A stretch of 64,000 nucleotides of DNA, taken from the NCBI GenBank assembly GCA_027082925.1, contig JALWTD010000011.1:124001-188000 (forward strand). Reading direction: 5' to 3'. The position numbers were made by a program, and so were the translations under genes. Positions 1-64,000 of this stretch are shown here, in pieces (within the stretch, counting starts at the first letter, position 1; each line of letters opens with the position of its first letter). The stretch is from Flavobacteriaceae bacterium. Lineage in GTDB: Bacteria > Bacteroidota > Bacteroidia > Flavobacteriales > Flavobacteriaceae. The notes below the pieces were generated by a model, which saw only the letters and a list, made by a program, of their open reading frames with translations, searched no databases and was not told the origin of the DNA.

Positions 1-833
1 AGTTAATACAAGATAAAGACGACTTGTTAGCAGCCAAAAAACAAATCGAAACAGAATTAGAAGAATTAATACAAAAGCACCAAGAGCTAGAAACCCAAAA
101 AACAATTTTAGACAACAATTTTGCTTCTCTTCAAAATAAGTACAGTAACTTAGATGAATCTTATAAATTACTTTCTACACAAAGCTCTCAAAAATTAAGA
201 GCACAATCGGAAAAAAATCAAGAATTGTTGGCCAAACTAGACGAAAAAGAAAAGCGTTTAGAGTTAGAAAGTAGCAGATTAGAAAAACTTCAAAAAGAAT
301 TAGACGCGCGTTCTCAGCAAATAACAGAGCTAGAAAATTTAATTGCAGCAAAAGAAGCACAAATGCAAGAACTTAAAAATGTAATTGCAAAAGCTTTGCA
401 CAAATTTGAAGGATTAGGGTTAACGGTAGAACAAAGAAATGGTAAAATATACGTTTCAATAGATAATAAGCTACTATTCAACTCCGGAAGTTGGGCTGTG
501 GGTTTAGAAGGAAAAAATGCTATTGAAAAATTAGCAAAAGTACTCGCAAAAAACACCGATATTAATGTACTAATTGAAGGCCATACAGATAATGTTCCTT
601 ACAAAGGAACAACACTTTTAGATAACTGGGATTTATCTGTAAAAAGGGCTACGGCAATTGTTAGAATTTTACAAAACAAAGGAGTAAATCCTACTCAAAT
701 TACTGCCGCAGGAAGAAGCGAGTACGTTCCTATAGAAACAAATAAAACAGCTAAAGGAAGAGCTAAAAACAGAAGAATTGAAATTATTTTAACACCAAAT
801 TTAGACGAAATAACCAATTTGCTAAACAATTAA
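1..833 (+). CDS. OmpA-family envelope protein, 5' end cut off
   Basis: The frame is open to the left window edge, so the N-terminus is missing; a TTG at 24 is merely the first possible start codon. The visible N-terminal ~125 residues are rich in Glu, Lys, Gln and Leu with no prolines, typical of a long coiled coil. The last ~115 residues are an OmpA-type peptidoglycan-binding domain: LLFNSGSW, IEGHTDNVPY, LSVKRATAIVRIL, AAGRSEYVP and GRAKNRRIEI are all present. Family knowledge: the domain binds diaminopimelate in the wall and tethers an envelope protein to it. The next gene, 4 bp downstream, is a wall-cleaving transglycosylase, so the two probably form an envelope operon. OmpA domain secure; exact role unknown. 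Confidence 0.85.
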   Translation, partial: LIQDKDDLLAAKKQIETELEELIQKHQELETQKTILDNNFASLQNKYSNLDESYKLLSTQSSQKLRAQSEKNQELLAKLDEKEKRLELESSRLEKLQKELDARSQQITELENLIAAKEAQMQELKNVIAKALHKFEGLGLTVEQRNGKIYVSIDNKLLFNSGSWAVGLEGKNAIEKLAKVLAKNTDINVLIEGHTDNVPYKGTTLLDNWDLSVKRATAIVRILQNKGVNPTQITAAGRSEYVPIETNKTAKGRAKNRRIEIILTPNLDEITNLLNN

Positions 834-837
834 AACG

Positions 838-2379
838 ATGAAGAAGAAGCTATTATATATTATTTTTTTAGTGCTAACACAAGTTGGTTTCTCGCAATCA
901 AAAACGGATACGATTAAACCTCAAAAGTTAGAAGACACTAAAGAATTGTTTTCAGAAACAGATACTGTTTTATTTAAAGTAGTAGATTCTTTAACATTTA
1001 AAATATATAAAAAAGCAAAACAAATAGATAGTTTATGGTTAGCAGAACTTGTAAAATCACCGTTATACGATACAATTCCTTATGTTTTAGAAGATGATGA
1101 GGTTTTGGTAACAGACCTAGAAGAGCTACCTACTTCCTTATTAAAAGAGCGATTGAAAATATTGGATAGTAAAACGCCTTTTCATATAGAGTACAATCCG
1201 CACTTAGAACAAATAATAAAGACTTACTTAAAACGAAGAAAATCGGCTTTTTCTAACTTAATGGAGCGAGCTCGATATTTTTTTCCAATGTTTGAAGAGC
1301 AGTTAGACAAATACAATATCCCTCTAGAAATAAAATATTTAGCAATAGTTGAATCGGCATTAAAACCAAGAGCGAGATCAAGAGTTGGCGCAACAGGATT
1401 GTGGCAGTTTATGTATCAAACAGGAAAACAATTTAACTTAAATGTAAGTTCGTATGTTGATGAAAGATCAGACCCTTATAGGTCTACTGAAGCTGCTTGT
1501 AAATACCTGTCTAACTTGTATAAAATTTTTGGAGATTGGGATTTGGCATTGGCAGCGTACAATTCAGGACCTGGAAACGTAACAAAAGCAATTAGGCGTT
1601 CAGGAGGAAGTACAAATTATTGGAATATACGACACTATTTACCTAGAGAAACCGCCGGATATGTTCCTTCCTTTTACGCTACGCTGTACATTTTCGAATA
1701 TGCAAATGAGCATAAAATTAAGGCGAAAAAAAGCGCATTACCTTATTTTAAAACAGATACAGTTCAAATAAAAAGACAACTTACTTTTGAACAAATTAAT
1801 AAAACACTTAATGTAGATATAGCACTACTCCAGTTTTTAAATCCGCAATACAAATTAGACATAATACCTTATGTAAAAGGGAAAAACTACACACTAACAT
1901 TACCAATAGAAGCTATAGGTACATTTTTGAGTAATGAAAAAAATATTTATGCTTATGTAGATAAGCAAGAAGCAAAGCGAGAAAAACCATTGCCAAAATA
2001 CTTTGAAATGAATAGTCGAATTCGGTACAAAGTACGAAGAGGCGATTATTTAGGGAAAATAGCATATAAGTTTGGTGTAACAGTTTCAAAAATTAAACGT
2101 TGGAATAATTTAAAATCAAACAACCTTAGAATTGGACAAAGGTTAACTATTTACCCTAGAAGATTAAATGTTTCTGTTTCAACAAAAAAGACAAAAAAGA
2201 AGTCTACTAAACAAAAGCCAAAAGGTAAATATCGTATCTATACAGTAAAATCCGGAGACTCTTTATGGGCTATTGCACAAAAATTTTCGAATGTTTCTGT
2301 TCAAAATATTAAAGATTGGAATGGTATTTGGAACGTAAAAGACCTAAAACCAGGAATTAAACTAAAGATTTACTATTAA
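838..2379 (+). CDS. MltD-like lytic transglycosylase with two LysM domains
   Basis: 513 aa. A signal peptide (KLLYIIFLVLTQVGFSQS) is followed by a linker, a transglycosylase SLT domain and two LysM modules. The catalytic glutamate is Glu172 in AIVESALKPRARS, followed by the family motifs GATGLWQFM and LALAAYNSGPGNV. LysM1 spans about residues 396-440 and LysM2 about 467-512. The enzyme should cleave murein glycan strands with 1,6-anhydro products in the periplasm or at the outer membrane, anchored to wall by LysM. It lies 4 bp after an OmpA-domain gene and 6 bp before a DUF4837 lipoprotein gene, so co-transcription is likely. No lipobox cysteine, unlike E. coli MltD. Family assignment is firm. 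Confidence 0.92.
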   Translation: MKKKLLYIIFLVLTQVGFSQSKTDTIKPQKLEDTKELFSETDTVLFKVVDSLTFKIYKKAKQIDSLWLAELVKSPLYDTIPYVLEDDEVLVTDLEELPTSLLKERLKILDSKTPFHIEYNPHLEQIIKTYLKRRKSAFSNLMERARYFFPMFEEQLDKYNIPLEIKYLAIVESALKPRARSRVGATGLWQFMYQTGKQFNLNVSSYVDERSDPYRSTEAACKYLSNLYKIFGDWDLALAAYNSGPGNVTKAIRRSGGSTNYWNIRHYLPRETAGYVPSFYATLYIFEYANEHKIKAKKSALPYFKTDTVQIKRQLTFEQINKTLNVDIALLQFLNPQYKLDIIPYVKGKNYTLTLPIEAIGTFLSNEKNIYAYVDKQEAKREKPLPKYFEMNSRIRYKVRRGDYLGKIAYKFGVTVSKIKRWNNLKSNNLRIGQRLTIYPRRLNVSVSTKKTKKKSTKQKPKGKYRIYTVKSGDSLWAIAQKFSNVSVQNIKDWNGIWNVKDLKPGIKLKIYY

Positions 2380-2385
2380 ACATAT

Positions 2386-3363
2386 ATGATGAAAAAAATT
2401 ATCCTTTTATTAACAGTATTTGCGGTATTTAACAGCTGTAACTCTACACCAGATAAACGCGTTTTAAAAGAGTCTAACGGGAGGTTAAACGAATTACTAA
2501 TTGTTATTAAAAATAGTGATTGGCAAGGAGAAATAGGTGATGAGTTGCGTAAAATAGTAGCAGAACCAGTTTTAGCATTACCACAACCGGAAGCACAATT
2601 TAGAGTTTCTCAAGTTCCTCCTGAGAGTTTTGGCACCATGTTTAGAGCTAATAGAAGCATACTAAATGTAGGTATTGCAGATGAAAACTCATTTAAAATA
2701 GGTACCGATGTATATGCTTCTCCTCAAAAAATAATAACAATTACAGGAAAAAGTAAACAGGAGCTTATTGATTTAATTAAAGCAAATAGCACAAAAATTA
2801 TTACCACTTTTAAATCGGCTGATATTAGAGCCATTCAAAGAAAGCTTTTAAAGAAACACTGGAATGTTGAAAACATTAAAACATTCAAAAAACAAGGATA
2901 TTCATTACTTATTCCAAAAACATATAATAAAGTTGAAGATAATGGAGATTTTGTGTGGTATAGATATCACTTAGGTGGTGGAAATAGCATGGAGTTATTA
3001 TCATACACAGTTCCTATTACTTCAGAAGACGATGAAAACGGAAATACCATTGTTGCTATTAGAGATTCTATAGGAAAAAAATACATTCCTGGAGAAATAG
3101 AAGGCTCTTATTTAATGACAGAGAAAGCGTATACACCACATATTTTTGAAGTTCAGTTAGATGGAAAAAAAGCTTTTGAAACAAGAGGAAAATGGGAGGT
3201 TAATGGTGTGTATATGGCAGGACCTTTTATTAACTATACGGTTGTAGATAAAAAAAATAATCGGCTTGTTATTGTAGAAGGATTAACATATGCACCTTCA
3301 ATTAACAAACGCGATTATATGTTTGAATTGGAAGCTATTTTAAAAACACTTAAAATAGATTAG
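2386..3363 (+). CDS. DUF4837 family lipoprotein
   Basis: 325 aa with a lipoprotein signal ending at Cys18 (FAVFNSC), so it should be lipidated. I recognise the family as DUF4837, a Bacteroidota envelope protein of unknown function, from the start of the mature protein (LNELLIVIKNSDWQGEIGDE), the FGTMFRANRSIL segment and the length. It follows the transglycosylase by 6 bp, suggesting a shared envelope operon. Its TAG stop overlaps the stop of the convergent small gene: the four bases TTAG at 3360-3363 serve both strands and no terminator hairpin is visible there. Function unknown. Confidence 0.85.
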   Translation: MMKKIILLLTVFAVFNSCNSTPDKRVLKESNGRLNELLIVIKNSDWQGEIGDELRKIVAEPVLALPQPEAQFRVSQVPPESFGTMFRANRSILNVGIADENSFKIGTDVYASPQKIITITGKSKQELIDLIKANSTKIITTFKSADIRAIQRKLLKKHWNVENIKTFKKQGYSLLIPKTYNKVEDNGDFVWYRYHLGGGNSMELLSYTVPITSEDDENGNTIVAIRDSIGKKYIPGEIEGSYLMTEKAYTPHIFEVQLDGKKAFETRGKWEVNGVYMAGPFINYTVVDKKNNRLVIVEGLTYAPSINKRDYMFELEAILKTLKID

Positions 3364-3578
3364 AGTCTAACAACAATGTAACCACTAGGTGTTTTTCTGT
3401 AATAATTTCCGTTCCATTTATAATAACGATGCCCGTTTACAAAAACAACTTTGTGGGCTCTAGGTAATTTATGAACAACAACTACACCTGCTGGTCTTGT
3501 TCTAACAGTTGCTACACATGAGTTTAATGAAAACGATAAAAACAAAGCAACAATAACTAAATAAAATGAGGTTTTCAT
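3360..3578 (-). CDS. small lipoprotein, DUF6515-like
   Basis: 72 aa. Signal peptide followed by a lipobox Cys21 (SFSLNSC). The mature part is only ~50 residues, basic and aromatic, with VVHKLPRAHKVVFVNGHRYY and a YKWNGNYYRK segment that resemble the short repeat seen in DUF6515-type secreted proteins. Such proteins are usually small envelope or surface lipoproteins of unknown role. It is convergent with the DUF4837 gene, sharing four bases at the stops, and lies upstream of glnS on the same strand. A real gene on the signal peptide and composition; function unknown. Confidence 0.65.
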   Translation of the reverse strand: MKTSFYLVIVALFLSFSLNSCVATVRTRPAGVVVVHKLPRAHKVVFVNGHRYYKWNGNYYRKTPSGYIVVRL

Positions 3579-3633
3579 AACTAAAAAATTTAAGGTTTAG
3601 TTATAAGATACTATTTTATGTAAAAGGTTTAAT

Positions 3634-5313
3634 TTAGTTGCTTTTTTTTGCCCAACTATCACGTAAAGGCACAGTTCTATTAAAAACCAAACGATTTTCG
3701 GTAGTATCTTTATCTACACAAAAATATCCTAAACGTTGAAATTGAAAACGGTCTAAATTTTTGGCAGTTTTTAAGCTAGGTTCAACAAAAGCTTCTATAA
3801 CGTTTAACGAATTTGGGTTTAAAAAGGTTTTAAAGTCAACATCTTTATGTCCGTCGGGAGCTTCATCTGTAAACAATCTATCGTATACTCTTACCTCGGC
3901 TTTAATAGCATGTTTAATAGAAACCCAATGCAAAGTACCCTTTACTTTTCGCTTACTAGCTTCTGTTCCACTACCGCTTTTGCTATCTTTATCATAAGTA
4001 CAGTGAATTTCTACAACATCACCATTTTCGTTTTTAATACAGCTTTCAGCTTTAATAATATAGGCATTTTTTAGCCGAACTTCCTTTCCAAGTTTTAAAC
4101 GGAAGAATTTTTTATTGGCTTCTTCTCTAAAATCTTCTTTTTCTATATATAATTCTTTACTAAAAGGCACTTTTCTTGTTCCTGCATTTTCGTCTTCCGG
4201 ATTGTTATCAGCAATTAACCACTCCTCTTCATTGTCAGGATAGTTGGTAATAACCACTTTAACTGGATTAAGTACTGCCATTACTCTCGGTGCTGTTTTA
4301 TTCAAATCATCTTTAATACAGTATTCTAAAAGAGCCACATCTGTAACGTTATCTCGTTTTGAAATTCCGGCAGTATCACTAAAGGTTCTAATAGAGGCTG
4401 GTGTATATCCTCTACGTCTTAATCCTGAAATAGTTGGCATACGAGGGTCGTCCCATCCAGAAACCACGCCTTCTTCTACTAACTGTAAAAGTTTACGTTT
4501 ACTCATAACGGTATAACTCAAATTTCTTCGAGCAAATTCACGCTGTTTTGGACGTAGTTTTAAAGGATCGTACACTTGATCTATATACCAATCGTATAAA
4601 TCTCTATGACTTCTAAACTCTAAAGTACAAATAGAGTGAGATATTTGTTCTATATAGTCAGATTCTCCGTGAGTCCAGTCGTACATTGGGTAAATGCACC
4701 AATCATCTCCCGTTCTATGATGGTGTTTTTTCAAAATACGGTACATAATAGGATCTCTCATATGCATATTAGTATGAGCCATGTCAATTTTAGCTCGTAA
4801 TACGTGAGAGCCTTCCTCAAATTCACCGTTTTTCATTTTTAAGAAAAGGGTCAGATTTTCTTCAACAGTTCTATTTCTGTTAGGACTGTTTGTTCCGGCT
4901 TCGGTAGGTGTTCCTTTTTGTTGTGCTATTTGTTCAGAAGTTTGATTATCTACGTAAGCTTTTCCTTCTTTAATAAGCTGAACAGCCCAATCGTAAAGTT
5001 GTTGAAAATAGTCAGAAGAATACAGTTCTTTATCCCATTTAAAGCCAAGCCATTTAATATCTTGTTTAATAGCATCAACATACTCTTGTTCTTCTTTAGC
5101 CGGATTTGTATCATCGAAGCGTAAGTTTACAGGAGCGTTGTATTTTAATCCTAAACCAAAGTTTAAACAAATAGAAGCTGCATGCCCAATATGTAAATAT
5201 CCATTAGGTTCTGGAGGGAATCTAAAACGAAGTTTATTTTTAGGTAATCCGTTCGCTAAATCTTCTTCTATAATTTGTTCTAAAAAATTTAGCGATTTTT
5301 TTTCTTCACTCAT
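3634..5313 (-). CDS. glnS: glutaminyl-tRNA synthetase
   Basis: 559 aa, near the usual ~555. Charges tRNA-Gln with glutamine using ATP. Class I signature motifs are visible: PPEPNGYLHIGHA (HIGH at residues 41-44) and VMSKRKL, the KMSKS loop, near residue 270; NLRFDDTNP is the GlnRS/GluRS-family motif, and YDWTHGESDYIEQISHSICT supports Gln rather than Glu specificity. The C-terminal half holds the anticodon-binding beta-barrels. Divergent from folB; its own promoter lies just upstream at 5334-5363. A dedicated GlnRS implies that Gln-tRNA need not be made by the GatCAB route. Very confident. Confidence 0.97.
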   Translation of the reverse strand: MSEEKKSLNFLEQIIEEDLANGLPKNKLRFRFPPEPNGYLHIGHAASICLNFGLGLKYNAPVNLRFDDTNPAKEEQEYVDAIKQDIKWLGFKWDKELYSSDYFQQLYDWAVQLIKEGKAYVDNQTSEQIAQQKGTPTEAGTNSPNRNRTVEENLTLFLKMKNGEFEEGSHVLRAKIDMAHTNMHMRDPIMYRILKKHHHRTGDDWCIYPMYDWTHGESDYIEQISHSICTLEFRSHRDLYDWYIDQVYDPLKLRPKQREFARRNLSYTVMSKRKLLQLVEEGVVSGWDDPRMPTISGLRRRGYTPASIRTFSDTAGISKRDNVTDVALLEYCIKDDLNKTAPRVMAVLNPVKVVITNYPDNEEEWLIADNNPEDENAGTRKVPFSKELYIEKEDFREEANKKFFRLKLGKEVRLKNAYIIKAESCIKNENGDVVEIHCTYDKDSKSGSGTEASKRKVKGTLHWVSIKHAIKAEVRVYDRLFTDEAPDGHKDVDFKTFLNPNSLNVIEAFVEPSLKTAKNLDRFQFQRLGYFCVDKDTTENRLVFNRTVPLRDSWAKKSN

Positions 5314-5333
5314 AATACAAAACTAATAAGCAG

Positions 5334-5363
5334 CAAAATTATTGATTTTTTTTGGCAATACAA
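5334..5363 (-). promoter_or_regulatory. Bacteroidota-type promoter of glnS
   Basis: Read on the minus strand, TTG at 5363-5361 is followed after 19 nt by TAATTTTG at 5341-5334, an exact TAnnTTTG -7 element with the spacing expected of the main Bacteroidota sigma factor. The start codon lies about 20 nt downstream, giving a very short leader. Confidence 0.7.
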
Positions 5364-5380
5364 CTACAAAACCTATTTAG

Positions 5381-5388
5381 TATCTTTG
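5381..5388 (+). promoter_or_regulatory. -7 promoter box of folB
   Basis: TATCTTTG, an exact TAnnTTTG element, 25 nt before the folB ATG at 5413. The TTG inside the box is in frame with folB and could be mistaken for a start, but it would lie upstream of the transcript. No well-spaced -33 TTG is visible. Confidence 0.55.
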
Positions 5389-5412
5389 CAGCAAATAAAT
5401 GAAACAAAAATA

Positions 5413-5775
5413 ATGGGTACCATTAAAGTAAAAAACATTCGCGTTTATGCATATCACGGATGTTTGGTTGAAGAAGGTAAAATAGGTTCAGATTATAGAG
5501 TTGACTTAACAGTAAAAGCAAACTTATCAAAATCGTCTAAAACAGATAATCTTGCAGATACGGTAGATTATGTTCATTTAAACAGTATTGTAAAAGAAGA
5601 AATGGCCATACGGTCTAAGTTGCTTGAAACGGTAGCAAAACGTATTTTAGATAGAATTTTTAAGGAAATAGAATTGGTGCAAAAAGGAAAAGTAGCCGTC
5701 TCTAAATTAAATCCGCCCATAGGAGGAAATGTAGCTATGGTAACCATTATTGTGTCTAAAACAAGGAAAGGTTAA
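5413..5775 (+). CDS. folB: dihydroneopterin aldolase
   Basis: 120 aa from the ATG at 5413, the normal size for FolB. It converts dihydroneopterin to 6-hydroxymethyl-dihydropterin and glycolaldehyde in folate synthesis. Diagnostic motifs: YAYHGCLVEEGKIG near the N-terminus, DTVDYVHLN in the middle and VSKLNPPIGG with the catalytic lysine near the C-terminus. An in-frame TTG at 5386 is rejected as start because it lies within the -7 promoter box. The gene is divergent from glnS and is followed about 50 bp later by tRNA-Cys, possibly co-transcribed. Confident. Confidence 0.93.
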   Translation: MGTIKVKNIRVYAYHGCLVEEGKIGSDYRVDLTVKANLSKSSKTDNLADTVDYVHLNSIVKEEMAIRSKLLETVAKRILDRIFKEIELVQKGKVAVSKLNPPIGGNVAMVTIIVSKTRKG

Positions 5776-5825
5776 AAAATACTTGCCAACAAAGTAAAAA
5801 TAGTTAAATTTGCAAACCAAATAAT

Positions 5826-5896
5826 GGCGTCGTGGCCGAGTGGCTAGGCAGAGGTCTGCAAAACCTTGTACAGCGGTTCGAATCCGCTCGACGCCT
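5826..5896 (+). tRNA. tRNA-Cys (GCA)
   Basis: A full cloverleaf folds. The acceptor stem GGCGTCG pairs with CGACGCC, the D stem is GCC/GGC, and the anticodon stem GAGGT/ACCTT carries loop CTGCAAA with anticodon GCA. The T arm is AGCGG-TTCGAAT-CCGCT. The discriminator base is T (U73), as expected for cysteine, and the 3' CCA is not encoded. A terminator hairpin follows within 5 nt. Confidence 0.96.
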
Positions 5897-5900
5897 CTAA

Positions 5901-5930
5901 AAAACCAAAGCAATTAGCTTTGGTTTTTTT
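5901..5930 (+). terminator. intrinsic terminator after tRNA-Cys
   Basis: AAACCAAAGC-AATTA-GCTTTGGTTT hairpin followed by a run of seven T. It ends the folB/tRNA-Cys transcript. Confidence 0.85.
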
Positions 5931-5945
5931 GTTTTCTTTAACATT

Positions 5946-5973
5946 TTGTTAAGTATAAATTAATGTATCTTTG
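5946..5973 (+). promoter_or_regulatory. promoter of the metallo-hydrolase gene
   Basis: TTG at 5946-5948, 17 nt spacer, TATCTTTG at 5966-5973: both elements of the Bacteroidota housekeeping promoter. The ATG is 17 nt further on. Confidence 0.7.
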
Positions 5974-5990
5974 TAACACAAGATATTACT

Positions 5991-6851
5991 ATGAGAATTT
6001 ATCCTATTGAAACAGGAAATTTTAAATTAGATGGAGGAGCCATGTTTGGTGTAGTTCCAAAAGTTATTTGGCAAAGAACAAACCCGGCTGACGCAAACAA
6101 TCTAATTGACATGAGTATGCGAAGCATGCTTATTGAAGATGGAGATAGACTTATTCTAATTGATACCGGTGTTGGAAACAAACAATCAGATAAGTTTTTT
6201 AGCTATTACCATTTATTTGGAGGATTTTCTCTCGACACTTCTTTAGCTAAACACGGCTTTCATAGAGACGATATTACAGATGTTTTTTTAACCCATTTAC
6301 ACTTCGATCATTGCGGAGGCAGTATTCAGTGGAATAAAGATAGAACCGGATACGAACCTGCTTTTAAAAACGCTAAATTTTGGAGTAATAAAAATCATTG
6401 GAATTGGGCAGTTAACCCAAACCCAAGAGAAAAAGCATCATTTTTAAAAGAAAACATACATCCAATTGAAGCAAGTGGGCAACTTGAGTTTGTAGATTTA
6501 CCGGATTCAGATTTTGTAGAAAAATCACCACTAGGTTTCGATATTTTATTTGCCGATGGACATACAGAAAAACAAATGATTCCACATATTAACTACAAAG
6601 GAAAAACGGTAGTGTTTATGGCAGATTTATTACCAATGGTTGGAAATATCCCTTTACCATACGTAATGGGATACGATACCAGACCATTGCTAACAATGGA
6701 TGAAAAAGAAAAATTTCTAAAAAAAGCAGCAGATAATAATTACATTTTATTTTTAGAACACGATGCTGTTAACGAACTTTGTACCGTTAAACATACAGAA
6801 AAAGGCGTTCGGTTGAACGAAACATATAAATTTAATGAAGTATTTAATTAA
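5991..6851 (+). CDS. MBL-fold metallo-hydrolase
   Basis: 286 aa. Metallo-beta-lactamase fold with the di-zinc signature THLHFDHCGG (HxHxDH); further ligands are expected in DGHTEKQM, MADLLPMVG and LFLEHDA. No signal peptide, so cytoplasmic. The layout resembles the quorum-quenching lactonase/GumP-type subgroup of the fold, but the substrate cannot be read from sequence. It has its own promoter and is followed after 14 bp by the S8 protease gene, so the two are likely co-transcribed. Family certain, reaction unknown. Confidence 0.88.
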   Translation: MRIYPIETGNFKLDGGAMFGVVPKVIWQRTNPADANNLIDMSMRSMLIEDGDRLILIDTGVGNKQSDKFFSYYHLFGGFSLDTSLAKHGFHRDDITDVFLTHLHFDHCGGSIQWNKDRTGYEPAFKNAKFWSNKNHWNWAVNPNPREKASFLKENIHPIEASGQLEFVDLPDSDFVEKSPLGFDILFADGHTEKQMIPHINYKGKTVVFMADLLPMVGNIPLPYVMGYDTRPLLTMDEKEKFLKKAADNNYILFLEHDAVNELCTVKHTEKGVRLNETYKFNEVFN

Positions 6852-6865
6852 TTAACAAATAGAAA

Positions 6866-8518
6866 ATGAGAATAATTAAACCTATGTATATAGCAGTTGT
6901 TGCTGCTGTTACTTTAGCAAGTTGTGGTTCTGTAAAAAATATGGCAGTACCAACAATGGACACAGCTGTAACAATGACAGCTAAAAAAGGACCTATTGAT
7001 GAAGAACAATTTAAACATTGGGCTCACGCAGATTTACTTACAGATACAATTCCTGGAATTAGCTTAGAAAAAGCATATAAATTTTTAGAAGGAAAACAAA
7101 GCACAACGGTTATTGTTGGGGTTATAGATTCTGGAATTGATATAGAGCATGAAGATTTAAAAGATATGCTTTGGACAAACCCAGATGAAATACCTGGAAA
7201 TAATATTGATGACGATAAAAACGGGTACGTAGATGATGTATACGGATGGAACTTTTTAGGAGGTGATGGTGTTGCCGCTCCAGAACAATTAGAAATTACA
7301 CGTATTGTGGCTAAACTAAAACCTTTGTACGAAGGTAAAACAGCTGATAATATTTCAGAAGCTGAAAAAGCTGGTTTTGAAAAATACCAAAAATACCTAA
7401 AAGCATATAAAAAAGCATCTGAAAGACACTTTAGAACAATGGAAAGATTGGAACAAATAGGAGAAAATCTTGCCGCGGTTAAAGCATTTTTAGGAAAAGA
7501 CACTTTTACACTAGAAGATTTACAAGCTGTTAAAACAGACAATAAAAAATTACAAGCTCAAATAGGTGATATTTTAGGATTATTAGCGAGAGGATTAGAT
7601 GAAAAAGCATATTTAGAATACTACGAATCTCAAAAGAAAAACAAAAACTTTGATTTAGATTTTGACGGAAGAGCTATTGTTGGTGATAACCCAACAGACA
7701 TTACCGATACTAAATATGGAAATGCAAATGTAATAGGTTCTACAGAAGAAGAATCACACGGAACACATGTTTCGGGTATTATTTTAGCTTCTCGTAATAA
7801 CGGAGTTGGAATGAATGGTGTTGCAAGTAACGTAAAATTAATGTCTGTTAGAGCCGTTCCTGATGGAGATGAAAGAGATAAAGATGTTGCTTTAGCAATT
7901 AGATATGCTGTTGATAACGGAGCAAAAGTAATAAACATGAGTTTTGGTAAAACATACTCACCATACCGTCATTGGGTTTTTGATGCTATAAAATATGCAG
8001 AAGCTCATGATGTATTATTGGTACACGCAGCAGGAAACTCTAGCAAAAATATAGACGTTGAAGATAATTTCCCTAACGACTCTAAAGATAAAGTAAACGA
8101 GATTGCTGACAATGTATTAACTGTTGGAGCAATGAGTTCAAATTACAATGAAAACTTACCAGCGACATTTTCTAACTACGGAAAAATAAATGTAGATGTA
8201 TTTGCTCCGGGTGTTCAAATCTATTCTACCATTCCACAAAATAAATATGCTAAATACAGCGGAACTTCAATGGCTTCTCCTGAAACAGCAGGTGTAGCAG
8301 CGTTAATTAGATCGTACTATCCTCAATTAACAGCGAGTCAAGTAAAACACATTATCATGAACTCTGCAACAAAATTGGATATAGAAGTATTAAAACCAAC
8401 TCCTAGAGGACAAGAAGCAGAAAAAGTTAAATTTTCTGAATTATCTGTAACCGGAGGTGTTGTAAATGCGTACAATGCAGTTGTTTTAGCTGACAAAATG
8501 GTAAACGGAAAAAAATAA
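6866..8518 (+). CDS. S8 (subtilisin) family serine protease lipoprotein
   Basis: 550 aa. The signal peptide ends in a lipobox (TLASC, Cys20). The catalytic triad is Asp88 in VGVIDSGID, His298 in SHGTHVSGI and Ser468 in SGTSMASPE, with the oxyanion Asn391 in HAAGNSS. Asp and His are ~210 residues apart, much more than in plain subtilisins; the insert (about 135-260) is charged and helical, a layout seen in other Bacteroidota S8 lipoproteins. There is no type IX sorting domain and no obvious propeptide, so it is probably a periplasmic or outer-membrane-anchored protease. Co-transcribed with the metallo-hydrolase; a terminator follows. Confidence 0.93.
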   Translation: MRIIKPMYIAVVAAVTLASCGSVKNMAVPTMDTAVTMTAKKGPIDEEQFKHWAHADLLTDTIPGISLEKAYKFLEGKQSTTVIVGVIDSGIDIEHEDLKDMLWTNPDEIPGNNIDDDKNGYVDDVYGWNFLGGDGVAAPEQLEITRIVAKLKPLYEGKTADNISEAEKAGFEKYQKYLKAYKKASERHFRTMERLEQIGENLAAVKAFLGKDTFTLEDLQAVKTDNKKLQAQIGDILGLLARGLDEKAYLEYYESQKKNKNFDLDFDGRAIVGDNPTDITDTKYGNANVIGSTEEESHGTHVSGIILASRNNGVGMNGVASNVKLMSVRAVPDGDERDKDVALAIRYAVDNGAKVINMSFGKTYSPYRHWVFDAIKYAEAHDVLLVHAAGNSSKNIDVEDNFPNDSKDKVNEIADNVLTVGAMSSNYNENLPATFSNYGKINVDVFAPGVQIYSTIPQNKYAKYSGTSMASPETAGVAALIRSYYPQLTASQVKHIIMNSATKLDIEVLKPTPRGQEAEKVKFSELSVTGGVVNAYNAVVLADKMVNGKK

Positions 8519-8542
8519 TTAAGTATTTATAATATTCTGTTA

Positions 8543-8575
8543 AAAAAGCACACTGCATTGCAGTGTGCTTTTTGT
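8543..8575 (+). terminator. intrinsic terminator after the S8 protease gene
   Basis: AGCACACTGCA and TGCAGTGTGCT form a perfect 11-bp stem with A residues before and T residues after. It separates the protease gene from the M1 peptidase gene. Confidence 0.88.
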
Positions 8576-8620
8576 TTTATAGAGATATGATTATATTGCA
8601 GAAAAGAAAAAACACATAAA

Positions 8621-10450
8621 ATGAAAAAATTACTTACATCGGTTATCGTGTTATTTACATGGGTTATATCAGCACAAAATAACACACCATATTGGCAACA
8701 ACATGTAAATTACACTATGGATGTTGATATGAATGTAAATACATTTCAGTATAAAGGAACACAAAAATTAGTGTATACAAACAATTCTCCAGACACCCTA
8801 CATAAAGTCTTTTATCATTTATATTTTAACGCTTTTCAGCCAAATAGTGAAATGGATGCTCGTTTGCAAAGTATTAAAGATCCCGATAGAAGAATGGTTA
8901 CAAATATTGGAACAAAAGAAAATCCGGAATACGAGAGTAGAATAGCAAAATTAAAACCAAATGAGATAGGGTATTTAAAAGTACTTTCATTAAAACAGAA
9001 CGGTAAAAACGTAAAATATCATACAGAAGGTACGGTTTTAGAAGTCATCTTAAACTCACCAATTAAACCGGGAGAGAAAGTAACTTTTAATATGGTTTTT
9101 GAAGGTCAAGTACCGGTACATATTAGAAGAGCCGGAAGAAATAATAAAGACGGTGTTGCATTGTCTATGGCTCAATGGTATCCAAAAATGGCTGAATACG
9201 ACTTTGAAGGCTGGCATGCACATCCTTATATTGCAAGAGAATTTCATGGTGTTTGGGGAGATTTTGATGTAACAATTCATATAGATAAAAATTATACAGT
9301 TGGAGGAACAGGATATCTTCAAAATCCTCAAGAAATAGGACATGGTTATGAAGATAAATCGCAAAAAGTTATAAAATCAAAAGGCAAAAAACTTTCTTGG
9401 CATTTTATAGCTCCAAACGTAATAGATTTTACTTGGGCAGCAGATCCTGATTATATTCACGATACTTATAAAGTTGAAAACGGACCTCTTCTTCACTTCC
9501 TGTATAAAAACGATAAAGAAATTATTAAGAACTGGAAAGAAGTACAACCTTTAACCGCTGAAGCTATGAAGTTTTACAGCAAAAATATAGGAGCATACCC
9601 TTGGAAACAATACTCTGTGATTCAAGGAGGTGATGGAGGAATGGAATACGCAATGTGCACCTTGGTTACAGGAGGTAAAAACAGTATTGTAGGAACGGTA
9701 TTTCATGAACTGGCACACACGTGGTTTCAACATATTTTGGCAAATAATGAGAGTAAACACTCTTGGTTAGACGAAGGGTTTACAACTTATATATCTTCGT
9801 TAGCTTCTGATAAAATTTTGAAAGGAGGAAAAGGAAAACCTTCAGCAAACGGATATAGAGGCTACTTTTATGTTGTAGATGCCGCTATTGAAGAGCCTTT
9901 AACAACACATGCCGATAGATTTAATTTAAATGTAGCTTTTAGTGTTGGAAGTTATGTAAAAGGAAGCATGTTTTTAAGTCAATTAAATTACATTATTGGA
10001 GAAGAAAATGTCAAAAAAACATTAAAAAAATACTACAACGATTTTAAGTTTAAACACCCAACGCCTAACGATATTAAAAGAACGGCAGAAAAAGTTTCAG
10101 GAATTCAGTTAGATTGGTATTTAAACGAATGGATTGAAACCATTCATACAATTGATTATGCAATTAATAACGTAGAAGGTAAAGAAATTACACTAAAACG
10201 TATTGGAAAAATGCCAATGCCTATAGATGTAACAGTTACTTATACTGATGGCACTACAGAAAATTTTAACATACCACTTAGAATGATGAGAGGGGTAAAA
10301 CCAACAAATGCTACTATTTTAAAAGATTGGGATTGGGCTCATTTAACGTATCGTTTTTCAACACCGAAAGAAATTAAATCGGTAGTAATTGACAAATCTA
10401 TGTTAATGGCTGATATTGATAGGAGTAATAATGAATTTAAAACAGAGTAG
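8621..10450 (+). CDS. M1 family metallopeptidase (aminopeptidase)
   Basis: 609 aa with a signal peptide (TSVIVLFTWVISAQ), so exported. Zinc site HExxH-x18-E is complete: His362, Glu363 and His366 in HELAHTWF, and Glu385 in WLDEGF. The exopeptidase motif appears as GGDGGMEYAMC upstream of the zinc site. Members remove N-terminal residues from peptides, here in the periplasm or at the surface. N-terminal beta-saddle, central thermolysin-like and C-terminal domains fit the family length. It is preceded by a terminator, hence a separate transcript, and is convergent with the methyltransferase gene. Confidence 0.93.
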   Translation: MKKLLTSVIVLFTWVISAQNNTPYWQQHVNYTMDVDMNVNTFQYKGTQKLVYTNNSPDTLHKVFYHLYFNAFQPNSEMDARLQSIKDPDRRMVTNIGTKENPEYESRIAKLKPNEIGYLKVLSLKQNGKNVKYHTEGTVLEVILNSPIKPGEKVTFNMVFEGQVPVHIRRAGRNNKDGVALSMAQWYPKMAEYDFEGWHAHPYIAREFHGVWGDFDVTIHIDKNYTVGGTGYLQNPQEIGHGYEDKSQKVIKSKGKKLSWHFIAPNVIDFTWAADPDYIHDTYKVENGPLLHFLYKNDKEIIKNWKEVQPLTAEAMKFYSKNIGAYPWKQYSVIQGGDGGMEYAMCTLVTGGKNSIVGTVFHELAHTWFQHILANNESKHSWLDEGFTTYISSLASDKILKGGKGKPSANGYRGYFYVVDAAIEEPLTTHADRFNLNVAFSVGSYVKGSMFLSQLNYIIGEENVKKTLKKYYNDFKFKHPTPNDIKRTAEKVSGIQLDWYLNEWIETIHTIDYAINNVEGKEITLKRIGKMPMPIDVTVTYTDGTTENFNIPLRMMRGVKPTNATILKDWDWAHLTYRFSTPKEIKSVVIDKSMLMADIDRSNNEFKTE

Positions 10451-10465
10451 CACAAAACAGTATGG

Positions 10466-11080
10466 TTAGCTAATTTCAGCTATTCCCCAGTAATTATAAC
10501 TGGCAGGTTTCCATCCTGGAAGATACATTGTTTCTAATTTTTTAATAGTAAAACCATTCTCTTTTATAAGCGTTGGAATATTTCTGTTTAAATTGCAACC
10601 ACCTCCAATACGTTTCCAAAAAGGATTTGCAATGTTTTGATACTTTTGTATTCCTTTTTCCGGAGCTTTTCCGTGTTCACAAAACAACAATCTTCCAGAG
10701 GGTTTTAAAACTCTTTTTATTTCTAAAAAGGCAGTATTTAAATTAGGAATTGTACACATTACATAAGTCATAACTACAGTGTCAATAGTATTATCGGCTA
10801 AAGGAATAGCTTCAGCTATTGCTTTTATAAAATTAAAATCAAAAGGCAAGGCTGTTGTATCTAAAATATTTTTCTTCCACAAGTCTTCAGAAGGATCAAT
10901 TGCTATGAGGCACTTTACTTCTTTGCCGTAAAAAGATAAGTTTAACCCAGACCCAACACCTATTTCAAGCACATTTCCTTTAGCTAGCGGAACTATTTTA
11001 GCTCTTTGCAACATACTGGGTTTTTGACTACAAGCCCAGTGTATTGCTTTAGGAAGAATAAATTTATTGTAAAATCCCAT
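10466..11080 (-). CDS. class I SAM-dependent methyltransferase
   Basis: 204 aa. SAM-binding motif I reads VLEIGVGSGLNLSF, followed by IAIDPSED (motif II acidic residue), DTVVMTYVMCTI and a VLKPSGRLLFCEHG motif, all typical of the Methyltransf_11 group. The closest resemblance is to the small UbiE/PMT-like or thiol methyltransferase group (METTL7-like), but the substrate is not evident. Convergent with the M1 peptidase gene, 15 bp apart. Its upstream region is the 21-bp repeat array at 11170-11253, which may control it or the divergent small ORF. Confidence 0.85.
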   Translation of the reverse strand: MGFYNKFILPKAIHWACSQKPSMLQRAKIVPLAKGNVLEIGVGSGLNLSFYGKEVKCLIAIDPSEDLWKKNILDTTALPFDFNFIKAIAEAIPLADNTIDTVVMTYVMCTIPNLNTAFLEIKRVLKPSGRLLFCEHGKAPEKGIQKYQNIANPFWKRIGGGCNLNRNIPTLIKENGFTIKKLETMYLPGWKPASYNYWGIAEIS

Positions 11081-11169
11081 AGATTAATGATAGAATTATT
11101 TTTTAATGACTAGTAACATATAAAATATACGCTAACACCTGTAAATATAATACGTTTTTATTGACCTTT

Positions 11170-11253
11170 TATAAAATAAACAGTCTATTAATCACAATAA
11201 ACGGTGTAAAAATCACAACAAACGGTATAAAAAATATAATAAACGGTAATTTT
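11170..11253. repeat. four tandem 21-bp direct repeats, LytTR-box-like operator array
   Basis: Units start at 11170, 11191, 11212 and 11233 with an exact 21-nt period. The first three bases AAA and the core ACGGT recur at 11201, 11222 and 11243, and as ACAGT at 11180. Units two and three match closely (ATCACAAtAAACGGTgTAAAA). Two helical turns place every core on the same DNA face. Family knowledge: LytTR response regulators bind ~9-bp direct repeats 21-22 bp apart, often with an ACnGT-like core. The array lies between the divergent methyltransferase gene and a 49-codon ORF; no LytTR gene is in the window. Repeat certain, function inferred. Confidence 0.8.
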
Positions 11254-11310
11254 ATTAGGATTTTAGTTTTTTGTGTTGTAGTTTTATAACATCAAATAAC
11301 ACTATTTCCC

Positions 11311-11460
11311 ATGAAATCAACATCTTTACCTAAAAACAGCACTTCAAACAGAATTACCCAATTTGCTATAAGAAATTACAACACGTATGTAGCGCATTAC
11401 AAAGCTAGAAACTTAAAACCAATGCCAATAGAGGAATTTTTAAAAAATTACAGTACTTAA
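11311..11460 (+). CDS. small ORF, 49 aa, unknown
   Basis: ATG to TAA encodes MKSTSLPKNSTSNRITQFAI..., basic, ending PMPIEEFLKNYST, with no signal peptide or membrane segment. A promoter-like TAGTTTTA lies at 11279-11286, 25 nt upstream, below the 21-bp repeat array. The composition and the orderly C-terminus look like a real small protein rather than chance, but no family is recognised. It stands alone between the divergent methyltransferase gene and the convergent LysE gene. Candidate target of whatever binds the repeats. Confidence 0.5.
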   Translation: MKSTSLPKNSTSNRITQFAIRNYNTYVAHYKARNLKPMPIEEFLKNYST

Positions 11461-11499
11461 AAGTGTGTAGAAATAGTGTTTTTTTCAACCCAAAGAAAA

Positions 11500-12174
11500 T
11501 TACTCCATTTTTTCAATCACATGATTAAAAAGTTTGTTTTCTTTAGGAATAAATCCTTTAAATATTAAAACAAGACCAAAAACAATTAATAAAATTCCCA
11601 TTCCTCTTTTAATTTTAAAAATAACAAGAGGTGTTAGCTTCTTTTTTAATTTTTTTGCCAGAAGTATTTTACCAATATCGGTAGTTAAATAACTAACAAG
11701 TATTACTGAAAAATAGTTAAATATTTTAGAAGCATTCATTTGTAAGTTAGAACCAATTACGACAATCATACCTAGCCAAAAGGCCAAAACACCTACGTTA
11801 ATAAAGTTTAGAAAAAATCCTTTTAAGAAAAGGTTTAAATAGTTTGATTTCTCAGTAAGTACCAGAACATCTGTTTTTGATGGCCGATGGCTATTTTTTC
11901 TAAAAAAAGTAATAACTCCGTAAATAAGAAGAATAGCACCTCCTAAATAAAATAATCTGGGGTCATCTTTAATTTTTTCTAATAAGCTTCGGCTTCCGTA
12001 GTATGCAATTAAAATAAAAACCACATCACCTAAAATAACGCCTAAATCAAAAATAATAGCAGCTCTAGCTCCCTTTATAATACTAGTTTGTATTAACATA
12101 AAAAAAACAGGACCAATCATAAAGGCTAAAAAAAACCCGATAAGTACCGCTTCTTTAATTTCGTAAAAATTCAT
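11500..12174 (-). CDS. LysE-family amino acid exporter
   Basis: 224 aa with six hydrophobic segments. The N-terminal region IGFFLAFMIGPVFFMLIQTSIIKGARAA carries the LysE/RhtB pattern (G-P-x5-Q-G near helix 1) and DLGVILGDVVFIL forms helix 2. Members export lysine, arginine, threonine or homoserine by proton antiport across the inner membrane; the substrate here cannot be told. It follows the PaaE-like reductase gene by 34 bp on the same strand and may share its promoter at 13283-13290. Confidence 0.85.
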   Translation of the reverse strand: MNFYEIKEAVLIGFFLAFMIGPVFFMLIQTSIIKGARAAIIFDLGVILGDVVFILIAYYGSRSLLEKIKDDPRLFYLGGAILLIYGVITFFRKNSHRPSKTDVLVLTEKSNYLNLFLKGFFLNFINVGVLAFWLGMIVVIGSNLQMNASKIFNYFSVILVSYLTTDIGKILLAKKLKKKLTPLVIFKIKRGMGILLIVFGLVLIFKGFIPKENKLFNHVIEKME

Positions 12175-12208
12175 AACTGTTTAATAAAGTTGAAATGTAC
12201 TATAATTA

Positions 12209-13261
12209 TTAAACATCATCATAATCAATAACAATTTTTTGTGTGGTAGGATGTGCTTGACAGGTTAATATAAGTCCTTCTTTTACTTCTTCGGCAGATA
12301 AAATAGCATTTTTATCCATAGTAGCACTTCCTTCTACAACTTTTGCAATACAGCTGCTACAAATACCTCCTTGACAAGAATAAGGTGCATCTAAGCCTTC
12401 TTTTAAGGCGGCTGTTAAAATAGTTGTTTTTGAATCCATAGTAAAAAACGTTTCTTCATCATCAACAATTACGGTAATAGCACTTTTTCCTTCAAAAGAT
12501 TGGGGTGACGTGTTTTGTTCTGAAACAGAAGCTGTAAATAATTCAAAGTGAATGTTATTTTCTGCCATTTCGTTTTCAATTAAAGTTTCTTTAGCGGTCA
12601 AAATCATTTCTTCAGGACCACACAAAAAAGCTTGGTCAAAAGTATTGTCTTTAAATTTTTTAAACACAAAGTTTATATTTCCTTTATTAATTCTGCCAAA
12701 AAGTGCTTCACTTTGTTGTTCTCTACTAAAAACATACTGTACATTAAATCGGTTTTTATAAGAAACTTTTAATGTGTCTATTTCCGATTTAAAAATGGTT
12801 TCAGACAACGTTCTGTTTCCGTATATAAGTGTAAAAGTACTATTAGGTTCATCTTCTAAAACAGCTTTTATCATAGCTATTACAGGTGTAATACCACTAC
12901 CAGCGGCAATTCCTAAATAATTACAAGCATTAGTATCGGCTGTTTTTAAAGTAAATTTTCCTTCAGGAGGAGACACATCTAAACGGTCTCCTTCTTTAAG
13001 ATTTGTGATTGCAAAAACCGAAAATAGTCCATTTTTAATTGCTTTAACAGCGATACGTAATTCACCACTGTTTGGCGATGAGCAAATGGAGTACGATCTT
13101 CTAATTTCGGTATTATTAATGACTTTTTTTATAGTAATATATTGCCCTGCAGTAAATTTAAATTCACTACTTAAATTGGAAGGAACTTCAAAAACAATTG
13201 AAACCGCTTTTGAGGTTTCTTTTCTAATTTCTTTTATTGTTAGCGCATGAAATTTTGACAT
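12209..13261 (-). CDS. PaaE-like ferredoxin/FAD oxidoreductase
   Basis: 350 aa from the ATG at 13261 (MSKFHALTIKEIRKE). Order: FAD-binding barrel (RRSYSICSSP motif), NAD(P)-binding domain (GIAAGSGITPVIAMI, then CGPEEMI), and a C-terminal plant-type 2Fe-2S domain (YSCQGGICSSC, last ligand in ILTCQAHP). This order is that of PaaE and related reductases, which pass electrons from NADPH to an oxygenase or hydroxylase. No phenylacetate genes lie nearby, so the partner is unknown. An in-frame TTG at 13285 is rejected because it sits in the -7 box. Followed by a LysE exporter gene. Confidence 0.9.
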   Translation of the reverse strand: MSKFHALTIKEIRKETSKAVSIVFEVPSNLSSEFKFTAGQYITIKKVINNTEIRRSYSICSSPNSGELRIAVKAIKNGLFSVFAITNLKEGDRLDVSPPEGKFTLKTADTNACNYLGIAAGSGITPVIAMIKAVLEDEPNSTFTLIYGNRTLSETIFKSEIDTLKVSYKNRFNVQYVFSREQQSEALFGRINKGNINFVFKKFKDNTFDQAFLCGPEEMILTAKETLIENEMAENNIHFELFTASVSEQNTSPQSFEGKSAITVIVDDEETFFTMDSKTTILTAALKEGLDAPYSCQGGICSSCIAKVVEGSATMDKNAILSAEEVKEGLILTCQAHPTTQKIVIDYDDV

Positions 13262-13282
13262 ATACCATAACATTTTAGAGTA

Positions 13283-13290
13283 CAAAAGTA
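13283..13290 (-). promoter_or_regulatory. -7 promoter box of the PaaE-like gene
   Basis: TACTTTTG on the minus strand, an exact TAnnTTTG, 21 nt upstream of the ATG. It contains the TTG that would otherwise extend the reading frame by eight codons. Confidence 0.5.
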
Positions 13291-13320
13291 ATTAATATAA
13301 ATACAACTTTTTGTTAAAAT

Positions 13321-13363
13321 ATACACTCATAGTGTATACATAAGATAATTATGTATATATTTG
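13321..13363 (+). promoter_or_regulatory. PadR operator overlapping the padR promoter
   Basis: Two adjoining palindromes: ATACACT-CAT-AGTGTAT at 13321-13337, and ATACAT-N9-ATGTAT at 13336-13356. The second fits the ATACAT/ATGTAT-type dyad known for PadR-family repressors and touches the -7 box TATATTTG at 13356-13363. Binding there would block transcription of padR and the downstream ABC genes, giving autorepression. Palindromes are seen directly; binding is inferred. Confidence 0.7.
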
Positions 13364-13382
13364 TATAACATTTGAAAGAAGG

Positions 13383-13715
13383 ATGGGAAATCAGAAATTA
13401 TATAAAGGCTCGTTACAAACTATTATTTTAAAATTGCTTGAAGCAAATAATAAAATGTATGGTTATGAAATTACTCAAAAAGTAAAAGAAATTACCAAAG
13501 GAGAACTTAATATCACTGAGGGCGCTTTGTATCCGGCATTACATAAATTAGAAGCTGAAGGATTGTTAGATGTGGAGGTTGTAAAAGTTGATAATCGTTT
13601 ACGAAAATACTACAAACTAACAGAAAATGGTACTAAAGAAACGGTGAATCGTTTGGCAGAACTCGAAGAATTTATTAAGACAATGCAAACCATAATAAAC
13701 CCAAAAATTGCTTAA
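13383..13715 (+). CDS. PadR-family transcriptional regulator
   Basis: 110 aa, the short PadR type. The winged helix-turn-helix is clear: ILKLLEANNKMYGYEITQKV, then LNITEGALYPALHKLEAEGL and a wing with DNRLRKYYKLTENGT. PadR proteins of this size usually repress an adjacent transporter operon and respond to hydrophobic or toxic ligands. Here padR is first in an operon with two small membrane proteins, a DUF5687 permease and an ABC ATPase, and its own promoter carries matching dyads. Confident. Confidence 0.92.
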   Translation: MGNQKLYKGSLQTIILKLLEANNKMYGYEITQKVKEITKGELNITEGALYPALHKLEAEGLLDVEVVKVDNRLRKYYKLTENGTKETVNRLAELEEFIKTMQTIINPKIA

Positions 13716-13718
13716 ACC

Positions 13719-14441
13719 GTGAAATTAACTTCTCAACAAATACAATACATTGATGATTACCTAAAACACCATAAGATAAGTTATTGGGACGTGAGAATTG
13801 AAATTTTAGATCATATTGTGAGTGATATTGAGCATAAGATGAATAAAGGAATTTCTTTTAATGAATCATTAATTGAAGCTCATAAAAGTTTTGGAAATTC
13901 AATGAAAATGTTATGGAATACAGGCGTAGAGTATTCTATTTTTGCAAACGGAGAAGGGTATAAAAATTTACTTCAAAAGAAAAAAGAACAAACTAATAAA
14001 AAGTATAGAAAATTATATTTTAAATCATTTTTTAATCTTTTTAAATCTGCAAAAACTTTAAGCGTAATTTTATTACTAGTAGCTTTAGAGTATACCATGT
14101 TTAATACTATTTCAAGTGTTGTTTTGAAAAAAATAAATGTAGTTTTATTTTTTATTCCAATACTTATTACTTTGGTGGTAATCTCATTTCAATATTTAAA
14201 AAAAAATAACTCTATTAATTTAGAATATGCTACATTTTATGTAACACTTTCTTTTTTAGTATTAAACATGTTATTTCAACTAAGTAATTTTTTAGAGTTT
14301 AAAGAGTTTTTTATAAATAAAAACTTACTTTTTTCTATCATATCTATTTTAAATCTATTGTTTTTCTATACAGGCTTTAAAATGTATTTAGCATCAATAA
14401 AAAAATACAACAATTTGTATGAAAAATTAAAAAACACATGA
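13719..14441 (+). CDS. membrane protein with HAAS-like N-terminus, PadR operon
   Basis: 240 aa, GTG start 3 bp after padR stops. The N-terminal ~70 residues are soluble, with MKLTSQQIQ, WDVRIEILDHIVSDIEHKM and a KSFG motif. This is the arrangement of HAAS-type domains that accompany PadR regulators in many bacteria. The rest has about four hydrophobic helices. Paralogous to the next gene, which has the same N-terminal pattern. Family knowledge: PadR with HAAS membrane partners is often linked to envelope stress or antimicrobial response. The exact family name is uncertain. Confidence 0.7.
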   Translation: MKLTSQQIQYIDDYLKHHKISYWDVRIEILDHIVSDIEHKMNKGISFNESLIEAHKSFGNSMKMLWNTGVEYSIFANGEGYKNLLQKKKEQTNKKYRKLYFKSFFNLFKSAKTLSVILLLVALEYTMFNTISSVVLKKINVVLFFIPILITLVVISFQYLKKNNSINLEYATFYVTLSFLVLNMLFQLSNFLEFKEFFINKNLLFSIISILNLLFFYTGFKMYLASIKKYNNLYEKLKNT

Positions 14442-15139
14442 AATTAACCTCACAACAAATACAAGAGCTTTACAAATTTACACGTCAACACTATGTTGAA
14501 CATTTTGATGTACAAACAGAGTTGGTCGATCATTTAGCAAACGATATAGAACAAATTTGGAGAACACAACCCAACCTTTCCTTTGAACAAGCGAGAGCTA
14601 TTTCTTTTAAAAAGTTTGGAGTTTTTGGTTTTATGGATGTGGTTAGTGCACGTCAAAAAGCTATGAATAAAAAATACTGGAAAATATTATGGCGTTTTAC
14701 TAAAGAATGGTTTCAACTACCAAAACTAATTTTAACAACAACTTTATTTCTGTTTTTTTATACTATTTGCAGACTAACATTCGCAAAATATTATTTGCTA
14801 GGTATTTTAGTTATGATTTGCGTTTACGCCTTATACAAAGGAATTTATTTAAAAAGAGAACTCAATTATAATTTAAAACAAACTGGTAGAAAATGGATGT
14901 TAGAAGAAATGATTTTTAATACAGGAATAGGATCTTTTGCTTTTTTACCAATAAACCTCTTTAATATTTTAGATTTAACAAATTTTGAGAATACAATAAT
15001 AAATGCAGAATGGATAGCAATATTATATGCCGTTATATTCACATTAATAACCGTTATAATTTATATTACGGTTGAGGTTTTACCCAAAAAAGCAAAAGAA
15101 TTATTAACCGAAAATTATCCGGAATATAATTTAGTGTAA
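14438..15139 (+). CDS. membrane protein, paralogue of the preceding gene
   Basis: 233 aa; the start overlaps the previous stop by 4 bp (ATGA), showing translational coupling. It begins with the same MKLTSQQIQ and shares FDVQTELVDHLANDIEQIW and KKFGVFGF with its neighbour; four membrane helices follow. The pair probably arose by tandem duplication and could form a heteromeric membrane sensor. No enzymatic motif is visible. Same operon as padR and the ABC genes. Confidence 0.7.
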   Translation: MKLTSQQIQELYKFTRQHYVEHFDVQTELVDHLANDIEQIWRTQPNLSFEQARAISFKKFGVFGFMDVVSARQKAMNKKYWKILWRFTKEWFQLPKLILTTTLFLFFYTICRLTFAKYYLLGILVMICVYALYKGIYLKRELNYNLKQTGRKWMLEEMIFNTGIGSFAFLPINLFNILDLTNFENTIINAEWIAILYAVIFTLITVIIYITVEVLPKKAKELLTENYPEYNLV

Positions 15140-15193
15140 CAATTAAAGATAAATACAGACATATTCTATTGTAAAGTCAAATAAACCTACCAA

Positions 15194-16669
15194 ATGATTA
15201 AGCATTTTATAAATTTTGAATGGAAACAGTTTTTTCGTTCTTCATATTGGCAAAAAAGTATTGCCATAAATATTTTAATGGTGTTTTTCGCACTTTATTT
15301 TATTTTAGTTTTTGTGGCACTAGGTTTTGGAATGTATCCAATGCTTAAAAAAATGTTCCCAGATTCAGACCCGTTAATAAAAGTAAATAATTTTGTGTTT
15401 TACTGGCTTTTGGCAGATTTACTAATACGGTTTTTCTTACAAAAATTGCCGGTAATGAATGTAAAACCATTATTGGTGTTGCCTTTAAAAAAGAAACGAA
15501 TTTTACATTATGTGTTAAGTAAATCGGCAATATCATTTTTTAATTTTTTCCCACTATTTGCTATAATTCCGTTTGGAGCGGTCTTAATTTTCAAAGGATA
15601 CGCTTCGGCTGCAGTGCTTACGTGGGTATTTTTAATGATTATTTTTACGCTAACAATCAATTTTTTGAACTTTATAATTGAAGCAAAGTCTGCCGATACA
15701 GAATTATCTTTTTTACCAATTATACTTGTTGCATCAGGATTATTTGCTATAAACTATTTTGAGATAGCATCGTTATCAACAATGCTTTCAAATGGAATAA
15801 TTTCAATTACTGAAAATCCTATTTTAATATTGGTTCCTATCGGAATTTTAATAGGGCTATACTACCTAAACTACACGATTTTAAAACCAAAACTATATAT
15901 TGATGGATCGCTAAAAGCAAAAGAACAAATAGCTTCTTCATCCGATTTAACATGGACTCGTAAGTTTGGAGATATTGCCCCTTTTTTACAATTAGATTTA
16001 AAATTATTGTGGAGAAATAAACGACCTAAATCATCCATTTTCATTTTAGTAATAGGTCTTTTATACGGTTTAATTTTTTACCCCAATTCTGTTTACCAAA
16101 ACATGATACCAATGCTCATTTTTGTAGGGATTTTTATAACAGGTATTTTCATGATTAATTTTGGTCAGTTTATACCGGCCTGGGATAGCGGATATTATAA
16201 ATTACTTATGAGTCAGAATATAAAATACAAACAATATTTAAACTCAAAATTTTCACTCATGTTTATAAGTGCCATTGTATTATTTATATTAAGTATTCCG
16301 TACGTTTATTTTGGTTGGAAAATTTTACTTATCCATTTTGCAACGGCAATTTATAATATTGGAGTAAACACTCACGTGTTATTATACGGGGGCTCTTTTA
16401 ATAGAAAAAAGATTGATTTAACACAAAGAGCAGCATTTAATTATCAAGGAACCGGTGCGGTACAATGGTTAATAGGTTTTCCTTTATTAATAGTTCCGGT
16501 ACTCATTTTCTACGTGCCATATAAGTTTATAAGTTTTGAAGCCGGGATAGCAACATTAATTATTATAGGTACTATAGGCATTGTTTTACATAAAAAACTT
16601 ATGAATATAATCACTAAAAGATATTTAAATTCTAAGCATAAAATGATAAGTGCTTTTGAGCAAAGTTAG
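15194..16669 (+). CDS. DUF5687 family membrane protein, probable ABC permease
   Basis: 491 aa with 10-12 hydrophobic helices. The start (MIKHFINFEWKQFFRSSYWQ) and the next ~450 residues match the pattern of DUF5687, a Bacteroidota permease family usually found beside an ABC ATPase. The ATPase gene follows after 33 bp, so this is most likely the membrane part of that transporter. Substrate unknown; the PadR control suggests export of a noxious or signal compound, which is an inference. Confidence 0.8.
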   Translation: MIKHFINFEWKQFFRSSYWQKSIAINILMVFFALYFILVFVALGFGMYPMLKKMFPDSDPLIKVNNFVFYWLLADLLIRFFLQKLPVMNVKPLLVLPLKKKRILHYVLSKSAISFFNFFPLFAIIPFGAVLIFKGYASAAVLTWVFLMIIFTLTINFLNFIIEAKSADTELSFLPIILVASGLFAINYFEIASLSTMLSNGIISITENPILILVPIGILIGLYYLNYTILKPKLYIDGSLKAKEQIASSSDLTWTRKFGDIAPFLQLDLKLLWRNKRPKSSIFILVIGLLYGLIFYPNSVYQNMIPMLIFVGIFITGIFMINFGQFIPAWDSGYYKLLMSQNIKYKQYLNSKFSLMFISAIVLFILSIPYVYFGWKILLIHFATAIYNIGVNTHVLLYGGSFNRKKIDLTQRAAFNYQGTGAVQWLIGFPLLIVPVLIFYVPYKFISFEAGIATLIIIGTIGIVLHKKLMNIITKRYLNSKHKMISAFEQS

Positions 16670-16702
16670 TATCACTTCCTTCAATTTTAAATTTTTCAAA
16701 TT

Positions 16703-17398
16703 ATGATAAAAGCGACAAATCTTTCAAAAAAATACGGAGAAAATACCGTTTTAAATATAGCATTACTGGAAATTCCAAAAGGACAAACATTTGGATTAGT
16801 TGGTAATAACGGAGCCGGTAAAACAACCTTTTTTAATTTATTATTAGATTTAATTACACCAACCACAGGAGCTGTTGTAAATAACGGTATTCAAGTAAAT
16901 AAAAGTGAAGATTGGAAACCATTCACAGCAGCTTTTATAGACGAAAGTTTTTTAATAGGTTATTTAACTCCGGAAGAATACTTTTATTTTATTGGAGAAT
17001 TACGAGGAATGAACAAAGCAGATGTTGACACTTTTTTAAAACAGTTTTCAGAAATTTTTAATGATGAAATTTTAGGAAAGAAAAAATATTTACGAGACCT
17101 ATCTAAAGGAAATCAAAAAAAAGCCGGAATTGTAGCCGCTCTTATAGGAAACCCTGAGGTAATTATTTTAGACGAACCTTTTGCAAATTTAGATCCAACA
17201 ACGCAAATAAGACTTAAAAAAATTTTAAAAGAGCTTACAAAAAACAGCAAATCAACGGTATTAATTTCGAGTCATGATTTAGGACATGTGACCGAAGTAT
17301 GTGAGCGAATAGTTGTTTTAGAAAAAGGAAATATAGTTAAAGACATAAAAACTTCACAAGAAACACTAAAAGAACTAGAAGCACATTTTTCAGTGTAA
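16703..17398 (+). CDS. ABC transporter ATP-binding protein
   Basis: 231 aa, one nucleotide-binding domain. Walker A GNNGAGKTT near residue 35, signature LSKGNQKKAG, Walker B VIILDEPFANLDP with the catalytic Glu, and H-loop ISSHDLGHV are all intact. It powers the adjacent DUF5687 permease. Last gene of the padR operon; the downstream sprE gene has its own -7 box at 17415-17422. Confidence 0.93.
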   Translation: MIKATNLSKKYGENTVLNIALLEIPKGQTFGLVGNNGAGKTTFFNLLLDLITPTTGAVVNNGIQVNKSEDWKPFTAAFIDESFLIGYLTPEEYFYFIGELRGMNKADVDTFLKQFSEIFNDEILGKKKYLRDLSKGNQKKAGIVAALIGNPEVIILDEPFANLDPTTQIRLKKILKELTKNSKSTVLISSHDLGHVTEVCERIVVLEKGNIVKDIKTSQETLKELEAHFSV

Positions 17399-17414
17399 CG
17401 TAATTTAATACACA

Positions 17415-17422
17415 TAATTTTG
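17415..17422 (+). promoter_or_regulatory. -7 promoter box of sprE
   Basis: TAATTTTG, an exact TAnnTTTG, 17 nt after the ABC ATPase stop. It overlaps an in-frame TTG at 17420, which therefore cannot be the translational start. No well-spaced -33 TTG is seen. Confidence 0.45.
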
Positions 17423-17491
17423 TATTTTTACCTGCCTTTTACAATAATAAGGTTTGTAAGTAAGTTAAAAGGTCAGCAAAATACAGTTATA

Positions 17492-19657
17492 TTGGAAAAA
17501 AAGCTTAAAATAATTATTGCGTTTTTTATCACTTTATTCACAGTCGCTTGTTCAACAAAAAAAGATGCTTTTTTGAACAGGAGTTTCCACTCTGTGACCA
17601 CAAAGTACAATGTACTTTACAATGGAAATTTAGCACTTGAATCGGGTTTAAGTCAGTTAAATGACAACTACTCTGATAATTTTTGGGAACGTTTACCAAT
17701 AGAGCCTTTGAAAGTTGAGGTTTTAGCCTTGCCCGGAATGAAAAAAGAAAAGGATAAATCTCCAAAAGAATTTGAAAGAGCAGAAGAAAAAGCAGTAAAA
17801 GCCATTCAAACACACTCTATGTTAATTGCTCGTCAAGAGCGAAACAAGCAAATAGATGACGCTTACTTACTATTAGGAAAAGCACGTTACTACTCAAAAC
17901 GATTTGTACCGGCTTTAGAGGCATTTAATTTTGTAATATTAAAATACCCAAATGCTAGTTTAATTAACGAAACTAAAATTTGGCAAGCAAAAACCTTAGT
18001 GCGTTTACAAAACGAAGAACAAGCTATAGAAAACCTTAAATACTTGTTTAAAAATAAAAATCTTAGTAAACAAATAAAAGAACAAGCACATACTGCCATA
18101 GCAATGGCATATGTAAAAACAGATAGTTTACAACAAGTAATAAATCATTTAAATAAAGCTGTATTAACCAACTATAATAAAGAACAAACAGCCAGAAACC
18201 TTTTTATTTTAGGACAAATATATAGAGAGCAAAATAAAATAGACTCTTCAAACATGGCTTTTCAAAAAATTATAGACGTAAAAAAATTCCCTTATAAATA
18301 CAGAATACATGCTCAAATAGAAAAAGCTAAAAACATTACAAATAAGGTAGAAGCGTTAAGCACTATTGAAACATTAAAAAAGCTGATTAAAGATAGAGAT
18401 AATCGTCCATATTTAGACCAACTCTACTATCAGGCAGGAGTTATCGAGCACGATAAAGATAAAGCTATAAATTATTTTAAAAAATCGTTACAACACAGCA
18501 TAAAACCAAATTTTCAAAAAGAATTAACATACCAAGCCATAGGAAATTTATTTTTTGATAAAGCCGATTTTTTAACAGCAGGAGCGTACTACGATAGTAT
18601 TTTACAAATCACCAAAAACGAAAACGCTAAGAGAGTTCGAAGTGTAAAAAGAAGACGAAAAAATTTAGACGAGGTTATTTTTTACGAAAAAATATCAAAA
18701 GTGAACGATAGTATTCTAAAAATAGCAGCGATGGATGAAGAAAGCCAAAAAGCTTTTTTTACGAGCTATATAGAAAAATTAAAAGCTTCTGAAAAAACAA
18801 AACAACAAACCAATTTAGGAAGTGCTTTTTACAAAACAAACAATAATCAAATAGCAACTTCAAACCAAGGTAAATGGTATTTTTATAACGCCCAAACGGT
18901 AGGTTTTGGAACCCAAGAATTTAAGCGTATTTGGGGAAACAGACCCTTGGAAGATAACTGGAGGCTTAGTGAAAAAACACAGTTAAATTTAGCAACAACA
19001 AAAACAGTTACCACTCAAGAACAAGCTAACAATAACGAAGCACTTGAACTTTCGTACTATTTAAATAAAATACCTACAACACAGCACCAAATAGATAGCA
19101 TTGTAGCAGAGAGAAATAATGCATATTTTAAGTTAGGTGTTATTTATAAAGAACAATTTAAAGAGTTAGACCTCGCGGTTGATAAATTAGAAAAATTATT
19201 AATATATAAACCTTCGAAAAATATATTGCTTCCGACAAAATATCATTTATACAAGATATATTTAACTAAAGATAAAGCAAAAGCTCTTGATTTAAAGAAA
19301 GATATTGTAAATAATTACAGTGATTCTAAGTATGCTAAAATTATTACAAATCCAAAAGAGATGCTTGTAAACAAAGACGATAAAAATTCTCCAGAAAAGG
19401 TTTATGTTGAAGCGTTTTACGATTATAAAGATGAAGATTTTGATAGTGCAATAAAACGAACCTCTGCAGCAATAAGTAAGTACGAAGGGCAACCAATTGT
19501 TGCTAAGTTTGAATTGCTAAGAGCCTATGCAATAGGAAAAAAAGAAGGATTAAAAGCTTTTAAAGAAGCGTTAGAATTTGTTGCTATGAATTACCCTAAT
19601 ACTGAAGAAGGAAAAAAAGCGTTAAAAGTAATAACAACCATAAAAACAAAAATATAA
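17492..19657 (+). CDS. sprE: SprE/PorW-type gliding motility and type IX secretion lipoprotein
   Basis: About 721 aa from the TTG at 17492 (then EKKLKIIIAFFITLFTVAC, a lipobox). The mature start CSTKKDAFLNRSFHSVTTKY with NVLYNGN is the pattern I know from SprE/PorW, followed by many TPR-like helical repeats. SprE/PorW is a periplasmic lipoprotein needed for type IX secretion and gliding. An upstream extension to 17420 is rejected because it starts inside the promoter box and would put 24 odd residues before the signal peptide. The TTG start is the best available but not proven. The secreted LamG protein in this window carries a matching type IX signal. Confidence 0.85.
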   Translation: MEKKLKIIIAFFITLFTVACSTKKDAFLNRSFHSVTTKYNVLYNGNLALESGLSQLNDNYSDNFWERLPIEPLKVEVLALPGMKKEKDKSPKEFERAEEKAVKAIQTHSMLIARQERNKQIDDAYLLLGKARYYSKRFVPALEAFNFVILKYPNASLINETKIWQAKTLVRLQNEEQAIENLKYLFKNKNLSKQIKEQAHTAIAMAYVKTDSLQQVINHLNKAVLTNYNKEQTARNLFILGQIYREQNKIDSSNMAFQKIIDVKKFPYKYRIHAQIEKAKNITNKVEALSTIETLKKLIKDRDNRPYLDQLYYQAGVIEHDKDKAINYFKKSLQHSIKPNFQKELTYQAIGNLFFDKADFLTAGAYYDSILQITKNENAKRVRSVKRRRKNLDEVIFYEKISKVNDSILKIAAMDEESQKAFFTSYIEKLKASEKTKQQTNLGSAFYKTNNNQIATSNQGKWYFYNAQTVGFGTQEFKRIWGNRPLEDNWRLSEKTQLNLATTKTVTTQEQANNNEALELSYYLNKIPTTQHQIDSIVAERNNAYFKLGVIYKEQFKELDLAVDKLEKLLIYKPSKNILLPTKYHLYKIYLTKDKAKALDLKKDIVNNYSDSKYAKIITNPKEMLVNKDDKNSPEKVYVEAFYDYKDEDFDSAIKRTSAAISKYEGQPIVAKFELLRAYAIGKKEGLKAFKEALEFVAMNYPNTEEGKKALKVITTIKTKI

Positions 19658-19680
19658 ACAAACCCATAAAGCTCAAACAT

Positions 19681-20082
19681 ATGTTTTCAGAAAAAAAAGA
19701 CAAACAACCTCAAGTCTTAGAACGTAACATTATAGGAAATAACACATCTATTGTTGGAGATATTATATCAGAAGGCGACTTTAGAATAGATGGAAAAGTA
19801 GAAGGTTCTATAAAAACAACAGGACGTGTTGTAATTGGTAAATCCGGAGAAATTAAAGGAAAGATAGATTGTAGAAATGCAGATATTGAAGGGAAATTTT
19901 CGGGAGAATTAATAGTTAGCTCATTACTAACACTAAAAGCAACGGCACGTATATTTGGAGAAGTCATAATAAGTAAACTATCCGTAGAGCCAGGAGCTGA
20001 ATTTAACGCAACATGTTCTATGAAAAGCTCGGTGAAAGAGTTAAAAAATGAACAAACAAAAAAAGAAAAAACCGCTTCATAA
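19681..20082 (+). CDS. bactofilin family polymer-forming protein
   Basis: 133 aa. The central ~90 residues form the repetitive right-handed beta-helix of bactofilins: NTSIVGDIISEGDFRIDGKV, EGSIKTTGRVVIGKSGEIKG, then KIDCRNADIEGKFSG. Bactofilins polymerise into cytoskeletal filaments that organise wall enzymes or other machinery. The gene is 23 bp after sprE, and its 3' end overlaps the next gene by 35 bp, so expression of sprE, bactofilin and the ATP-synthase accessory genes may be coupled. Confidence 0.9.
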   Translation: MFSEKKDKQPQVLERNIIGNNTSIVGDIISEGDFRIDGKVEGSIKTTGRVVIGKSGEIKGKIDCRNADIEGKFSGELIVSSLLTLKATARIFGEVIISKLSVEPGAEFNATCSMKSSVKELKNEQTKKEKTAS

Positions 20083-20278
20083 GTACATTCAGTTAACAGG
20101 AGTTGCTTTTCAAATGGGAATCACCATTTATTTAGGAACGTATGTTGGTAAAAAACTAGATGATTATTTTCAATCTACTAAAAAAACATTTACCATTATA
20201 GGTACCTTATTAGGTTTGTTAATTTCAATTTGGAGTGTGCTATTACAGCTAAAAAAAATTAATGATAAATATGAATAA
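20048..20278 (+). CDS. AtpZ/AtpI-like F0F1 ATP synthase accessory protein
   Basis: 76 aa with two transmembrane helices (FQMGITIYLGTYVGKKLDDYF and TFTIIGTLLGLLISIWSVLL). The G-x3-G-x3-D pattern in helix one matches AtpZ/AtpI-type proteins, which help assemble the c-ring and may bind Mg or Ca. It overlaps bactofilin by 35 bp and the next gene by 8 bp, and lies directly upstream of the ATP synthase genes. The name is supported by context and helix pattern. Confidence 0.75.
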   Translation: MNKQKKKKPLHKYIQLTGVAFQMGITIYLGTYVGKKLDDYFQSTKKTFTIIGTLLGLLISIWSVLLQLKKINDKYE

Positions 20279-20651
20279 GGAGCTCATAGGTTTTTACGTA
20301 AGGCTTTTTGTTTTTTTAGGCATTGTTTTAGCAATCCATATTTGGGCATTAAACTACACTACAATTGTATTTTCTAAAAATATAATTTTTCTTTCCTACG
20401 GAATAAACTACGCACTAGCTTTAGTTATCTACACCACCCTGTTTATTCTAAAGAAAAAATACGAACATATATTAGGTTTTATTTTTATGGCAGGAAGCTT
20501 TCTAAAATTTGGAGCTTACTTTATTTTTTTAAATCCTATTTTTAAACAAGACGGCACTGTAACCACAGTAGAAGCGTTGTTATTTATGATACCGTATGCT
20601 TTTTGTTTAATAATAGAAACAATAGCATTAATAAGGTTGCTAAATAAATAA
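20271..20651 (+). CDS. DUF6168 family small membrane protein
   Basis: 126 aa from ATG 20271 (MNKELIGFYVRLF); an alternative ATG at 20262 adds three residues. About four transmembrane helices. I recognise the DUF6168 family, small flavobacterial proteins that sit between AtpZ-like and atpB genes, similar in position to AtpI of other bacteria. A role in c-ring assembly is plausible but inferred. Overlaps the preceding gene. Confidence 0.7.
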   Translation: MNKELIGFYVRLFVFLGIVLAIHIWALNYTTIVFSKNIIFLSYGINYALALVIYTTLFILKKKYEHILGFIFMAGSFLKFGAYFIFLNPIFKQDGTVTTVEALLFMIPYAFCLIIETIALIRLLNK

Positions 20652-20708
20652 AAATAATATCTTCTAAAGCTCGCTATTTGTGGTAAAAAAACAAAAAAAA
20701 ATATTTTT

Positions 20709-20736
20709 TTGTTTCTAATATAAAAACGTACATTTG
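20709..20736 (+). promoter_or_regulatory. promoter of the atpBEFHAG operon
   Basis: TTG at 20709-20711 (in a TTTTTTTG run), 17 nt spacer, TACATTTG at 20729-20736. Both elements and the spacing fit the Bacteroidota consensus. The atpB start codon is 36 nt downstream. One of the clearest promoters here. Confidence 0.75.
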
Positions 20737-20772
20737 CAAAATATTTTTAGACAACACTATCAATAAAGTGAT

Positions 20773-21876
20773 ATGCATAGAATTAACTTAGTTAAAATAC
20801 TTACGTTACTACTATTAACCGTAACAATTTCGGTAAATGCGCAGCATAATTCTCAAAATGAGAAAAAGGCTGAAAATAGTCATTCAAAGAAAGACTTGAA
20901 ATCTGAAATTAAGGAATACATCAATCATCACTTATTGGATTCTCATGATTTTAATTTATTTTCTTGGACTACAGATGAAGGAGAGCATAAATATTTTGGA
21001 GCACCTCTACCGGTTATTCTATGGGATGGAGGGTTAAAAGTGTTTTTATCTTCAAAATTTCATCACGGAGAAGCGGTAGCAGAAGTAAATGGAAATTACT
21101 ACAAGTTGTATCACAACAAAATATATAAAACAGATGCTAAAGGAACAATTTCTTTAGATGAGCATCAACATCCTTTGAATGAAAAGCCATTAGATTTTTC
21201 AATCACAAAAAATATAACCTTTATTTTTCTGGTAGGACTACTTATGTTTTTAATGTTTAGCAGGATGGCAAAATCGTACAAAAAAAACAATCTAATTCCA
21301 AAAGGAATAGGACGTTTATTAGAGCCTATAGTGCTTTATATTAGAGATGATATAGCAATTCCAAACATTGGAGAAAAGAAATACAAAAAATATATGAGTT
21401 ACTTGTTAACAGTATTTTTCTTTGTATGGATAATAAATCTTTTAGGATTAACACCGCTAGGAGTTAATGTTACAAATAACATTGCAGTAACATTATCTTT
21501 AGCGTTGGTAACATATTTTTTAACAACGTTTACAGCGAATAAAAACTACTGGAAGCACGTTTTTTGGATGCCTGGAGTTCCTTGGCCTATGAAAATAATA
21601 TTAGCGCCTATAGAGTTATTAGGTACTTTTATTAAACCGTTTTCACTAATGATTCGTTTGTATGCGAATATTACAGCAGGACATATCGTATTGATGAGTA
21701 TTATAGGATTAATGTTTATATTCAAAAACTGGATTGGAAGTCCACTTTCTTTTGGATTAGCATTTGCACTATCATTACTAGAGTTGTTGGTAGCAGCATT
21801 ACAGGCATATATATTTACAATGTTATCAGCATTGTACTTTGGTATGGCTGTAGAAGAACATCATGACGATCACTAA
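20773..21876 (+). CDS. atpB: ATP synthase F0 subunit a
   Basis: 367 aa. Forms the proton half-channels beside the c-ring. It has an N-terminal signal-like segment (LLLLTVTISVNAQ) and a ~110-residue His-rich periplasmic extension, typical of the long Bacteroidota version. Five to six helices follow. The essential arginine lies in PFSLMIRLYANITAGH, and the C-terminal helix reads ELLVAALQAYIFTMLSALY. First gene of the operon with its own promoter. Confidence 0.96.
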   Translation: MHRINLVKILTLLLLTVTISVNAQHNSQNEKKAENSHSKKDLKSEIKEYINHHLLDSHDFNLFSWTTDEGEHKYFGAPLPVILWDGGLKVFLSSKFHHGEAVAEVNGNYYKLYHNKIYKTDAKGTISLDEHQHPLNEKPLDFSITKNITFIFLVGLLMFLMFSRMAKSYKKNNLIPKGIGRLLEPIVLYIRDDIAIPNIGEKKYKKYMSYLLTVFFFVWIINLLGLTPLGVNVTNNIAVTLSLALVTYFLTTFTANKNYWKHVFWMPGVPWPMKIILAPIELLGTFIKPFSLMIRLYANITAGHIVLMSIIGLMFIFKNWIGSPLSFGLAFALSLLELLVAALQAYIFTMLSALYFGMAVEEHHDDH

Positions 21877-21911
21877 AAATTGAATGTTTAATTAATAAAT
21901 ATATATATATT

Positions 21912-22103
21912 ATGACAATTCCAAATATTGTAGGAGCAGGTTTAATCGTAATCGGTGCTGGTTTAGGTATCGGTAGAATTGGTGGTTCAGCAATGGACGC
22001 TATAGCACGTCAACCAGAAGCTTCAGGGAAAATTCAAACAGCTATGCTTATTGCAGCGGCTTTAATTGAAGGTATTGGATTTGCTGCTTTATTTGCAGCT
22101 TAA
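21912..22103 (+). CDS. atpE: ATP synthase F0 subunit c
   Basis: 63 aa, two helices joined by the polar loop RQPEASGK. The proton-carrying acid is Glu53 in AAALIEGIGFA. The glycine-rich first helix (GAGLGIGRIGG) packs the ring. I see no Na-type polar ligand set, so proton coupling is likely. A long hairpin directly after the stop codon probably raises its expression over the other subunits. Confidence 0.96.
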   Translation: MTIPNIVGAGLIVIGAGLGIGRIGGSAMDAIARQPEASGKIQTAMLIAAALIEGIGFAALFAA

Positions 22104-22106
22104 AAA

Positions 22107-22145
22107 AAATAAATAGCTGTAACGGTTGGTTGCAGCTATTTATTT
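22107..22145 (+). other. long intercistronic RNA hairpin between atpE and atpF
   Basis: AAATAAATAGCTG (22107-22119) pairs with CAGCTATTTATTT (22133-22145), and the stem continues inward through TAAC/GTTG with one wobble to a five-base loop, GGTTG. About 17 bp with no mismatches, and no T-run after it, so it is not a plain terminator. Position directly after atpE suggests mRNA processing or protection that increases c-subunit output. Confidence 0.75.
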
Positions 22146-22185
22146 CAACTATTAATTAAATTAAAGATAATAACAACAGTATAAT

Positions 22186-22686
22186 ATGGATAAGTTAATA
22201 GAACAGTTCTCTTTAGGTTTATTTTTTTGGCAAACAGTATTGTTTGTTGGGTTAGTTATTTTATTGAAGAAGTTTGCATGGAAGCCTATACTAGATGCTG
22301 TAAATGAAAGAGAAGAAGGTATTAAGAATGCATTAGACGAGGCAGAGAATGCGCGTAAAGAAATGCAAAACTTAACAGCTGATAACGAACGTATTTTAAA
22401 AGAAGCGCGTGCTGAACGTGATACGCTTTTAAAAGAAGCTAGAGAAATGAAAGAAAGCATCATTTCAGAAGCAAAAGGAGAAGCTCAATTACAAGCAAAT
22501 AAAGTAATAGAACAAGCAAAAGCAACTATTGAGGCAGAAAAACAAGCCGCTATTACAGATTTAAAAAATCAAGTAGCAGAGCTGTCAATTGAAATAGCTG
22601 AAAAAGTAGTTAAACGAGAATTGTCAGATAAAGACAAACAAGAAAAGCTTGTTGAGGAAATGTTAAAAGAAGTAACTATTAGTTAA
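22186..22686 (+). CDS. atpF: ATP synthase F0 subunit b
   Basis: 166 aa. One N-terminal membrane helix (GLFFWQTVLFVGLVILLKKF) followed by a long charged helix (WKPILDAVNEREEGIKNALD onward) that forms the peripheral stalk to F1. Length and layout are standard. It follows the atpE hairpin by 40 bp and precedes atpH by 10 bp. Confidence 0.96.
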   Translation: MDKLIEQFSLGLFFWQTVLFVGLVILLKKFAWKPILDAVNEREEGIKNALDEAENARKEMQNLTADNERILKEARAERDTLLKEAREMKESIISEAKGEAQLQANKVIEQAKATIEAEKQAAITDLKNQVAELSIEIAEKVVKRELSDKDKQEKLVEEMLKEVTIS

Positions 22687-22696
22687 TACGTTTAGA

Positions 22697-23254
22697 ATGA
22701 GCGGATCTAGAGCAGCATTACGATATGCAAAAGCAATTTTAAGTTTTTCACTTGAACAAAATAAAGAAGTTGAAGTGAGTGACGACATGTTGCTTATTGC
22801 TAAAACAGTTGAAGATAGTCAAGATTTACAATTGTTGCTTAAAAGCCCAGTTTTAAAATCTGAAGTCAAAAAAGAAACTTTAAAAGAAGTTTTTAAAGAT
22901 AAAATATCAAGCCTTACACTAAGATTAATAGATTTACTTATAGATAATAAACGTCTTCCTATTCTTGGTGAAGTAGCAAAAAAATACACCTTAATTTACG
23001 ATACGCTAAAAGGGAAGGAAATAGCAAAAGTAACTACAGCCGTTCCGTTAAATGAAGCGTTGAATAAACAAATACTCAATAAGGTAAAAGAAATTACAGG
23101 AAAAGAAGCAACGATAGAAAGTAACGTAAATCCTGATATTATAGGAGGGTTTATTCTACGTATTGGAGATGTTCAATACGATGCAAGTATTGCAAATAAA
23201 TTACAAGTATTAAAAAGACAGTTTGAAGACGAAAGTTATACTTCAAAATTGTAA
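22697..23254 (+). CDS. atpH: ATP synthase F1 subunit delta
   Basis: 185 aa. The start GSRAALRYAKAILSFSLEQ and the C-terminal GGFILRIGDVQYDASIANKL are delta/OSCP signatures. Links the peripheral stalk to the top of the alpha3beta3 head. Standard length; between atpF (10 bp) and atpA (33 bp). Confidence 0.95.
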   Translation: MSGSRAALRYAKAILSFSLEQNKEVEVSDDMLLIAKTVEDSQDLQLLLKSPVLKSEVKKETLKEVFKDKISSLTLRLIDLLIDNKRLPILGEVAKKYTLIYDTLKGKEIAKVTTAVPLNEALNKQILNKVKEITGKEATIESNVNPDIIGGFILRIGDVQYDASIANKLQVLKRQFEDESYTSKL

Positions 23255-23287
23255 AAAATAAAAATTTAGTTTTAAAAAAAAATTAAA

Positions 23288-24865
23288 ATGGCATCAATAA
23301 AACCAGCTGAAGTTTCAGCAATTTTAAAACAACAATTAGCAGGATTTGAAGCATCAGCTTCATTAGACGAAGTGGGAACCGTATTACAAGTAGGTGATGG
23401 AATTGCACGTGTGTATGGTTTAGCAAATGTTCAATACGGTGAGTTAGTTGAATTTGAAAACGGTTTGGAGGGAATTGTATTAAACCTTGAAGAAGACAAT
23501 GTAGGGGTAGTACTTTTAGGTCCTTCAAAAGAAATAAAAGAAGGCGCTATTGTTAAAAGAACAGAAAGAATTGCTTCTTTAAAAGTTGGAGAAGGAATTG
23601 TTGGACGTGTGGTAAATACTTTAGGAACACCAATAGACGGTAAAGGCCCTATTCAGGGAGAAACTTTTGAAATGCCTCTAGAACGTAAAGCACCGGGAGT
23701 TATTTATCGTGAGCCTGTAACTGAACCATTACAAACAGGTGTAAAAGCCGTTGATGCAATGATTCCAGTTGGTAGAGGTCAACGAGAGTTAATTATTGGA
23801 GACCGTCAAACAGGAAAATCAACAGTTGCTATTGATACTATTATCAATCAAAAAGAATTTTACGATGCAGGAGAGCCTGTGTATTGTATTTATGTAGCCA
23901 TAGGACAAAAAGCATCAACCGTTGCAGGTATTGCTAGTATGCTTGAAGAAAAAGGCGCAATGGCCTATACTACAATTGTTGCTGCAAACGCATCAGACCC
24001 GGCACCTATGCAAGTATATGCACCAATGGCAGGAGCTGCAATTGGAGAATATTTTAGAGATACAGGACGCCCTGCGTTAATTGTATTTGATGATTTATCT
24101 AAACAAGCAGTTGCATATAGAGAGGTATCGTTATTATTACGTCGCCCACCAGGACGTGAAGCATATCCTGGAGATGTATTTTACCTACACTCTCGTTTAT
24201 TAGAACGTGCAGCAAAAATTATTAATGACGATACAATTGCATCTCAAATGAACGATGTTCCGGCTTCATTAAAAGGAAAAGTTAAAGGAGGAGGATCTTT
24301 AACAGCTTTACCTATTATTGAAACACAAGCAGGAGACGTTTCAGCATATATTCCAACAAACGTAATTTCAATTACTGACGGACAAATTTTCTTAGAGTCA
24401 GATTTATTTAACTCAGGTGTACGTCCGGCAATTAATGTTGGTATTTCGGTTTCTCGTGTAGGAGGAAATGCTCAAATTAAATCAATGAAAAAAGTAGCTG
24501 GTACATTAAAATTAGACCAAGCACAATATCGTGAACTAGAAGCATTTGCTAAGTTTGGTTCAGATTTAGATGCTGCTACAATGAATGTTATTGAAAAAGG
24601 AAAGAGAAATGTTGAAATATTAAAGCAAAACCAAGGAGATCCTTTTACTGTTGAAGATCAAATTGCAATTATTTATGCAGGATCTAAAAACTTATTAAGA
24701 GATGTTCCTGTAGAAAAAGTGAAAGAATTTGAAAAAGATTATATCGCTTATTTAAATGCAAAACACAGAGATACTTTAGATATTTTAAAATCAGGTAAAT
24801 TAACAGATGAAGTTATTGATACCTTAACAAATGCAGCTAAAGAAATTTCTGCTAAATATGCTTAA
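23288..24865 (+). CDS. atpA: ATP synthase F1 subunit alpha
   Basis: 525 aa. Non-catalytic nucleotide-binding subunit of F1. P-loop GDRQTGKST near residue 177, the family motif [11 protein letters not shown], and the alpha signature [14 protein letters not shown] are all present. The matching catalytic beta subunit gene, atpD, is not next in the operon as in many other bacteria. Confidence 0.97.
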
Positions 24866-24917
24866 TAACTCTTAAAGTAATTATTGCTTTAATGAATGTT
24901 GTATTATTAAATTAATT

Positions 24918-24935
24918 TCTCTCCAAAAGGAGAGG
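24918..24935 (+). other. hairpin between atpA and atpG
   Basis: CTCTCC-AAAA-GGAGAG perfect six-base stem with an extra T-G pair, G+C-rich for this genome, in the 88-bp gap between atpA and atpG. No T-run follows. Probably an mRNA stability or processing element, or a small dispersed palindrome. Confidence 0.55.
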
Positions 24936-24953
24936 TTAAGTACAAGCTAAACA

Positions 24954-25817
24954 ATGGCAAACTTAAAAGAAATACGTAACAGAATAACATCTATTGGATC
25001 AACAATGCAAATTACCAGTGCCATGAAAATGGTATCTGCTGCAAAGTTGAAAAAAGCACAAGATGCTATTACTCAAATGCGTCCTTATGCTAATAAATTA
25101 ACAGAGCTTTTGCAAAACTTAAGCGCAACTCTTGAAGGAGAAGTTGGAGGTGTTTATTCTGAACAAAAACCAGTTTCAAAAGTTTTATTAGTTGTTATTA
25201 CTTCAAATAGAGGTTTATGTGGAGGTTTTAATTCATCGGTAATAAAAGCCACTATTAAAAATATTGAAGACAATTATCAAGGAAAAGAAGTAAGCCTTTT
25301 AACAATTGGTAAAAAAGGAAACGATATTTTATCAAAAAACTATACTGTTATTAATAACATTAATGCTATTTTTGACGATTTAACATTTGATAACGTTGCT
25401 ACCATTGCTGAAGAAATAATGAGTTTATTTGCCGAAGGTAAATACGATAGAGTTGAGTTGGTTTATAACCGATTTAAAAATGCAGCAACACAAATTACAA
25501 CAACAGAGCAGTTTTTACCAATAGAACCACTTTCTGAAAGTGCTTCAAAAGTAAATGTAGACTATCTTTTTGAACCGGCTAAATCAGAAATAATTCTTGA
25601 GTTAATACCAAAATCGTTAAAAACACAACTATATAAAGCTATTAGAGATTCTTTTGCTTCTGAACATGGCGCTCGTATGACAGCAATGCATAAAGCAACA
25701 GATAATGCAACAGAATTAAGAGACGATTTATTATTAACATACAATAAAGCAAGACAAGCAGCTATTACCAACGAAATTTTAGAAATTGTTGGAGGTGCAG
25801 AAGCTTTAAATGGATAA
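24954..25817 (+). CDS. atpG: ATP synthase F1 subunit gamma
   Basis: 287 aa. Rotor shaft. N-terminal helix NLKEIRNRITSIGSTMQITS with AMKMVSAAKLKKA, the SNRGLCGGFN motif, and the C-terminal helix ATELRDDLLLTYNKARQAAI with TNEILEIVGGAEAL are classic. Last gene of the operon; a strong terminator lies 26 bp downstream. atpD and atpC do not follow. Confidence 0.96.
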   Translation: MANLKEIRNRITSIGSTMQITSAMKMVSAAKLKKAQDAITQMRPYANKLTELLQNLSATLEGEVGGVYSEQKPVSKVLLVVITSNRGLCGGFNSSVIKATIKNIEDNYQGKEVSLLTIGKKGNDILSKNYTVINNINAIFDDLTFDNVATIAEEIMSLFAEGKYDRVELVYNRFKNAATQITTTEQFLPIEPLSESASKVNVDYLFEPAKSEIILELIPKSLKTQLYKAIRDSFASEHGARMTAMHKATDNATELRDDLLLTYNKARQAAITNEILEIVGGAEALNG

Positions 25818-25843
25818 AAACAACGATTTTTAAAACCTATTTT

Positions 25844-25877
25844 AAGAGCTTATCATTTTTTGATAAGCTCTTTTTTT
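25844..25877 (+). terminator. intrinsic terminator of the atp operon
   Basis: AAGAGCTTATCA-TTTTT-TGATAAGCTCTT, a perfect 12-bp stem followed by further T residues, 26 bp after atpG. Confidence 0.9.
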
Positions 25878-25922
25878 GTAGTTTGGTACACACTTTGCGT
25901 AACTGATTTTAAAACAAATCGT

Positions 25923-26408
25923 ATGAATAAGCCGTTTAATACTTTAGTAATAATACTTTTACCACTATTATTTTCATTTTGTGGTAATTCTAAAATTAAA
26001 AATTTACAATCGCCACCATTTAAGGTTGTAAACGCGGTGTATAGTTATTGGGTTGGAGGTCAGCCGGGAGTAAAAGGAATAAAAATAAAAATAGCAATTG
26101 ATAACCCGTCAATTAAGTTAGATTCTGTTTATTTTAGAGGGAACGCACTAGAACTTCAAAAGGATATGACATCTCAATTACCAACATTTATAGGAACGTA
26201 TATATTTCCGTACAAACCCCCGGTAGATTTAATAATGAGCGATAATTCAGTTCAAGAATACGGAAATAAACCACACCCTATAAGTAGTAAAAAACAGCGA
26301 AATCTCAAAAAAAATGAGGCACTTATAAGTTATAAATACAACCAAAAAAGAGTGTATTTTAAAATAAATGAACTTACCGAGGAGATAGAAAGCACATTCA
26401 AAAACTAA
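25923..26408 (+). CDS. putative lipoprotein, unknown
   Basis: 161 aa from ATG 25923 (MNKPFNTLVIILLPLLFSFC). An upstream frame extension is rejected because it runs into the atp terminator. The signal ends in FSFCGNS, a plausible lipobox. The mature domain is beta-rich (VNAVYSYWVGGQPGVKGIKI, DSVYFRGNALEL). I do not recognise a family; the pattern of short strands suggests a small envelope lipoprotein. Monocistronic by spacing, 118 bp before the next gene. Confidence 0.7.
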   Translation: MNKPFNTLVIILLPLLFSFCGNSKIKNLQSPPFKVVNAVYSYWVGGQPGVKGIKIKIAIDNPSIKLDSVYFRGNALELQKDMTSQLPTFIGTYIFPYKPPVDLIMSDNSVQEYGNKPHPISSKKQRNLKKNEALISYKYNQKRVYFKINELTEEIESTFKN

Positions 26409-26476
26409 AATAAATTTAGGTGTAACTGTTTAGTAAACAGCTAATTATATTTATATAAAAACAAGTTTTCTTTTTT

Positions 26477-26492
26477 TGGCATAAAATTTGAA
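26477..26492 (+). promoter_or_regulatory. sigma-54-like promoter
   Basis: TGGCATAAAATTTGAA matches the sigma-54 -24/-12 layout (TGGCAc-N5-TTGCw): GG and TG are ten bases apart, and the T-rich lead TTTTTTTGGCA is usual. The -12 C is an A, so the match is imperfect. The next start codon lies 34 nt downstream. A TAnnTTTG box at correct spacing is not seen. Confidence 0.4.
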
Positions 26493-26525
26493 TTTTGAGA
26501 TACCATAATCTTAAAATCAAAATAT

Positions 26526-27452
26526 ATGAAAGCTTTAAAATTACTTTTATCCACAGTACTTATTGGATTTGCTTTTTCATCTTGTGATGTTGTAGTAGAT
26601 AATATAGATAGTTATGATTATGTAACCTTAGAAGAAACAATCACTGCGTATGATTTATGGTATGTAGATTATAATTTAACAGCAGGAACCGGAGATGTTC
26701 CATTTTTATCTAAAGCTTTCACAATTTCATTTATTAACGGTACGTTGTATGCAAATAATAATTTGGTTGGAATAGGAGCAACAGGAAATGGTTACGGTAT
26801 TCAAATAGGATATTACGATACATTTAATGGAACACTAGAAATAAGTCATATGATAGATGGCTATTACGATTTTGATGTAGTGCAAATAGCACCAAACAGA
26901 ATAAAGTTAATAGACTACTTTAACAATGTAACTTATTACTTAGAGGGCTATCAAAAATATAATTTTGATTACAATCAAGTGTTCTACGATAATATAGAAT
27001 ACTTCTTACAAGAGTACGATGCTTGGGAAAAAACATACACAAGTACAACAGGTGCATTAAATGCATTTGACAATGAAAATTTTTTAATGTTTACACCAGA
27101 AAATATAACAACCTTTTACTCATCTCAAGACGATTTTGGCACAACTATTGATAATTTATTTTGGGATTATGTAGGAAGTTATTCAGTTGCCGATGTACTA
27201 GGATACGATAATTTAAAAATTTTAACATTAGATTATGATTCTTGGGGCACTGAAGAGTTTGAGTTAACCGTTATTAATGATGGAAAGATTCAATTATATC
27301 ACATAAGTTCAGGAACAACATACGAGTTTACAGGAAGAGGTTATATTCAGTATTTAAAAACAGCGACCTCAAAAGAAGGAACTGTAAATACTAGCGGAAG
27401 AAAAAGAACTAAAGTGAAAAGAGACGTTAAAGTTAGAAGAAATTTAAAATAA
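26526..27452 (+). CDS. flavobacterial lipoprotein of unknown function
   Basis: 308 aa. Signal peptide with lipobox FAFSSC (Cys20). The mature protein is rich in Tyr, Asp and Asn, predicted all-beta, and has two related halves, each with an xYDxW segment (ITAYDLWYVDYN and LQEYDAWEKTYT). The C-terminus turns very basic (RKRTKVKRDVKVRRN). I have seen this family in Flavobacteriaceae, sometimes mislabelled as a nucleotidyltransferase, but no catalytic motif supports that. Own transcript with a sigma-54-like upstream element; a terminator follows. Confidence 0.75.
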   Translation: MKALKLLLSTVLIGFAFSSCDVVVDNIDSYDYVTLEETITAYDLWYVDYNLTAGTGDVPFLSKAFTISFINGTLYANNNLVGIGATGNGYGIQIGYYDTFNGTLEISHMIDGYYDFDVVQIAPNRIKLIDYFNNVTYYLEGYQKYNFDYNQVFYDNIEYFLQEYDAWEKTYTSTTGALNAFDNENFLMFTPENITTFYSSQDDFGTTIDNLFWDYVGSYSVADVLGYDNLKILTLDYDSWGTEEFELTVINDGKIQLYHISSGTTYEFTGRGYIQYLKTATSKEGTVNTSGRKRTKVKRDVKVRRNLK

Positions 27453-27498
27453 AGTTTGGTTAGTTGATTTTTGGTTGGTTATTTAACCAATTGACGAA

Positions 27499-27527
27499 AA
27501 CCACCTCTTAAAAGGGGTGGTTTTTTT
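27499..27527 (+). terminator. intrinsic terminator
   Basis: AACCACCTC-TTAAAA-GGGGTGGTT with one G-T pair, followed by seven T. Ends the lipoprotein gene transcript. Confidence 0.85.
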
Positions 27528-27557
27528 GTATATTTATGCATTGAAAAAACACAAGTA

Positions 27558-28313
27558 ATGAATAGAAAAACAGCACTTATCACTGGAGCAACTTCAGGAA
27601 TAGGAAAAGCAACAGCACAGCTTTTCGCAAAAAATAAAATTAGATTAATTCTTTGTGGAAGAAGAAAAGAAAGATTGGATCTTTTAGAAGAGGAATTAGG
27701 CACGTTAACCGATGTAATAACCTTACAATTTGATGTAAGAGATAAAGAAACCGTTTTTAAAGTAATAGAAACGCTTCCCGATAATTTTAAAACAATAGAT
27801 ATTTTAGTTAACAACGCCGGAAATGCTCATGGGCTTAGTACAATTCAAGATGGAAGTATTGATGATTGGGACGCGATGATTGATATTAATGTAAAAGGAT
27901 TATTATATGTATCAAAAGCAGTAATCCCTCAAATGGTAGAAAGAAATAGTGGCTTTATAGTAAATTTAGGCTCTATAGCCGGGAAAGAAGTATATCCTAA
28001 CGGAAATGTCTATTGCGCATCAAAACATGCCGTAAACGCTCTAAATAAAGCAATGAGGATAGATTTAAACAAGCATAATATTCGGGTAAGTGCAATTCAT
28101 CCCGGAGCCGTTGAAACTGAATTTTCTGAAGTTAGATTTAAAGGAGATGTTGATAAAGCAAAAACAATTTATAGTGGATACGATGCTTTACAAGCTCAAG
28201 ATATTGCAGAAATCATTTATTTTATTGTAAGCAGACCATTGCATGTTACTATTGAGGATTTAATTGTATATCCAACAGCACAAGCCAGTGCAACAATTAT
28301 AAATAAAAAATAA
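27558..28313 (+). CDS. SDR family NAD(P)-dependent oxidoreductase
   Basis: 251 aa, classical short-chain dehydrogenase. Cofactor motif TGATSGIGKATA at residues 8-19, CGRRKERL (Arg favours NADP), NNAG motif in LVNNAGNAHG, catalytic Ser in VNLGSIAGKEV and YCASK for the Tyr/Lys pair. This resembles the YdfG/serine-3-dehydrogenase group acting on small beta-hydroxy acids, an inference from motif and length. Bidirectional terminator follows. Confidence 0.92.
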   Translation: MNRKTALITGATSGIGKATAQLFAKNKIRLILCGRRKERLDLLEEELGTLTDVITLQFDVRDKETVFKVIETLPDNFKTIDILVNNAGNAHGLSTIQDGSIDDWDAMIDINVKGLLYVSKAVIPQMVERNSGFIVNLGSIAGKEVYPNGNVYCASKHAVNALNKAMRIDLNKHNIRVSAIHPGAVETEFSEVRFKGDVDKAKTIYSGYDALQAQDIAEIIYFIVSRPLHVTIEDLIVYPTAQASATIINKK

Positions 28314-28320
28314 AACTAAA

Positions 28321-28348
28321 AAACGCTTCTGAAAAGAAGCGTTTTTTA
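28321..28348. terminator. bidirectional terminator between SDR and ALDH genes
   Basis: AAACGCTTCT-GAAA-AGAAGCGTTT, a perfect 10-bp stem closed by a GNRA tetraloop, with A and T runs on both sides, between two convergent genes. Confidence 0.92.
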
Positions 28349-28369
28349 ACTGGTATATAATATAGAGAA

Positions 28370-29923
28370 TTATAAATCAAATTTTATTCCCTGAGCTAAA
28401 GGAAGTTCGGTTGTGTAATTAATTGTATTTGTTTGACGTCTCATATACACTTTCCAAGCATCGCTTCCAGATTCTCTTCCGCCTCCGGTTTCTTTTTCTC
28501 CTCCAAAAGCACCGCCAATTTCGGCCCCTGAAGTACCAATATTAACATTGGCAATACCACAATCTGACCCTGCTACAGATAAAAATCGTTCTGCTTCACG
28601 TAGGTTGTTAGTCATAATAGCCGAAGAAAGACCCTGTACAACGCCATTTTGTATTTCAATAGCATTTTCTACATCTCCAGAATATTTTAATAAATATAAA
28701 ATAGGAGCAAATGTTTCGTGTTGTACAATTTCAAAATGGTTTTCAGCTTCAGCAATAGCTGGTTTTACGTAGCAGCCACTTTCATAACCTTCTCCTTCAA
28801 GAACACCACCTTCAACAACAAGGCTACCACCTTCTTCAACAACTTTTGATAATGCATTTTTATACATTTCAACCGCATCTTTATCAATTAGAGGACCAAC
28901 ATGGTTGTTTTCATCTAACGGATTTCCAATACGTAGTTGTTTATAAGCATCTACCAATGCATTTTTTACTTTTTCGTACATAGACTCGTGAATAATAAGT
29001 CTTCTTGTAGAAGTACAACGCTGACCTGCGGTACCTACAGCACCAAAAACAGCACCAATTACAGTCATTTTTATATCAGCATCAGGTGTTACAATAATCG
29101 CGTTATTTCCTCCTAATTCTAAAAGTGTTTTACCTAAACGTGCTGCTACTTTTTGTGCTACAATTTTTCCCATTCTGATAGATCCTGTAGCAGAAATTAA
29201 CTGTACACGTTTATCAGTTGTCATAAGTTCTCCTACTCTATAATCACCATTAACAATACAAGAAATACCTTCAGGTAAATTATTATCTTTTAACACATCA
29301 GCAATTATATTTTGGCAGGCAATACTACACAAAGGTGCTTTTTCCGAAGCTTTCCAAATGCATACATCACCACAAATCCAAGCTAAAGCTGTGTTCCAAC
29401 TCCAAACAGCTACAGGAAAGTTAAATGCAGAAATAATACCAACAATTCCTAATGGGTGGTATTGTTCGTACATTCTGTGTCCTGGGCGTTCAGAGTGCAT
29501 TGTTAATCCGTGTAATTGTCGTGATAATCCAACAGCAAAGTCACAGATATCAATCATTTCTTGTACTTCTCCAAGACCTTCTTGTAACGATTTTCCCATT
29601 TCATAAGAAACAAGTTCTCCTAAAGGTTGTTTTAATTCACGTAATTTGTCTCCAAATTGACGAACAATTTCACCTCGTTGAGGTGCAGGCATAAGCCTCC
29701 AATCTTTAAAAGCTGTTTGAGCAGTTTCTAGTACTTTTTCATAATCTTCTTTTGTTGTAGAAGTTACTTTACCAATCAACTTTCCGTCTACAGGAGAGTA
29801 TGATTCAATAATTTCACCATTTCCGAAGAAATTTAAACCTGTGGATGTTCCTTGGTTTAATTCTTTTACGCCTAACTTATTAAGTGCGCTTTGTATTTTT
29901 TTTTCTATTGTTGTAATTTCCAT
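28370..29923 (-). CDS. amaB: aldehyde dehydrogenase, ALDH7/AmaB type
   Basis: 517 aa. NAD-dependent oxidation of an aldehyde to an acid. Catalytic Cys in TAGQRCTSTRRL, catalytic Glu in LLELGGNNAII, cofactor motif in ISATGSIRMGK. Length and the GGEKETGGGRESGSDAWKVY C-terminus fit the ALDH7 group, which in bacteria is AmaB, L-piperidine-6-carboxylate dehydrogenase of lysine catabolism. ALDH family certain; the lysine assignment comes from subgroup resemblance, with no other lysine gene nearby. Has its own -7 box at 29951-29958. Confidence 0.85.
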   Translation of the reverse strand: MEITTIEKKIQSALNKLGVKELNQGTSTGLNFFGNGEIIESYSPVDGKLIGKVTSTTKEDYEKVLETAQTAFKDWRLMPAPQRGEIVRQFGDKLRELKQPLGELVSYEMGKSLQEGLGEVQEMIDICDFAVGLSRQLHGLTMHSERPGHRMYEQYHPLGIVGIISAFNFPVAVWSWNTALAWICGDVCIWKASEKAPLCSIACQNIIADVLKDNNLPEGISCIVNGDYRVGELMTTDKRVQLISATGSIRMGKIVAQKVAARLGKTLLELGGNNAIIVTPDADIKMTVIGAVFGAVGTAGQRCTSTRRLIIHESMYEKVKNALVDAYKQLRIGNPLDENNHVGPLIDKDAVEMYKNALSKVVEEGGSLVVEGGVLEGEGYESGCYVKPAIAEAENHFEIVQHETFAPILYLLKYSGDVENAIEIQNGVVQGLSSAIMTNNLREAERFLSVAGSDCGIANVNIGTSGAEIGGAFGGEKETGGGRESGSDAWKVYMRRQTNTINYTTELPLAQGIKFDL

Positions 29924-29950
29924 GAGCTGGACTTATTTTTTAAGGTTATG

Positions 29951-29958
29951 CAAATTTA
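29951..29958 (-). promoter_or_regulatory. -7 promoter box of the ALDH gene
   Basis: TAAATTTG on the minus strand, exact TAnnTTTG, 27 nt upstream of the ALDH start codon. Confidence 0.5.
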
Positions 29959-29981
29959 CAAATAAAAAGGTTATAAAAAGT

Positions 29982-30009
29982 AAAGCCATTTCAAATTTGA
30001 AATGGCTTT
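29982..30009 (-). terminator. intrinsic terminator after the anti-sigma/barrel gene
   Basis: AAAGCCATTTCAAA directly inverted as TTTGAAATGGCTTT, a perfect 14-bp palindrome, followed on the minus strand by ACTTTTTA. Lies between the ALDH gene and the gene ending at 30050. Confidence 0.75.
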
Positions 30010-30049
30010 CTTCATTCAATATTTGGTAACCAACCAAATAATAAACCAA

Positions 30050-31261
30050 CTAAAACTTATAATTTAATCCTGTATAAACTCCTAAGTAGTACGGTTGAAA
30101 ACTTCCGGAGTTTTTTGAAAAGGTATTTGTTTGTATTTTAAACATAGGAGATACGTTGATGTATAGATTTTTTTTAATTAAATAATCTACATCTAATCCT
30201 ATATTACCACTAAAGTTTACGGATCTTAAATTATTTGAAGCTCCTAAACTTTGTGTAAAACTGTTTGTTTCAATAAAAACTTCATCTCTGTTTAAAAGTA
30301 ACGTACTAAATCCTCCAACTAAGTTCACACCTATTTTACCATCAGCAACATTGTATTTTATTTCTATAGGTATTTCAATATAGCCGAATATCTGATTTAA
30401 GCTACCTACATTTTGGTCTAAAGAGGCTGTAGAAGTTTCTTTAGTGCTTGTTAAACTTTCTCCTTTAGAAGCGTAAGGAATAGAAGATAAGTTTGAATAA
30501 TCTACGATACTTACACCGGGAGTAACATATACGTTATTTGTTTTATATCCTAAATTTATAAGGTTTACACCAGATTGAAGGCTAAACTTATTGTTTAATT
30601 TATAGGCAAATTTTACACCGTATGAATACGACGTAGTACCTGAAGTTTGATTGTCTTTAAATTGAGAATCTATACCAGATCCATCACCAAAAGAGCTAAA
30701 GTAAATAGGAGCAAAAATAGTTGCTATGGTAAATTTACTTTGCGTATTTTCTTTTATAGTATTGTTTGTTTTACTAGGGGTATTTTTTAAAGATAAATTA
30801 GTGCTACTTGCAAATGATTTTTTATCAATAAGATTATTGTAATCATTGTTTTGTGAGTTTTCTTTTTCTGAAGAATTTTCGTTTGCAACTAATACATTCT
30901 CTTCTACAGGTGTGTTTTGAATATTTTTAGAAGTATTATTTTGTTTAGATTCTGATAAATTAGATTTTTTAACATCAACGTTTAAAGAATCTGTTTTACC
31001 AGTAGTATCTTGTTTTTTTTGATTCTTGGTAAGAAAACTTTCTGAAAAAGTACTTTCAGGAACTAAGTAATAGGTGCTAACACTAAAAAACAATACAAAA
31101 AAAGCAGCAATGGTTGCAACCTTTTTCCAAGCAGATGTACGCTTATCTTTTGAAGAAGCCAATCTTTTTTCTATAGAGTTCCAAGACTTATTAGGAGGAA
31201 AAACCTCAAAATCTTTTAAACTCTCTTGGAATAATCTGTCTATATTTTTATTTTCTTTCAC
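30050..31261 (-). CDS. membrane-anchored protein with C-terminal beta-barrel-like domain, sigma-factor partner
   Basis: 403 aa. Residues 1-45 are soluble and charged (RLFQESLKDFEVFPPNKSWN), resembling the cytoplasmic head of anti-sigma factors. One membrane helix follows (VATIAAFFVLFFSVSTYYLV), then a Ser/Asn/Thr-rich linker to about residue 165. The C-terminal ~230 residues have alternating beta strands ending in YLGVYTGLNYKF, like an outer-membrane beta-barrel. Directly follows an ECF sigma factor (15 bp). A single chain with an inner-membrane helix and a barrel-like end is topologically odd. Probable anti-sigma/porin-like fusion. Confidence 0.75.
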   Translation of the reverse strand: MKENKNIDRLFQESLKDFEVFPPNKSWNSIEKRLASSKDKRTSAWKKVATIAAFFVLFFSVSTYYLVPESTFSESFLTKNQKKQDTTGKTDSLNVDVKKSNLSESKQNNTSKNIQNTPVEENVLVANENSSEKENSQNNDYNNLIDKKSFASSTNLSLKNTPSKTNNTIKENTQSKFTIATIFAPIYFSSFGDGSGIDSQFKDNQTSGTTSYSYGVKFAYKLNNKFSLQSGVNLINLGYKTNNVYVTPGVSIVDYSNLSSIPYASKGESLTSTKETSTASLDQNVGSLNQIFGYIEIPIEIKYNVADGKIGVNLVGGFSTLLLNRDEVFIETNSFTQSLGASNNLRSVNFSGNIGLDVDYLIKKNLYINVSPMFKIQTNTFSKNSGSFQPYYLGVYTGLNYKF

Positions 31262-31276
31262 TACTACCTTATTATC

Positions 31277-31816
31277 TTAAATAGATTGTTGCTCTTTTTG
31301 ATATAACTCTACTTTTTGTTTTAAAATGGCTCTTGCTCTGGCTAAATTCGATTTTGATGTACCTTCTGCAATTCGCAACATTTTAGCAATCTCCTTGTGA
31401 GAGTAACCGTCTAGTACATAAAGGTTAAAAACCAATCGGTACCTTTCGGGTAGCTCTTGAATAAGATTTAACAAAAAATCTAAAGAAATTTCTTCGTCAT
31501 CAACGTCAACAATCACCTCATCAGGAATCTCTTCAGTAACAATGTTTAACACATTTTTTTTCCGATACTTCAGTAAAATAGTGTTAACCATCACTCGCTT
31601 TATCCAGCCTTCAAATGAACCTTTAAAATTAAACTGCCCAATTTTTTCAAAAATAGTGACAAAACCGTCTTGAAAATTGTCTTGAGCTTCTTGTTTATTT
31701 TTAGAATATTTAAGGCATATCGAGAACAATTTACCTGCAAAAAGCTGGTAAATCTCTTTTTGTGCCTTTCTGTCATTATTTGCACATTGTTTTATGAGTT
31801 TGTTTAAACCCAACAA
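31277..31816 (-). CDS. ECF RNA polymerase sigma factor
   Basis: 179 aa, sigma-70 family type ECF. Region 2 is in NKQEAQDNFQDGFVTIFEKI and FEGWIKRVMVNTIL; region 4 is LPERYRLVFNLYVLDGYSHK with EIAKMLRIAEGTSKSNLARA (helix-turn-helix). Start codon TTG at 31816 (a second TTG follows directly); no downstream Met fits. The next gene encodes a putative membrane-bound partner, so the pair is likely a sigma/anti-sigma unit acting on envelope genes. Confidence 0.9.
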   Translation of the reverse strand: MLGLNKLIKQCANNDRKAQKEIYQLFAGKLFSICLKYSKNKQEAQDNFQDGFVTIFEKIGQFNFKGSFEGWIKRVMVNTILLKYRKKNVLNIVTEEIPDEVIVDVDDEEISLDFLLNLIQELPERYRLVFNLYVLDGYSHKEIAKMLRIAEGTSKSNLARARAILKQKVELYQKEQQSI

Positions 31817-31876
31817 GCAAGTGTTTTAATTGTTAATAAGATACCTAAAAAGATAATAGGTTGCGTAAATTTACAT

Positions 31877-31884
31877 TACTTTTG
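31877..31884 (+). promoter_or_regulatory. -7 promoter box of the luxE-like gene
   Basis: TACTTTTG, exact TAnnTTTG. A GTG beginning at its last base (31884) is in frame with the gene and is therefore not the start. Confidence 0.5.
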
Positions 31885-31901
31885 TGGAGTTTCCCAATTT
31901 T

Positions 31902-32879
31902 ATGAAGAAAAATAGCGTTTTTAAAATAGATAAAGTGCCTGATTTTGAGCGTGTTTCGATTGAAATATTTAAGTTTCAAGCGATTAAAAATAAAGTTTAT
32001 AGAACCTTTTTAAATTGTTTGGGTATAGATATACAATCGGTAGATTGTATTGAAAAAATTCCTTTTCTTCCAATTCAGTTTTTTAAAACCCATCAAATTA
32101 TATCTTCAGAAAAACCTATTGAAAAAACATTTTTAAGTAGTGGGACTACAGGTGTTACCCCTAGTAAACACTTGGTTTCTGATATTTCTATTTATGAAAA
32201 TAGTTATAAAAAGGGATTCGAATATTTTTATGGTCCAATAGAAGATTATACAATTTTAGCGTTGCTTCCTTCGTACTTAGAAAGAGAAGGTTCTTCTCTT
32301 GTTTATATGGTTGATGACTTGATAAAAAAATCGAATAAGAAGGAAAGCGGGTTTTATTTAAACAATAGTGATGAACTGTATAAAAACTTGACAAGGTTAG
32401 ATAAAGAACATAAAAAAACACTATTAATAGGTGTTTCTTTTGCATTATTAGATTTGGTTGAGCGGTATCGTTTTAAGCTAAAAAATACTATTATTATGGA
32501 AACCGGAGGAATGAAAGGTAGAAGAAAAGAGCTTATTAGAGATGAGCTTCATGACCTTTTATGTAAAGGGTTTGGAGTTACAGAAATACATTCTGAGTAT
32601 GGAATGACCGAGTTATTAAGTCAAGCCTACTCTAAAGGAAATGGTGTTTTTAAGTGCCCTCCTTGGATGAAAATTTTAATTAGAGATACAGAAGATGCGC
32701 TTACTATTTTGCCTGAAGGAAATTCTGGTGGAATTAATGTTATAGATTTAGCAAATGTAAACTCGTGCTCGTTTATAGCCACTCAAGATCTAGGGAAATT
32801 AAATATTGACAATACTTTTGAGGTTTTAGGGCGTTTTGACAATACCGATATTAGGGGTTGTAATCTTATGGTGTTATAA
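31902..32879 (+). CDS. LuxE-like acyl-protein synthetase / acyl transferase
   Basis: 325 aa from ATG 31902 (MKKNSVFKIDKVPDF). Adenylate-forming motif FLSSGTTGVTPSKHL, then METGGMKGRRKEL and HSEYGMTELLSQAY, all matching the LuxE branch of the AMP-binding superfamily. LuxE activates fatty acids with ATP and passes the acyl group to LuxC in bioluminescence, but no luxC or luxAB is here, so a role in acyl activation for lipid or polysaccharide synthesis is more likely. The substrate is unknown. Has its own -7 box. Confidence 0.82.
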   Translation: MKKNSVFKIDKVPDFERVSIEIFKFQAIKNKVYRTFLNCLGIDIQSVDCIEKIPFLPIQFFKTHQIISSEKPIEKTFLSSGTTGVTPSKHLVSDISIYENSYKKGFEYFYGPIEDYTILALLPSYLEREGSSLVYMVDDLIKKSNKKESGFYLNNSDELYKNLTRLDKEHKKTLLIGVSFALLDLVERYRFKLKNTIIMETGGMKGRRKELIRDELHDLLCKGFGVTEIHSEYGMTELLSQAYSKGNGVFKCPPWMKILIRDTEDALTILPEGNSGGINVIDLANVNSCSFIATQDLGKLNIDNTFEVLGRFDNTDIRGCNLMVL

Positions 32880-32909
32880 AAAAAGGCCTCTAGTATTGAG
32901 ACCTTTTTA
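32880..32909. terminator. terminator between luxE-like gene and tyrS
   Basis: AAAAAGG-C-CTC / GAG-A-CCTTTTT with one mismatched pair, flanked by A and T runs. Separates two convergent genes and can act in both directions. Confidence 0.75.
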
Positions 32910-32915
32910 AGTGTT

Positions 32916-34202
32916 TTAAATAATTTTTAATAAGAAATAGCTTTTTTTACCTCTTTGAAGTAACACAAACTTATCTGCAATTAAATCTTTTGTGGTAATT
33001 ATAAAATCGTCTTTCACCTTTTCTTTATTAACGGAAATAGAGTTTTCTTTTAAAGCTCTCCTTACTTCTCCGTTAGATTTAAGGAATCCATTTTCTGCAA
33101 AAGCCGGAACAATTTCCAAGCCATTTTCAATAACACTGCGCTTCACTTCTGCTTGAGGAACACCATCAAAAACATCTAAAAAAGTTTGTTCATCTAATGT
33201 TTTTAAGTCTTCAGCAGTCGATTTTCCAAATAAAATACTAGAAGCTTTAATAGCATTTTTATAAGCTTCTTCTCCATGAGTCATTATAGTTACTTCTTCG
33301 CCAATTTTTTTTTGAAGAATGCGTAAATGAGGAGCTTCTTTGTGTTCAGTAATTAATTTTTCTATAGTTTCTTTATCTAAAAAGGTAAATATTTTAATGT
33401 ATTTTTCAGCATCTTCATCCGATGAATTTAACCAATATTGGTAAAATTTATAAGGAGATGTTCTTTTTGCATCAAGCCAAACATTACCGCCAGCTGTTTT
33501 CCCAAACTTAGAGCCATCGGCTTTAGTTATTAGTTTACAAGTTAAGGCGTATGCTTTTCCTTGTGCTTTTCTTCTAATTAACTCTGTTCCGGTTGTTATA
33601 TTTCCCCACTGATCTGAGCCTCCCATTTGAAGCATACAGTTTTTTTCTTTATACAAATGGTAAAAATCATATCCTTGAAATAACTGGTAGGTAAATTCGG
33701 TAAAACTCATTCCGGTTTGTGATTCTGAACTCAATCTTTTTTTAACAGAATCTTTGGCCATCATATAGTTTACTGTAATGTGCTTACCAACATCTCTAAC
33801 AAATTCGATAAGAGAAATTTCTTTCATCCAATCGTAATTATTTACGAGTTGTGCAGCATTTTCAATATCGTTATCAAAATTTAAAAAACGCGTTAGTTGC
33901 GCTTTTACACCGGAAATATTTTTAGCCAAAGTCTCTTCGTCTAATAAGTTACGTTCGTCAGATTTTCCTGAAGGATCTCCAACCATACCGGTTGCTCCTC
34001 CAACAAGAGCAATAGGATGATGCCCGGCTTTTTGAAAATGCATTAATATAATAATTGGCACTAAACTACCAATATGTAAAGAATCTGCCGTAGGATCAAA
34101 TCCAATGTATCCGGTAGTTTTATTTTTTAATAAGTAGTCTTCTGTTTCGGGCATAATATCGTGTAACATGCCTCTCCAACGTAATTCTTCAACAAAATTC
34201 AT
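32916..34202 (-). CDS. tyrS: tyrosyl-tRNA synthetase
   Basis: 428 aa from [15 protein letters not shown] (ATG at 34202; ATG at 34205 adds one residue). Class I motifs: [14 protein letters not shown] (HIGH-like) and [10 protein letters not shown] (KMSKS-like KFGKT). The [12 protein letters not shown] tyrosine/tRNA motif and a C-terminal S4 RNA-binding domain (ISVNKEKV) are present. The in-frame TTG at 34226 lies in the -7 box and is rejected. Convergent with the luxE-like gene. Confidence 0.97.
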
Positions 34203-34223
34203 CATCAAAAGTTTAAATTTTAG

Positions 34224-34231
34224 CAAAGATA
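34224..34231 (-). promoter_or_regulatory. -7 promoter box of tyrS
   Basis: TATCTTTG on the minus strand, exact TAnnTTTG, 21 nt before the tyrS ATG. Confidence 0.55.
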
Positions 34232-34286
34232 AAATTTTAGTTGTTAGTTAAGGTTTTAGCCGTTATATTTTTTATAATTTCGTTGT

Positions 34287-35297
34287 ATGATTTTAGTTAC
34301 AGGAGGCACAGGTTTGGTAGGAGCTCATTTGTTGTATTTTCTTTCTTTGGAAAATGATACGATAAGAGCTATTCACAGAAAAAACAGTGATTTAAAAGCT
34401 GTAAAGAAAGTTTTTGAGTTTTATACACCTAATTTTGAGGCACTTTTTAACAAAATTGAATGGGTAGAGGCTGATATTACAGATGTTTTTTTACTAGAAA
34501 AAGCATTTCAAAATATTTCGATGGTATATCATGCGGCTGCACTAGTGTCTTTTAATCCGAAAGATTACTACAAGCTACGAAAAGTAAATATTGAGGGTAC
34601 TTTTAATGTAGTTAACTTATGTATAAGCTCAAAGGTTAAAAAATTGTGCTTTGTTAGTTCTATTGCTACCATAGGAAAAACTGTAAATGAAGAGGTTATG
34701 ACTGAAGAAGGTGAATGGAACGCAGAAAGCAGTAATTATGGTTATGCTATTACAAAATATGGAGCAGAAATGGAGGTTTGGAGAGCTTCTCAAGAAGGTG
34801 TTGATGTGGTAATTGTTAATCCGGGAGTTATTTTAGGTGCCGCATTTTGGGAAAAAGGAAGTGGCGCTATTTTTACAAAAGTAGCAAATGGATTAAAATT
34901 TTATACGGAAGGAATTACAGGATTTGTTTCGGTAGAAGATGTGGTAAAGGCAATGATACTTCTTGTTAAAAATAAAGTAAAAAACGAGCGGTTTATTTTA
35001 GTTTCAGAAAATCTAAGTTTTAAAAATGTATTTTTTCAAATAGCAGATTGTTTAAAAATTAAAAGGCCGTATATAAAGGTAAGTACTTGGATGAGTGCTG
35101 TTGCTTGGAGATTGGAATTGCTAAAAACACTATTGACTAAAAAGCCGCTACTTTTAACAAAACACTCGGCAAAATCAATCCATCAAAAAAGATATTATTC
35201 TTCAGAAAAAATAATTAGCATGCAACAATTTGTGTTTGAGCCAATTTCAGAAACTATAAAAAAAGTTTGTGCTTTGTACAAACAGCGCCAAGCCTAA
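34287..35297 (+). CDS. NAD-dependent epimerase/dehydratase (extended SDR)
   Basis: 336 aa. N-terminal VTGGTGLVGAHLLYFL binds NAD; YHAAALVSF and SNYGYAITKYGAEMEVW give the catalytic YxxxK. Extended SDR close to dihydroflavonol-reductase-like enzymes. The substrate is not evident; no sugar cluster is beside it. Its TAA stop shares four bases (CTAA) with the stop of the convergent DUF4296 gene. TAATTTCG at 34275-34282, just before the ATG, is a weak -7 match. Confidence 0.88.
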   Translation: MILVTGGTGLVGAHLLYFLSLENDTIRAIHRKNSDLKAVKKVFEFYTPNFEALFNKIEWVEADITDVFLLEKAFQNISMVYHAAALVSFNPKDYYKLRKVNIEGTFNVVNLCISSKVKKLCFVSSIATIGKTVNEEVMTEEGEWNAESSNYGYAITKYGAEMEVWRASQEGVDVVIVNPGVILGAAFWEKGSGAIFTKVANGLKFYTEGITGFVSVEDVVKAMILLVKNKVKNERFILVSENLSFKNVFFQIADCLKIKRPYIKVSTWMSAVAWRLELLKTLLTKKPLLLTKHSAKSIHQKRYYSSEKIISMQQFVFEPISETIKKVCALYKQRQA

Positions 35298-35722
35298 TTT
35301 TTAGGTTTTCTTTCTCCTCGAGTTCTTTTTCCCTTTTTTACAAAAGGATTTTTTAGTTTTCGTTTAGAAGAATCTTGTTTTCTAATCATTTCTTCGGTTT
35401 GTTGTTTAAGTAACTTTAGTCTTTGATCAACCTCTCTTAAAATATCATCGTAGTCATCAATTCTGGAGGTGTAATAAAAATTACTTTCTTTAAAACGAGT
35501 CGTATCAATATGATATTTTTTAAAAACCAGTGGGAAGTAATTTACTTTTCGTTCAATATTTATGTTTTTAACATTTTGGGCACCTGAAGCCAATAATAAA
35601 TCGGTTATTAAATCAACCATTTGATTTTTTGGAATCAAATTTTTAGGTTTTTTAATAATGGTATTACTTGTACAAGCTGTTAAAACAGCACCTAGAAAAA
35701 ATATGTAAAAAAATCTAGTCAT
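35294..35722 (-). CDS. DUF4296 family lipoprotein
   Basis: 142 aa. Signal with lipobox VLTACTS. Mature domain PKNLIPKNQMVDLITDLLLA and VFKKYHIDTTRFKESNFYYT identify DUF4296, a small Bacteroidota lipoprotein of unknown role. Basic, charged C-terminal tail. Its start overlaps the pyrC stop by one base, so it is translationally coupled to pyrC, although a functional link is not obvious. Confidence 0.85.
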   Translation of the reverse strand: MTRFFYIFFLGAVLTACTSNTIIKKPKNLIPKNQMVDLITDLLLASGAQNVKNINIERKVNYFPLVFKKYHIDTTRFKESNFYYTSRIDDYDDILREVDQRLKLLKQQTEEMIRKQDSSKRKLKNPFVKKGKRTRGERKPKN

Positions 35723-37065
35723 TACGTTCTGTTAAATTGCAAACGTTTTCCTTTAATAGTGCCTTTAAATTTACCGTTGTCGTAAATTAAGTTACCATTT
35801 ACAAAGGTATGTGTTATTTTTGAAAAGAAGGTAGTACCTTCAAAAGGAGACCATCCGCATTTATAGAGAATATTACCTTTAGTTACGGTCCAAGGTTCAG
35901 CAATATCAACAAGTACTAAATCGGCAAAAAATCCCTTTTTAATAAACCCTCGTTTTTCTATTTTAAAGATTTTGGCAGGGTTATGACACATTTTTTCCAC
36001 CACCTTTTCCAGTGAAATTTTTTCTTCTCTATACATTTTTAGCATAGCTGGTAACGCGTGTTGTACCAACGGTCCACCGCTAGGTGCTTTGGTATATACT
36101 TGTTCTTTTTCTTCTTTAGTGTGCGGTGCATGGTCTGTAGCAATAACATCAATTCTATCATCTAATAAAGCTTTCCACAAACCTTCTCTATCTTTACTTG
36201 TTTTAATTGCCGGATTCCATTTTATAAAAGTACCTTTAGTATCGTAGTCACTATCATCAAACCATAAGTGATGTACACAAACTTCGGCAGTAATTTGCTT
36301 TTGTTCTACAGGAATTTTATTTGAAAACAAGTTTGTTTCTTTGGCTGTTGAAAGATGAAAAACATGTAGTCTTGCTCCTGTTTTTTTTGCAAGCTTTATA
36401 GCTTTAGATGAAGAGATATAACACGCTTTTTCGCTTCTAATTAGCGGGTGCATTTTTATTGGAATATTATCTCCGTACTCATTCAGGTAATTTTCTAAAT
36501 TGGTTTTTATGGTAGCCTCATCTTCACAATGAACGGCTATTAGCATTTTTGTTGAAGAAAATATTTTTTCAAGAACACTTTCATCGTCAACAAGCATATT
36601 TCCTGTGGAAGATCCTAAAAATAATTTAATTCCGGCTACGTTAGACGGGTTTACCTTTAGCAATTCTTCAAGGTTATCATTAGTTCCTCCAAACATAAAG
36701 GAATAATTTGCATAAGATGTTTTTGAAGCAATTTCAAATTTATCTTCCAGTAGTTTTTGTGTGGTTGCCTGTGGTATGGTGTTTGGCATTTCTATAAAAG
36801 AAGTAATACCGCCTGCAACAGCAGCTTTACTTTCAGTTTCAATAGTAGCTTTGTGAGTAAGTCCAGGTTCTCTAAAGTGAACTTGATCATCAATTACTCC
36901 CGGCATTAAGTATTTTCCTTCCGCATCAATAACTGTGGTATTGGCAGATTTTGAGCTTATTGAAGTATCTATATCAACAATGTATTCTCCGTCTATTAAA
37001 ACATCACCTTCAATGATGCTTCCCTCATTAACAATTTGAGCATTTTTTATAAGTATCAACCCCAT
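35722..37065 (-). CDS. pyrC: dihydroorotase
   Basis: 447 aa. Cyclises carbamoyl-aspartate to dihydroorotate in pyrimidine synthesis. Amidohydrolase barrel: PGVIDDQVHFREPGLTHKAT, GIKLFLGSSTGNML (Lys for the metal bridge), ATDHAPHTKEE (final Asp) and HLSTAKE. The first metal motif reads DDQVH where most dihydroorotases have DxHxH, so Gln replaces the first His. From memory the Porphyromonas enzyme reads the same, so this is likely a Bacteroidota trait. Sits between a GT2 gene and a DUF4296 gene on one strand. Confidence 0.9.
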   Translation of the reverse strand: MGLILIKNAQIVNEGSIIEGDVLIDGEYIVDIDTSISSKSANTTVIDAEGKYLMPGVIDDQVHFREPGLTHKATIETESKAAVAGGITSFIEMPNTIPQATTQKLLEDKFEIASKTSYANYSFMFGGTNDNLEELLKVNPSNVAGIKLFLGSSTGNMLVDDESVLEKIFSSTKMLIAVHCEDEATIKTNLENYLNEYGDNIPIKMHPLIRSEKACYISSSKAIKLAKKTGARLHVFHLSTAKETNLFSNKIPVEQKQITAEVCVHHLWFDDSDYDTKGTFIKWNPAIKTSKDREGLWKALLDDRIDVIATDHAPHTKEEKEQVYTKAPSGGPLVQHALPAMLKMYREEKISLEKVVEKMCHNPAKIFKIEKRGFIKKGFFADLVLVDIAEPWTVTKGNILYKCGWSPFEGTTFFSKITHTFVNGNLIYDNGKFKGTIKGKRLQFNRT

Positions 37066-37078
37066 ATACTTTCTCTTT

Positions 37079-37798
37079 TTATTTAGGTAACCCCTGCAAT
37101 CTCATTTTAATAACACCAAAAATAGCTTCAGAAATTATTGATGTATTCATTTTTGAAGTCCCTTTTTTTCGGTCGGTAAAGATAATAGAAACTTCGAGAT
37201 GATTAAATTTTCTTTTCCAAGCCTTAAATTTCATTTCAATTTGAAAAGCATACCCAACAAATTTTATTTTGTCAAGTTCTATGTTTTCCAATACTTTTCT
37301 ATGATAACAAACAAATCCTGCGGTGGTGTCAAATATAGGGATTTGAGTTATAACTCTTACGTATTTTGAGGCGAAATACGATAAAAAGAGTCGTTTAAAA
37401 TCCCAATTTATAACATTAATTTTATTGTTAAAATATCTTGATCCTACCGAAAAATCAGCACCATCAATAGCACAAGCATTGTACAAGCGTATCAAATCTT
37501 TAGGGTTGTGAGAAAAATCGGCGTCCATTTCAATAATATACTCGTATTTTTTAGCTAAAGCCCATTTAAATCCGTGTATATAAGCAGCACCTAAACCTGT
37601 TTTTTCTTTTCGTACTTCTAGAAATAAGTTAGGAAATTCGTTCTGCAGCTTTGTTACAATCTCAGCAGTGCCATCAGGAGAACTATCATCAACAATTAGT
37701 ACGTCAAATTGCTTTTCTTGAGAAAATACAGCTCTAATAATAGCTTCTACATTTTCTTTCTCGTTGTATGTGGGAATTATAACAAGTGCGTTTGACAT
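37079..37798 (-). CDS. GT2 glycosyltransferase, polyprenol-phosphate mannose synthase-like
   Basis: 239 aa, GT-A fold. Nucleotide-sugar motifs ALVIIPTYNEKENVEAII, LIVDDSSPDGTAEIV and IIEMDADFSHNP, then the dolichol-phosphate-mannose-synthase pattern GSRYF and DTTAGFVCYHR. No membrane helix, so it is the soluble DPM1 type that transfers mannose (or another hexose) from GDP or UDP sugar to polyprenyl phosphate. Adjoins pyrC by 13 bp; the divergent DUF4271 gene has a separate promoter. Confidence 0.9.
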   Translation of the reverse strand: MSNALVIIPTYNEKENVEAIIRAVFSQEKQFDVLIVDDSSPDGTAEIVTKLQNEFPNLFLEVRKEKTGLGAAYIHGFKWALAKKYEYIIEMDADFSHNPKDLIRLYNACAIDGADFSVGSRYFNNKINVINWDFKRLFLSYFASKYVRVITQIPIFDTTAGFVCYHRKVLENIELDKIKFVGYAFQIEMKFKAWKRKFNHLEVSIIFTDRKKGTSKMNTSIISEAIFGVIKMRLQGLPK

Positions 37799-37838
37799 AT
37801 AACAAATTTATTAAGGCAAAGATAAAACAAATAATTGC

Positions 37839-37846
37839 TAAATTTG
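37839..37846 (+). promoter_or_regulatory. -7 promoter box of the DUF4271 gene
   Basis: TAAATTTG, exact TAnnTTTG, 20 nt before the ATG at 37867. Confidence 0.45.
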
Positions 37847-37866
37847 TGTTAATTAAAAACAGCCGT

Positions 37867-38529
37867 ATGTTTGAAGCAAAAGAAATAGTACCTCTTAATA
37901 ATGATTGGATTACCGTTGTTTTTTTTACAATTTTAGTATTGTTGGTTGTTTTAAAGGTATTGTATAAAGAACGGTTGTTTCATATAAGTACATTGTTTTT
38001 GTCTAAAAAATACCTTTTAATTTATTTTAATAAAGAAAAAGCAAAATCTACTCAGGTATTTTATATCCTACTTTTTCTAGTTAGGCTTCTGGTAGTATCG
38101 TTAATATTGTTTTTAGCAAGTAATTATATCTCTGTTTTAAAAGAGTCTTTAACACTTAAAAGTTTTACGTCTATTTTTGTTGTATTGGCGGTTTATTTTG
38201 GATTGCGATACGTAATTGGGGTGTTTTTGGCTTTTATTTTTGATTTAAAGAATGAACATACAAAGATACTTTACGATAAAGTGAGCTATTTTAACACATT
38301 AATTTTATGGGTTTTGCCTTTATTGTTAATTAGTGCTTACTCGTATAACCACAGGGAAATTTTACTAAAAGTAACTTTTGCATTTTTTATATTTTTATTA
38401 ATTGTGAGATATACGCTAATACTAATAAACAATAAAAACCTCATTTTTAATCACTTATTTTATTTTATTTTGTACCTTTGCGCACTTGAAATAGCACCTT
38501 TAATAATTATTTTGAAACTAAGTATTTAA
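37867..38529 (+). CDS. DUF4271 family membrane protein
   Basis: 220 aa from ATG 37867 (MFEAKEIVPLNNDWITVVFF). Six to seven hydrophobic helices. I know DUF4271 as a conserved Bacteroidota membrane family placed upstream of the uroporphyrinogen-III synthase gene, as here. The long upstream extension to 37786 contains the promoter box and is rejected. Function unknown; co-transcribed with hemD, 17 bp downstream. Confidence 0.82.
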   Translation: MFEAKEIVPLNNDWITVVFFTILVLLVVLKVLYKERLFHISTLFLSKKYLLIYFNKEKAKSTQVFYILLFLVRLLVVSLILFLASNYISVLKESLTLKSFTSIFVVLAVYFGLRYVIGVFLAFIFDLKNEHTKILYDKVSYFNTLILWVLPLLLISAYSYNHREILLKVTFAFFIFLLIVRYTLILINNKNLIFNHLFYFILYLCALEIAPLIIILKLSI

Positions 38530-38546
38530 AGATAAAATTGAAGTTT

Positions 38547-39293
38547 ATGAAAGTGAAAACAATTTTGGTTTCTCAGCCAGCACCAAAGACTGAAAACTCC
38601 CCATATATAGAACTGTCTGAAAAACAAAAAGTAAAAATTGATTTTAGACCATTCATACATGTTGAAGGAGTTCCTGCAAAAGAGGTGCGAGCTCAAAAAA
38701 TAGATTTGAGCAACTATACCGCAATTATTCTTACAAGTAGAAATGCCGTAGATCATTTTTTTAGAATTGCAGAAGAAATGCGCTTTACAGTGCCTGACTC
38801 TATGAAGTACTTTTGTCAATCTGAAGCGGTAGCATACTACTTACAAAAATACGTAGTTTACAGAAAAAGAAAGATTTATGTTGGAGAACGTACTTTTCCG
38901 CAACTTGCAAAAATTATAAAAAAACACAAAGGCGAACGATTTTTGTTACCATCGTCTGATAAATTAAAAGATATTATACCAAATACGTTAAATGAAATTG
39001 ACGTGAATTGGGATAGAGCTATTTTGTTTAAAACAGTAGTGAGTGATTTATCTGATTTGGAAAATGTTTTTTATGATATATTAGTTTTCTTTAGTCCTTC
39101 AGGAATAGATTCGTTATTTAAAAACTTTCCTGATTTTAAACAAAACAATACTAAAATTGCAGTTTTTGGAAACTCTACAATTAAAGCTGCTACAGAAGCA
39201 GGTTTAAAGTGCAATATTAAGGCACCAACACCCGAAACACCTTCTATGACAATGGCGTTAGAGAAGTTTATAGTAGAATCAAATAAAAAATAA
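38547..39293 (+). CDS. hemD: uroporphyrinogen-III synthase
   Basis: 248 aa from ATG 38547 (MKVKTILVSQPAPKTENSPY). Closes hydroxymethylbilane into uroporphyrinogen III in heme synthesis. The two-lobe fold pattern is visible: IILTSRNAVDHFFRIAEEM, YFCQSEAVAYYLQKYV, VFFSPSGIDSLFKNF and IAVFGNSTIKAATEAGL. HemD sequences vary, but these segments, the length and the DUF4271 neighbour support the call. Followed by a terminator. Confidence 0.87.
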   Translation: MKVKTILVSQPAPKTENSPYIELSEKQKVKIDFRPFIHVEGVPAKEVRAQKIDLSNYTAIILTSRNAVDHFFRIAEEMRFTVPDSMKYFCQSEAVAYYLQKYVVYRKRKIYVGERTFPQLAKIIKKHKGERFLLPSSDKLKDIIPNTLNEIDVNWDRAILFKTVVSDLSDLENVFYDILVFFSPSGIDSLFKNFPDFKQNNTKIAVFGNSTIKAATEAGLKCNIKAPTPETPSMTMALEKFIVESNKK

Positions 39294-39301
39294 TAATTTT
39301 G

Positions 39302-39330
39302 AAAAATCGAGTTTTTAACTCGATTTTTTT
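39302..39330. terminator. bidirectional terminator between hemD and radA
   Basis: AAAAATCGAGTT-TTT-AACTCGATTTTT, a perfect 12-bp stem with T-run, between two convergent genes. Confidence 0.9.
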
Positions 39331-40687
39331 ATACAAAAAGGTTCGAAAATACATCTTCTACTTTAGTAACTTTTACAACTTTAATTGTAAAGTTATCTTT
39401 GCTAAGTTTGTTGAATTTTGAAATAAATATTTTAGAAAAACCAAGTTTTTCAGCCTCTAAAATACGTTGCTCTACTTTTCTTACCGGTCTAATTTCTCCG
39501 GTTAATCCTATTTCGGCAGCAAAACAAAAATCTTGCGCAATTGCTTCATCTTCGTTAGATGCCAAAATAGCACTTATTACAGCCAAATCAATAGCCGGAT
39601 CATCAACTTTAATACCACCGGTAATATTTAAAAACACATCTTTTGCCCCCAATCTAAATCCGGCACGTTTTTCTAAAACAGCCAATAACATATTTAACCG
39701 TTTTGTATCGTATCCGGTTGTAGAGCGTTGAGGTGTTCCGTAAACCGCAGTGCTAACCAAGGCTTGCACTTCAATCATTAAAGGTCTAACACCTTCAAGA
39801 GTTGCAGCAATAGCAGTACCGCTTATATCTGTGTCTTTTTGAGAGATAAGTATTTCTGAAGGATTTATAATTTCATTTAAACCATTGTTTAACATTTCGT
39901 AGATACCTAGTTCAGACGTAGAACCGTATCTGTTTTTTTGAGCTCTAAGAATTCTGTACACGTGATTTCTGTCGCCTTCAAACTGTAAAACAACATCAAC
40001 CATATGCTCTAATATTTTAGGTCCGGCAATATTTCCATCTTTGGTAATATGACCAATTAAAATAACAGGTGTAGCAGTTTCTTTAGCAAATTTTATAAGC
40101 TCTGCAGTAGTTTCTCTAATTTGAGAAATAGATCCTGCAGCAGACTCAATATAGTCTGTATGAAGTGTTTGTATAGAATCTATAACAACAATTTCAGGAG
40201 TAAATTCTTCAATAGTTCTAAAAATATTTTGGGTATTGGTTTCGGTGAGTACAAAGCAGTTTTCGTTTGTTTTTTTCAAGCGTTCTGCTCTCATTTTTAT
40301 TTGAGCTTGACTTTCTTCTCCGGAAACATATAGTACTTTTTTTTGTATAGAAAGTGCTATTTGAAGCACTAAGGTAGATTTTCCTATTCCGGGTTCTCCT
40401 CCTAGCAAAACAACAGAACCTTTTACCAATCCACCACCTAAAACTCTATTTAACTCGTTATTTTTAGTTGATACTCTATCTTCTTTTACGGTAGCAATTT
40501 CATTAATTTTTACAGCTTTATTTGCTTTTTTAATTTTTGAAGTTTGTTTCCAAGCTCTTTTTTCTTCTTTCTGAATAATTTCTTCAACAATAGTATTCCA
40601 CTCGTTACAAGATTTACATTGCCCCAACCATTTTGCATATTGAGCACCACAGTTTTGACAAAAAAAAGAAGTTTTAGTCTTCGCCAT
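39329..40687 (-). CDS. radA: DNA repair protein RadA
   Basis: 452 aa. Branch-migration helicase related to RecA, loads and extends D-loops. Zinc finger with Cys10, Cys13, Cys24 and Cys27 (FFCQNCGAQY, GQCKSCNEW), Walker A GGEPGIGKST at residues 96-105, the RadA-specific KNRYGST motif, and a C-terminal Lon-like domain (LNITGGIKVDDPAIDLAVIS). All domains intact. Confidence 0.97.
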   Translation of the reverse strand: MAKTKTSFFCQNCGAQYAKWLGQCKSCNEWNTIVEEIIQKEEKRAWKQTSKIKKANKAVKINEIATVKEDRVSTKNNELNRVLGGGLVKGSVVLLGGEPGIGKSTLVLQIALSIQKKVLYVSGEESQAQIKMRAERLKKTNENCFVLTETNTQNIFRTIEEFTPEIVVIDSIQTLHTDYIESAAGSISQIRETTAELIKFAKETATPVILIGHITKDGNIAGPKILEHMVDVVLQFEGDRNHVYRILRAQKNRYGSTSELGIYEMLNNGLNEIINPSEILISQKDTDISGTAIAATLEGVRPLMIEVQALVSTAVYGTPQRSTTGYDTKRLNMLLAVLEKRAGFRLGAKDVFLNITGGIKVDDPAIDLAVISAILASNEDEAIAQDFCFAAEIGLTGEIRPVRKVEQRILEAEKLGFSKIFISKFNKLSKDNFTIKVVKVTKVEDVFSNLFV

Positions 40688-40730
40688 TTTAAATAAAAGT
40701 TTAAAAAGTAAATATACTAAGAATTAGTAG

Positions 40731-41705
40731 TTATTTTTGGTATTTATTGTAAATAGGAATAAGTAAGAAAGATAAGCTTCCAAACGTAATTACCATAATG
40801 GTTTGAGCTGTCCACATAATCCACCCAAAAGCTCTGGCCGGATTGTCTTCTACATTGTATAAAATTAATGCACTTGCTACAAAAACAGGGTACGTTCCTA
40901 AACCTCCGTTTGTTAGTGCCATACTTAGTCCGCCAACAACAAAACCAACTATAATTGCGGCAAAAGGTAAGTTTGTTGTTTCAGGAAGCGCAAAAGTAAC
41001 AGCGTAAAACATAAGCACATACATTACCCAAATAAAGATGGTATGAACAATAAATTGCCACTTTTTTTTCATTTTAAGGATACTTTTAATCCCGTCAAAT
41101 AATCCATTAATAAATGTTACAATTTTTATGATAACCGGATGCTTTGATTTTTTTAAAAATTTATAAGAAAAAAATCCAACCAACGGAATAAGCGCTAAAA
41201 TAATTATTTTAAAATATGGGTTAGAATCAGAATTGTTTTTAAACAAATAATCGCCAATAAGGCTTGTTTGTAGAAAAAAAGCAATTCCAATAATAAATAA
41301 AAGCATAATTACATCGGCAACTCGTTCAGCAACAATGGTTCCAAAAGCTTTTTCAAAAGGAATATTTTCGTATTTTTTTATACTTGCGGCACGTGCAATT
41401 TCTCCAGATCGAGGTATAAATAAATTTAATAAATAGGCAATTAAAACAGTCATTACACTATTGGCAAACCTAGGTTTATATCCTAGAGGCTCTAGTAAAA
41501 ATTGCCAGCGATAAGCTCTGGATAAATGGCTGAGGATTCCAAAAAATAAAGAAAGTACTACCCACCAATAGTTAGCGGTTTTAAACGAAGTTTTTATAGC
41601 CTCTATATCTTCATTTGTAAGTACAGATACAGAGTACCAAATTAAAAAAACTCCCAATATAATTGGGAGAACGATAAAACTTGTTTTTTTTAATTTTTTA
41701 CCCAA
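40731..41705 (-). CDS. UPF0104/LPG-synthase-TM-like flippase domain protein
   Basis: 324 aa with eight hydrophobic helices. LSRAYRWQFLLEPLGYKPRF, FIPRSGEIARAASIKKYENI and GLGTYPVFVA are characteristic of the lysylphosphatidylglycerol synthase transmembrane family, a group of lipid flippase-like proteins without the aminoacyl transferase domain. Likely moves a lipid or lipid-linked sugar across the inner membrane. Start ATG lies 1 bp after the panD stop. A terminator-like hairpin sits in its first 20 codons. Confidence 0.82.
   Translation of the reverse strand: MGKKLKKTSFIVLPIILGVFLIWYSVSVLTNEDIEAIKTSFKTANYWWVVLSLFFGILSHLSRAYRWQFLLEPLGYKPRFANSVMTVLIAYLLNLFIPRSGEIARAASIKKYENIPFEKAFGTIVAERVADVIMLLFIIGIAFFLQTSLIGDYLFKNNSDSNPYFKIIILALIPLVGFFSYKFLKKSKHPVIIKIVTFINGLFDGIKSILKMKKKWQFIVHTIFIWVMYVLMFYAVTFALPETTNLPFAAIIVGFVVGGLSMALTNGGLGTYPVFVASALILYNVEDNPARAFGWIMWTAQTIMVITFGSLSFLLIPIYNKYQK
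41644..41669 (-). terminator. terminator-like hairpin inside the flippase gene, after panD
   Basis: Minus strand: CTCCCAAT-TAT-ATTGGGAG then seven T, 37 nt after the flippase start codon and directly downstream of panD. Structurally a good intrinsic terminator although within a coding region. It would let panC-panD be transcribed without the membrane gene. May be a coincidence of T-rich membrane codons. Confidence 0.5.
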
Positions 41706-41706
41706 A

Positions 41707-42057
41707 TTAAGTCAATGAATTATTTTCTTCGTTAGGAAAAATAAGCGTTGGTTTAAACGATTTTGCTTTTTCAAAATCCATAATTCCGTACGAAATAATA
41801 ATAACAATATCTCCCTTTGCCACTTTTCTGGCAGCAGGACCGTTTAAAGTAATTTCTCCGCTTTTTCTAGGGCCTGGAATAGCATAAGTTTCTAAACGCT
41901 CGCCATTATTAATATTTACAATTTGAACTTTTTCTCCTTGAATAATATTTGCAGCGTCCATAAGGTCTTCATCAATAGTTACACTACCAATGTATTGTAA
42001 ATCGGCTCCGGTTACCTTAACCCTGTGAATTTTTGATTTTACTACTTCTATTTGCAT
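41707..42057 (-). CDS. panD: aspartate 1-decarboxylase proenzyme
   Basis: 116 aa. Makes beta-alanine for pantothenate. The self-cleavage site Gly24-Ser25 in [15 protein letters not shown] generates the pyruvoyl group; [13 protein letters not shown] and [20 protein letters not shown] complete the family pattern. Next to panC on the same strand (38 bp), so the two form a panCD unit. Confidence 0.96.
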
Positions 42058-42095
42058 GGTGCAAAATTAATAATTTTGTATTAAACTACTTCTAT

Positions 42096-42935
42096 TTACA
42101 AACTTATATTGTCAATAAGTCTAATTTTTCCTGCAAAAACAGCTATAAATGCTCTGTATTTGTATTTAGCATCTACTTTTGTTGCAGGTTTAAGGGTTTC
42201 TTCATCAGCAATTTCAAAATATTCTAAAGTTAAAAGAGGTTGTTTTTTAAATTCTTCTATTACCCAATTTTTAATTTCAGAAATAGATTCGGTATTAAAT
42301 TTTGATTTAACTTGTGTCAATGTTTTGTAAATGAAAGGAGCTGCTTTTCGGTGTTTTTCAGAAAGGCGAGTATTTCTAGAGCTCATAGCCAGTCCGTCAT
42401 TTTCTCTGTAAATTTCGCAACCAATAATTTTAACAGGCATTTTATTTTTATGCACCATTTTTCTTATTATTTGTAGTTGCTGAAAATCTTTTTCGCCAAA
42501 ATATGCATTGTGTGGAGTTACAATTTCAAAAAGTCTTTTCACAATAGTGCCTACACCATTAAAATGTCCTTCTCTAAATTTTCCTTCCATTTGAAACTCT
42601 AATCCGTCAAAATCAAAATCTTGAGAAGAAATATTATTGTCGTAAATTTCATTGGCGGTAGGTGTAAATACAATATCGCAATGAACAGATTTTAAGAGTG
42701 ATAAATCGGTATCAATTGTTTTAGGATAGTTTACCAAATCTTCTTTTTTATCAAACTGTGTTGGGTTTACAAAAATGCTAACAACCACAATATCATTCTC
42801 TTTTACAGCTCTTTTTATAAGAGATAAATGCCCTTTATGAAGTGCGCCCATAGTTGGTACAAAACCAATGTGAGTTCCTTTTTTTAAAGAGCTAATATTG
42901 TCTTTTAATGATTTTATTTTACTGTAAACCAACAT
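42096..42935 (-). CDS. panC: pantoate--beta-alanine ligase
   Basis: 279 aa. ATP-dependent ligation of pantoate and beta-alanine. VPTMGALHKGHLSLI holds the HxGH-type motif (His33, His36); SIFVNPTQF, FGEKDFQQL and GLAMSSRN (substrate and KMSKS-like loop) are clear. First gene of the panCD unit, divergent from the glycogen-synthase-like gene. Confidence 0.97.
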   Translation of the reverse strand: MLVYSKIKSLKDNISSLKKGTHIGFVPTMGALHKGHLSLIKRAVKENDIVVVSIFVNPTQFDKKEDLVNYPKTIDTDLSLLKSVHCDIVFTPTANEIYDNNISSQDFDFDGLEFQMEGKFREGHFNGVGTIVKRLFEIVTPHNAYFGEKDFQQLQIIRKMVHKNKMPVKIIGCEIYRENDGLAMSSRNTRLSEKHRKAAPFIYKTLTQVKSKFNTESISEIKNWVIEEFKKQPLLTLEYFEIADEETLKPATKVDAKYKYRAFIAVFAGKIRLIDNISL

Positions 42936-42966
42936 AACGTATTTGTTAATAAACGTTAAAAGCGTG

Positions 42967-42974
42967 CAAACTTA
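42967..42974 (-). promoter_or_regulatory. -7 promoter box of panC
   Basis: TAAGTTTG on the minus strand, exact TAnnTTTG, 31 nt before the panC start. The opposing box for the divergent gene is at 43008-43015. Confidence 0.5.
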
Positions 42975-43007
42975 CATCTTTCAAGTTAAAATCTACATAA
43001 ATTTTCG

Positions 43008-43015
43008 TAATTTTG
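43008..43015 (+). promoter_or_regulatory. -7 promoter box of the GT5-like / DUF4270 / glmS operon
   Basis: TAATTTTG, exact TAnnTTTG, 28 nt before the ATG at 43044. With the panC box it makes a divergent promoter pair. Confidence 0.5.
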
Positions 43016-43043
43016 CGTATTCTTTAAAATATAGAGTTGATTT

Positions 43044-43853
43044 ATGAAAGATAAGAGAGTATTGGTTGTTTCTTCAGAAGTTGTTCCTTATTTACCTGAA
43101 AATGAGTTATCAACAAGGTCGTTTGAAACAGCAAAAATGATACACGGTAAAGGAGGACAAACAAGAATATTTATGCCTCGTTACGGTTTAATTAATGAAA
43201 GAAGACATCAATTACACGAAGTAATTCGTTTATCAGGAATGAATTTGGTAATTAACGATATGGATATGCCGTTAATTATTAAAGTAGCATCAATACCAAA
43301 AGAAAGAATGCAAGTTTACTTTATTGATAACGATGAATATTTTAAACGAAAAGCATTATTTTCAGATGAAGATAATAACTTGTTTAAAGACAACGATGAA
43401 CGAGCTATATTTTTTGCAAAAGGTGTTGTAGAAACCGTAAAAAAATTAAATTGGGCACCAGACATTATTCACGTTCACGGATGGATGGCCTCACTATTAC
43501 CGCTATATATTAAAGAATACTACAAAGATGACCCGCTATTTTCTGAAAGTAAAATAGTAACGTCTGTTTATAATAATGGATTTGAAGGCTCGTTAAATTT
43601 AGAGTTTAGTAATAAAATTAAATTTGATAACATTGACGAATCTAAAATAGAACCAATATCCGATCCAAATCACACCAACCTATTAATTAATGCCGTTCAA
43701 CACTCAGATGCTGTCATAAAAGCAAGTGGCGAACTGCCTCCAGAATTGGTTGCATTTTTAGAAACAACCGACAAACCTGTGTTAGATTATTTTAATGCTG
43801 AAGAATTTGCAGATGCATACACAGACTTTTATCTAACCAAAGTTTTAAACTAA
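43044..43853 (+). CDS. glycogen/starch synthase-like protein, N-terminal domain only
   Basis: 269 aa. RVLVVSSEVVPYLPENELST, GGQTRIFMPRYGLINERRH and DIIHVHGWMASLLPLYIKE match the N-terminal (acceptor) domain of GT5 glycogen synthases. The usual ~230-residue C-terminal GT-B domain with the ADP-glucose site is absent, and the usual K-x-G-G-L motif reads PYLPENELS, so it is unlikely to be an active synthase. The arrangement with DUF4270 and glmS downstream (22 and 15 bp gaps) looks conserved in this group, so this is a settled family, not a fresh truncation. Function unknown. Confidence 0.8.
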   Translation: MKDKRVLVVSSEVVPYLPENELSTRSFETAKMIHGKGGQTRIFMPRYGLINERRHQLHEVIRLSGMNLVINDMDMPLIIKVASIPKERMQVYFIDNDEYFKRKALFSDEDNNLFKDNDERAIFFAKGVVETVKKLNWAPDIIHVHGWMASLLPLYIKEYYKDDPLFSESKIVTSVYNNGFEGSLNLEFSNKIKFDNIDESKIEPISDPNHTNLLINAVQHSDAVIKASGELPPELVAFLETTDKPVLDYFNAEEFADAYTDFYLTKVLN

Positions 43854-43875
43854 TTATTAAAATTAAATTTTATAT

Positions 43876-45405
43876 ATGACAACTAAAGTTGTAAAAGTGT
43901 TAAAATACGTAGGATTATTTTCGATTGTATTTTTTACAATAACTTCTTGTGAAAAAGAAATAGAAAGTATTGGCGTTAACCTTGTTAATAACAATAATTT
44001 TAGCACAAATAAGTTTGTTTCTGAAGTAGTAACAACAAATGTAAATGTAGATAGAGTTCCTGCAAATCAAGTAGGGCAGTATTTATTAGGAGTTTACAGA
44101 GATGACGAATTCGGGAAAATAAAAGCTTCTTTTGTAACACAAATAGGACTTCCTGCATCAGCAGAAGAATATGTGTACGGAACAAACGTAACATTAGATT
44201 CGGTAATTGTAAATATTCCATATCAAGCTACCAGATTGGAAGAAAATTATGAGGGAGGAGAACCTAAATTTTCTATTGATTCGGTAATTGGAGATGTAAA
44301 TACAGAATTTCAATTAAACATTTACGAGCTAAAAACGTTTTTAAATGTATTAGACCCAACCGATCCAACGAGAAATGCCGTTTATTATTCAGACAAACAA
44401 TTTTTAAAAGGACCATCAGCACTATACTCTGGTTCATTTAAAGTAAATCCGGATGATACTGTTTCATACATTAAAAGATATATGCCAGACGCATCGGTTT
44501 ACGATACAGATACGATTAAGCAAGAAGATTTAGGGCCAAGTATTAAAGTACCTTTAGATGAAGCTTTTATTCAGCAAGTGTTTATAGACAATGCATCGGG
44601 TCCTGAGTTTGATTCGTTCGATGATTTTAGCCATTACTTTAGAGGACTTTATATAGAAGCTGAAGAATTATTAAGCGATCAATCTCATTTAATTTCATTA
44701 GACATATCGCGTGCAAAAATGATTATCTACTATTCTCAAGACGAAGATGAGTCAGATATTGAAGATTTAAATAACAATGGCGTTCTAGGTGAACAAGGTG
44801 TTAGAGTGAAACATCAATACGACTTTCCTTTTGGAGGAATTTCATCAAGTGTTTACACAAGAGATTATACCATATCGCATCAAAGTGGGGCAGACAGACT
44901 TTATGTACAAGGAGCGGCAGGATCTTTAACAACGCTAGAGTTGTTTACAGGAGACGATCTTACTCAATTGCAAAATAACAATTGGTTAATTACAGAAGCA
45001 AACCTAATATTTTACGTAGACCAAAATGCTTCTAGTAACATAGCTCCAGAGAGATTATTTGTTTATAATTACGACGATAACTTACAAATTCACGATGTAA
45101 TTACAGAAGGTATTGGAGCTATTGGAGGAGAATTAGAAAGAGATGCCGACGGAAATCCATACAGATACAAAATTAAAATTACCGATTATATTTCAGAGTT
45201 ATTAAAAAATACAGATCCGGTTGATTTGGTTAAATTAGGTGTAAAAGTATTTAGTGATACAGACTCACCAGCATCTCCTTTTGACACAAAAATAGAGCAG
45301 TATAGTTGGAACCCGAAAGGAGTTGTATTATTTGGAAGTGATTTAGCAGCAGGAGATAAAAGAGTTAAACTTGAAATATTTTACACAGAGTTAAATAGTA
45401 ATTAA
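43876..45405 (+). CDS. DUF4270 family lipoprotein
   Basis: 509 aa. Signal with lipobox FFTITSC, then EKEIESIGVNLVNNNN as expected for DUF4270, a large beta-rich Bacteroidota outer-membrane lipoprotein. Function unknown; a surface role is usually assumed. It lies in the operon between the GT5-like gene and glmS. Confidence 0.85.
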   Translation: MTTKVVKVLKYVGLFSIVFFTITSCEKEIESIGVNLVNNNNFSTNKFVSEVVTTNVNVDRVPANQVGQYLLGVYRDDEFGKIKASFVTQIGLPASAEEYVYGTNVTLDSVIVNIPYQATRLEENYEGGEPKFSIDSVIGDVNTEFQLNIYELKTFLNVLDPTDPTRNAVYYSDKQFLKGPSALYSGSFKVNPDDTVSYIKRYMPDASVYDTDTIKQEDLGPSIKVPLDEAFIQQVFIDNASGPEFDSFDDFSHYFRGLYIEAEELLSDQSHLISLDISRAKMIIYYSQDEDESDIEDLNNNGVLGEQGVRVKHQYDFPFGGISSSVYTRDYTISHQSGADRLYVQGAAGSLTTLELFTGDDLTQLQNNNWLITEANLIFYVDQNASSNIAPERLFVYNYDDNLQIHDVITEGIGAIGGELERDADGNPYRYKIKITDYISELLKNTDPVDLVKLGVKVFSDTDSPASPFDTKIEQYSWNPKGVVLFGSDLAAGDKRVKLEIFYTELNSN

Positions 45406-45420
45406 GAAAACAAAATTGTT

Positions 45421-47274
45421 ATGTGTGGAATTACCAGCTATTTAGGCTATAGAGATGCTTATCCTATTGTTATTAACGGATTACAGCGTTTAGAATATAG
45501 AGGTTATGATAGCGCAGGAATTGTGCTTGTTGATGATGAATACAACGTAAACCTATACAAAACCAAAGGAAAAGTTTCGGACCTAAAAGAAATTGCCGAA
45601 AAAAATAATACGAGCGGATGCATGGGATTAGGACATACTCGTTGGGCAACTCACGGAATTCCAAACAATGAAAACTCACATCCACACACTTCAAATTCAG
45701 GTAATTTAGTAATTGTTCACAATGGAATTATAGAAAACTACGATACCATAAAAAAAGAATTACTTACAAGAGGTTATACTTTTAAAAGCGAAACAGATAC
45801 CGAAGTTTTAGTAAACTTAATTGAAGAAGTAAAAAAGCAAAACAATTGCAAATTAGGAAAGGCTGTACAAATAGCTTTAACAAATGTGGTAGGAGCTTAC
45901 GCTATTGCTATTTTTGATGTAACTAAAAAAGATGAAATTATAGTAGCTCGTTTGGGAAGTCCTATAGCTATTGGTATTGGCGAAGACAATAAAGAGTTTT
46001 TTGTAGCTTCTGACGCTTCACCATTTATAGAATACACTAAAGATGCTGTGTATTTGGATGATGAAGAATTAGCCATTATTAAGCTAGGAAGAGACATTAG
46101 AATTAGAAAAATAAACGATGATTCTGTTGTAGAAACAAACGTACAAGAGCTTAAATTAAACTTAGAGCAAATAGAAAAAGGTGGGTATGAGCATTTTATG
46201 CTAAAAGAAATTCACGAACAACCAAAAGCCATTTTAGATACTTATAGAGGAAGATTACTTGCCGATAAGGGAATTATTAAAATGGGTAGTGTAGATAATA
46301 ATATTGCTAAGTTTTTAAATGCAAACCGTATAATAATTGTTGCCTGTGGTACTTCTTGGCATGCCGGTTTAGTGGCTGAGTATTTGTTTGAAGACTTGGC
46401 ACGTATTCCTGTAGAAGTTGAGTACGCATCAGAATTTAGATATAGAAATCCGGTAATAAATAAAAACGATATTGTAATTGCAATTTCTCAATCGGGAGAA
46501 ACGGCAGATACCTTAGCAGCAATAAAATTAGCAAAATCTAAAGGCGCTTTTGTTTTTGGTGTTTGTAATGTTGTTGGTTCGTCTATTGCCAGAGAAACGC
46601 ACTCTGGAGCATATACACATGCAGGTCCAGAAATAGGAGTTGCTTCAACAAAAGCATTTACAACCCAAATAACCATACTAACTTTAATCGCCTTAAAACT
46701 AGGAAATTTAAAAGGAGAGCTTTCAAACTCTGTATTCCATCATTATTTACAGGAGTTAAACTTAATACCTGCTAAGGTAGAAAACCTTCTAAAAATAAAT
46801 TCAGAAATAGAAAATATTGCGGCTATTTATAAAGATGCTCCTAATTGTTTGTACTTAGGAAGAGGTTATAATTTTCCGGTAGCTCTAGAAGGTGCTTTAA
46901 AGTTAAAAGAAATCTCTTACATTCACGCAGAAGGTTATCCTGCGGCAGAAATGAAACACGGGCCTATTGCGCTTATAGATGAGTTTATGCCGGTGGTTGT
47001 AATTGCCACTAAAAAAGGACATTACGATAAAGTTGTTAGTAATATTCAAGAAATTAAGTCTAGAAACGGAAAAATTATTGCCATAGTTACTAAAGGAGAT
47101 ATTACCGTAAAAGAAATAGCAGATCATATTATTGAAATTCCTGAGACAGAAGAAGCTTTTTCTCCTTTACTAACCACAATACCATTACAATTGTTATCCT
47201 ATCATATTGCTGTAATGAGAGGCTGTAACGTAGATCAACCTCGTAATTTAGCAAAATCGGTAACAGTAGAGTAA
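45421..47274 (+). CDS. glmS: glucosamine-6-phosphate synthase (isomerising)
   Basis: 617 aa. Uses glutamine to convert fructose-6-phosphate to glucosamine-6-phosphate for wall and LPS. Catalytic Cys2 in MCGITSYLGYRDA, glutaminase motif GHTRWATHGIPNNEN; two SIS domains with IVACGTSWHAG, AISQSGETADTL and STKAFTTQ; C-terminus DQPRNLAKSVTVE. Complete. No glmS ribozyme is possible in the 15-bp gap upstream. Confidence 0.97.
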   Translation: MCGITSYLGYRDAYPIVINGLQRLEYRGYDSAGIVLVDDEYNVNLYKTKGKVSDLKEIAEKNNTSGCMGLGHTRWATHGIPNNENSHPHTSNSGNLVIVHNGIIENYDTIKKELLTRGYTFKSETDTEVLVNLIEEVKKQNNCKLGKAVQIALTNVVGAYAIAIFDVTKKDEIIVARLGSPIAIGIGEDNKEFFVASDASPFIEYTKDAVYLDDEELAIIKLGRDIRIRKINDDSVVETNVQELKLNLEQIEKGGYEHFMLKEIHEQPKAILDTYRGRLLADKGIIKMGSVDNNIAKFLNANRIIIVACGTSWHAGLVAEYLFEDLARIPVEVEYASEFRYRNPVINKNDIVIAISQSGETADTLAAIKLAKSKGAFVFGVCNVVGSSIARETHSGAYTHAGPEIGVASTKAFTTQITILTLIALKLGNLKGELSNSVFHHYLQELNLIPAKVENLLKINSEIENIAAIYKDAPNCLYLGRGYNFPVALEGALKLKEISYIHAEGYPAAEMKHGPIALIDEFMPVVVIATKKGHYDKVVSNIQEIKSRNGKIIAIVTKGDITVKEIADHIIEIPETEEAFSPLLTTIPLQLLSYHIAVMRGCNVDQPRNLAKSVTVE

Positions 47275-47319
47275 ACAAAAACTTAACATACGAAAAAGAG
47301 TATAATTCAAAAAAAATTT

Positions 47320-47327
47320 TAAATTTG
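47320..47327 (+). promoter_or_regulatory. -7 promoter box upstream of the leader ORF and DUF2490 gene
   Basis: TAAATTTG, exact TAnnTTTG, 46 nt after glmS and 32 nt before the 39-codon ORF. Likely promoter of the following cluster; no well-spaced -33 TTG is visible. Confidence 0.5.
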
Positions 47328-47359
47328 GAGTCATTAAACCCCATAAATTAAGTTTTAAA

Positions 47360-47479
47360 ATGAATACTTTTATAACCCCTTACAATCACGCAACGTGCAG
47401 TAGCTTATTATGCTCACGCTATAATTATTTTCACACAATTGTAGTTAATAACAAATCACAACACCATAAACAACTGTAA
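47360..47479 (+). CDS. 39-aa leader ORF
   Basis: ATG to TAA encodes MNTFITPYNHATCSSLLCSR followed by YNYFHTIVVNNKSQHHKQL. It lies at the right distance below a -7 box and ends 2 nt before a hairpin. Rich in Asn, His, Tyr and two Cys; no membrane segment. Placement fits a regulatory leader peptide (attenuation) for the downstream DUF2490, P-loop and ABC genes, or a small secreted product. No family recognised with certainty. The ~130 nt between its stop and 47610 holds the hairpin at 47481-47508 and otherwise only AT-rich sequence. Confidence 0.45.
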   Translation: MNTFITPYNHATCSSLLCSRYNYFHTIVVNNKSQHHKQL

Positions 47480-47480
47480 A

Positions 47481-47508
47481 TTAACGTTATATATATTGTA
47501 TAAGTTAA
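47481..47508 (+). other. leader hairpin after the 39-codon ORF
   Basis: TTAAC-g-TTATA pairs with TATAA-GTTAA (10 bp with one bulged G, loop TATATTG), followed by T-rich TATTTTGTATTTTTA. All A/T except two pairs, so it is weak. Two bases after the stop codon of the small ORF, where an attenuator would sit. Confidence 0.4.
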
Positions 47509-47609
47509 TATTTTGTATTTTTAGAGAAATACTAACTAAAAAAAGTAGGGTTTTCTATTAGCAAACTGTTATATACAAAACGTTATTAAAATCAATAATA
47601 TTAAAAACA

Positions 47610-48341
47610 ATGAATAGTACATTAAAATCAATTATAAATAGAGGATTACTTGGAGCTTTGCTTTTTGCTACTACTCTTACAATTAACGCCCAAGATTTAA
47701 GTAATAATCTAAAAATTTGGGGAGGATTAAGTTTTTCGTACAAAGCGAGTGACAATGTAACGCTAAAACTAGGACAACTTTTTGCATACAACGCCTCACC
47801 TAGTAGTTATAGTTTTTCTCAAACTAAATTAGGAGTATCTTATAAAATTAAGAGAAGAACATACGTTGAGGCAGGATATGTTAGAGGTTTGTTTAATGAT
47901 ACAAATTCTTTAAGAGCACAAGGAGCTACATCAGGATGGTTTAATAAATTAGCAGTAGATAGAGTGTACGCAAACTTTTCTTACAAGCACGATATTGTTA
48001 AACGATTGTCTTTAAAACACAAGTTTGAATTTCAATACTTTTTTCCTGATTTAGATAAATATAAAACACGAGCTATTTATTCGGCAAGGTTAGGATATAA
48101 TGTCAGAAGATCAAGTTTTTCACCTTATATAGAAGGACAAGTTTACAATTATGGTGGAGGAATTATCTCAGGAGGTTTTAAGAGATTTAGATTTAAAACT
48201 GGATTTAGCTTTAAGCCAATTAAAGATTCTTCAATGAAAACATCTTTCTATTATTTAGCTCAAAACGAATACAATACAGATCAGTTAGCAGATAACGATT
48301 ACGCTGTAGTAGGATTTAGCCTTTCATTTAAATTAAACTAA
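47610..48341 (+). CDS. DUF2490-like outer-membrane beta-barrel protein
   Basis: 243 aa. Signal peptide (LLGALLFATTLTINAQ) followed by alternating strands in the manner of a 10-12-strand barrel: LKIWGGLSFSYKASDNVTLK, FYYLAQNEYNTDQLADNDYA and a C-terminal GFSLSFKLN with the terminal aromatic belt. Fits DUF2490, outer-membrane proteins of unknown role. It is 26 bp upstream of a P-loop gene and two genes upstream of an ABC half-transporter, so it could be an export pore or a sensor. Confidence 0.75.
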   Translation: MNSTLKSIINRGLLGALLFATTLTINAQDLSNNLKIWGGLSFSYKASDNVTLKLGQLFAYNASPSSYSFSQTKLGVSYKIKRRTYVEAGYVRGLFNDTNSLRAQGATSGWFNKLAVDRVYANFSYKHDIVKRLSLKHKFEFQYFFPDLDKYKTRAIYSARLGYNVRRSSFSPYIEGQVYNYGGGIISGGFKRFRFKTGFSFKPIKDSSMKTSFYYLAQNEYNTDQLADNDYAVVGFSLSFKLN

Positions 48342-48367
48342 AAAAATCAACCCAAAAAAATACAGTC

Positions 48368-49456
48368 ATGAGATTACAAAAAATAAATTCAAAAAAAATA
48401 AAAAGAGCTATCATTTGTAAAAATGTAACGAGCACTACCATAAACAAACATATTAAAAAAACATACGTACCAAAAGCAGGTGATGTTGCTATCTTTAGAG
48501 TAAAAGAAATAGGAAAGCACACACGTATTCAATCTGTTGGAGGAAACAATAAGTATATTTTACCCGGAGATTTGGTAATGGCAACATTTGGAAACAGATA
48601 TGCTACAGGTCAAATGGAAGGTTATGTGCCAGACACATATCATACAACATACCATATTCTTGGTCAAGGAGGTGCGGTAGGTGTTCTTAAAAGTATGCAC
48701 TTAAAATTTGAAAAAGTAGGACCTACAACCCTAAGTTTGGTTGGTTATATTGTAAACGAAAAAGGGGATGTGGTAAATACCAAATACCTTAGAAACGAAG
48801 AGGTGGTTAAAAAAACAATCCCTTTAAATGCGAATGCTAAAGTTATTTTATCTTTAGGAACAAGCATGGATAGTGGAAAAACAACATCGGCAGCATTTTT
48901 AGCACGTGGCTTAAAACTTGCCGGAAAAAAAGTAGCGTATATTAAACTAACAGGAACGGTTTATACAAAAGATAAAAGTATGGTAAGAGATTACGGAGCA
49001 GAAGTTGTTTTAGATTTCTCTGATTTTGGATTCCCTTCTACCTACATGTGCTCTACAGATGAATTGTTAAAACTATACAAAAGAATAACAGCGCAAATTA
49101 AACCGTACAATCCAGATTATATTTTAGTTGAGGTTGCAGATGGCTTATTGCAAAGAGAAACACACGCTTTAATAAATAACAAGAAGTTTAAAGATAAAGT
49201 TTCTGGTGTTGTTTTTTCATCTCAAGACAGTATGAGTGCAATTTCTGGAGCTGATATGCTAACAAAACTAAAGTACAATATTATTGGAGTTACCGGACTT
49301 TTTACAACGAGCCCACTATTAGTAGATGAGGTTAGACAAAGTTCAAATTACACTGTTTTAGAAGGAAAAGACTTGATGTCTAAAGAAATAATAGATACTT
49401 TAGAAAAAAAAATAAACTACCAAAATTTTGAGAACAAAATGGCAATTAATAGCTAA
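48368..49456 (+). CDS. DUF1611-like P-loop protein
   Basis: 362 aa. The N-terminal ~150 residues are a beta-rich domain with KAGDVAIFRVKEIGKHTRIQ and GNRYATGQMEGYVPDT. The C-terminal half is a P-loop domain: VILSLGTSMDSGKTTSA (P-loop at 164-172), LARGLKLAGKKVAYIKLTGT and ILVEVADGLLQRET. This resembles the BioD/MobB/DUF1611 group of the SIMIBI P-loop superfamily. DUF1611 members N-acylate or transform amino acids, but the substrate here cannot be inferred. In a cluster with a DUF2490-like gene and an ABC half-transporter. Confidence 0.68.
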   Translation: MRLQKINSKKIKRAIICKNVTSTTINKHIKKTYVPKAGDVAIFRVKEIGKHTRIQSVGGNNKYILPGDLVMATFGNRYATGQMEGYVPDTYHTTYHILGQGGAVGVLKSMHLKFEKVGPTTLSLVGYIVNEKGDVVNTKYLRNEEVVKKTIPLNANAKVILSLGTSMDSGKTTSAAFLARGLKLAGKKVAYIKLTGTVYTKDKSMVRDYGAEVVLDFSDFGFPSTYMCSTDELLKLYKRITAQIKPYNPDYILVEVADGLLQRETHALINNKKFKDKVSGVVFSSQDSMSAISGADMLTKLKYNIIGVTGLFTTSPLLVDEVRQSSNYTVLEGKDLMSKEIIDTLEKKINYQNFENKMAINS

Positions 49457-51125
49457 TTTTTTAAAAAGTAACCGTTCTTTAGTAGCGGTTACTTTTTTAA
49501 GTGGCTTGTGTTACAACATTTTTACATTATTAATTCCTATTAGCTTAGGACGCTTTTACGAGTTTAACTTTGGCTTTTCTTCGCATAGGCTTAGGTTACT
49601 TGAGTTTTTACCTTTTATCAACACAAAAAGCTTTAAAACCTTTTTTATCTTCTTTTTAGTACTTGTTTTTATTCGTTTTATGTTCGAATATTTAAACAAG
49701 TATTTTACGGCTATTATTGGAGAGCGTTTTGCTAAAAACTTAAGAGAAGAACTTTTTAAACACCAACTTCAAATAAACGCTTCGGTTTACAATCAAAAAG
49801 GAATAGGGAAATATTTGTTACGGTATAGTGGCGATTTAAAAAGTATTCAAAACTATGTAACAAGAGGCTTATTTAGGTTTTCTCAAGATTTATTTTTGAT
49901 TGTATTTTTGCTGGTTACCATTGCGTATATAGATATTCATTTAGGTTCTATAGTTGCCATTTCTATAGCTGTTTCAATACTTATATTGTTTTTTATTAAT
50001 AACATACTTTACGCAATATCTGTAAAGAGAAGAAATCACAGGTCAACAATGTTAACCTTTGTAAATACCAGATTAAGAGCAATACACACCATAAAAGCAT
50101 TAAACAAATATTCTACAGAAGAAAAGAGGTATACAAGGCGCTCTGAAAAACTATTTCTTTTAGGGAAAAAATATCAGCTAACCGTAAGTTTAATTCAGGC
50201 TATTATCCCGGCATTAACATATACAATGTTGGCGGTGCTAATGTGGTACGTATATTATTTAAAAACAACAAAAGGAAGCGAGTTTCATCAATCTTCATTA
50301 CTAATATTAATACTTTTAATTATTTCATTTTTACCTATTTTAAGACGTACACTTAGAGTTAGTATTATTTGGAAACTAGGAAATATTTCGTTTGAAAAAC
50401 TATTAAATATATTTTCTTTAGACGCTGAAAATGAAATTCCTATAAAGCGAATTAGTTTAGCTTCAAAAGAAATTAAGTTTAACAATGTTCAGTTTAAATA
50501 CCCAACATCAGAAAATATTATTTTTAAAGCATTAAACTTAGTACTTTACCCTAAAACAACAACAGTAATTATAGGGAGCTCCGGAAGCGGAAAGAGTACG
50601 TTTATAAATTTATTATTAAAAATTTACAGACCAACAAAAGGTACTATAAGGTATGGAAAATACAGCCATAGAAAAATTGCTGAAAAAACAATTAGGCGAA
50701 ATATAACGGTTATTTCTGATGCTTTTCCCTTGTATGGAAAAACGGTGTATGAAGCTATTGTACATATACGAAATAGTGAAAAAAAAATAAAGGCAGCTCA
50801 ATTACTAGAAGAACTTCAGCAGTTTGAAAGCAAGAAAAATTGGTTGGAATTGCACGACCCTATAGGCGATTTAGGAAACACACTTACTAGCGGGCAAAAG
50901 AAAATTTTAATGTACTGTCGTGCATTATTAACAAATAAACCTTGGATTATAATAGATCAACCTTTTAAAAACTTGAATCCAAAAACTGTTGCTCATATAA
51001 AAAACATCTTATACAAACTAAAAACAAAAAAGACGTTTGTTATTTTAGATACAAAAATTCCGGAAGGTATTGTTGCCGAAAATATCTACAAAATTGAAAA
51101 TGGCACTGTGATTAAACAAGAGTAA
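49428..51125 (+). CDS. ABC half-transporter with degenerate ATPase domain
   Basis: 565 aa from TTG 49428, overlapping the P-loop gene by 29 bp. Six helices (residues ~18-315) of exporter type, then a nucleotide-binding domain. A-loop FKYP and Walker A IIGSSGSGKST (382-391) are intact; signature is LTSGQ (486-490). Walker B ends IIIDQ with Gln511 in place of the catalytic Glu, the H-loop His is missing (FVILDTKIPEG), and the Q-loop Gln is Asp (TVISDAFPLYG). Binding of ATP is likely, efficient hydrolysis is not. It may be the silent half of a heterodimer or a nucleotide-gated protein. Confidence 0.85.
   Translation: MRTKWQLIANFLKSNRSLVAVTFLSGLCYNIFTLLIPISLGRFYEFNFGFSSHRLRLLEFLPFINTKSFKTFFIFFLVLVFIRFMFEYLNKYFTAIIGERFAKNLREELFKHQLQINASVYNQKGIGKYLLRYSGDLKSIQNYVTRGLFRFSQDLFLIVFLLVTIAYIDIHLGSIVAISIAVSILILFFINNILYAISVKRRNHRSTMLTFVNTRLRAIHTIKALNKYSTEEKRYTRRSEKLFLLGKKYQLTVSLIQAIIPALTYTMLAVLMWYVYYLKTTKGSEFHQSSLLILILLIISFLPILRRTLRVSIIWKLGNISFEKLLNIFSLDAENEIPIKRISLASKEIKFNNVQFKYPTSENIIFKALNLVLYPKTTTVIIGSSGSGKSTFINLLLKIYRPTKGTIRYGKYSHRKIAEKTIRRNITVISDAFPLYGKTVYEAIVHIRNSEKKIKAAQLLEELQQFESKKNWLELHDPIGDLGNTLTSGQKKILMYCRALLTNKPWIIIDQPFKNLNPKTVAHIKNILYKLKTKKTFVILDTKIPEGIVAENIYKIENGTVIKQE
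49463..49498 (+). terminator. terminator-like hairpin inside the ABC gene, after the P-loop gene
   Basis: AAAAAGTAACCG (49463-49474) pairs perfectly with CGGTTACTTTTT (49486-49497), loop TTCTTTAGTAG, ending in a T-run. It begins seven bases after the P-loop stop but lies in codons 12-24 of the ABC gene. If functional it would reduce transcription of the transporter relative to the genes upstream. Confidence 0.55.
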
Positions 51126-51128
51126 GTA

Positions 51129-51740
51129 CTAACTTACAGTATCGTGAACCATAGTATGCATGCCATTATTCCATAAAGTTAAAATATCGGTAGCTACTTG
51201 TGCTCCACTTCCGGCTGCAATGGCAAACTGACTTCTCCAACCAGCAAGTACACCGGCCACATAAATACCTTTAGTTACTAAATGGTTCGTATTTTTTAGC
51301 ATTATTCGTTCTTTTTGAGCAGGTAAACTATGATGAGGTTCTACATATTGAGTTAAACCTTCAATATTAAATAAATTAGATGGGCCAACAGCAACTACCA
51401 CAATTTTAGCCTTGTAGGTATTTTTATTTGTTGTTACTTCAAAATTCGGGTATTCTCCGGTTATTTTAGTAACCTTTTCTTTTTCTATTTGTTGTATATG
51501 CGGGTATAGTTCTGATAGTTGAGCAGCACCTTTTTCAAGAATATCACCACCTTTTGTGCCTTTATCAAAGCCTAAAACATTATTTAATTCTGCATTTTTT
51601 AGTGCAGAACTTTTTTGATGCATAACAATGCCTATTTTTTTTGAAGCTACAAAAGGTTTTTGTGAGGCAGAACCTAAAACTAAAGCGCAAGATAAACCTG
51701 CTGCGCTTCCTCCAATAATAAGTGTGTCAAAAGAATCCAT
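51129..51740 (-). CDS. short FAD-dependent oxidoreductase, thioredoxin-reductase-like, lacking the NAD domain
   Basis: 203 aa against ~310 in full TrxR. N-terminal FAD motif LIIGGSAAGLSCALVLG and a C-terminal FAD motif, KGIYVAGVLAGWRSQFAIAA, are visible. The usual Gly-Asp of AAGD is GV, the CxxC redox pair and the inserted NAD(P) domain are absent. The sequence is coherent throughout, so it is a minimal family member rather than a pseudogene. Convergent with the ABC gene (3 bp apart). Nine bases upstream is the displaced marC end. Substrate unknown. Confidence 0.75.
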   Translation of the reverse strand: MDSFDTLIIGGSAAGLSCALVLGSASQKPFVASKKIGIVMHQKSSALKNAELNNVLGFDKGTKGGDILEKGAAQLSELYPHIQQIEKEKVTKITGEYPNFEVTTNKNTYKAKIVVVAVGPSNLFNIEGLTQYVEPHHSLPAQKERIMLKNTNHLVTKGIYVAGVLAGWRSQFAIAAGSGAQVATDILTLWNNGMHTMVHDTVS

Positions 51741-51749
51741 TATAAAAAA

Positions 51750-51971
51750 TTAATTGTTAAACAATCCTTGAATGTTTGATGTACATAATTTTACAGCAAT
51801 TTCCAGTAAAACTACACCAAAAATTTTACGAATTACACTAATACCAGATTTTCCTATAATATGCTCTATTTTATGAGATAGTTTTAAAACAGAGTAAACA
51901 AAAATCATGTTGATAAAAATAGCAATAATAATATTTATAGTTTCAAACTCTGCTTTTAAAGATAAAATAGA
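51750..51971 (-). pseudogene. displaced 3' end of marC (222 bp)
   Basis: Encodes 73 codons equal to the C-terminal third of MarC from SILSLKAEFE onward, then GLFNN and a stop. Outside the last ~35 bases only three bases differ from the intact marC at 54548, whereas the last 35 bases differ at seven or more. No start and no upstream part; the copy ends abruptly 6 bases before the LamG stop at 51977. This is a direct duplication formed when the LamG segment entered the marC locus. Confidence 0.85.
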
Positions 51972-51976
51972 GTATT

Positions 51977-54250
51977 TTACATTAGGACAAATTTTACAGA
52001 TTTTACAGCGCTTTCTGTGTAAATTTTTATAATATAATTACCTGTAGGTAAAAGGCTTAAGTCTAAATAAGTGTGTTTAGAATTAATTAATTTTTTAATT
52101 TGTTGTTGCCCTAATAAATTAAATATTTCAACATGTTTAATTTCTTCTTTAGCGGTTAATATTAATGTTTTTTCTGCAGGATTAGGGTACATATTAAAAC
52201 CGTCTATAACATTTTCTTCAACACTTAATGTTAAATCTTCAGCAGCAGTCCATCTACCTCCTATACTATTATTATAGCTGACTGAAATAGTATTGTTTAC
52301 GGTATTTATAGTTCCGCCTTTATTTACCCAACTACTACCACCATCAGTAGATTGAAATAGTTTTAAGTTAGCCTCATTTAAACCATTGAGTTCACTATCG
52401 TCATAATTAAATGTAACAGTTGCATTTAATTCTGCATCTGAAGTAGGAGTAATATCGAAATAACGTTTTACACTATTGTTTATAGCTCCAGTTTGAACAG
52501 TATGACCACGTGAAACAACAGTACTTCCCATATAACCAGCATTAAGAGTAATACCAAACCCTGCAACATTTTCGTTAACGGAAGAAAAATTTCTTGTAGT
52601 GGTAATTGTGCCTGTATTTCCACTAATTAACCCAGTATCTTCAAATAGAGTTGAAGTGCTTCCAAAAGTAATAGTTTGACCATTTAAATCTAAATTATCA
52701 TATAAAAATAAATTTCCGTTTACCGTGAGGTTTGAACTTAAGGTTATATTTGCACTAGTGCCAATTATGAGGTTGTTTACAGTTGGTGTTCCTGATAAAA
52801 TAGGCGACGAACCACTATAATTATAAATCCCTACATTATCTGTTGAAACAGGAATTCCATTACTCCAGTTTGTAGCTGTTGTCCAAGAGGTATTATTAGT
52901 ATTAAGCCATGTATTAAAGGCAGTAGAATTTACTGATTCGTCTCCATCTCCAGTTATAATTCCGTCGTTTCCACCTACTGTAACATCTGCTACGTCTTTA
53001 GTATCAAGGTTATAATAAGCTACAAGATTAGCTTCAGTTCCGAGTAATGTTTTATACATATTTTCTCGAATTTCCGATTCGGTGCGTATATCATTCCAAA
53101 CACGAACTTCATCTATAGTACCATTAGTTAATACTCTAGTAAGGTTTTGAGATGAAGCTATTGATGAATTTCCTGACGGTATAATAGGATCTATTGGATC
53201 TCCAACTTCAGAAAATACAGAAACACCATCTAAAAATACGGTACAGTTACCCACTCCATCTACTGTAAAAGCCACATGGTGCCAACCCGTTCCAATATTT
53301 ACACCTGTTGGAATCCACCTTACCAAATCATATAAAACAATAAGTTCATTACCTAAATTATCCCACAATGTACTTCCAACACCAATACCATATCCAACAT
53401 CGTGATTACCGAGATGCACAAAAGCACCTTTTTCACTTGTACTAGGTAAATTTACCCAACACTCTGCTGAAGTAGATGTTGATGCTAATCCAAAAGTTGA
53501 AGGAATTGTGACATAGTCATCAGTAATAAATTGCATGGCTCTTTTGGGACCAAAAAATGCAGCTGATGGAGACCATTCAGTTCCTGCCATATTTATTAAA
53601 GTACCTGTATTAGAATTAACGCTATTATCAACAAGAGATACTCCTGAATTAGCATTTGAATTGAAATAAGCTACTAAATTAGTTTCATTACCAACCAACT
53701 CTTTATACATACTAGCACGTATCTCTGCTTTTGACCTTGCATAACTCCAAATACGAATTTCATCAATAGCACCCTTAAAAACCCCACTATCATCACTTAT
53801 AGATGTATTTCCCGATGGTGAATTCGCAAATTGTTGGGAAATAGGATTCGTAGCCATTAAAACACCATTAAGATAAATATTTTGGTTTATACCATCATAT
53901 GTATACGCTAAGTGATACCACTTATTAGCGGTTAATACAGAGTTTGGGGACTCAACTTTTGTCCAACCACTGGTAGCAAATACACTGCTACCATAAAACC
54001 CACCATTGGTATTTAACCATATGGCATGTCCATTTAAATCAGCAATTTCAATTACATTCTGTAGGTTGTTAATTAAGGCCGGTTTAACCCAAACGGATAT
54101 TGAAATTTGGTCATTACTAGTAAAATCTAATAAATTTAAATCTACCCTATCATCAATTCCATCAAAATTGAGGGCGTTGTTTTGGGCATTAGTTAAGGTA
54201 GGAGATAAAAAAATAAAAATCAAGGTTAAAAAAAATTGTACTTTTTTCAT
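51977..54250 (-). CDS. secreted LamG-domain protein with type IX sorting signal
   Basis: 757 aa. Signal peptide LTLIFIFLSPTLTNAQ. Two concanavalin/LamG-like domains (about 28-200 and 245-430), each with a DEIR/VWxxxR core (IDEIRIWSYARSKAEIRAS; TIDEVRVWNDIRTESEIREN). A middle repetitive region follows (NNLIIGTSANITLSSNL). The C-terminal ~70 residues form a type A type IX sorting domain: FNMYPNPAEKTLILTAKE, then TYLDLSLLPTGNYIIKIYT and VKFVLM. Probably a surface or secreted carbohydrate-binding protein. It lies between two marC copies, so it is a recent insertion or duplication. Confidence 0.88.
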   Translation of the reverse strand: MKKVQFFLTLIFIFLSPTLTNAQNNALNFDGIDDRVDLNLLDFTSNDQISISVWVKPALINNLQNVIEIADLNGHAIWLNTNGGFYGSSVFATSGWTKVESPNSVLTANKWYHLAYTYDGINQNIYLNGVLMATNPISQQFANSPSGNTSISDDSGVFKGAIDEIRIWSYARSKAEIRASMYKELVGNETNLVAYFNSNANSGVSLVDNSVNSNTGTLINMAGTEWSPSAAFFGPKRAMQFITDDYVTIPSTFGLASTSTSAECWVNLPSTSEKGAFVHLGNHDVGYGIGVGSTLWDNLGNELIVLYDLVRWIPTGVNIGTGWHHVAFTVDGVGNCTVFLDGVSVFSEVGDPIDPIIPSGNSSIASSQNLTRVLTNGTIDEVRVWNDIRTESEIRENMYKTLLGTEANLVAYYNLDTKDVADVTVGGNDGIITGDGDESVNSTAFNTWLNTNNTSWTTATNWSNGIPVSTDNVGIYNYSGSSPILSGTPTVNNLIIGTSANITLSSNLTVNGNLFLYDNLDLNGQTITFGSTSTLFEDTGLISGNTGTITTTRNFSSVNENVAGFGITLNAGYMGSTVVSRGHTVQTGAINNSVKRYFDITPTSDAELNATVTFNYDDSELNGLNEANLKLFQSTDGGSSWVNKGGTINTVNNTISVSYNNSIGGRWTAAEDLTLSVEENVIDGFNMYPNPAEKTLILTAKEEIKHVEIFNLLGQQQIKKLINSKHTYLDLSLLPTGNYIIKIYTESAVKSVKFVLM

Positions 54251-54327
54251 ACATATTCAATTTAAGTGAGGAATTTATAAAAACCCTTTTAACAAAGGTA
54301 TGGACTAGAATTAATAAAAATAAATCT

Positions 54328-54357
54328 AAAAAAATATGACAAGTATCATATTTTTTT
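54328..54357. terminator. A/T hairpin between marC and the LamG gene
   Basis: AAAAAAATATGA-CAAGTA-TCATATTTTTTT, a perfect 12-bp stem. Both strands end in a T-run, so it could terminate the marC transcript before the LamG gene. The rest of the 297-bp gap (54251-54547) is AT-rich with no other clear signal. Confidence 0.5.
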
Positions 54358-54547
54358 GAAATTCAAACGCTAAAATTAAGAGCAATAGATATATCAATTT
54401 CTAAAAAAATTCAACTAAGTTGAAGATAATTTATTGTAACAGCATACTATTTAGATTCTTTTAAAAACTAATTGAACATTAATTTTTAACCTTTTTCTTT
54501 TAGATAATAGATAAGATTTTTTACTATTATGATAGTAGTTAAAAATA

Positions 54548-55120
54548 TTAAAATAGTCCTTTAATATTTGAAGTAAACAATTTTACAGCAATTGCCAGTA
54601 AAACTACACCAAAAATTTTACGAATTACACTAATACCAGATTTTCCTATAATGTGCTCTATTTTACGAGATAGTTTTAAAACAGAGTAAACAAAAATCAT
54701 GTTGATAAAAATAGCAATAATAATATTTATAGTTTCAAACTCTGCTTTTAAAGATAAAATAGAAGTCATTGTTCCTGCACCTGCAATTAAAGGAAAAGCT
54801 AAAGGAACTACACTTGCTGTTTCTGGCTGTTCATCTTTAAAAATGGTAATTCCCAAAATCATTTCCAAGGCTAAAAATAAAATTACAATAGCACCGGCAA
54901 TGGCAAAAGAATTTACGTCAATTCCTACAAGGTTTAAAATACTTTCGCCCACAAATAAAAAGGCAACCATAATTATGATAGCTACTATTGATGCTTTTTC
55001 TGATTGAATATGCCCAACCTTATTACGTAGCTCAATAATAATAGGAATGCTACCAATAATATCAATTACAGCAAACAATACCATTGTTGCAGTTAAAATT
55101 TCTTTCAGATTAAATCCCAT
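54548..55120 (-). CDS. MarC family integral membrane protein
   Basis: 190 aa from ATG 55120 (MGFNLKEILTATMVLFAVID). Five to six helices: IGSIPIIIELRNKVG, SILNLVGIDVNSFAIAGAIV, VPLAFPLIAGAGTM and a C-terminal hydrophobic tail. MarC (UPF0056) proteins are inner-membrane proteins of unclear role, once thought linked to multiple antibiotic resistance. A longer frame to 55177 is rejected since it contains the -7 box. Its last 222 bp are duplicated at 51750-51971; this copy is intact, possibly a recombinant with a new C-terminus. Confidence 0.88.
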   Translation of the reverse strand: MGFNLKEILTATMVLFAVIDIIGSIPIIIELRNKVGHIQSEKASIVAIIIMVAFLFVGESILNLVGIDVNSFAIAGAIVILFLALEMILGITIFKDEQPETASVVPLAFPLIAGAGTMTSILSLKAEFETINIIIAIFINMIFVYSVLKLSRKIEHIIGKSGISVIRKIFGVVLLAIAVKLFTSNIKGLF

Positions 55121-55145
55121 AACGTGTAATTTGTTAAAATGCCGG

Positions 55146-55153
55146 CAAATATA
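55146..55153 (-). promoter_or_regulatory. -7 promoter box of marC
   Basis: TATATTTG on the minus strand, exact TAnnTTTG, 25 nt before the marC ATG. Confidence 0.5.
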
Positions 55154-55211
55154 TAAAAACAGCTTAAAGTTAATCATAAAATTAATGTAAAAAAATCATT
55201 AATTTCGCCAC

Positions 55212-55778
55212 ATGTTTCAACTAGGAAAAACAATAGTATCAGAAGATATCATAGAAAAAGAGTTTGTATGTAATCTTAACGCATGCAAAGGTGTTTGTTG
55301 TATTGACGGAGAAGCCGGTGCACCTTTAAACGAAGATGAATTAAAAACTTTAATGGATATTTATCCTAAAGTAAAACCATTTTTAAGGCCTGAAGGAATA
55401 AAAGCAATTGAAGAACAAGGGCTTTTTATAACAAATGAAGGAGAGTACGAAACACCATTAATTGAAGGAAAAGCTTGTGCATATGTAATTTTTGATCAAA
55501 AAAAGATTGCCAAATGCGGAATTGAAGAAGCTTTTAACAAAGGAAAAATAAATTGGAAAAAACCTATATCTTGCCACCTGTACCCTGTCAGAATTATGGA
55601 TTACAGTGAGTTTTCTGCGGTAAACTACCATAAATGGCCAATATGTAACGATGCGTGTACCTTAGGAAAAGAATTAAAAGTGCCGGTATATAAATTTGTA
55701 AAAGAAGCATTGATTAGAAAATTTGGGGAAGACTGGTATTTAGAACTTGAAAAAGTAGCCGAAAAACATTTAAAGTAA
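55212..55778 (+). CDS. DUF3109 family cysteine-rich protein
   Basis: 188 aa. Cys-rich: CNLNACKGVCCIDGEAGAPL, ACAYVIFDQKKIAKCGIEEA, ISCHLYPVR and WPICNDACTL. These four Cys clusters identify DUF3109, a Bacteroidota family relative of the YkgJ-type metal/Fe-S binding proteins. Probably binds a metal or Fe-S cluster in the cytoplasm. Function not known. Divergent from marC. Confidence 0.87.
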   Translation: MFQLGKTIVSEDIIEKEFVCNLNACKGVCCIDGEAGAPLNEDELKTLMDIYPKVKPFLRPEGIKAIEEQGLFITNEGEYETPLIEGKACAYVIFDQKKIAKCGIEEAFNKGKINWKKPISCHLYPVRIMDYSEFSAVNYHKWPICNDACTLGKELKVPVYKFVKEALIRKFGEDWYLELEKVAEKHLK

Positions 55779-55865
55779 CATTGTTAACATCTATATAATA
55801 TCTTTTTATTATACTTGGCTAACTATTTTCGTAATTTTACGCTGAAAAAGATTGTTTAAAAAATT

Positions 55866-57464
55866 ATGTATAAAAAACATTACTTAACCTCAGGGTTTTT
55901 TATAGTACTACTACTCTTCGTTAATTCTGCATTTGCACAAAAAAAGCCAAGCAAAGTATTTATTGATAGTTTATTTAAAGAAATAAAAGTAAAACCAGAT
56001 ACAAAGTTAAAAGTAGATGATTTACTAGCACTATATAAAACAGCTTCAAAAGCTAGAATTAGAAATAATGCGATAATAGATGAAGCTTTAAAAATAGCAG
56101 AAAAATTAAATTACGCAGATGGTTTAGCTAAATGCTACAATAGAAAAGGAATTTTAGCAAGGCGAAAAAACGATTTTAAGAACTCTATAGCACTTCATAA
56201 AAAAGCACTTGAGCATTTAACAAACACTACCGATACGCTTCTTAAAATTAAATGTTTAAATAGCTTAGGAGTTTCTTACCGAAAATTAAACATAGAAAAA
56301 GAGGCTTTTGATTACTATTTTCAAGCACTTAAATTATCCAAAAAATTTAAAAGTGATAGAAGTATTGCTATTGCTTTAAGCGGCATAGGAAACGTATTTC
56401 TTAATACAGAAGAGTACGACAATGCACTTTATTATTTTAAAAAAGCAATTGGGCACGAAAAAAACAGCTACAAAGGAAAAGAATACGATTACGCTAATAT
56501 TGGTGAAGCATTTTTGCATAAAAAAGAATACGATTCAGCTTATTTTTACTTCAATAAATCTTTAGATATAGCACTAGAGCATCCGTATAGAGAAAGTGCA
56601 GCTATTAAATACAATTTACTAGGACTTTTGTTTCAGAAAAAGGAAAATTATGAGAAATCGACTGCATATTATTTAAAAGCCATTCCCCAATTAAAGGAGT
56701 TTAACAGTAAAAGATACCTAAGTAACACGCTTATTAATATAGGTATTAACCAAATGTATCTTCATAAAAATAAAGAAGCAATTAGCAATATTAATAAGGG
56801 ATTGGAAATTGCAAAAAAAATTAAATCAAAAGAAAATATAATTTTAGGATATGAAGCATTGGTTAATTACTATGTAATGACAAAAGACTATAAAAAAGCT
56901 TTAAATGCGCATAAAATAGCAACCTCTTTTCATGATAGTATTTTAAATGAAGCTTCTCAAAAAAGTATAATAAGCACGCAAATTGCGTACAATACAGCAG
57001 AGAAAGATAAAAAAATTCAAGAGCTGGCAAAAGAAAAAGAGCAGAGTCAAGAAAAGGCGAAAATAAATTTTTATAGCTTAATAATTAGTATAGCCATTGC
57101 CGTTATTGTTATTACCATAATACTTTCGTTCTTTTATTTACAGAGGAAAAAATCAGACCTTGAACTTCAGAATAAAAATATAGAATTAAGAAAGCACCTT
57201 CACCAAATAAAAGAGCTAAAAGACAAAGCTTCTCGCAATGTAAAGACCACTAATCAAGAGTTGGCAGAAAGGTTTAATAGCTTTAAATTGTCTAAACGAG
57301 AAATAGAGGTACTTACACATATAGCAAACGGACTTAGCAATGAAGAAATTGCAAAAAAAATGTACGTTTCAAAAAACACCGTTAAAACACATATTAAAAA
57401 TATTTATCTAAAATTAGATGTGAAAAACAGAATTCAAGCCATAAAAAAGCTAAACAATTTATAA
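55866..57464 (+). CDS. TPR-containing LuxR-type transcriptional regulator
   Basis: 532 aa. Signal-like N-terminus, then about seven TPR motifs to residue ~370 ([40 protein letters not shown]). One membrane helix ([20 protein letters not shown]) separates them from a cytoplasmic coiled coil and a C-terminal LuxR helix-turn-helix ([20 protein letters not shown], then [19 protein letters not shown]). This periplasm-to-DNA layout makes it a one-component membrane regulator common in Bacteroidota. The palindrome at 57555 and the OmpA operon downstream are its likely target, an inference. Confidence 0.9.
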
Positions 57465-57480
57465 TTTACACAATCAAAAT

Positions 57481-57516
57481 AAAAAAAGGCTTACTAAATT
57501 TAGTAAGCCTTTTTTT
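57481..57516 (+). terminator. intrinsic terminator after the TPR-LuxR gene
   Basis: GGCTTACTAAA-TTTAGTAAGCC perfect palindrome in A and T runs. Isolates the regulator from the next operon. Confidence 0.9.
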
Positions 57517-57554
57517 GCTTCAAAACCTTTAAAAACAGGTATTCATACTTAAAA

Positions 57555-57626
57555 TCACCCTTTTGGGTGAAACAAAATCACACTTTATTATGAAGTAAAT
57601 TATGGGGGCTACAACTAATTTAGCCC
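57555..57626 (+). promoter_or_regulatory. two inverted repeats upstream of the OmpA operon
   Basis: TCACCC-TTTT-GGGTGA at 57555-57570 is a perfect G+C-rich dyad; GGGCTA-N9-TAGCCC lies at 57606-57626. Neither has a T-run. Both stand out in an AT-rich gap. They are candidate operators, the first plausibly for the upstream TPR-LuxR regulator. No TAnnTTTG box is seen in the gap. Confidence 0.55.
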
Positions 57627-57660
57627 TTGAATAAAGTTCAGCAAAAAAACAAAATTAAGT

Positions 57661-58932
57661 ATGAAAAAAAACTATCTTTTAAAAGGTGTTAAAGTACTGT
57701 TTATTTTCAGTTTCTTTTTATTAGCACCAACACAAACACATGCACAGTTTTTTAAAAAATTACTAAAACATGCAGAAAAGAAAATAAATAAAGAAGCCGA
57801 AAAAAGGTCGGAAAAAAGAGTAGACAAAACAATAGATAAAAAATTTGACAAGGCAGAGGAAGCGTTAGATGGAAAATCAGAAAATCAAAAAAGCACTACC
57901 AGTAACAATCAAAATTCCAATAGTAAAAATGCTGCAAATAACAATATAGAAGAAGCAGCAGCACCAAATGTTGTTTGGAGTAGATTCGATTTTGTCCCGG
58001 GCGATACCGTAATTTTTGAAGATGCTCCAAGCCCCGATGAAGAAAATGGAGAATTTCCTTCACGTTGGGATTTATATAAAGGGTCGGCAGAAATAGGAAA
58101 TGTTGAAGGGACAAATGTGATTATGTTTATCAAAGGAGGTTCCTATATTATTCCGTATCTAAAAAACTCAAAAGAAGATTATTTGCCAGATGTATTTACA
58201 ATAGAGTTAGATGTGTGGTTTCCAAAAGGAACAACAACAGGGAATAGACTATGGATTTACCTTGGAGATCAAAAACATCAAAGGGGAGAAGGAATCTACA
58301 AAAGTCTTGTTGTAATGCCTCACAGTCTTGAGTTTGGCGAATCGGAAAATTATTATCCCGGAACTGAAAACAGAGGGTGGGCTGTCGAGGAAAAAGGTTC
58401 GTGGAAACATATCTCATTAGCTTTTACTAGAGGAAAACTTAAAGCGTATATGGATGATACCCGATTGATAAATATTCCGCATTTGGAAGGGAACCCAACT
58501 GGAATAACAATTGAAGCAGGCACAGAAGGTATCTATATTAAAAATATTCGTATAGCAAAAGGCGGAGTAAAATATTACAAGCGGGTGCTTACCGATGGGA
58601 AAATTATAGTAAACGGTATCAAATTCGATGTAAATAAAGCTACTTTAAAACCAGAAAGTATGGGGCCTATAAACAAGATTTATAGCCTTATGCAAAAAAA
58701 TCCAGATTTAAACTTTAGCATAGAAGGACATACAGATGCTGATGGAAGCGAGGAATTTAATTTAGAACTATCTAAAAAAAGAGGAAAAGCAGTTATGGAT
58801 AAATTGATAAGCATGGGAATTAGTGCTTCTAGATTAAAATACGACGGTTTTGGAGAATCTAAACCTATAGGAGACAACAGTACTCCTGAAGGAAAAGCAA
58901 ATAATAGAAGAGTAGAATTTGTAAAATTTTAA
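57661..58932 (+). CDS. OmpA-family protein with central beta-sandwich domain
   Basis: 423 aa. Signal peptide to about residue 30 (LLAPTQTHAQF), a Lys/Glu/Asn-rich linker, a central ~190-residue domain of beta strands (TIELDVWFPKGTTTGNRLWI, WKHISLAFTRGKLKAYMDDT) like a LamG/concanavalin-type sandwich, and a C-terminal OmpA domain (FSIEGHTDADGSEEFNLELS, GFGESKPIGDN, ANNRRVEF). Binds peptidoglycan from the outer membrane. First gene of a four-gene operon (16, 6 and 20 bp gaps) with two lipoproteins and an exported protein. Confidence 0.9.
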   Translation: MKKNYLLKGVKVLFIFSFFLLAPTQTHAQFFKKLLKHAEKKINKEAEKRSEKRVDKTIDKKFDKAEEALDGKSENQKSTTSNNQNSNSKNAANNNIEEAAAPNVVWSRFDFVPGDTVIFEDAPSPDEENGEFPSRWDLYKGSAEIGNVEGTNVIMFIKGGSYIIPYLKNSKEDYLPDVFTIELDVWFPKGTTTGNRLWIYLGDQKHQRGEGIYKSLVVMPHSLEFGESENYYPGTENRGWAVEEKGSWKHISLAFTRGKLKAYMDDTRLINIPHLEGNPTGITIEAGTEGIYIKNIRIAKGGVKYYKRVLTDGKIIVNGIKFDVNKATLKPESMGPINKIYSLMQKNPDLNFSIEGHTDADGSEEFNLELSKKRGKAVMDKLISMGISASRLKYDGFGESKPIGDNSTPEGKANNRRVEFVKF

Positions 58933-58948
58933 TAATCAAAATAAGCAT

Positions 58949-59791
58949 ATGAAAAAAATAAGCACATTACTTTCTTTATTTATACTACTTACTAGTTGTA
59001 AAGGAAACAGTCAAAACACACTAAAACGATACGATGTAAAATCAGGGATTGTTGCGTATAAAATTACAATATCGGGAAAAACAATGGGAGGAACCATAAA
59101 AGGAGAAGGCGTAGAACAATTGTATTTTAAAAATTGGGGTGCCGTTGAATTACGAGAAGAAAAATCTTCACAAACAACCCGAATTAAATTTTTTGGAAGA
59201 GAAAAAACAGAGAAAACAGCTACACATGTAATAAACGAACTTGACAACGGAAAAAGTTACATAGTAGATTTTAACACCAAAAGTATTTTAGAAAGAGAAG
59301 ATCCTATGATGAACCTTTTTAAGCAAACAAATAAAGATGTAGGCGATGCAGGTAAAAGTATGTTGGAAGCTTCAGGAGGAAAAAAAGTAGGAACCGAAAA
59401 AATACTGGGTTACAATTGCGATGTATGGGAAATTGTAGGGGGAAAACAATGGATGTATAAAGGAGTAGTACTTAAAATTGAAATGAGCGTACTAGGAATT
59501 AAAACAATAAAAGAAGCCGTTAGTGCTAAGTTTGACATCCCTGTTAGCGATGACCATTTTAAACTCCCAAATTTTAAAATAACAAAACAAGATAACATTT
59601 TTAACGATGCAAACTATCAAGGCGATATGAGTGATATGAACGAAAGTTTATCACAAATGCAGAATATGAGCTTTGAAGAATGGAAAAAGAATGTTGTAAA
59701 ATATGACGATGAGTTAAAATCAATGAGTGAAGACGAATTAAGACAAACGTATGACATGATGCAAAAAATGATTAAAAAATTTAAAAACTAA
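58949..59791 (+). CDS. putative lipoprotein, unknown, OmpA operon
   Basis: 280 aa. Lipobox LLTSCKGN. A beta-rich N-terminal part (YDVKSGIVAYKITISGKTMG, VEQLYFKNWGAVELREEK), a middle with GYNCDVWEIVGGKQWMYKGV, and a Met/Glu-rich helical C-terminal tail (MQNMSFEEWKKNVVKYDDEL). The middle resembles DUF4412-like domains of lipoproteins that bind small molecules, a weak match. Co-transcribed with the OmpA-like gene. Confidence 0.72.
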   Translation: MKKISTLLSLFILLTSCKGNSQNTLKRYDVKSGIVAYKITISGKTMGGTIKGEGVEQLYFKNWGAVELREEKSSQTTRIKFFGREKTEKTATHVINELDNGKSYIVDFNTKSILEREDPMMNLFKQTNKDVGDAGKSMLEASGGKKVGTEKILGYNCDVWEIVGGKQWMYKGVVLKIEMSVLGIKTIKEAVSAKFDIPVSDDHFKLPNFKITKQDNIFNDANYQGDMSDMNESLSQMQNMSFEEWKKNVVKYDDELKSMSEDELRQTYDMMQKMIKKFKN

Positions 59792-59797
59792 ATAATT

Positions 59798-60931
59798 ATG
59801 AGAAAAACAGTACTAATATTCACTTTACTAACAATGCTATTTTCTTCATGCAGTGATAATGATAGTGATAGTATTAATTTTGTAGTTACAGGAATATCAA
59901 CAGACTTGGCTTTTGTTGGAGATATTATAACCGTTAACGGAAGAAATTTTGACACTTCAGCATCTTACGTAGTAAAATTTGAAGACAAAGAAGGAACAGT
60001 AACTGAAATAACAACAACAGCTATAAAAGTAAGAGTTCCGGAGAGAGCTATTACAGGAGAAGTTACGGTTAACTATAACGGAAAAGTAATTAGTGCAGGA
60101 ACCATTATTATAAAAAATATATTTCAGGGAGATATTACATTATCAACTCAGCAAGAAGTAGAAGATTTTGGACTAAATAATTATACCGAAATATCAGGGA
60201 GTTTAACTATTACAAATGAAGATATTACCACTTCAGACTATATTCAAAACTTAGAAGCTTTACATAGTTTAACTAATATTGGAGGAGATTTTGAAATTAC
60301 TTACACCCCATTAACAAATTTAGAGGGATTAAATAATCTTTCTCAAATTGGAGGGGGTTTTAATGTAATATACAATGATGTTTTAATAAATTTAGACGCT
60401 TTAAGTAGTTTAACCACAATAGGTGGAGCTTTACGTATAGACTCAAACTATGAATTACTAAGTTTAGACGGTTTAAATAACCTTAGCAATTTAGGTGGAT
60501 TTTCAATATCTAATACACCAAATATAACCAATCTTAATTTTTTAGAAAATATTAATGTTCTCACAGGTAGGTTAAGTATCATAGCACCTTCTCTTGTAGA
60601 TTATAGCGGATTGAGAAATATTACAGAAATTGGAGGAGATTTAGACCTTCAACACAATTCTTTTTCAAATATAGACATGTTAAATAACTTAACCTCAATT
60701 GGAGGAATAGTTAGTTTATTTGATAACACTTCTCTAAGTAATTTAGATGGGTTTAATAACCTTACCCACGTGGGAGATAAAGTGTGGATTACGTACAATA
60801 CAGCACTCGTGTCGTATTGTGGATTTAACACACTTATAATTAACAACGGTTATAATAATATATTTCACGTAACAGACAACGCCTACAATCCAACATTACA
60901 AGACATTATTAATGGCAGCTGTAGTCAGTAG
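59798..60931 (+). CDS. lipoprotein with IPT/TIG domain and receptor-L-like repeats
   Basis: 377 aa. Lipobox MLFSSCSDN. Residues ~25-105 form an IPT/TIG immunoglobulin-like domain (TGISTDLAFVGDIITVNGRN). The rest is made of leucine/asparagine-rich repeats of the receptor-L type (LEALHSLTNIGGDFEITYTP, LDGLNNLSNLGGFSISNTPN). Such proteins bind ligands at the cell surface. Three cysteines near the C-terminus may close the last repeat. Third gene of the operon. Confidence 0.82.
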   Translation: MRKTVLIFTLLTMLFSSCSDNDSDSINFVVTGISTDLAFVGDIITVNGRNFDTSASYVVKFEDKEGTVTEITTTAIKVRVPERAITGEVTVNYNGKVISAGTIIIKNIFQGDITLSTQQEVEDFGLNNYTEISGSLTITNEDITTSDYIQNLEALHSLTNIGGDFEITYTPLTNLEGLNNLSQIGGGFNVIYNDVLINLDALSSLTTIGGALRIDSNYELLSLDGLNNLSNLGGFSISNTPNITNLNFLENINVLTGRLSIIAPSLVDYSGLRNITEIGGDLDLQHNSFSNIDMLNNLTSIGGIVSLFDNTSLSNLDGFNNLTHVGDKVWITYNTALVSYCGFNTLIINNGYNNIFHVTDNAYNPTLQDIINGSCSQ

Positions 60932-60951
60932 TTTTAATTAAGAATATAAGT

Positions 60952-62148
60952 ATGAAAAATTTAGTAAAAACACTAGCGTTGATATTATTATTAGTACTAA
61001 AAGTCAATGCACAATCCTCAAAAATTACAGGAAGCTGGTTACTCACAAAAGTAGTTTTAGAAAATGAAGAGAAACAAATTTATCAAGTAACAGAATTTAA
61101 ACCAAGCGGAAAGCTAGTTATTATGGAAAGAGAAGTTGGTGCTTGGGAAGTAAATAAAACAATGGATAAAATTACCTTTAAATCAGAAAGGTATAAAGAT
61201 TTTAATGGCGATGCTAAAATTGTGTCTTTAACAAAGAAAGCACTTGTTTTTTTAAAAGGAGATACAAGGTATTACTATCAAAAAATAAATAAAGAACAAG
61301 TAATAAAAGACAATAAGCAATCAAATTTTGTAGGTGTTTGGAAAGTTAAAAATACCGAAAGTATAGCTCAAATAGTAAAATTTGAATTACCCGATTCTTA
61401 CACATTTATCCATGTAATTAGTAATGAAGAAACAGATACTTCTAACGGAACTTGGATGTATTATCCGAAAGAAAAAGAACTAGTTATTATTGGGTTTTTA
61501 AGAGAATTAAAAGGTACGTATAAGGTGCTAGAAAAAACAAAAGAAAAACTTGTTTTAAGTAAAGACAACAAAAAATTTGTATTGGTAAAAGAAGTTGTAG
61601 AAGCAGTAGAAAGATTAACTTTTGAGTACGAAGATTTTTCGGAAGAACCTCTTGAAGAACCCAATTTACCATGGGGAGATAACCAAGCTATGATAGAAGC
61701 GTTAAACCCAATAAAAAGTTTAGAGTTTAAAAGACACGTACTATTACCAGATGTAAACACCTTTAGATATCAAACTGAAGTTTCAAAAATAAAAGTAAAT
61801 CGAGACAAGCAAAGTGTAAAATTCATCAATTACGTTATTTCAAAAACAGACACCATACAGTTTTCAGAAAACTATAAAGGTGGCTTATCTGAAAGATACA
61901 ACCGGTTTTTTCCAAAAAAAGAACCTTTTCCTTACAGCGTAAAAGGAGTGGAAAAAGTAACAGTTCCTGCAGGAACTTTCAAATGCACTGTAATTGAAGG
62001 TTTTGATGTGGAAACCAAAATAAAATACTATATGATAAACAACCTGCCGGGTGTATTTGCTAAAATTATAAGAGAAGAAAGAGATCCTTTTGATAAGTTG
62101 AGTTATACAATACAAGAGTTGGTTAAAATAAACAAAACAAAAGATTAA
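60952..62148 (+). CDS. exported lipocalin-like protein, unknown
   Basis: 398 aa. Signal peptide (TLALILLLVLKVNAQ). Two lipocalin-like units (ITGSWLLTKVVLENEEKQIY; FVGVWKVKNTESIAQIVKFE), each a short barrel, followed by a C-terminal domain like DUF3108 (VEKVTVPAGTFKCTVIEGFD). No enzyme motif is visible. Last gene of the operon; a terminator follows. Confidence 0.72.
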   Translation: MKNLVKTLALILLLVLKVNAQSSKITGSWLLTKVVLENEEKQIYQVTEFKPSGKLVIMEREVGAWEVNKTMDKITFKSERYKDFNGDAKIVSLTKKALVFLKGDTRYYYQKINKEQVIKDNKQSNFVGVWKVKNTESIAQIVKFELPDSYTFIHVISNEETDTSNGTWMYYPKEKELVIIGFLRELKGTYKVLEKTKEKLVLSKDNKKFVLVKEVVEAVERLTFEYEDFSEEPLEEPNLPWGDNQAMIEALNPIKSLEFKRHVLLPDVNTFRYQTEVSKIKVNRDKQSVKFINYVISKTDTIQFSENYKGGLSERYNRFFPKKEPFPYSVKGVEKVTVPAGTFKCTVIEGFDVETKIKYYMINNLPGVFAKIIREERDPFDKLSYTIQELVKINKTKD

Positions 62149-62206
62149 TTTATTGTACGTTCCCCACAAACGTAGTATAAATAAAAACTAGCAAAAAACT
62201 TCATTA

Positions 62207-62238
62207 AAAAAAAGAGTACTTTTAGGTACTCTTTTTTT
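62207..62238 (+). terminator. intrinsic terminator of the OmpA operon
   Basis: AAAGAGTACT-TTTA-GGTACTCTTT with one T-G pair, then T-run. Confidence 0.88.
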
Positions 62239-62263
62239 ATTTTTATAAAAAATAATACAACGT

Positions 62264-62689
62264 TTGAAAATATTTATAAATCATACAGAAACCAATAAAG
62301 AACAAATAGGTGTAAATAGCGGTTTAAATTACGGTAGATTCTACAATCTCCCAGTAAAAGAGTACGAAATTCACTTAGCATTAAGTCAGTTTATTCCTTT
62401 TTTGGAAGAAGAATATAATCAAATAAAAAACGAACTAAAACAAGATGACATGTTGTATAGTGACACCTCTGAATTTACAACAACCAATTATTGTTCGTTA
62501 AAAGAACTAATAAACTATCCGAAAGATTTAAACACTATTTTTAGTATGTATTTAGACAGAATACTCTTTTCAAAATTATTTCCTGAAAATTCGAAGAACC
62601 AATACATTATTAATAGTACAAATCACCTAAAGCTATGTAAAGACACCATAATTATTACGGGGAAAATGTATTCCAAAACAGTTTATTAA
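62264..62689 (+). CDS. hypothetical protein, 141 aa
   Basis: TTG start at 62264 (KIFINHTETNKEQIGVNSGL); no better downstream Met exists, but the upstream AACGTTTG is a near-match to a -7 box, so the start is uncertain. No signal peptide; mixed helix/sheet. One acidic stretch, EEEYNQIKNELKQDDMLYSD, and a C-terminal TIIITGKMYSKTVY. No family recognised. It stands alone between the OmpA operon and nrdB. Confidence 0.55.
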   Translation: MKIFINHTETNKEQIGVNSGLNYGRFYNLPVKEYEIHLALSQFIPFLEEEYNQIKNELKQDDMLYSDTSEFTTTNYCSLKELINYPKDLNTIFSMYLDRILFSKLFPENSKNQYIINSTNHLKLCKDTIIITGKMYSKTVY

Positions 62690-63163
62690 TCTCATAATTA
62701 AACATAAAAAATTGGTCAAAAAGTGCGCTGTTTTAGGTTAAAAAACGTTACAAAACCCAAGTAATTTTAATTTAACACGCATTTATTCAAAAAAGAAACT
62801 AGAGAAGAAAAATCACAAAATAATAAGGGTTTATTTACACAATTGTTAGCGTACTTTTTTTAAATATTTAAATCGCATAAATAATAAAAAAGGCGCTTAT
62901 TACCAGTGTTCTTTTTTTGTTTCTGCCTTTTTACACAACCTCAATAAAATCAGCCGTTGAGCGAAATCAAAACCATATAATATGTTAAAAATCAATAAAT
63001 TACAATAATTCGCTTTTTTGTAAAAAAGCATCAAAATGTTAAAAACTCATACCAAAATGTGAATAACTGACCTTTTTTTTAAGAACTTTTTTTTCAATCT
63101 TTGTTTTTCTCGTTCGGAAGAATTTGCAACCAATTTATTAATCAAACTAAAGTTAGAAACCAA
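62690..63163. other. 474-bp region upstream of nrdB
   Basis: AT-rich, no convincing ORF over 30 codons and no tRNA. Signals seen are TGTGAATAA at 63058-63066 (the DnaA-box complement with one mismatch) and AATCTTTG at 63096-63103 (a near TAnnTTTG). Likely the regulated leader of the ribonucleotide reductase genes; I see no clear NrdR box. Confidence 0.4.
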
Positions 63164-64000
63164 ATGCCAAAAATTGAACCTATTTTACAAGAAAATAAAG
63201 ATAGATTTGTAATTTTTCCTATTCAGCACCATGATATTTGGGAATGGTATAAAAAACAAGAAGCAAGTATTTGGACTGCAGAAGAAATAGATTTACATCA
63301 AGATATAATAGATTGGGAACAAAAGCTAAACGATGACGAGCGCTATTTCATCAAACATATTTTAGCATTTTTTGCCGCTTCTGATGGAATTGTGAATGAA
63401 AATCTTGCCGAAAATTTTGTAACAGAAGTACAGTATACAGAAGCCAAGTTTTTTTACGGATTTCAAATAATGATGGAAAATATTCATTCTGAAGTATATT
63501 CGTTATTAATAGATACCTACGTAAAAAATGAAGAAGAAAAAGACAGGTTGTTTAAGGCTATTGATGTATTTCCGGCAATAAAACAAAAAGCCGATTGGGC
63601 TTTAAAATGGATTGATAGTCCTAGCTTTGCCGAACGCCTAATTGCATTTGCTGCAGTTGAAGGTATTTTCTTTTCAGGAAGTTTTTGCTCTATTTTTTGG
63701 CTTAAAAAACGCGGATTAATGCCGGGATTAACATTTTCAAACGAATTAATATCAAGAGATGAAGGAATGCATTGCGATTTTGCAGTTCACCTTCATAACA
63801 ATCATATTGTAAACAAAGTTCCTAAAGAAAGAATTACTGAAATTTTAACTAACGCTTTAGATATTGAACGCAAGTTTATTACAGAATCGTTACCTGTTAG
63901 CTTAATAGGAATGAACTCAAAACTAATGACTCAATACCTAGAATTTGTAACAGACAGGCTGTTGGTTGAATTTGGCTGTGAAAAAGTGTACAATGCAACA
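63164..64000 (+). CDS. nrdB: ribonucleotide reductase small subunit, class Ia, 3' end cut off
   Basis: 279 codons visible, open to the right edge; the full protein should be ~325 aa. Makes the tyrosyl radical for dNTP synthesis with NrdA. Di-iron ligands and radical Tyr are in place: Glu105, His108 and Tyr112 in [11 protein letters not shown], and Glu200/His203 in [11 protein letters not shown]; the first helix has [16 protein letters not shown]. Start ATG at 63164 ([11 protein letters not shown]). NrdA is expected downstream outside the window. Confidence 0.95.

Follow-up and report, generated by a model that had tools for sequence, protein, structure and literature searches.

One-sided insertions of DNA are known from laboratory crosses in the studies cited here (PMC3240628, PMC3784515). 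When E. coli received DNA homologous at a single end, 56 of 60 clones showed a PCR sign of target gene end duplication, and illegitimate recombination had produced a deletion in the remaining 4 (PMC3240628). The duplications measured 109-950 bp in 14 sequenced clones and were attributed to a single crossover of shortened, recircularised linear molecules, the single crossovers being RecA-dependent (PMC3240628). Homology-facilitated illegitimate recombination has been recorded in three naturally competent species and in E. coli (PMC3240628), and merodiploids arise in pneumococcus transformation when donor fragments pair on sister chromatids and generate duplications (PMC3784515). Within the family of the genome studied here, two Riemerella species are naturally competent, whereas Flavobacterium johnsoniae proved non-competent when tested alongside them (PMC7965970).

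Here we analyze a locus at which a LamG gene follows the 3' end of marC and is itself followed by a partial second copy of that end. Insertion by one-sided recombination at the marC end, with duplication of the target gene end, is well supported, and we consider it probable that a foreign marC end and the LamG gene were joined to the host by homology on one side, duplicating 185 bp of host marC. Compared to the E. coli insertion-duplications, the locus likewise has cargo at a gene 3' end and a partial copy of the gene end, but it is natural and unselected and its copies differ in two blocks (PMC3240628). Homology-facilitated illegitimate recombination combines homology at one end with an illegitimate join at the other, as may have happened here; however, it deletes recipient DNA (PMC3240628), whereas here 185 bp are duplicated and the joint shows no recipient deletion, the marC end and the FAD gene both being retained with a 9-nt gap between them. 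Pneumococcal merodiploids have tandemly duplicated stretches, about 100-900 kb long and formed between repeats (PMC3784515), in contrast to 185 bp around foreign cargo at this locus. Among the literature matches listed for marC as an insertion site or for natural Campbell-type scars, none concerned this case. The locus is a naturally occurring example of a scar type already known, and not a new system.

The following features lie in the window, by which we mean the whole stretch of DNA analyzed (64,000 nt).

51129-51740, minus strand: FAD/pyridine nucleotide oxidoreductase gene (PF07992), native downstream neighbor of marC by gene order in relatives.
51750-51786, minus strand: native marC 3' end (IQGLFNN, then stop) beside the FAD gene, with genus-typical end and gap.
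51787-51971, minus strand: repeat body, displaced copy.
51971-51972, no strand: junction at the repeat boundary, five bases past the LamG stop and then marC from codon 119.
51977-54250, minus strand: LamG gene, 757 aa, inserted (PF13385 and PF18962; single copy at E <= 0.001).
54251-54547, minus strand: AT-rich spacer between intact marC and the LamG start, 297 bp, 19% GC, without another genomic copy.
54548-54578, minus strand: presumed foreign 3' end of intact marC, repeat positions 186-216, with 9 differences in 31 nt and the change point at 185.
54548-55120, minus strand: intact marC, 190 aa, MarC family (PF01914), its end set against 47 relatives.
54548-55120, minus strand: the same gene as we read it, a putative hybrid of native body and atypical 3' end (TSNIKGLF, then stop).
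54579-54593, minus strand: 15-bp identical tract, the last identity before the divergent end and the site of the proposed crossover (other copy at 51787-51801).
54579-54763, minus strand: repeat body, copy within intact marC, with 3 differences in 185 nt.
55212-55778, plus strand: DUF3109 gene (PF11307), native upstream neighbor of marC by gene order in relatives.

Read along the minus strand, the order is marC, spacer, LamG gene, a 5'-truncated marC 3' end (51750-51971), 9 nt and the FAD gene. An earlier reading made from the sequence alone had placed a copy of the marC 3' end beyond LamG in the same orientation, and the alignment bears this out: 51752-51971 and 54544-54763 form a direct repeat of 220 nt at 94% identity, with a start-to-start spacing of 2792. 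One copy lies inside intact marC and the second separates the LamG stop from the FAD gene, so that the cargo is bracketed by direct copies of host sequence, of which one completes marC and the other is truncated. The two share identical tracts of at most 97 bp; beyond this pair, exact direct repeats in the window reach no more than 21 bp, and no other direct or inverted repeat of at least 60 bp was found across its 64 kb. Across all 200,163 bases of contig C11 the search, at the setting used, returned, besides the marC-end pair, only a cluster of short-spaced direct repeats (33853-36509), and the first 200,000 bases of contig C14 gave solely short-spaced direct repeats (spacing up to 1332). 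LamG is the sole sizeable gene between the marC copies, two short opposite-strand frames lying mostly inside it. The spacer has only short matches elsewhere in its own genome (best other E 0.001 over 26 bases). Scans for promoters and terminators yielded fewer sites than shuffled sequences did. At the junction, the inverted repeat TAAAATA-CTC-TATTTTA was set aside, since the window has 1.6 such 7-bp pairs per kb when loops of 3-8 are allowed.

The differences between the two marC-end copies are unevenly distributed. Numbered in marC orientation from position 1 (51971 in one copy, 54763 in the other), the copies differ up to the intact stop at positions 98, 111 and 170, and then at 186, 188, 192, 198, 202, 208, 210, 214 and 216. 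This amounts to 3 differences in 180 for the body versus 9 in 36 for the end (Fisher 6e-6), and the best change point, at 185, was equaled in 10 of 20,000 permutations (stop codon omitted, 10 differences in 213). The sequence-only reading had counted three differences in the first ~185 bp and seven or more in the final ~35, in agreement with the 3 in 185 and 9 in the next 31 found here. The ratio of end to body divergence is thus about 15 between the copies, compared to a median of 0.90 and a maximum of 2.3 among 406 pairs from 29 relatives. Body divergence is 1.7%, by which the scar appears young, and before the stop 4 of the 6 codon differences in the end, a small sample, are synonymous, as expected if both ends had diverged while functional, before the event. 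The bodies thus seem to have parted recently, and the ends to differ as do the ends of different species.

This pattern bears on the mechanism that the sequence-only reading had favored, a Campbell-type crossover between the chromosome and a circle bearing LamG together with a marC 3' fragment. One-sided insertion and duplication of the target end stand. However, if a single foreign circle had integrated, the whole length of the repeat would reflect the distance between donor and host, with equal divergence in body and end, and this is not what is seen (3 in 180 versus 9 in 36). Plain Campbell integration, in which the circle came from a closely related strain and entered by one RecA crossover in marC, would yield exactly the product anatomy seen, and E. 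coli target-end duplications of 109-950 bp are ascribed to such a route (PMC3240628). Yet the ratio of about 15 lies beyond all 406 relative pairs, and the explanation works only if the donor was of the same species with an already foreign marC end, or if the body was converted; we regard it as unlikely. The repeat body would be duplicated host DNA, or converted DNA, or the contribution of a donor of the same species that already had a foreign marC end.

We compared the site with marC loci read in 47 relatives, comprising 11 genomes from other families and all but one of the 37 others in the genus (36; G033 has no close marC and was left out). All 36 genus loci compared belong to other species. 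Run on these, the comparison with an empty site that had been put forward along with the sequence-only reading found marC running directly into the FAD gene in 33 of 36 loci, with a gap of 1-61 nt in 32 of them and -94 in G027, and no second marC copy longer than 60 bp in any of the 33. FAD does not follow marC in G016, G017 and G004, of which G017 alone has a second marC end; this is also the only one among the 47 relatives' loci with a second end longer than 60 bp, beside a different neighboring gene. Ten other loci show short, weak matches of 15-50 bp to their own marC end, and some relatives' contigs end soon after marC, which limits the view of second ends. In G028, G011, G026 and G007, each read over at least 20 kb, gene order matches the window from 45421-47274 leftwards and in the marC-DUF3109 pair rightwards, with further right-hand genes matching in G011 only. 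The empty site, together with the conserved flanking order, indicates that LamG and the extra marC end are an insertion in this lineage. Elsewhere in the same neighborhood, DUF2490, P-loop and ABC transporter genes (47610-51125) lie between the FAD gene and its usual neighbor (45421-47274); the three are missing from that place in G028, G026 and G007, and G011 has other genes there. The P-loop protein is weakly like DUF1611, below the DUF1611 cut-off.

Gene trees introduce a second possibility for how the block arrived. The marC gene groups with G028 and G016 apart from the rest, with strong support (100/99), while the FAD gene groups with the common type (96/92), away from G028. Such a split, and a FAD-side marC end of the common type, would be produced if the marC-LamG-marC end arrangement had arisen in another strain or species and the block had then entered by an ordinary double crossover. 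This two-step history requires a donor already carrying the duplication, and none was seen; moreover, the marC grouping may be old, since marC is 88% identical to that of G028, within the range of neighboring genes. We consider such a history quite unlikely, as is its corollary that the right edge of the exchange falls in the FAD-side copy near position 180, leaving the end of that copy and the FAD gene native. An older replacement or exchange of marC at this locus is possible on the tree evidence.

The two ends can be told apart by comparison with the genus. The FAD-side end reads TSNIQGLFNN and the end of intact marC TSNIKGLF. Of the 36 other genus loci, 35 (all but G017) have Q where intact marC has K, whereas K is found in 5 of 11 loci outside the genus, by an alignment made by eye. 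Ends in HN or QN occur in 14 of the 36, and the full form IQGLF[HQ]N in 11 of 36. Two proposals of the sequence-only reading thereby gain ground: that the old end was displaced to the side of the FAD gene, and that the empty site should carry a GLFNN-type end. The gap from this end to the FAD gene is 9 nt here and 10-15 nt in most relatives. In the motif LLAIAVKLF the FAD-side copy has E in place of A, a change within the body part, and C in place of F, a change within the end, and both A and F are kept in 29 of 29 relatives listed; loss of these conserved residues is a mark of a dead copy. An in-frame upstream start codon is absent from the stretch read, with one ATG inside the copy. The FAD-side copy is thus the displaced native marC end, now decaying, and the end of intact marC would be of foreign origin. 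That end spans ~31-36 nt, too short for naming a donor; compared over 36 nt with the nearest sister, G028, the intact end has 8 differences and the native end 7. Matching the 36-nt ends to relatives by nucleotide was tried and singled out no donor, the nearest relative of the marC end being G028 at 80% DNA identity.

An old insertion whose body was later homogenized by gene conversion, its end left free to diverge, would also result in a two-block pattern. However, the FAD-side end otherwise keeps KL-TSNIQGLF, with F to C as its sole change from the common form, and an old dead end would have lost more. A 213-bp repeat is also a place where short-read assemblies can fail, but both flanks of this one follow the gene order of relatives, and identity between its copies is unbroken for no more than 97 bp. 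We give very little credence to either explanation.

We return to one-sided recombination with homology at a single end and consider how it may have proceeded. The incoming DNA would have carried the LamG gene behind a marC 3' end that came from a different lineage. A homologous join would have formed at one end alone, within 54579-54593 of the marC coding end, while the other end, five bases past the LamG stop, would have been attached at codon 119 of host marC with no long homology to guide it; the two sides at 51971 share no long homology. Because codon 119 lies upstream of the crossover, the overlap would duplicate 185 bp of host marC. What results would be a hybrid marC, still intact but with its 3' end replaced, then the LamG gene, and finally the displaced native end decaying beside the FAD gene. 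Only the end of intact marC would be foreign, its 185-bp body being host DNA or converted to host. By a linear route, the second join would be an illegitimate one or a template switch; by a circular route, a recircularised molecule would have integrated through one crossover, with the marC body converted to host sequence during integration. The two-block divergence makes this conversion a requirement of the circular route. The E. coli duplications were ascribed to circles and one-ended illegitimate events there gave deletions, a precedent that favors a circle here. We infer the order of the joins, and the intermediate may have been either linear or recircularised. ComEC is present in the genome, but matches were also obtained in 10 of 14 controls, so its presence says nothing on competence. 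In this natural scar the two joins and the two gene ends can still be read, which makes it a useful worked example of how a genome may gain a gene for a surface protein with no mobile element in sight and no loss of the target gene.

Tyrosine-integrase elements typically insert at the 3' end of a gene, restore the gene end and displace the old one, and their usual att cores are far shorter than 185 bp. The present locus resembles them in its restored and displaced ends but has no integrase, no short core and a single cargo gene. A site-specific integrative element with the marC 3' end as its attachment site, or a transposon remnant, might have left this arrangement, and the genome does have three tyrosine recombinase matches; these, however, sit on other contigs (C14, C19). 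A Pfam scan of eight neighboring or nearby genes (marC, LamG, FAD, DUF3109, TPR-LuxR, DUF2490, P-loop and ABC) found no integrase or transposase, in line with what the sequence-only reading had reported, and there is no recombinase between the copies. Repeat searches at the locus gave no terminal inverted ends and no short target duplication, and the near-identical core measures 185 bp, well beyond the usual att length. In G031, the stretch beside a LamG relative (L066 1-780, contig C253) has what we take, by eye, to be the look of a broken IS6-type transposase, a point in favor of a mobile origin. Overall we judge an integrative element or transposon remnant very improbable.

One relative has a marC-end duplication of its own. 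In G017 (L119 8563-10400), the marC end precedes a 150-aa gene that has no Pfam match; next come a decayed marC end and a second version of the gene, with no FAD gene. The marC ends match over 108 bp at 87%, and the gene versions share 96 of 150 residues (64%). We rejected this locus as the same kind of insertion since both its ends are of one type and the downstream gene is shared. An older tandem duplication appears to fit it better, although the gene copies (64%) are more diverged than the marC ends (87% over 108 bp). Among 37 genus loci, only the one described here and that of G017 carry a second marC end, beside unrelated neighboring genes, and these two are also the only ones with a K-type end, a coincidence that we noticed after the fact and that may be chance. 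That the marC 3' end is a recurrent, integrase-free docking point, at which RecA-dependent one-sided insertion brings in foreign ends and single-gene cargo, strikes us as decidedly doubtful.

The origin of the cargo was sought among related genomes and mobile-element collections. The LamG gene is single-copy in its own genome. Across 38 genus genomes, its own included, 34 have a match at E <= 0.001, mostly to single LamG or sorting domains, and the sole other full-length relative in the genus is that of G031, at 55% identity. The G031 relative lies on a 3222-bp contig (C253), while the marC locus of G031 reads directly into FAD; the contig was considered as a circle and rejected, having no terminal overlap. 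Among 395 order genomes, its own included, two reached E <= 1e-60, namely its own and G066 (42%, part of the protein), in a search that scored at most two candidates per genome and so may have missed some. GTDB contigs, from which close relatives of this genome may be absent, gave 12 LamG loci, the best at 50%. LamG matched 28 records in a plasmid collection and 5 in a phage collection, none covering 80%, and had no match among viral contigs; the lack of any record with a near LamG relative in these collections argues against plain Campbell integration. When the marC end with the spacer was searched against the same 395 genomes, G052 and G416 were the two others to match, each through the marC part alone, and no donor with marC adjoining LamG was found in the genomes searched. 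LamG is thus rare as well as single-copy.

The LamG protein has two ConA-like stretches of Laminin_G_3 and a Por_Secre_tail by Pfam, and its type IX C-terminal sorting domain (PF18962) scores 42 bits against a cut-off of 27. From these domains, its product is predicted to be a secreted carbohydrate-binding or adhesive protein. The genome has 19 matches to sorting domains of the PF18962 type, 18 of them marked above the cut-off. Outside the window, the direct repeats at 33853-36509 of contig C11 are long and 78-90% identical, and they extend as far as a sorting domain match of the type IX kind (36565-36768), which lies in an open frame of 1568 aa.
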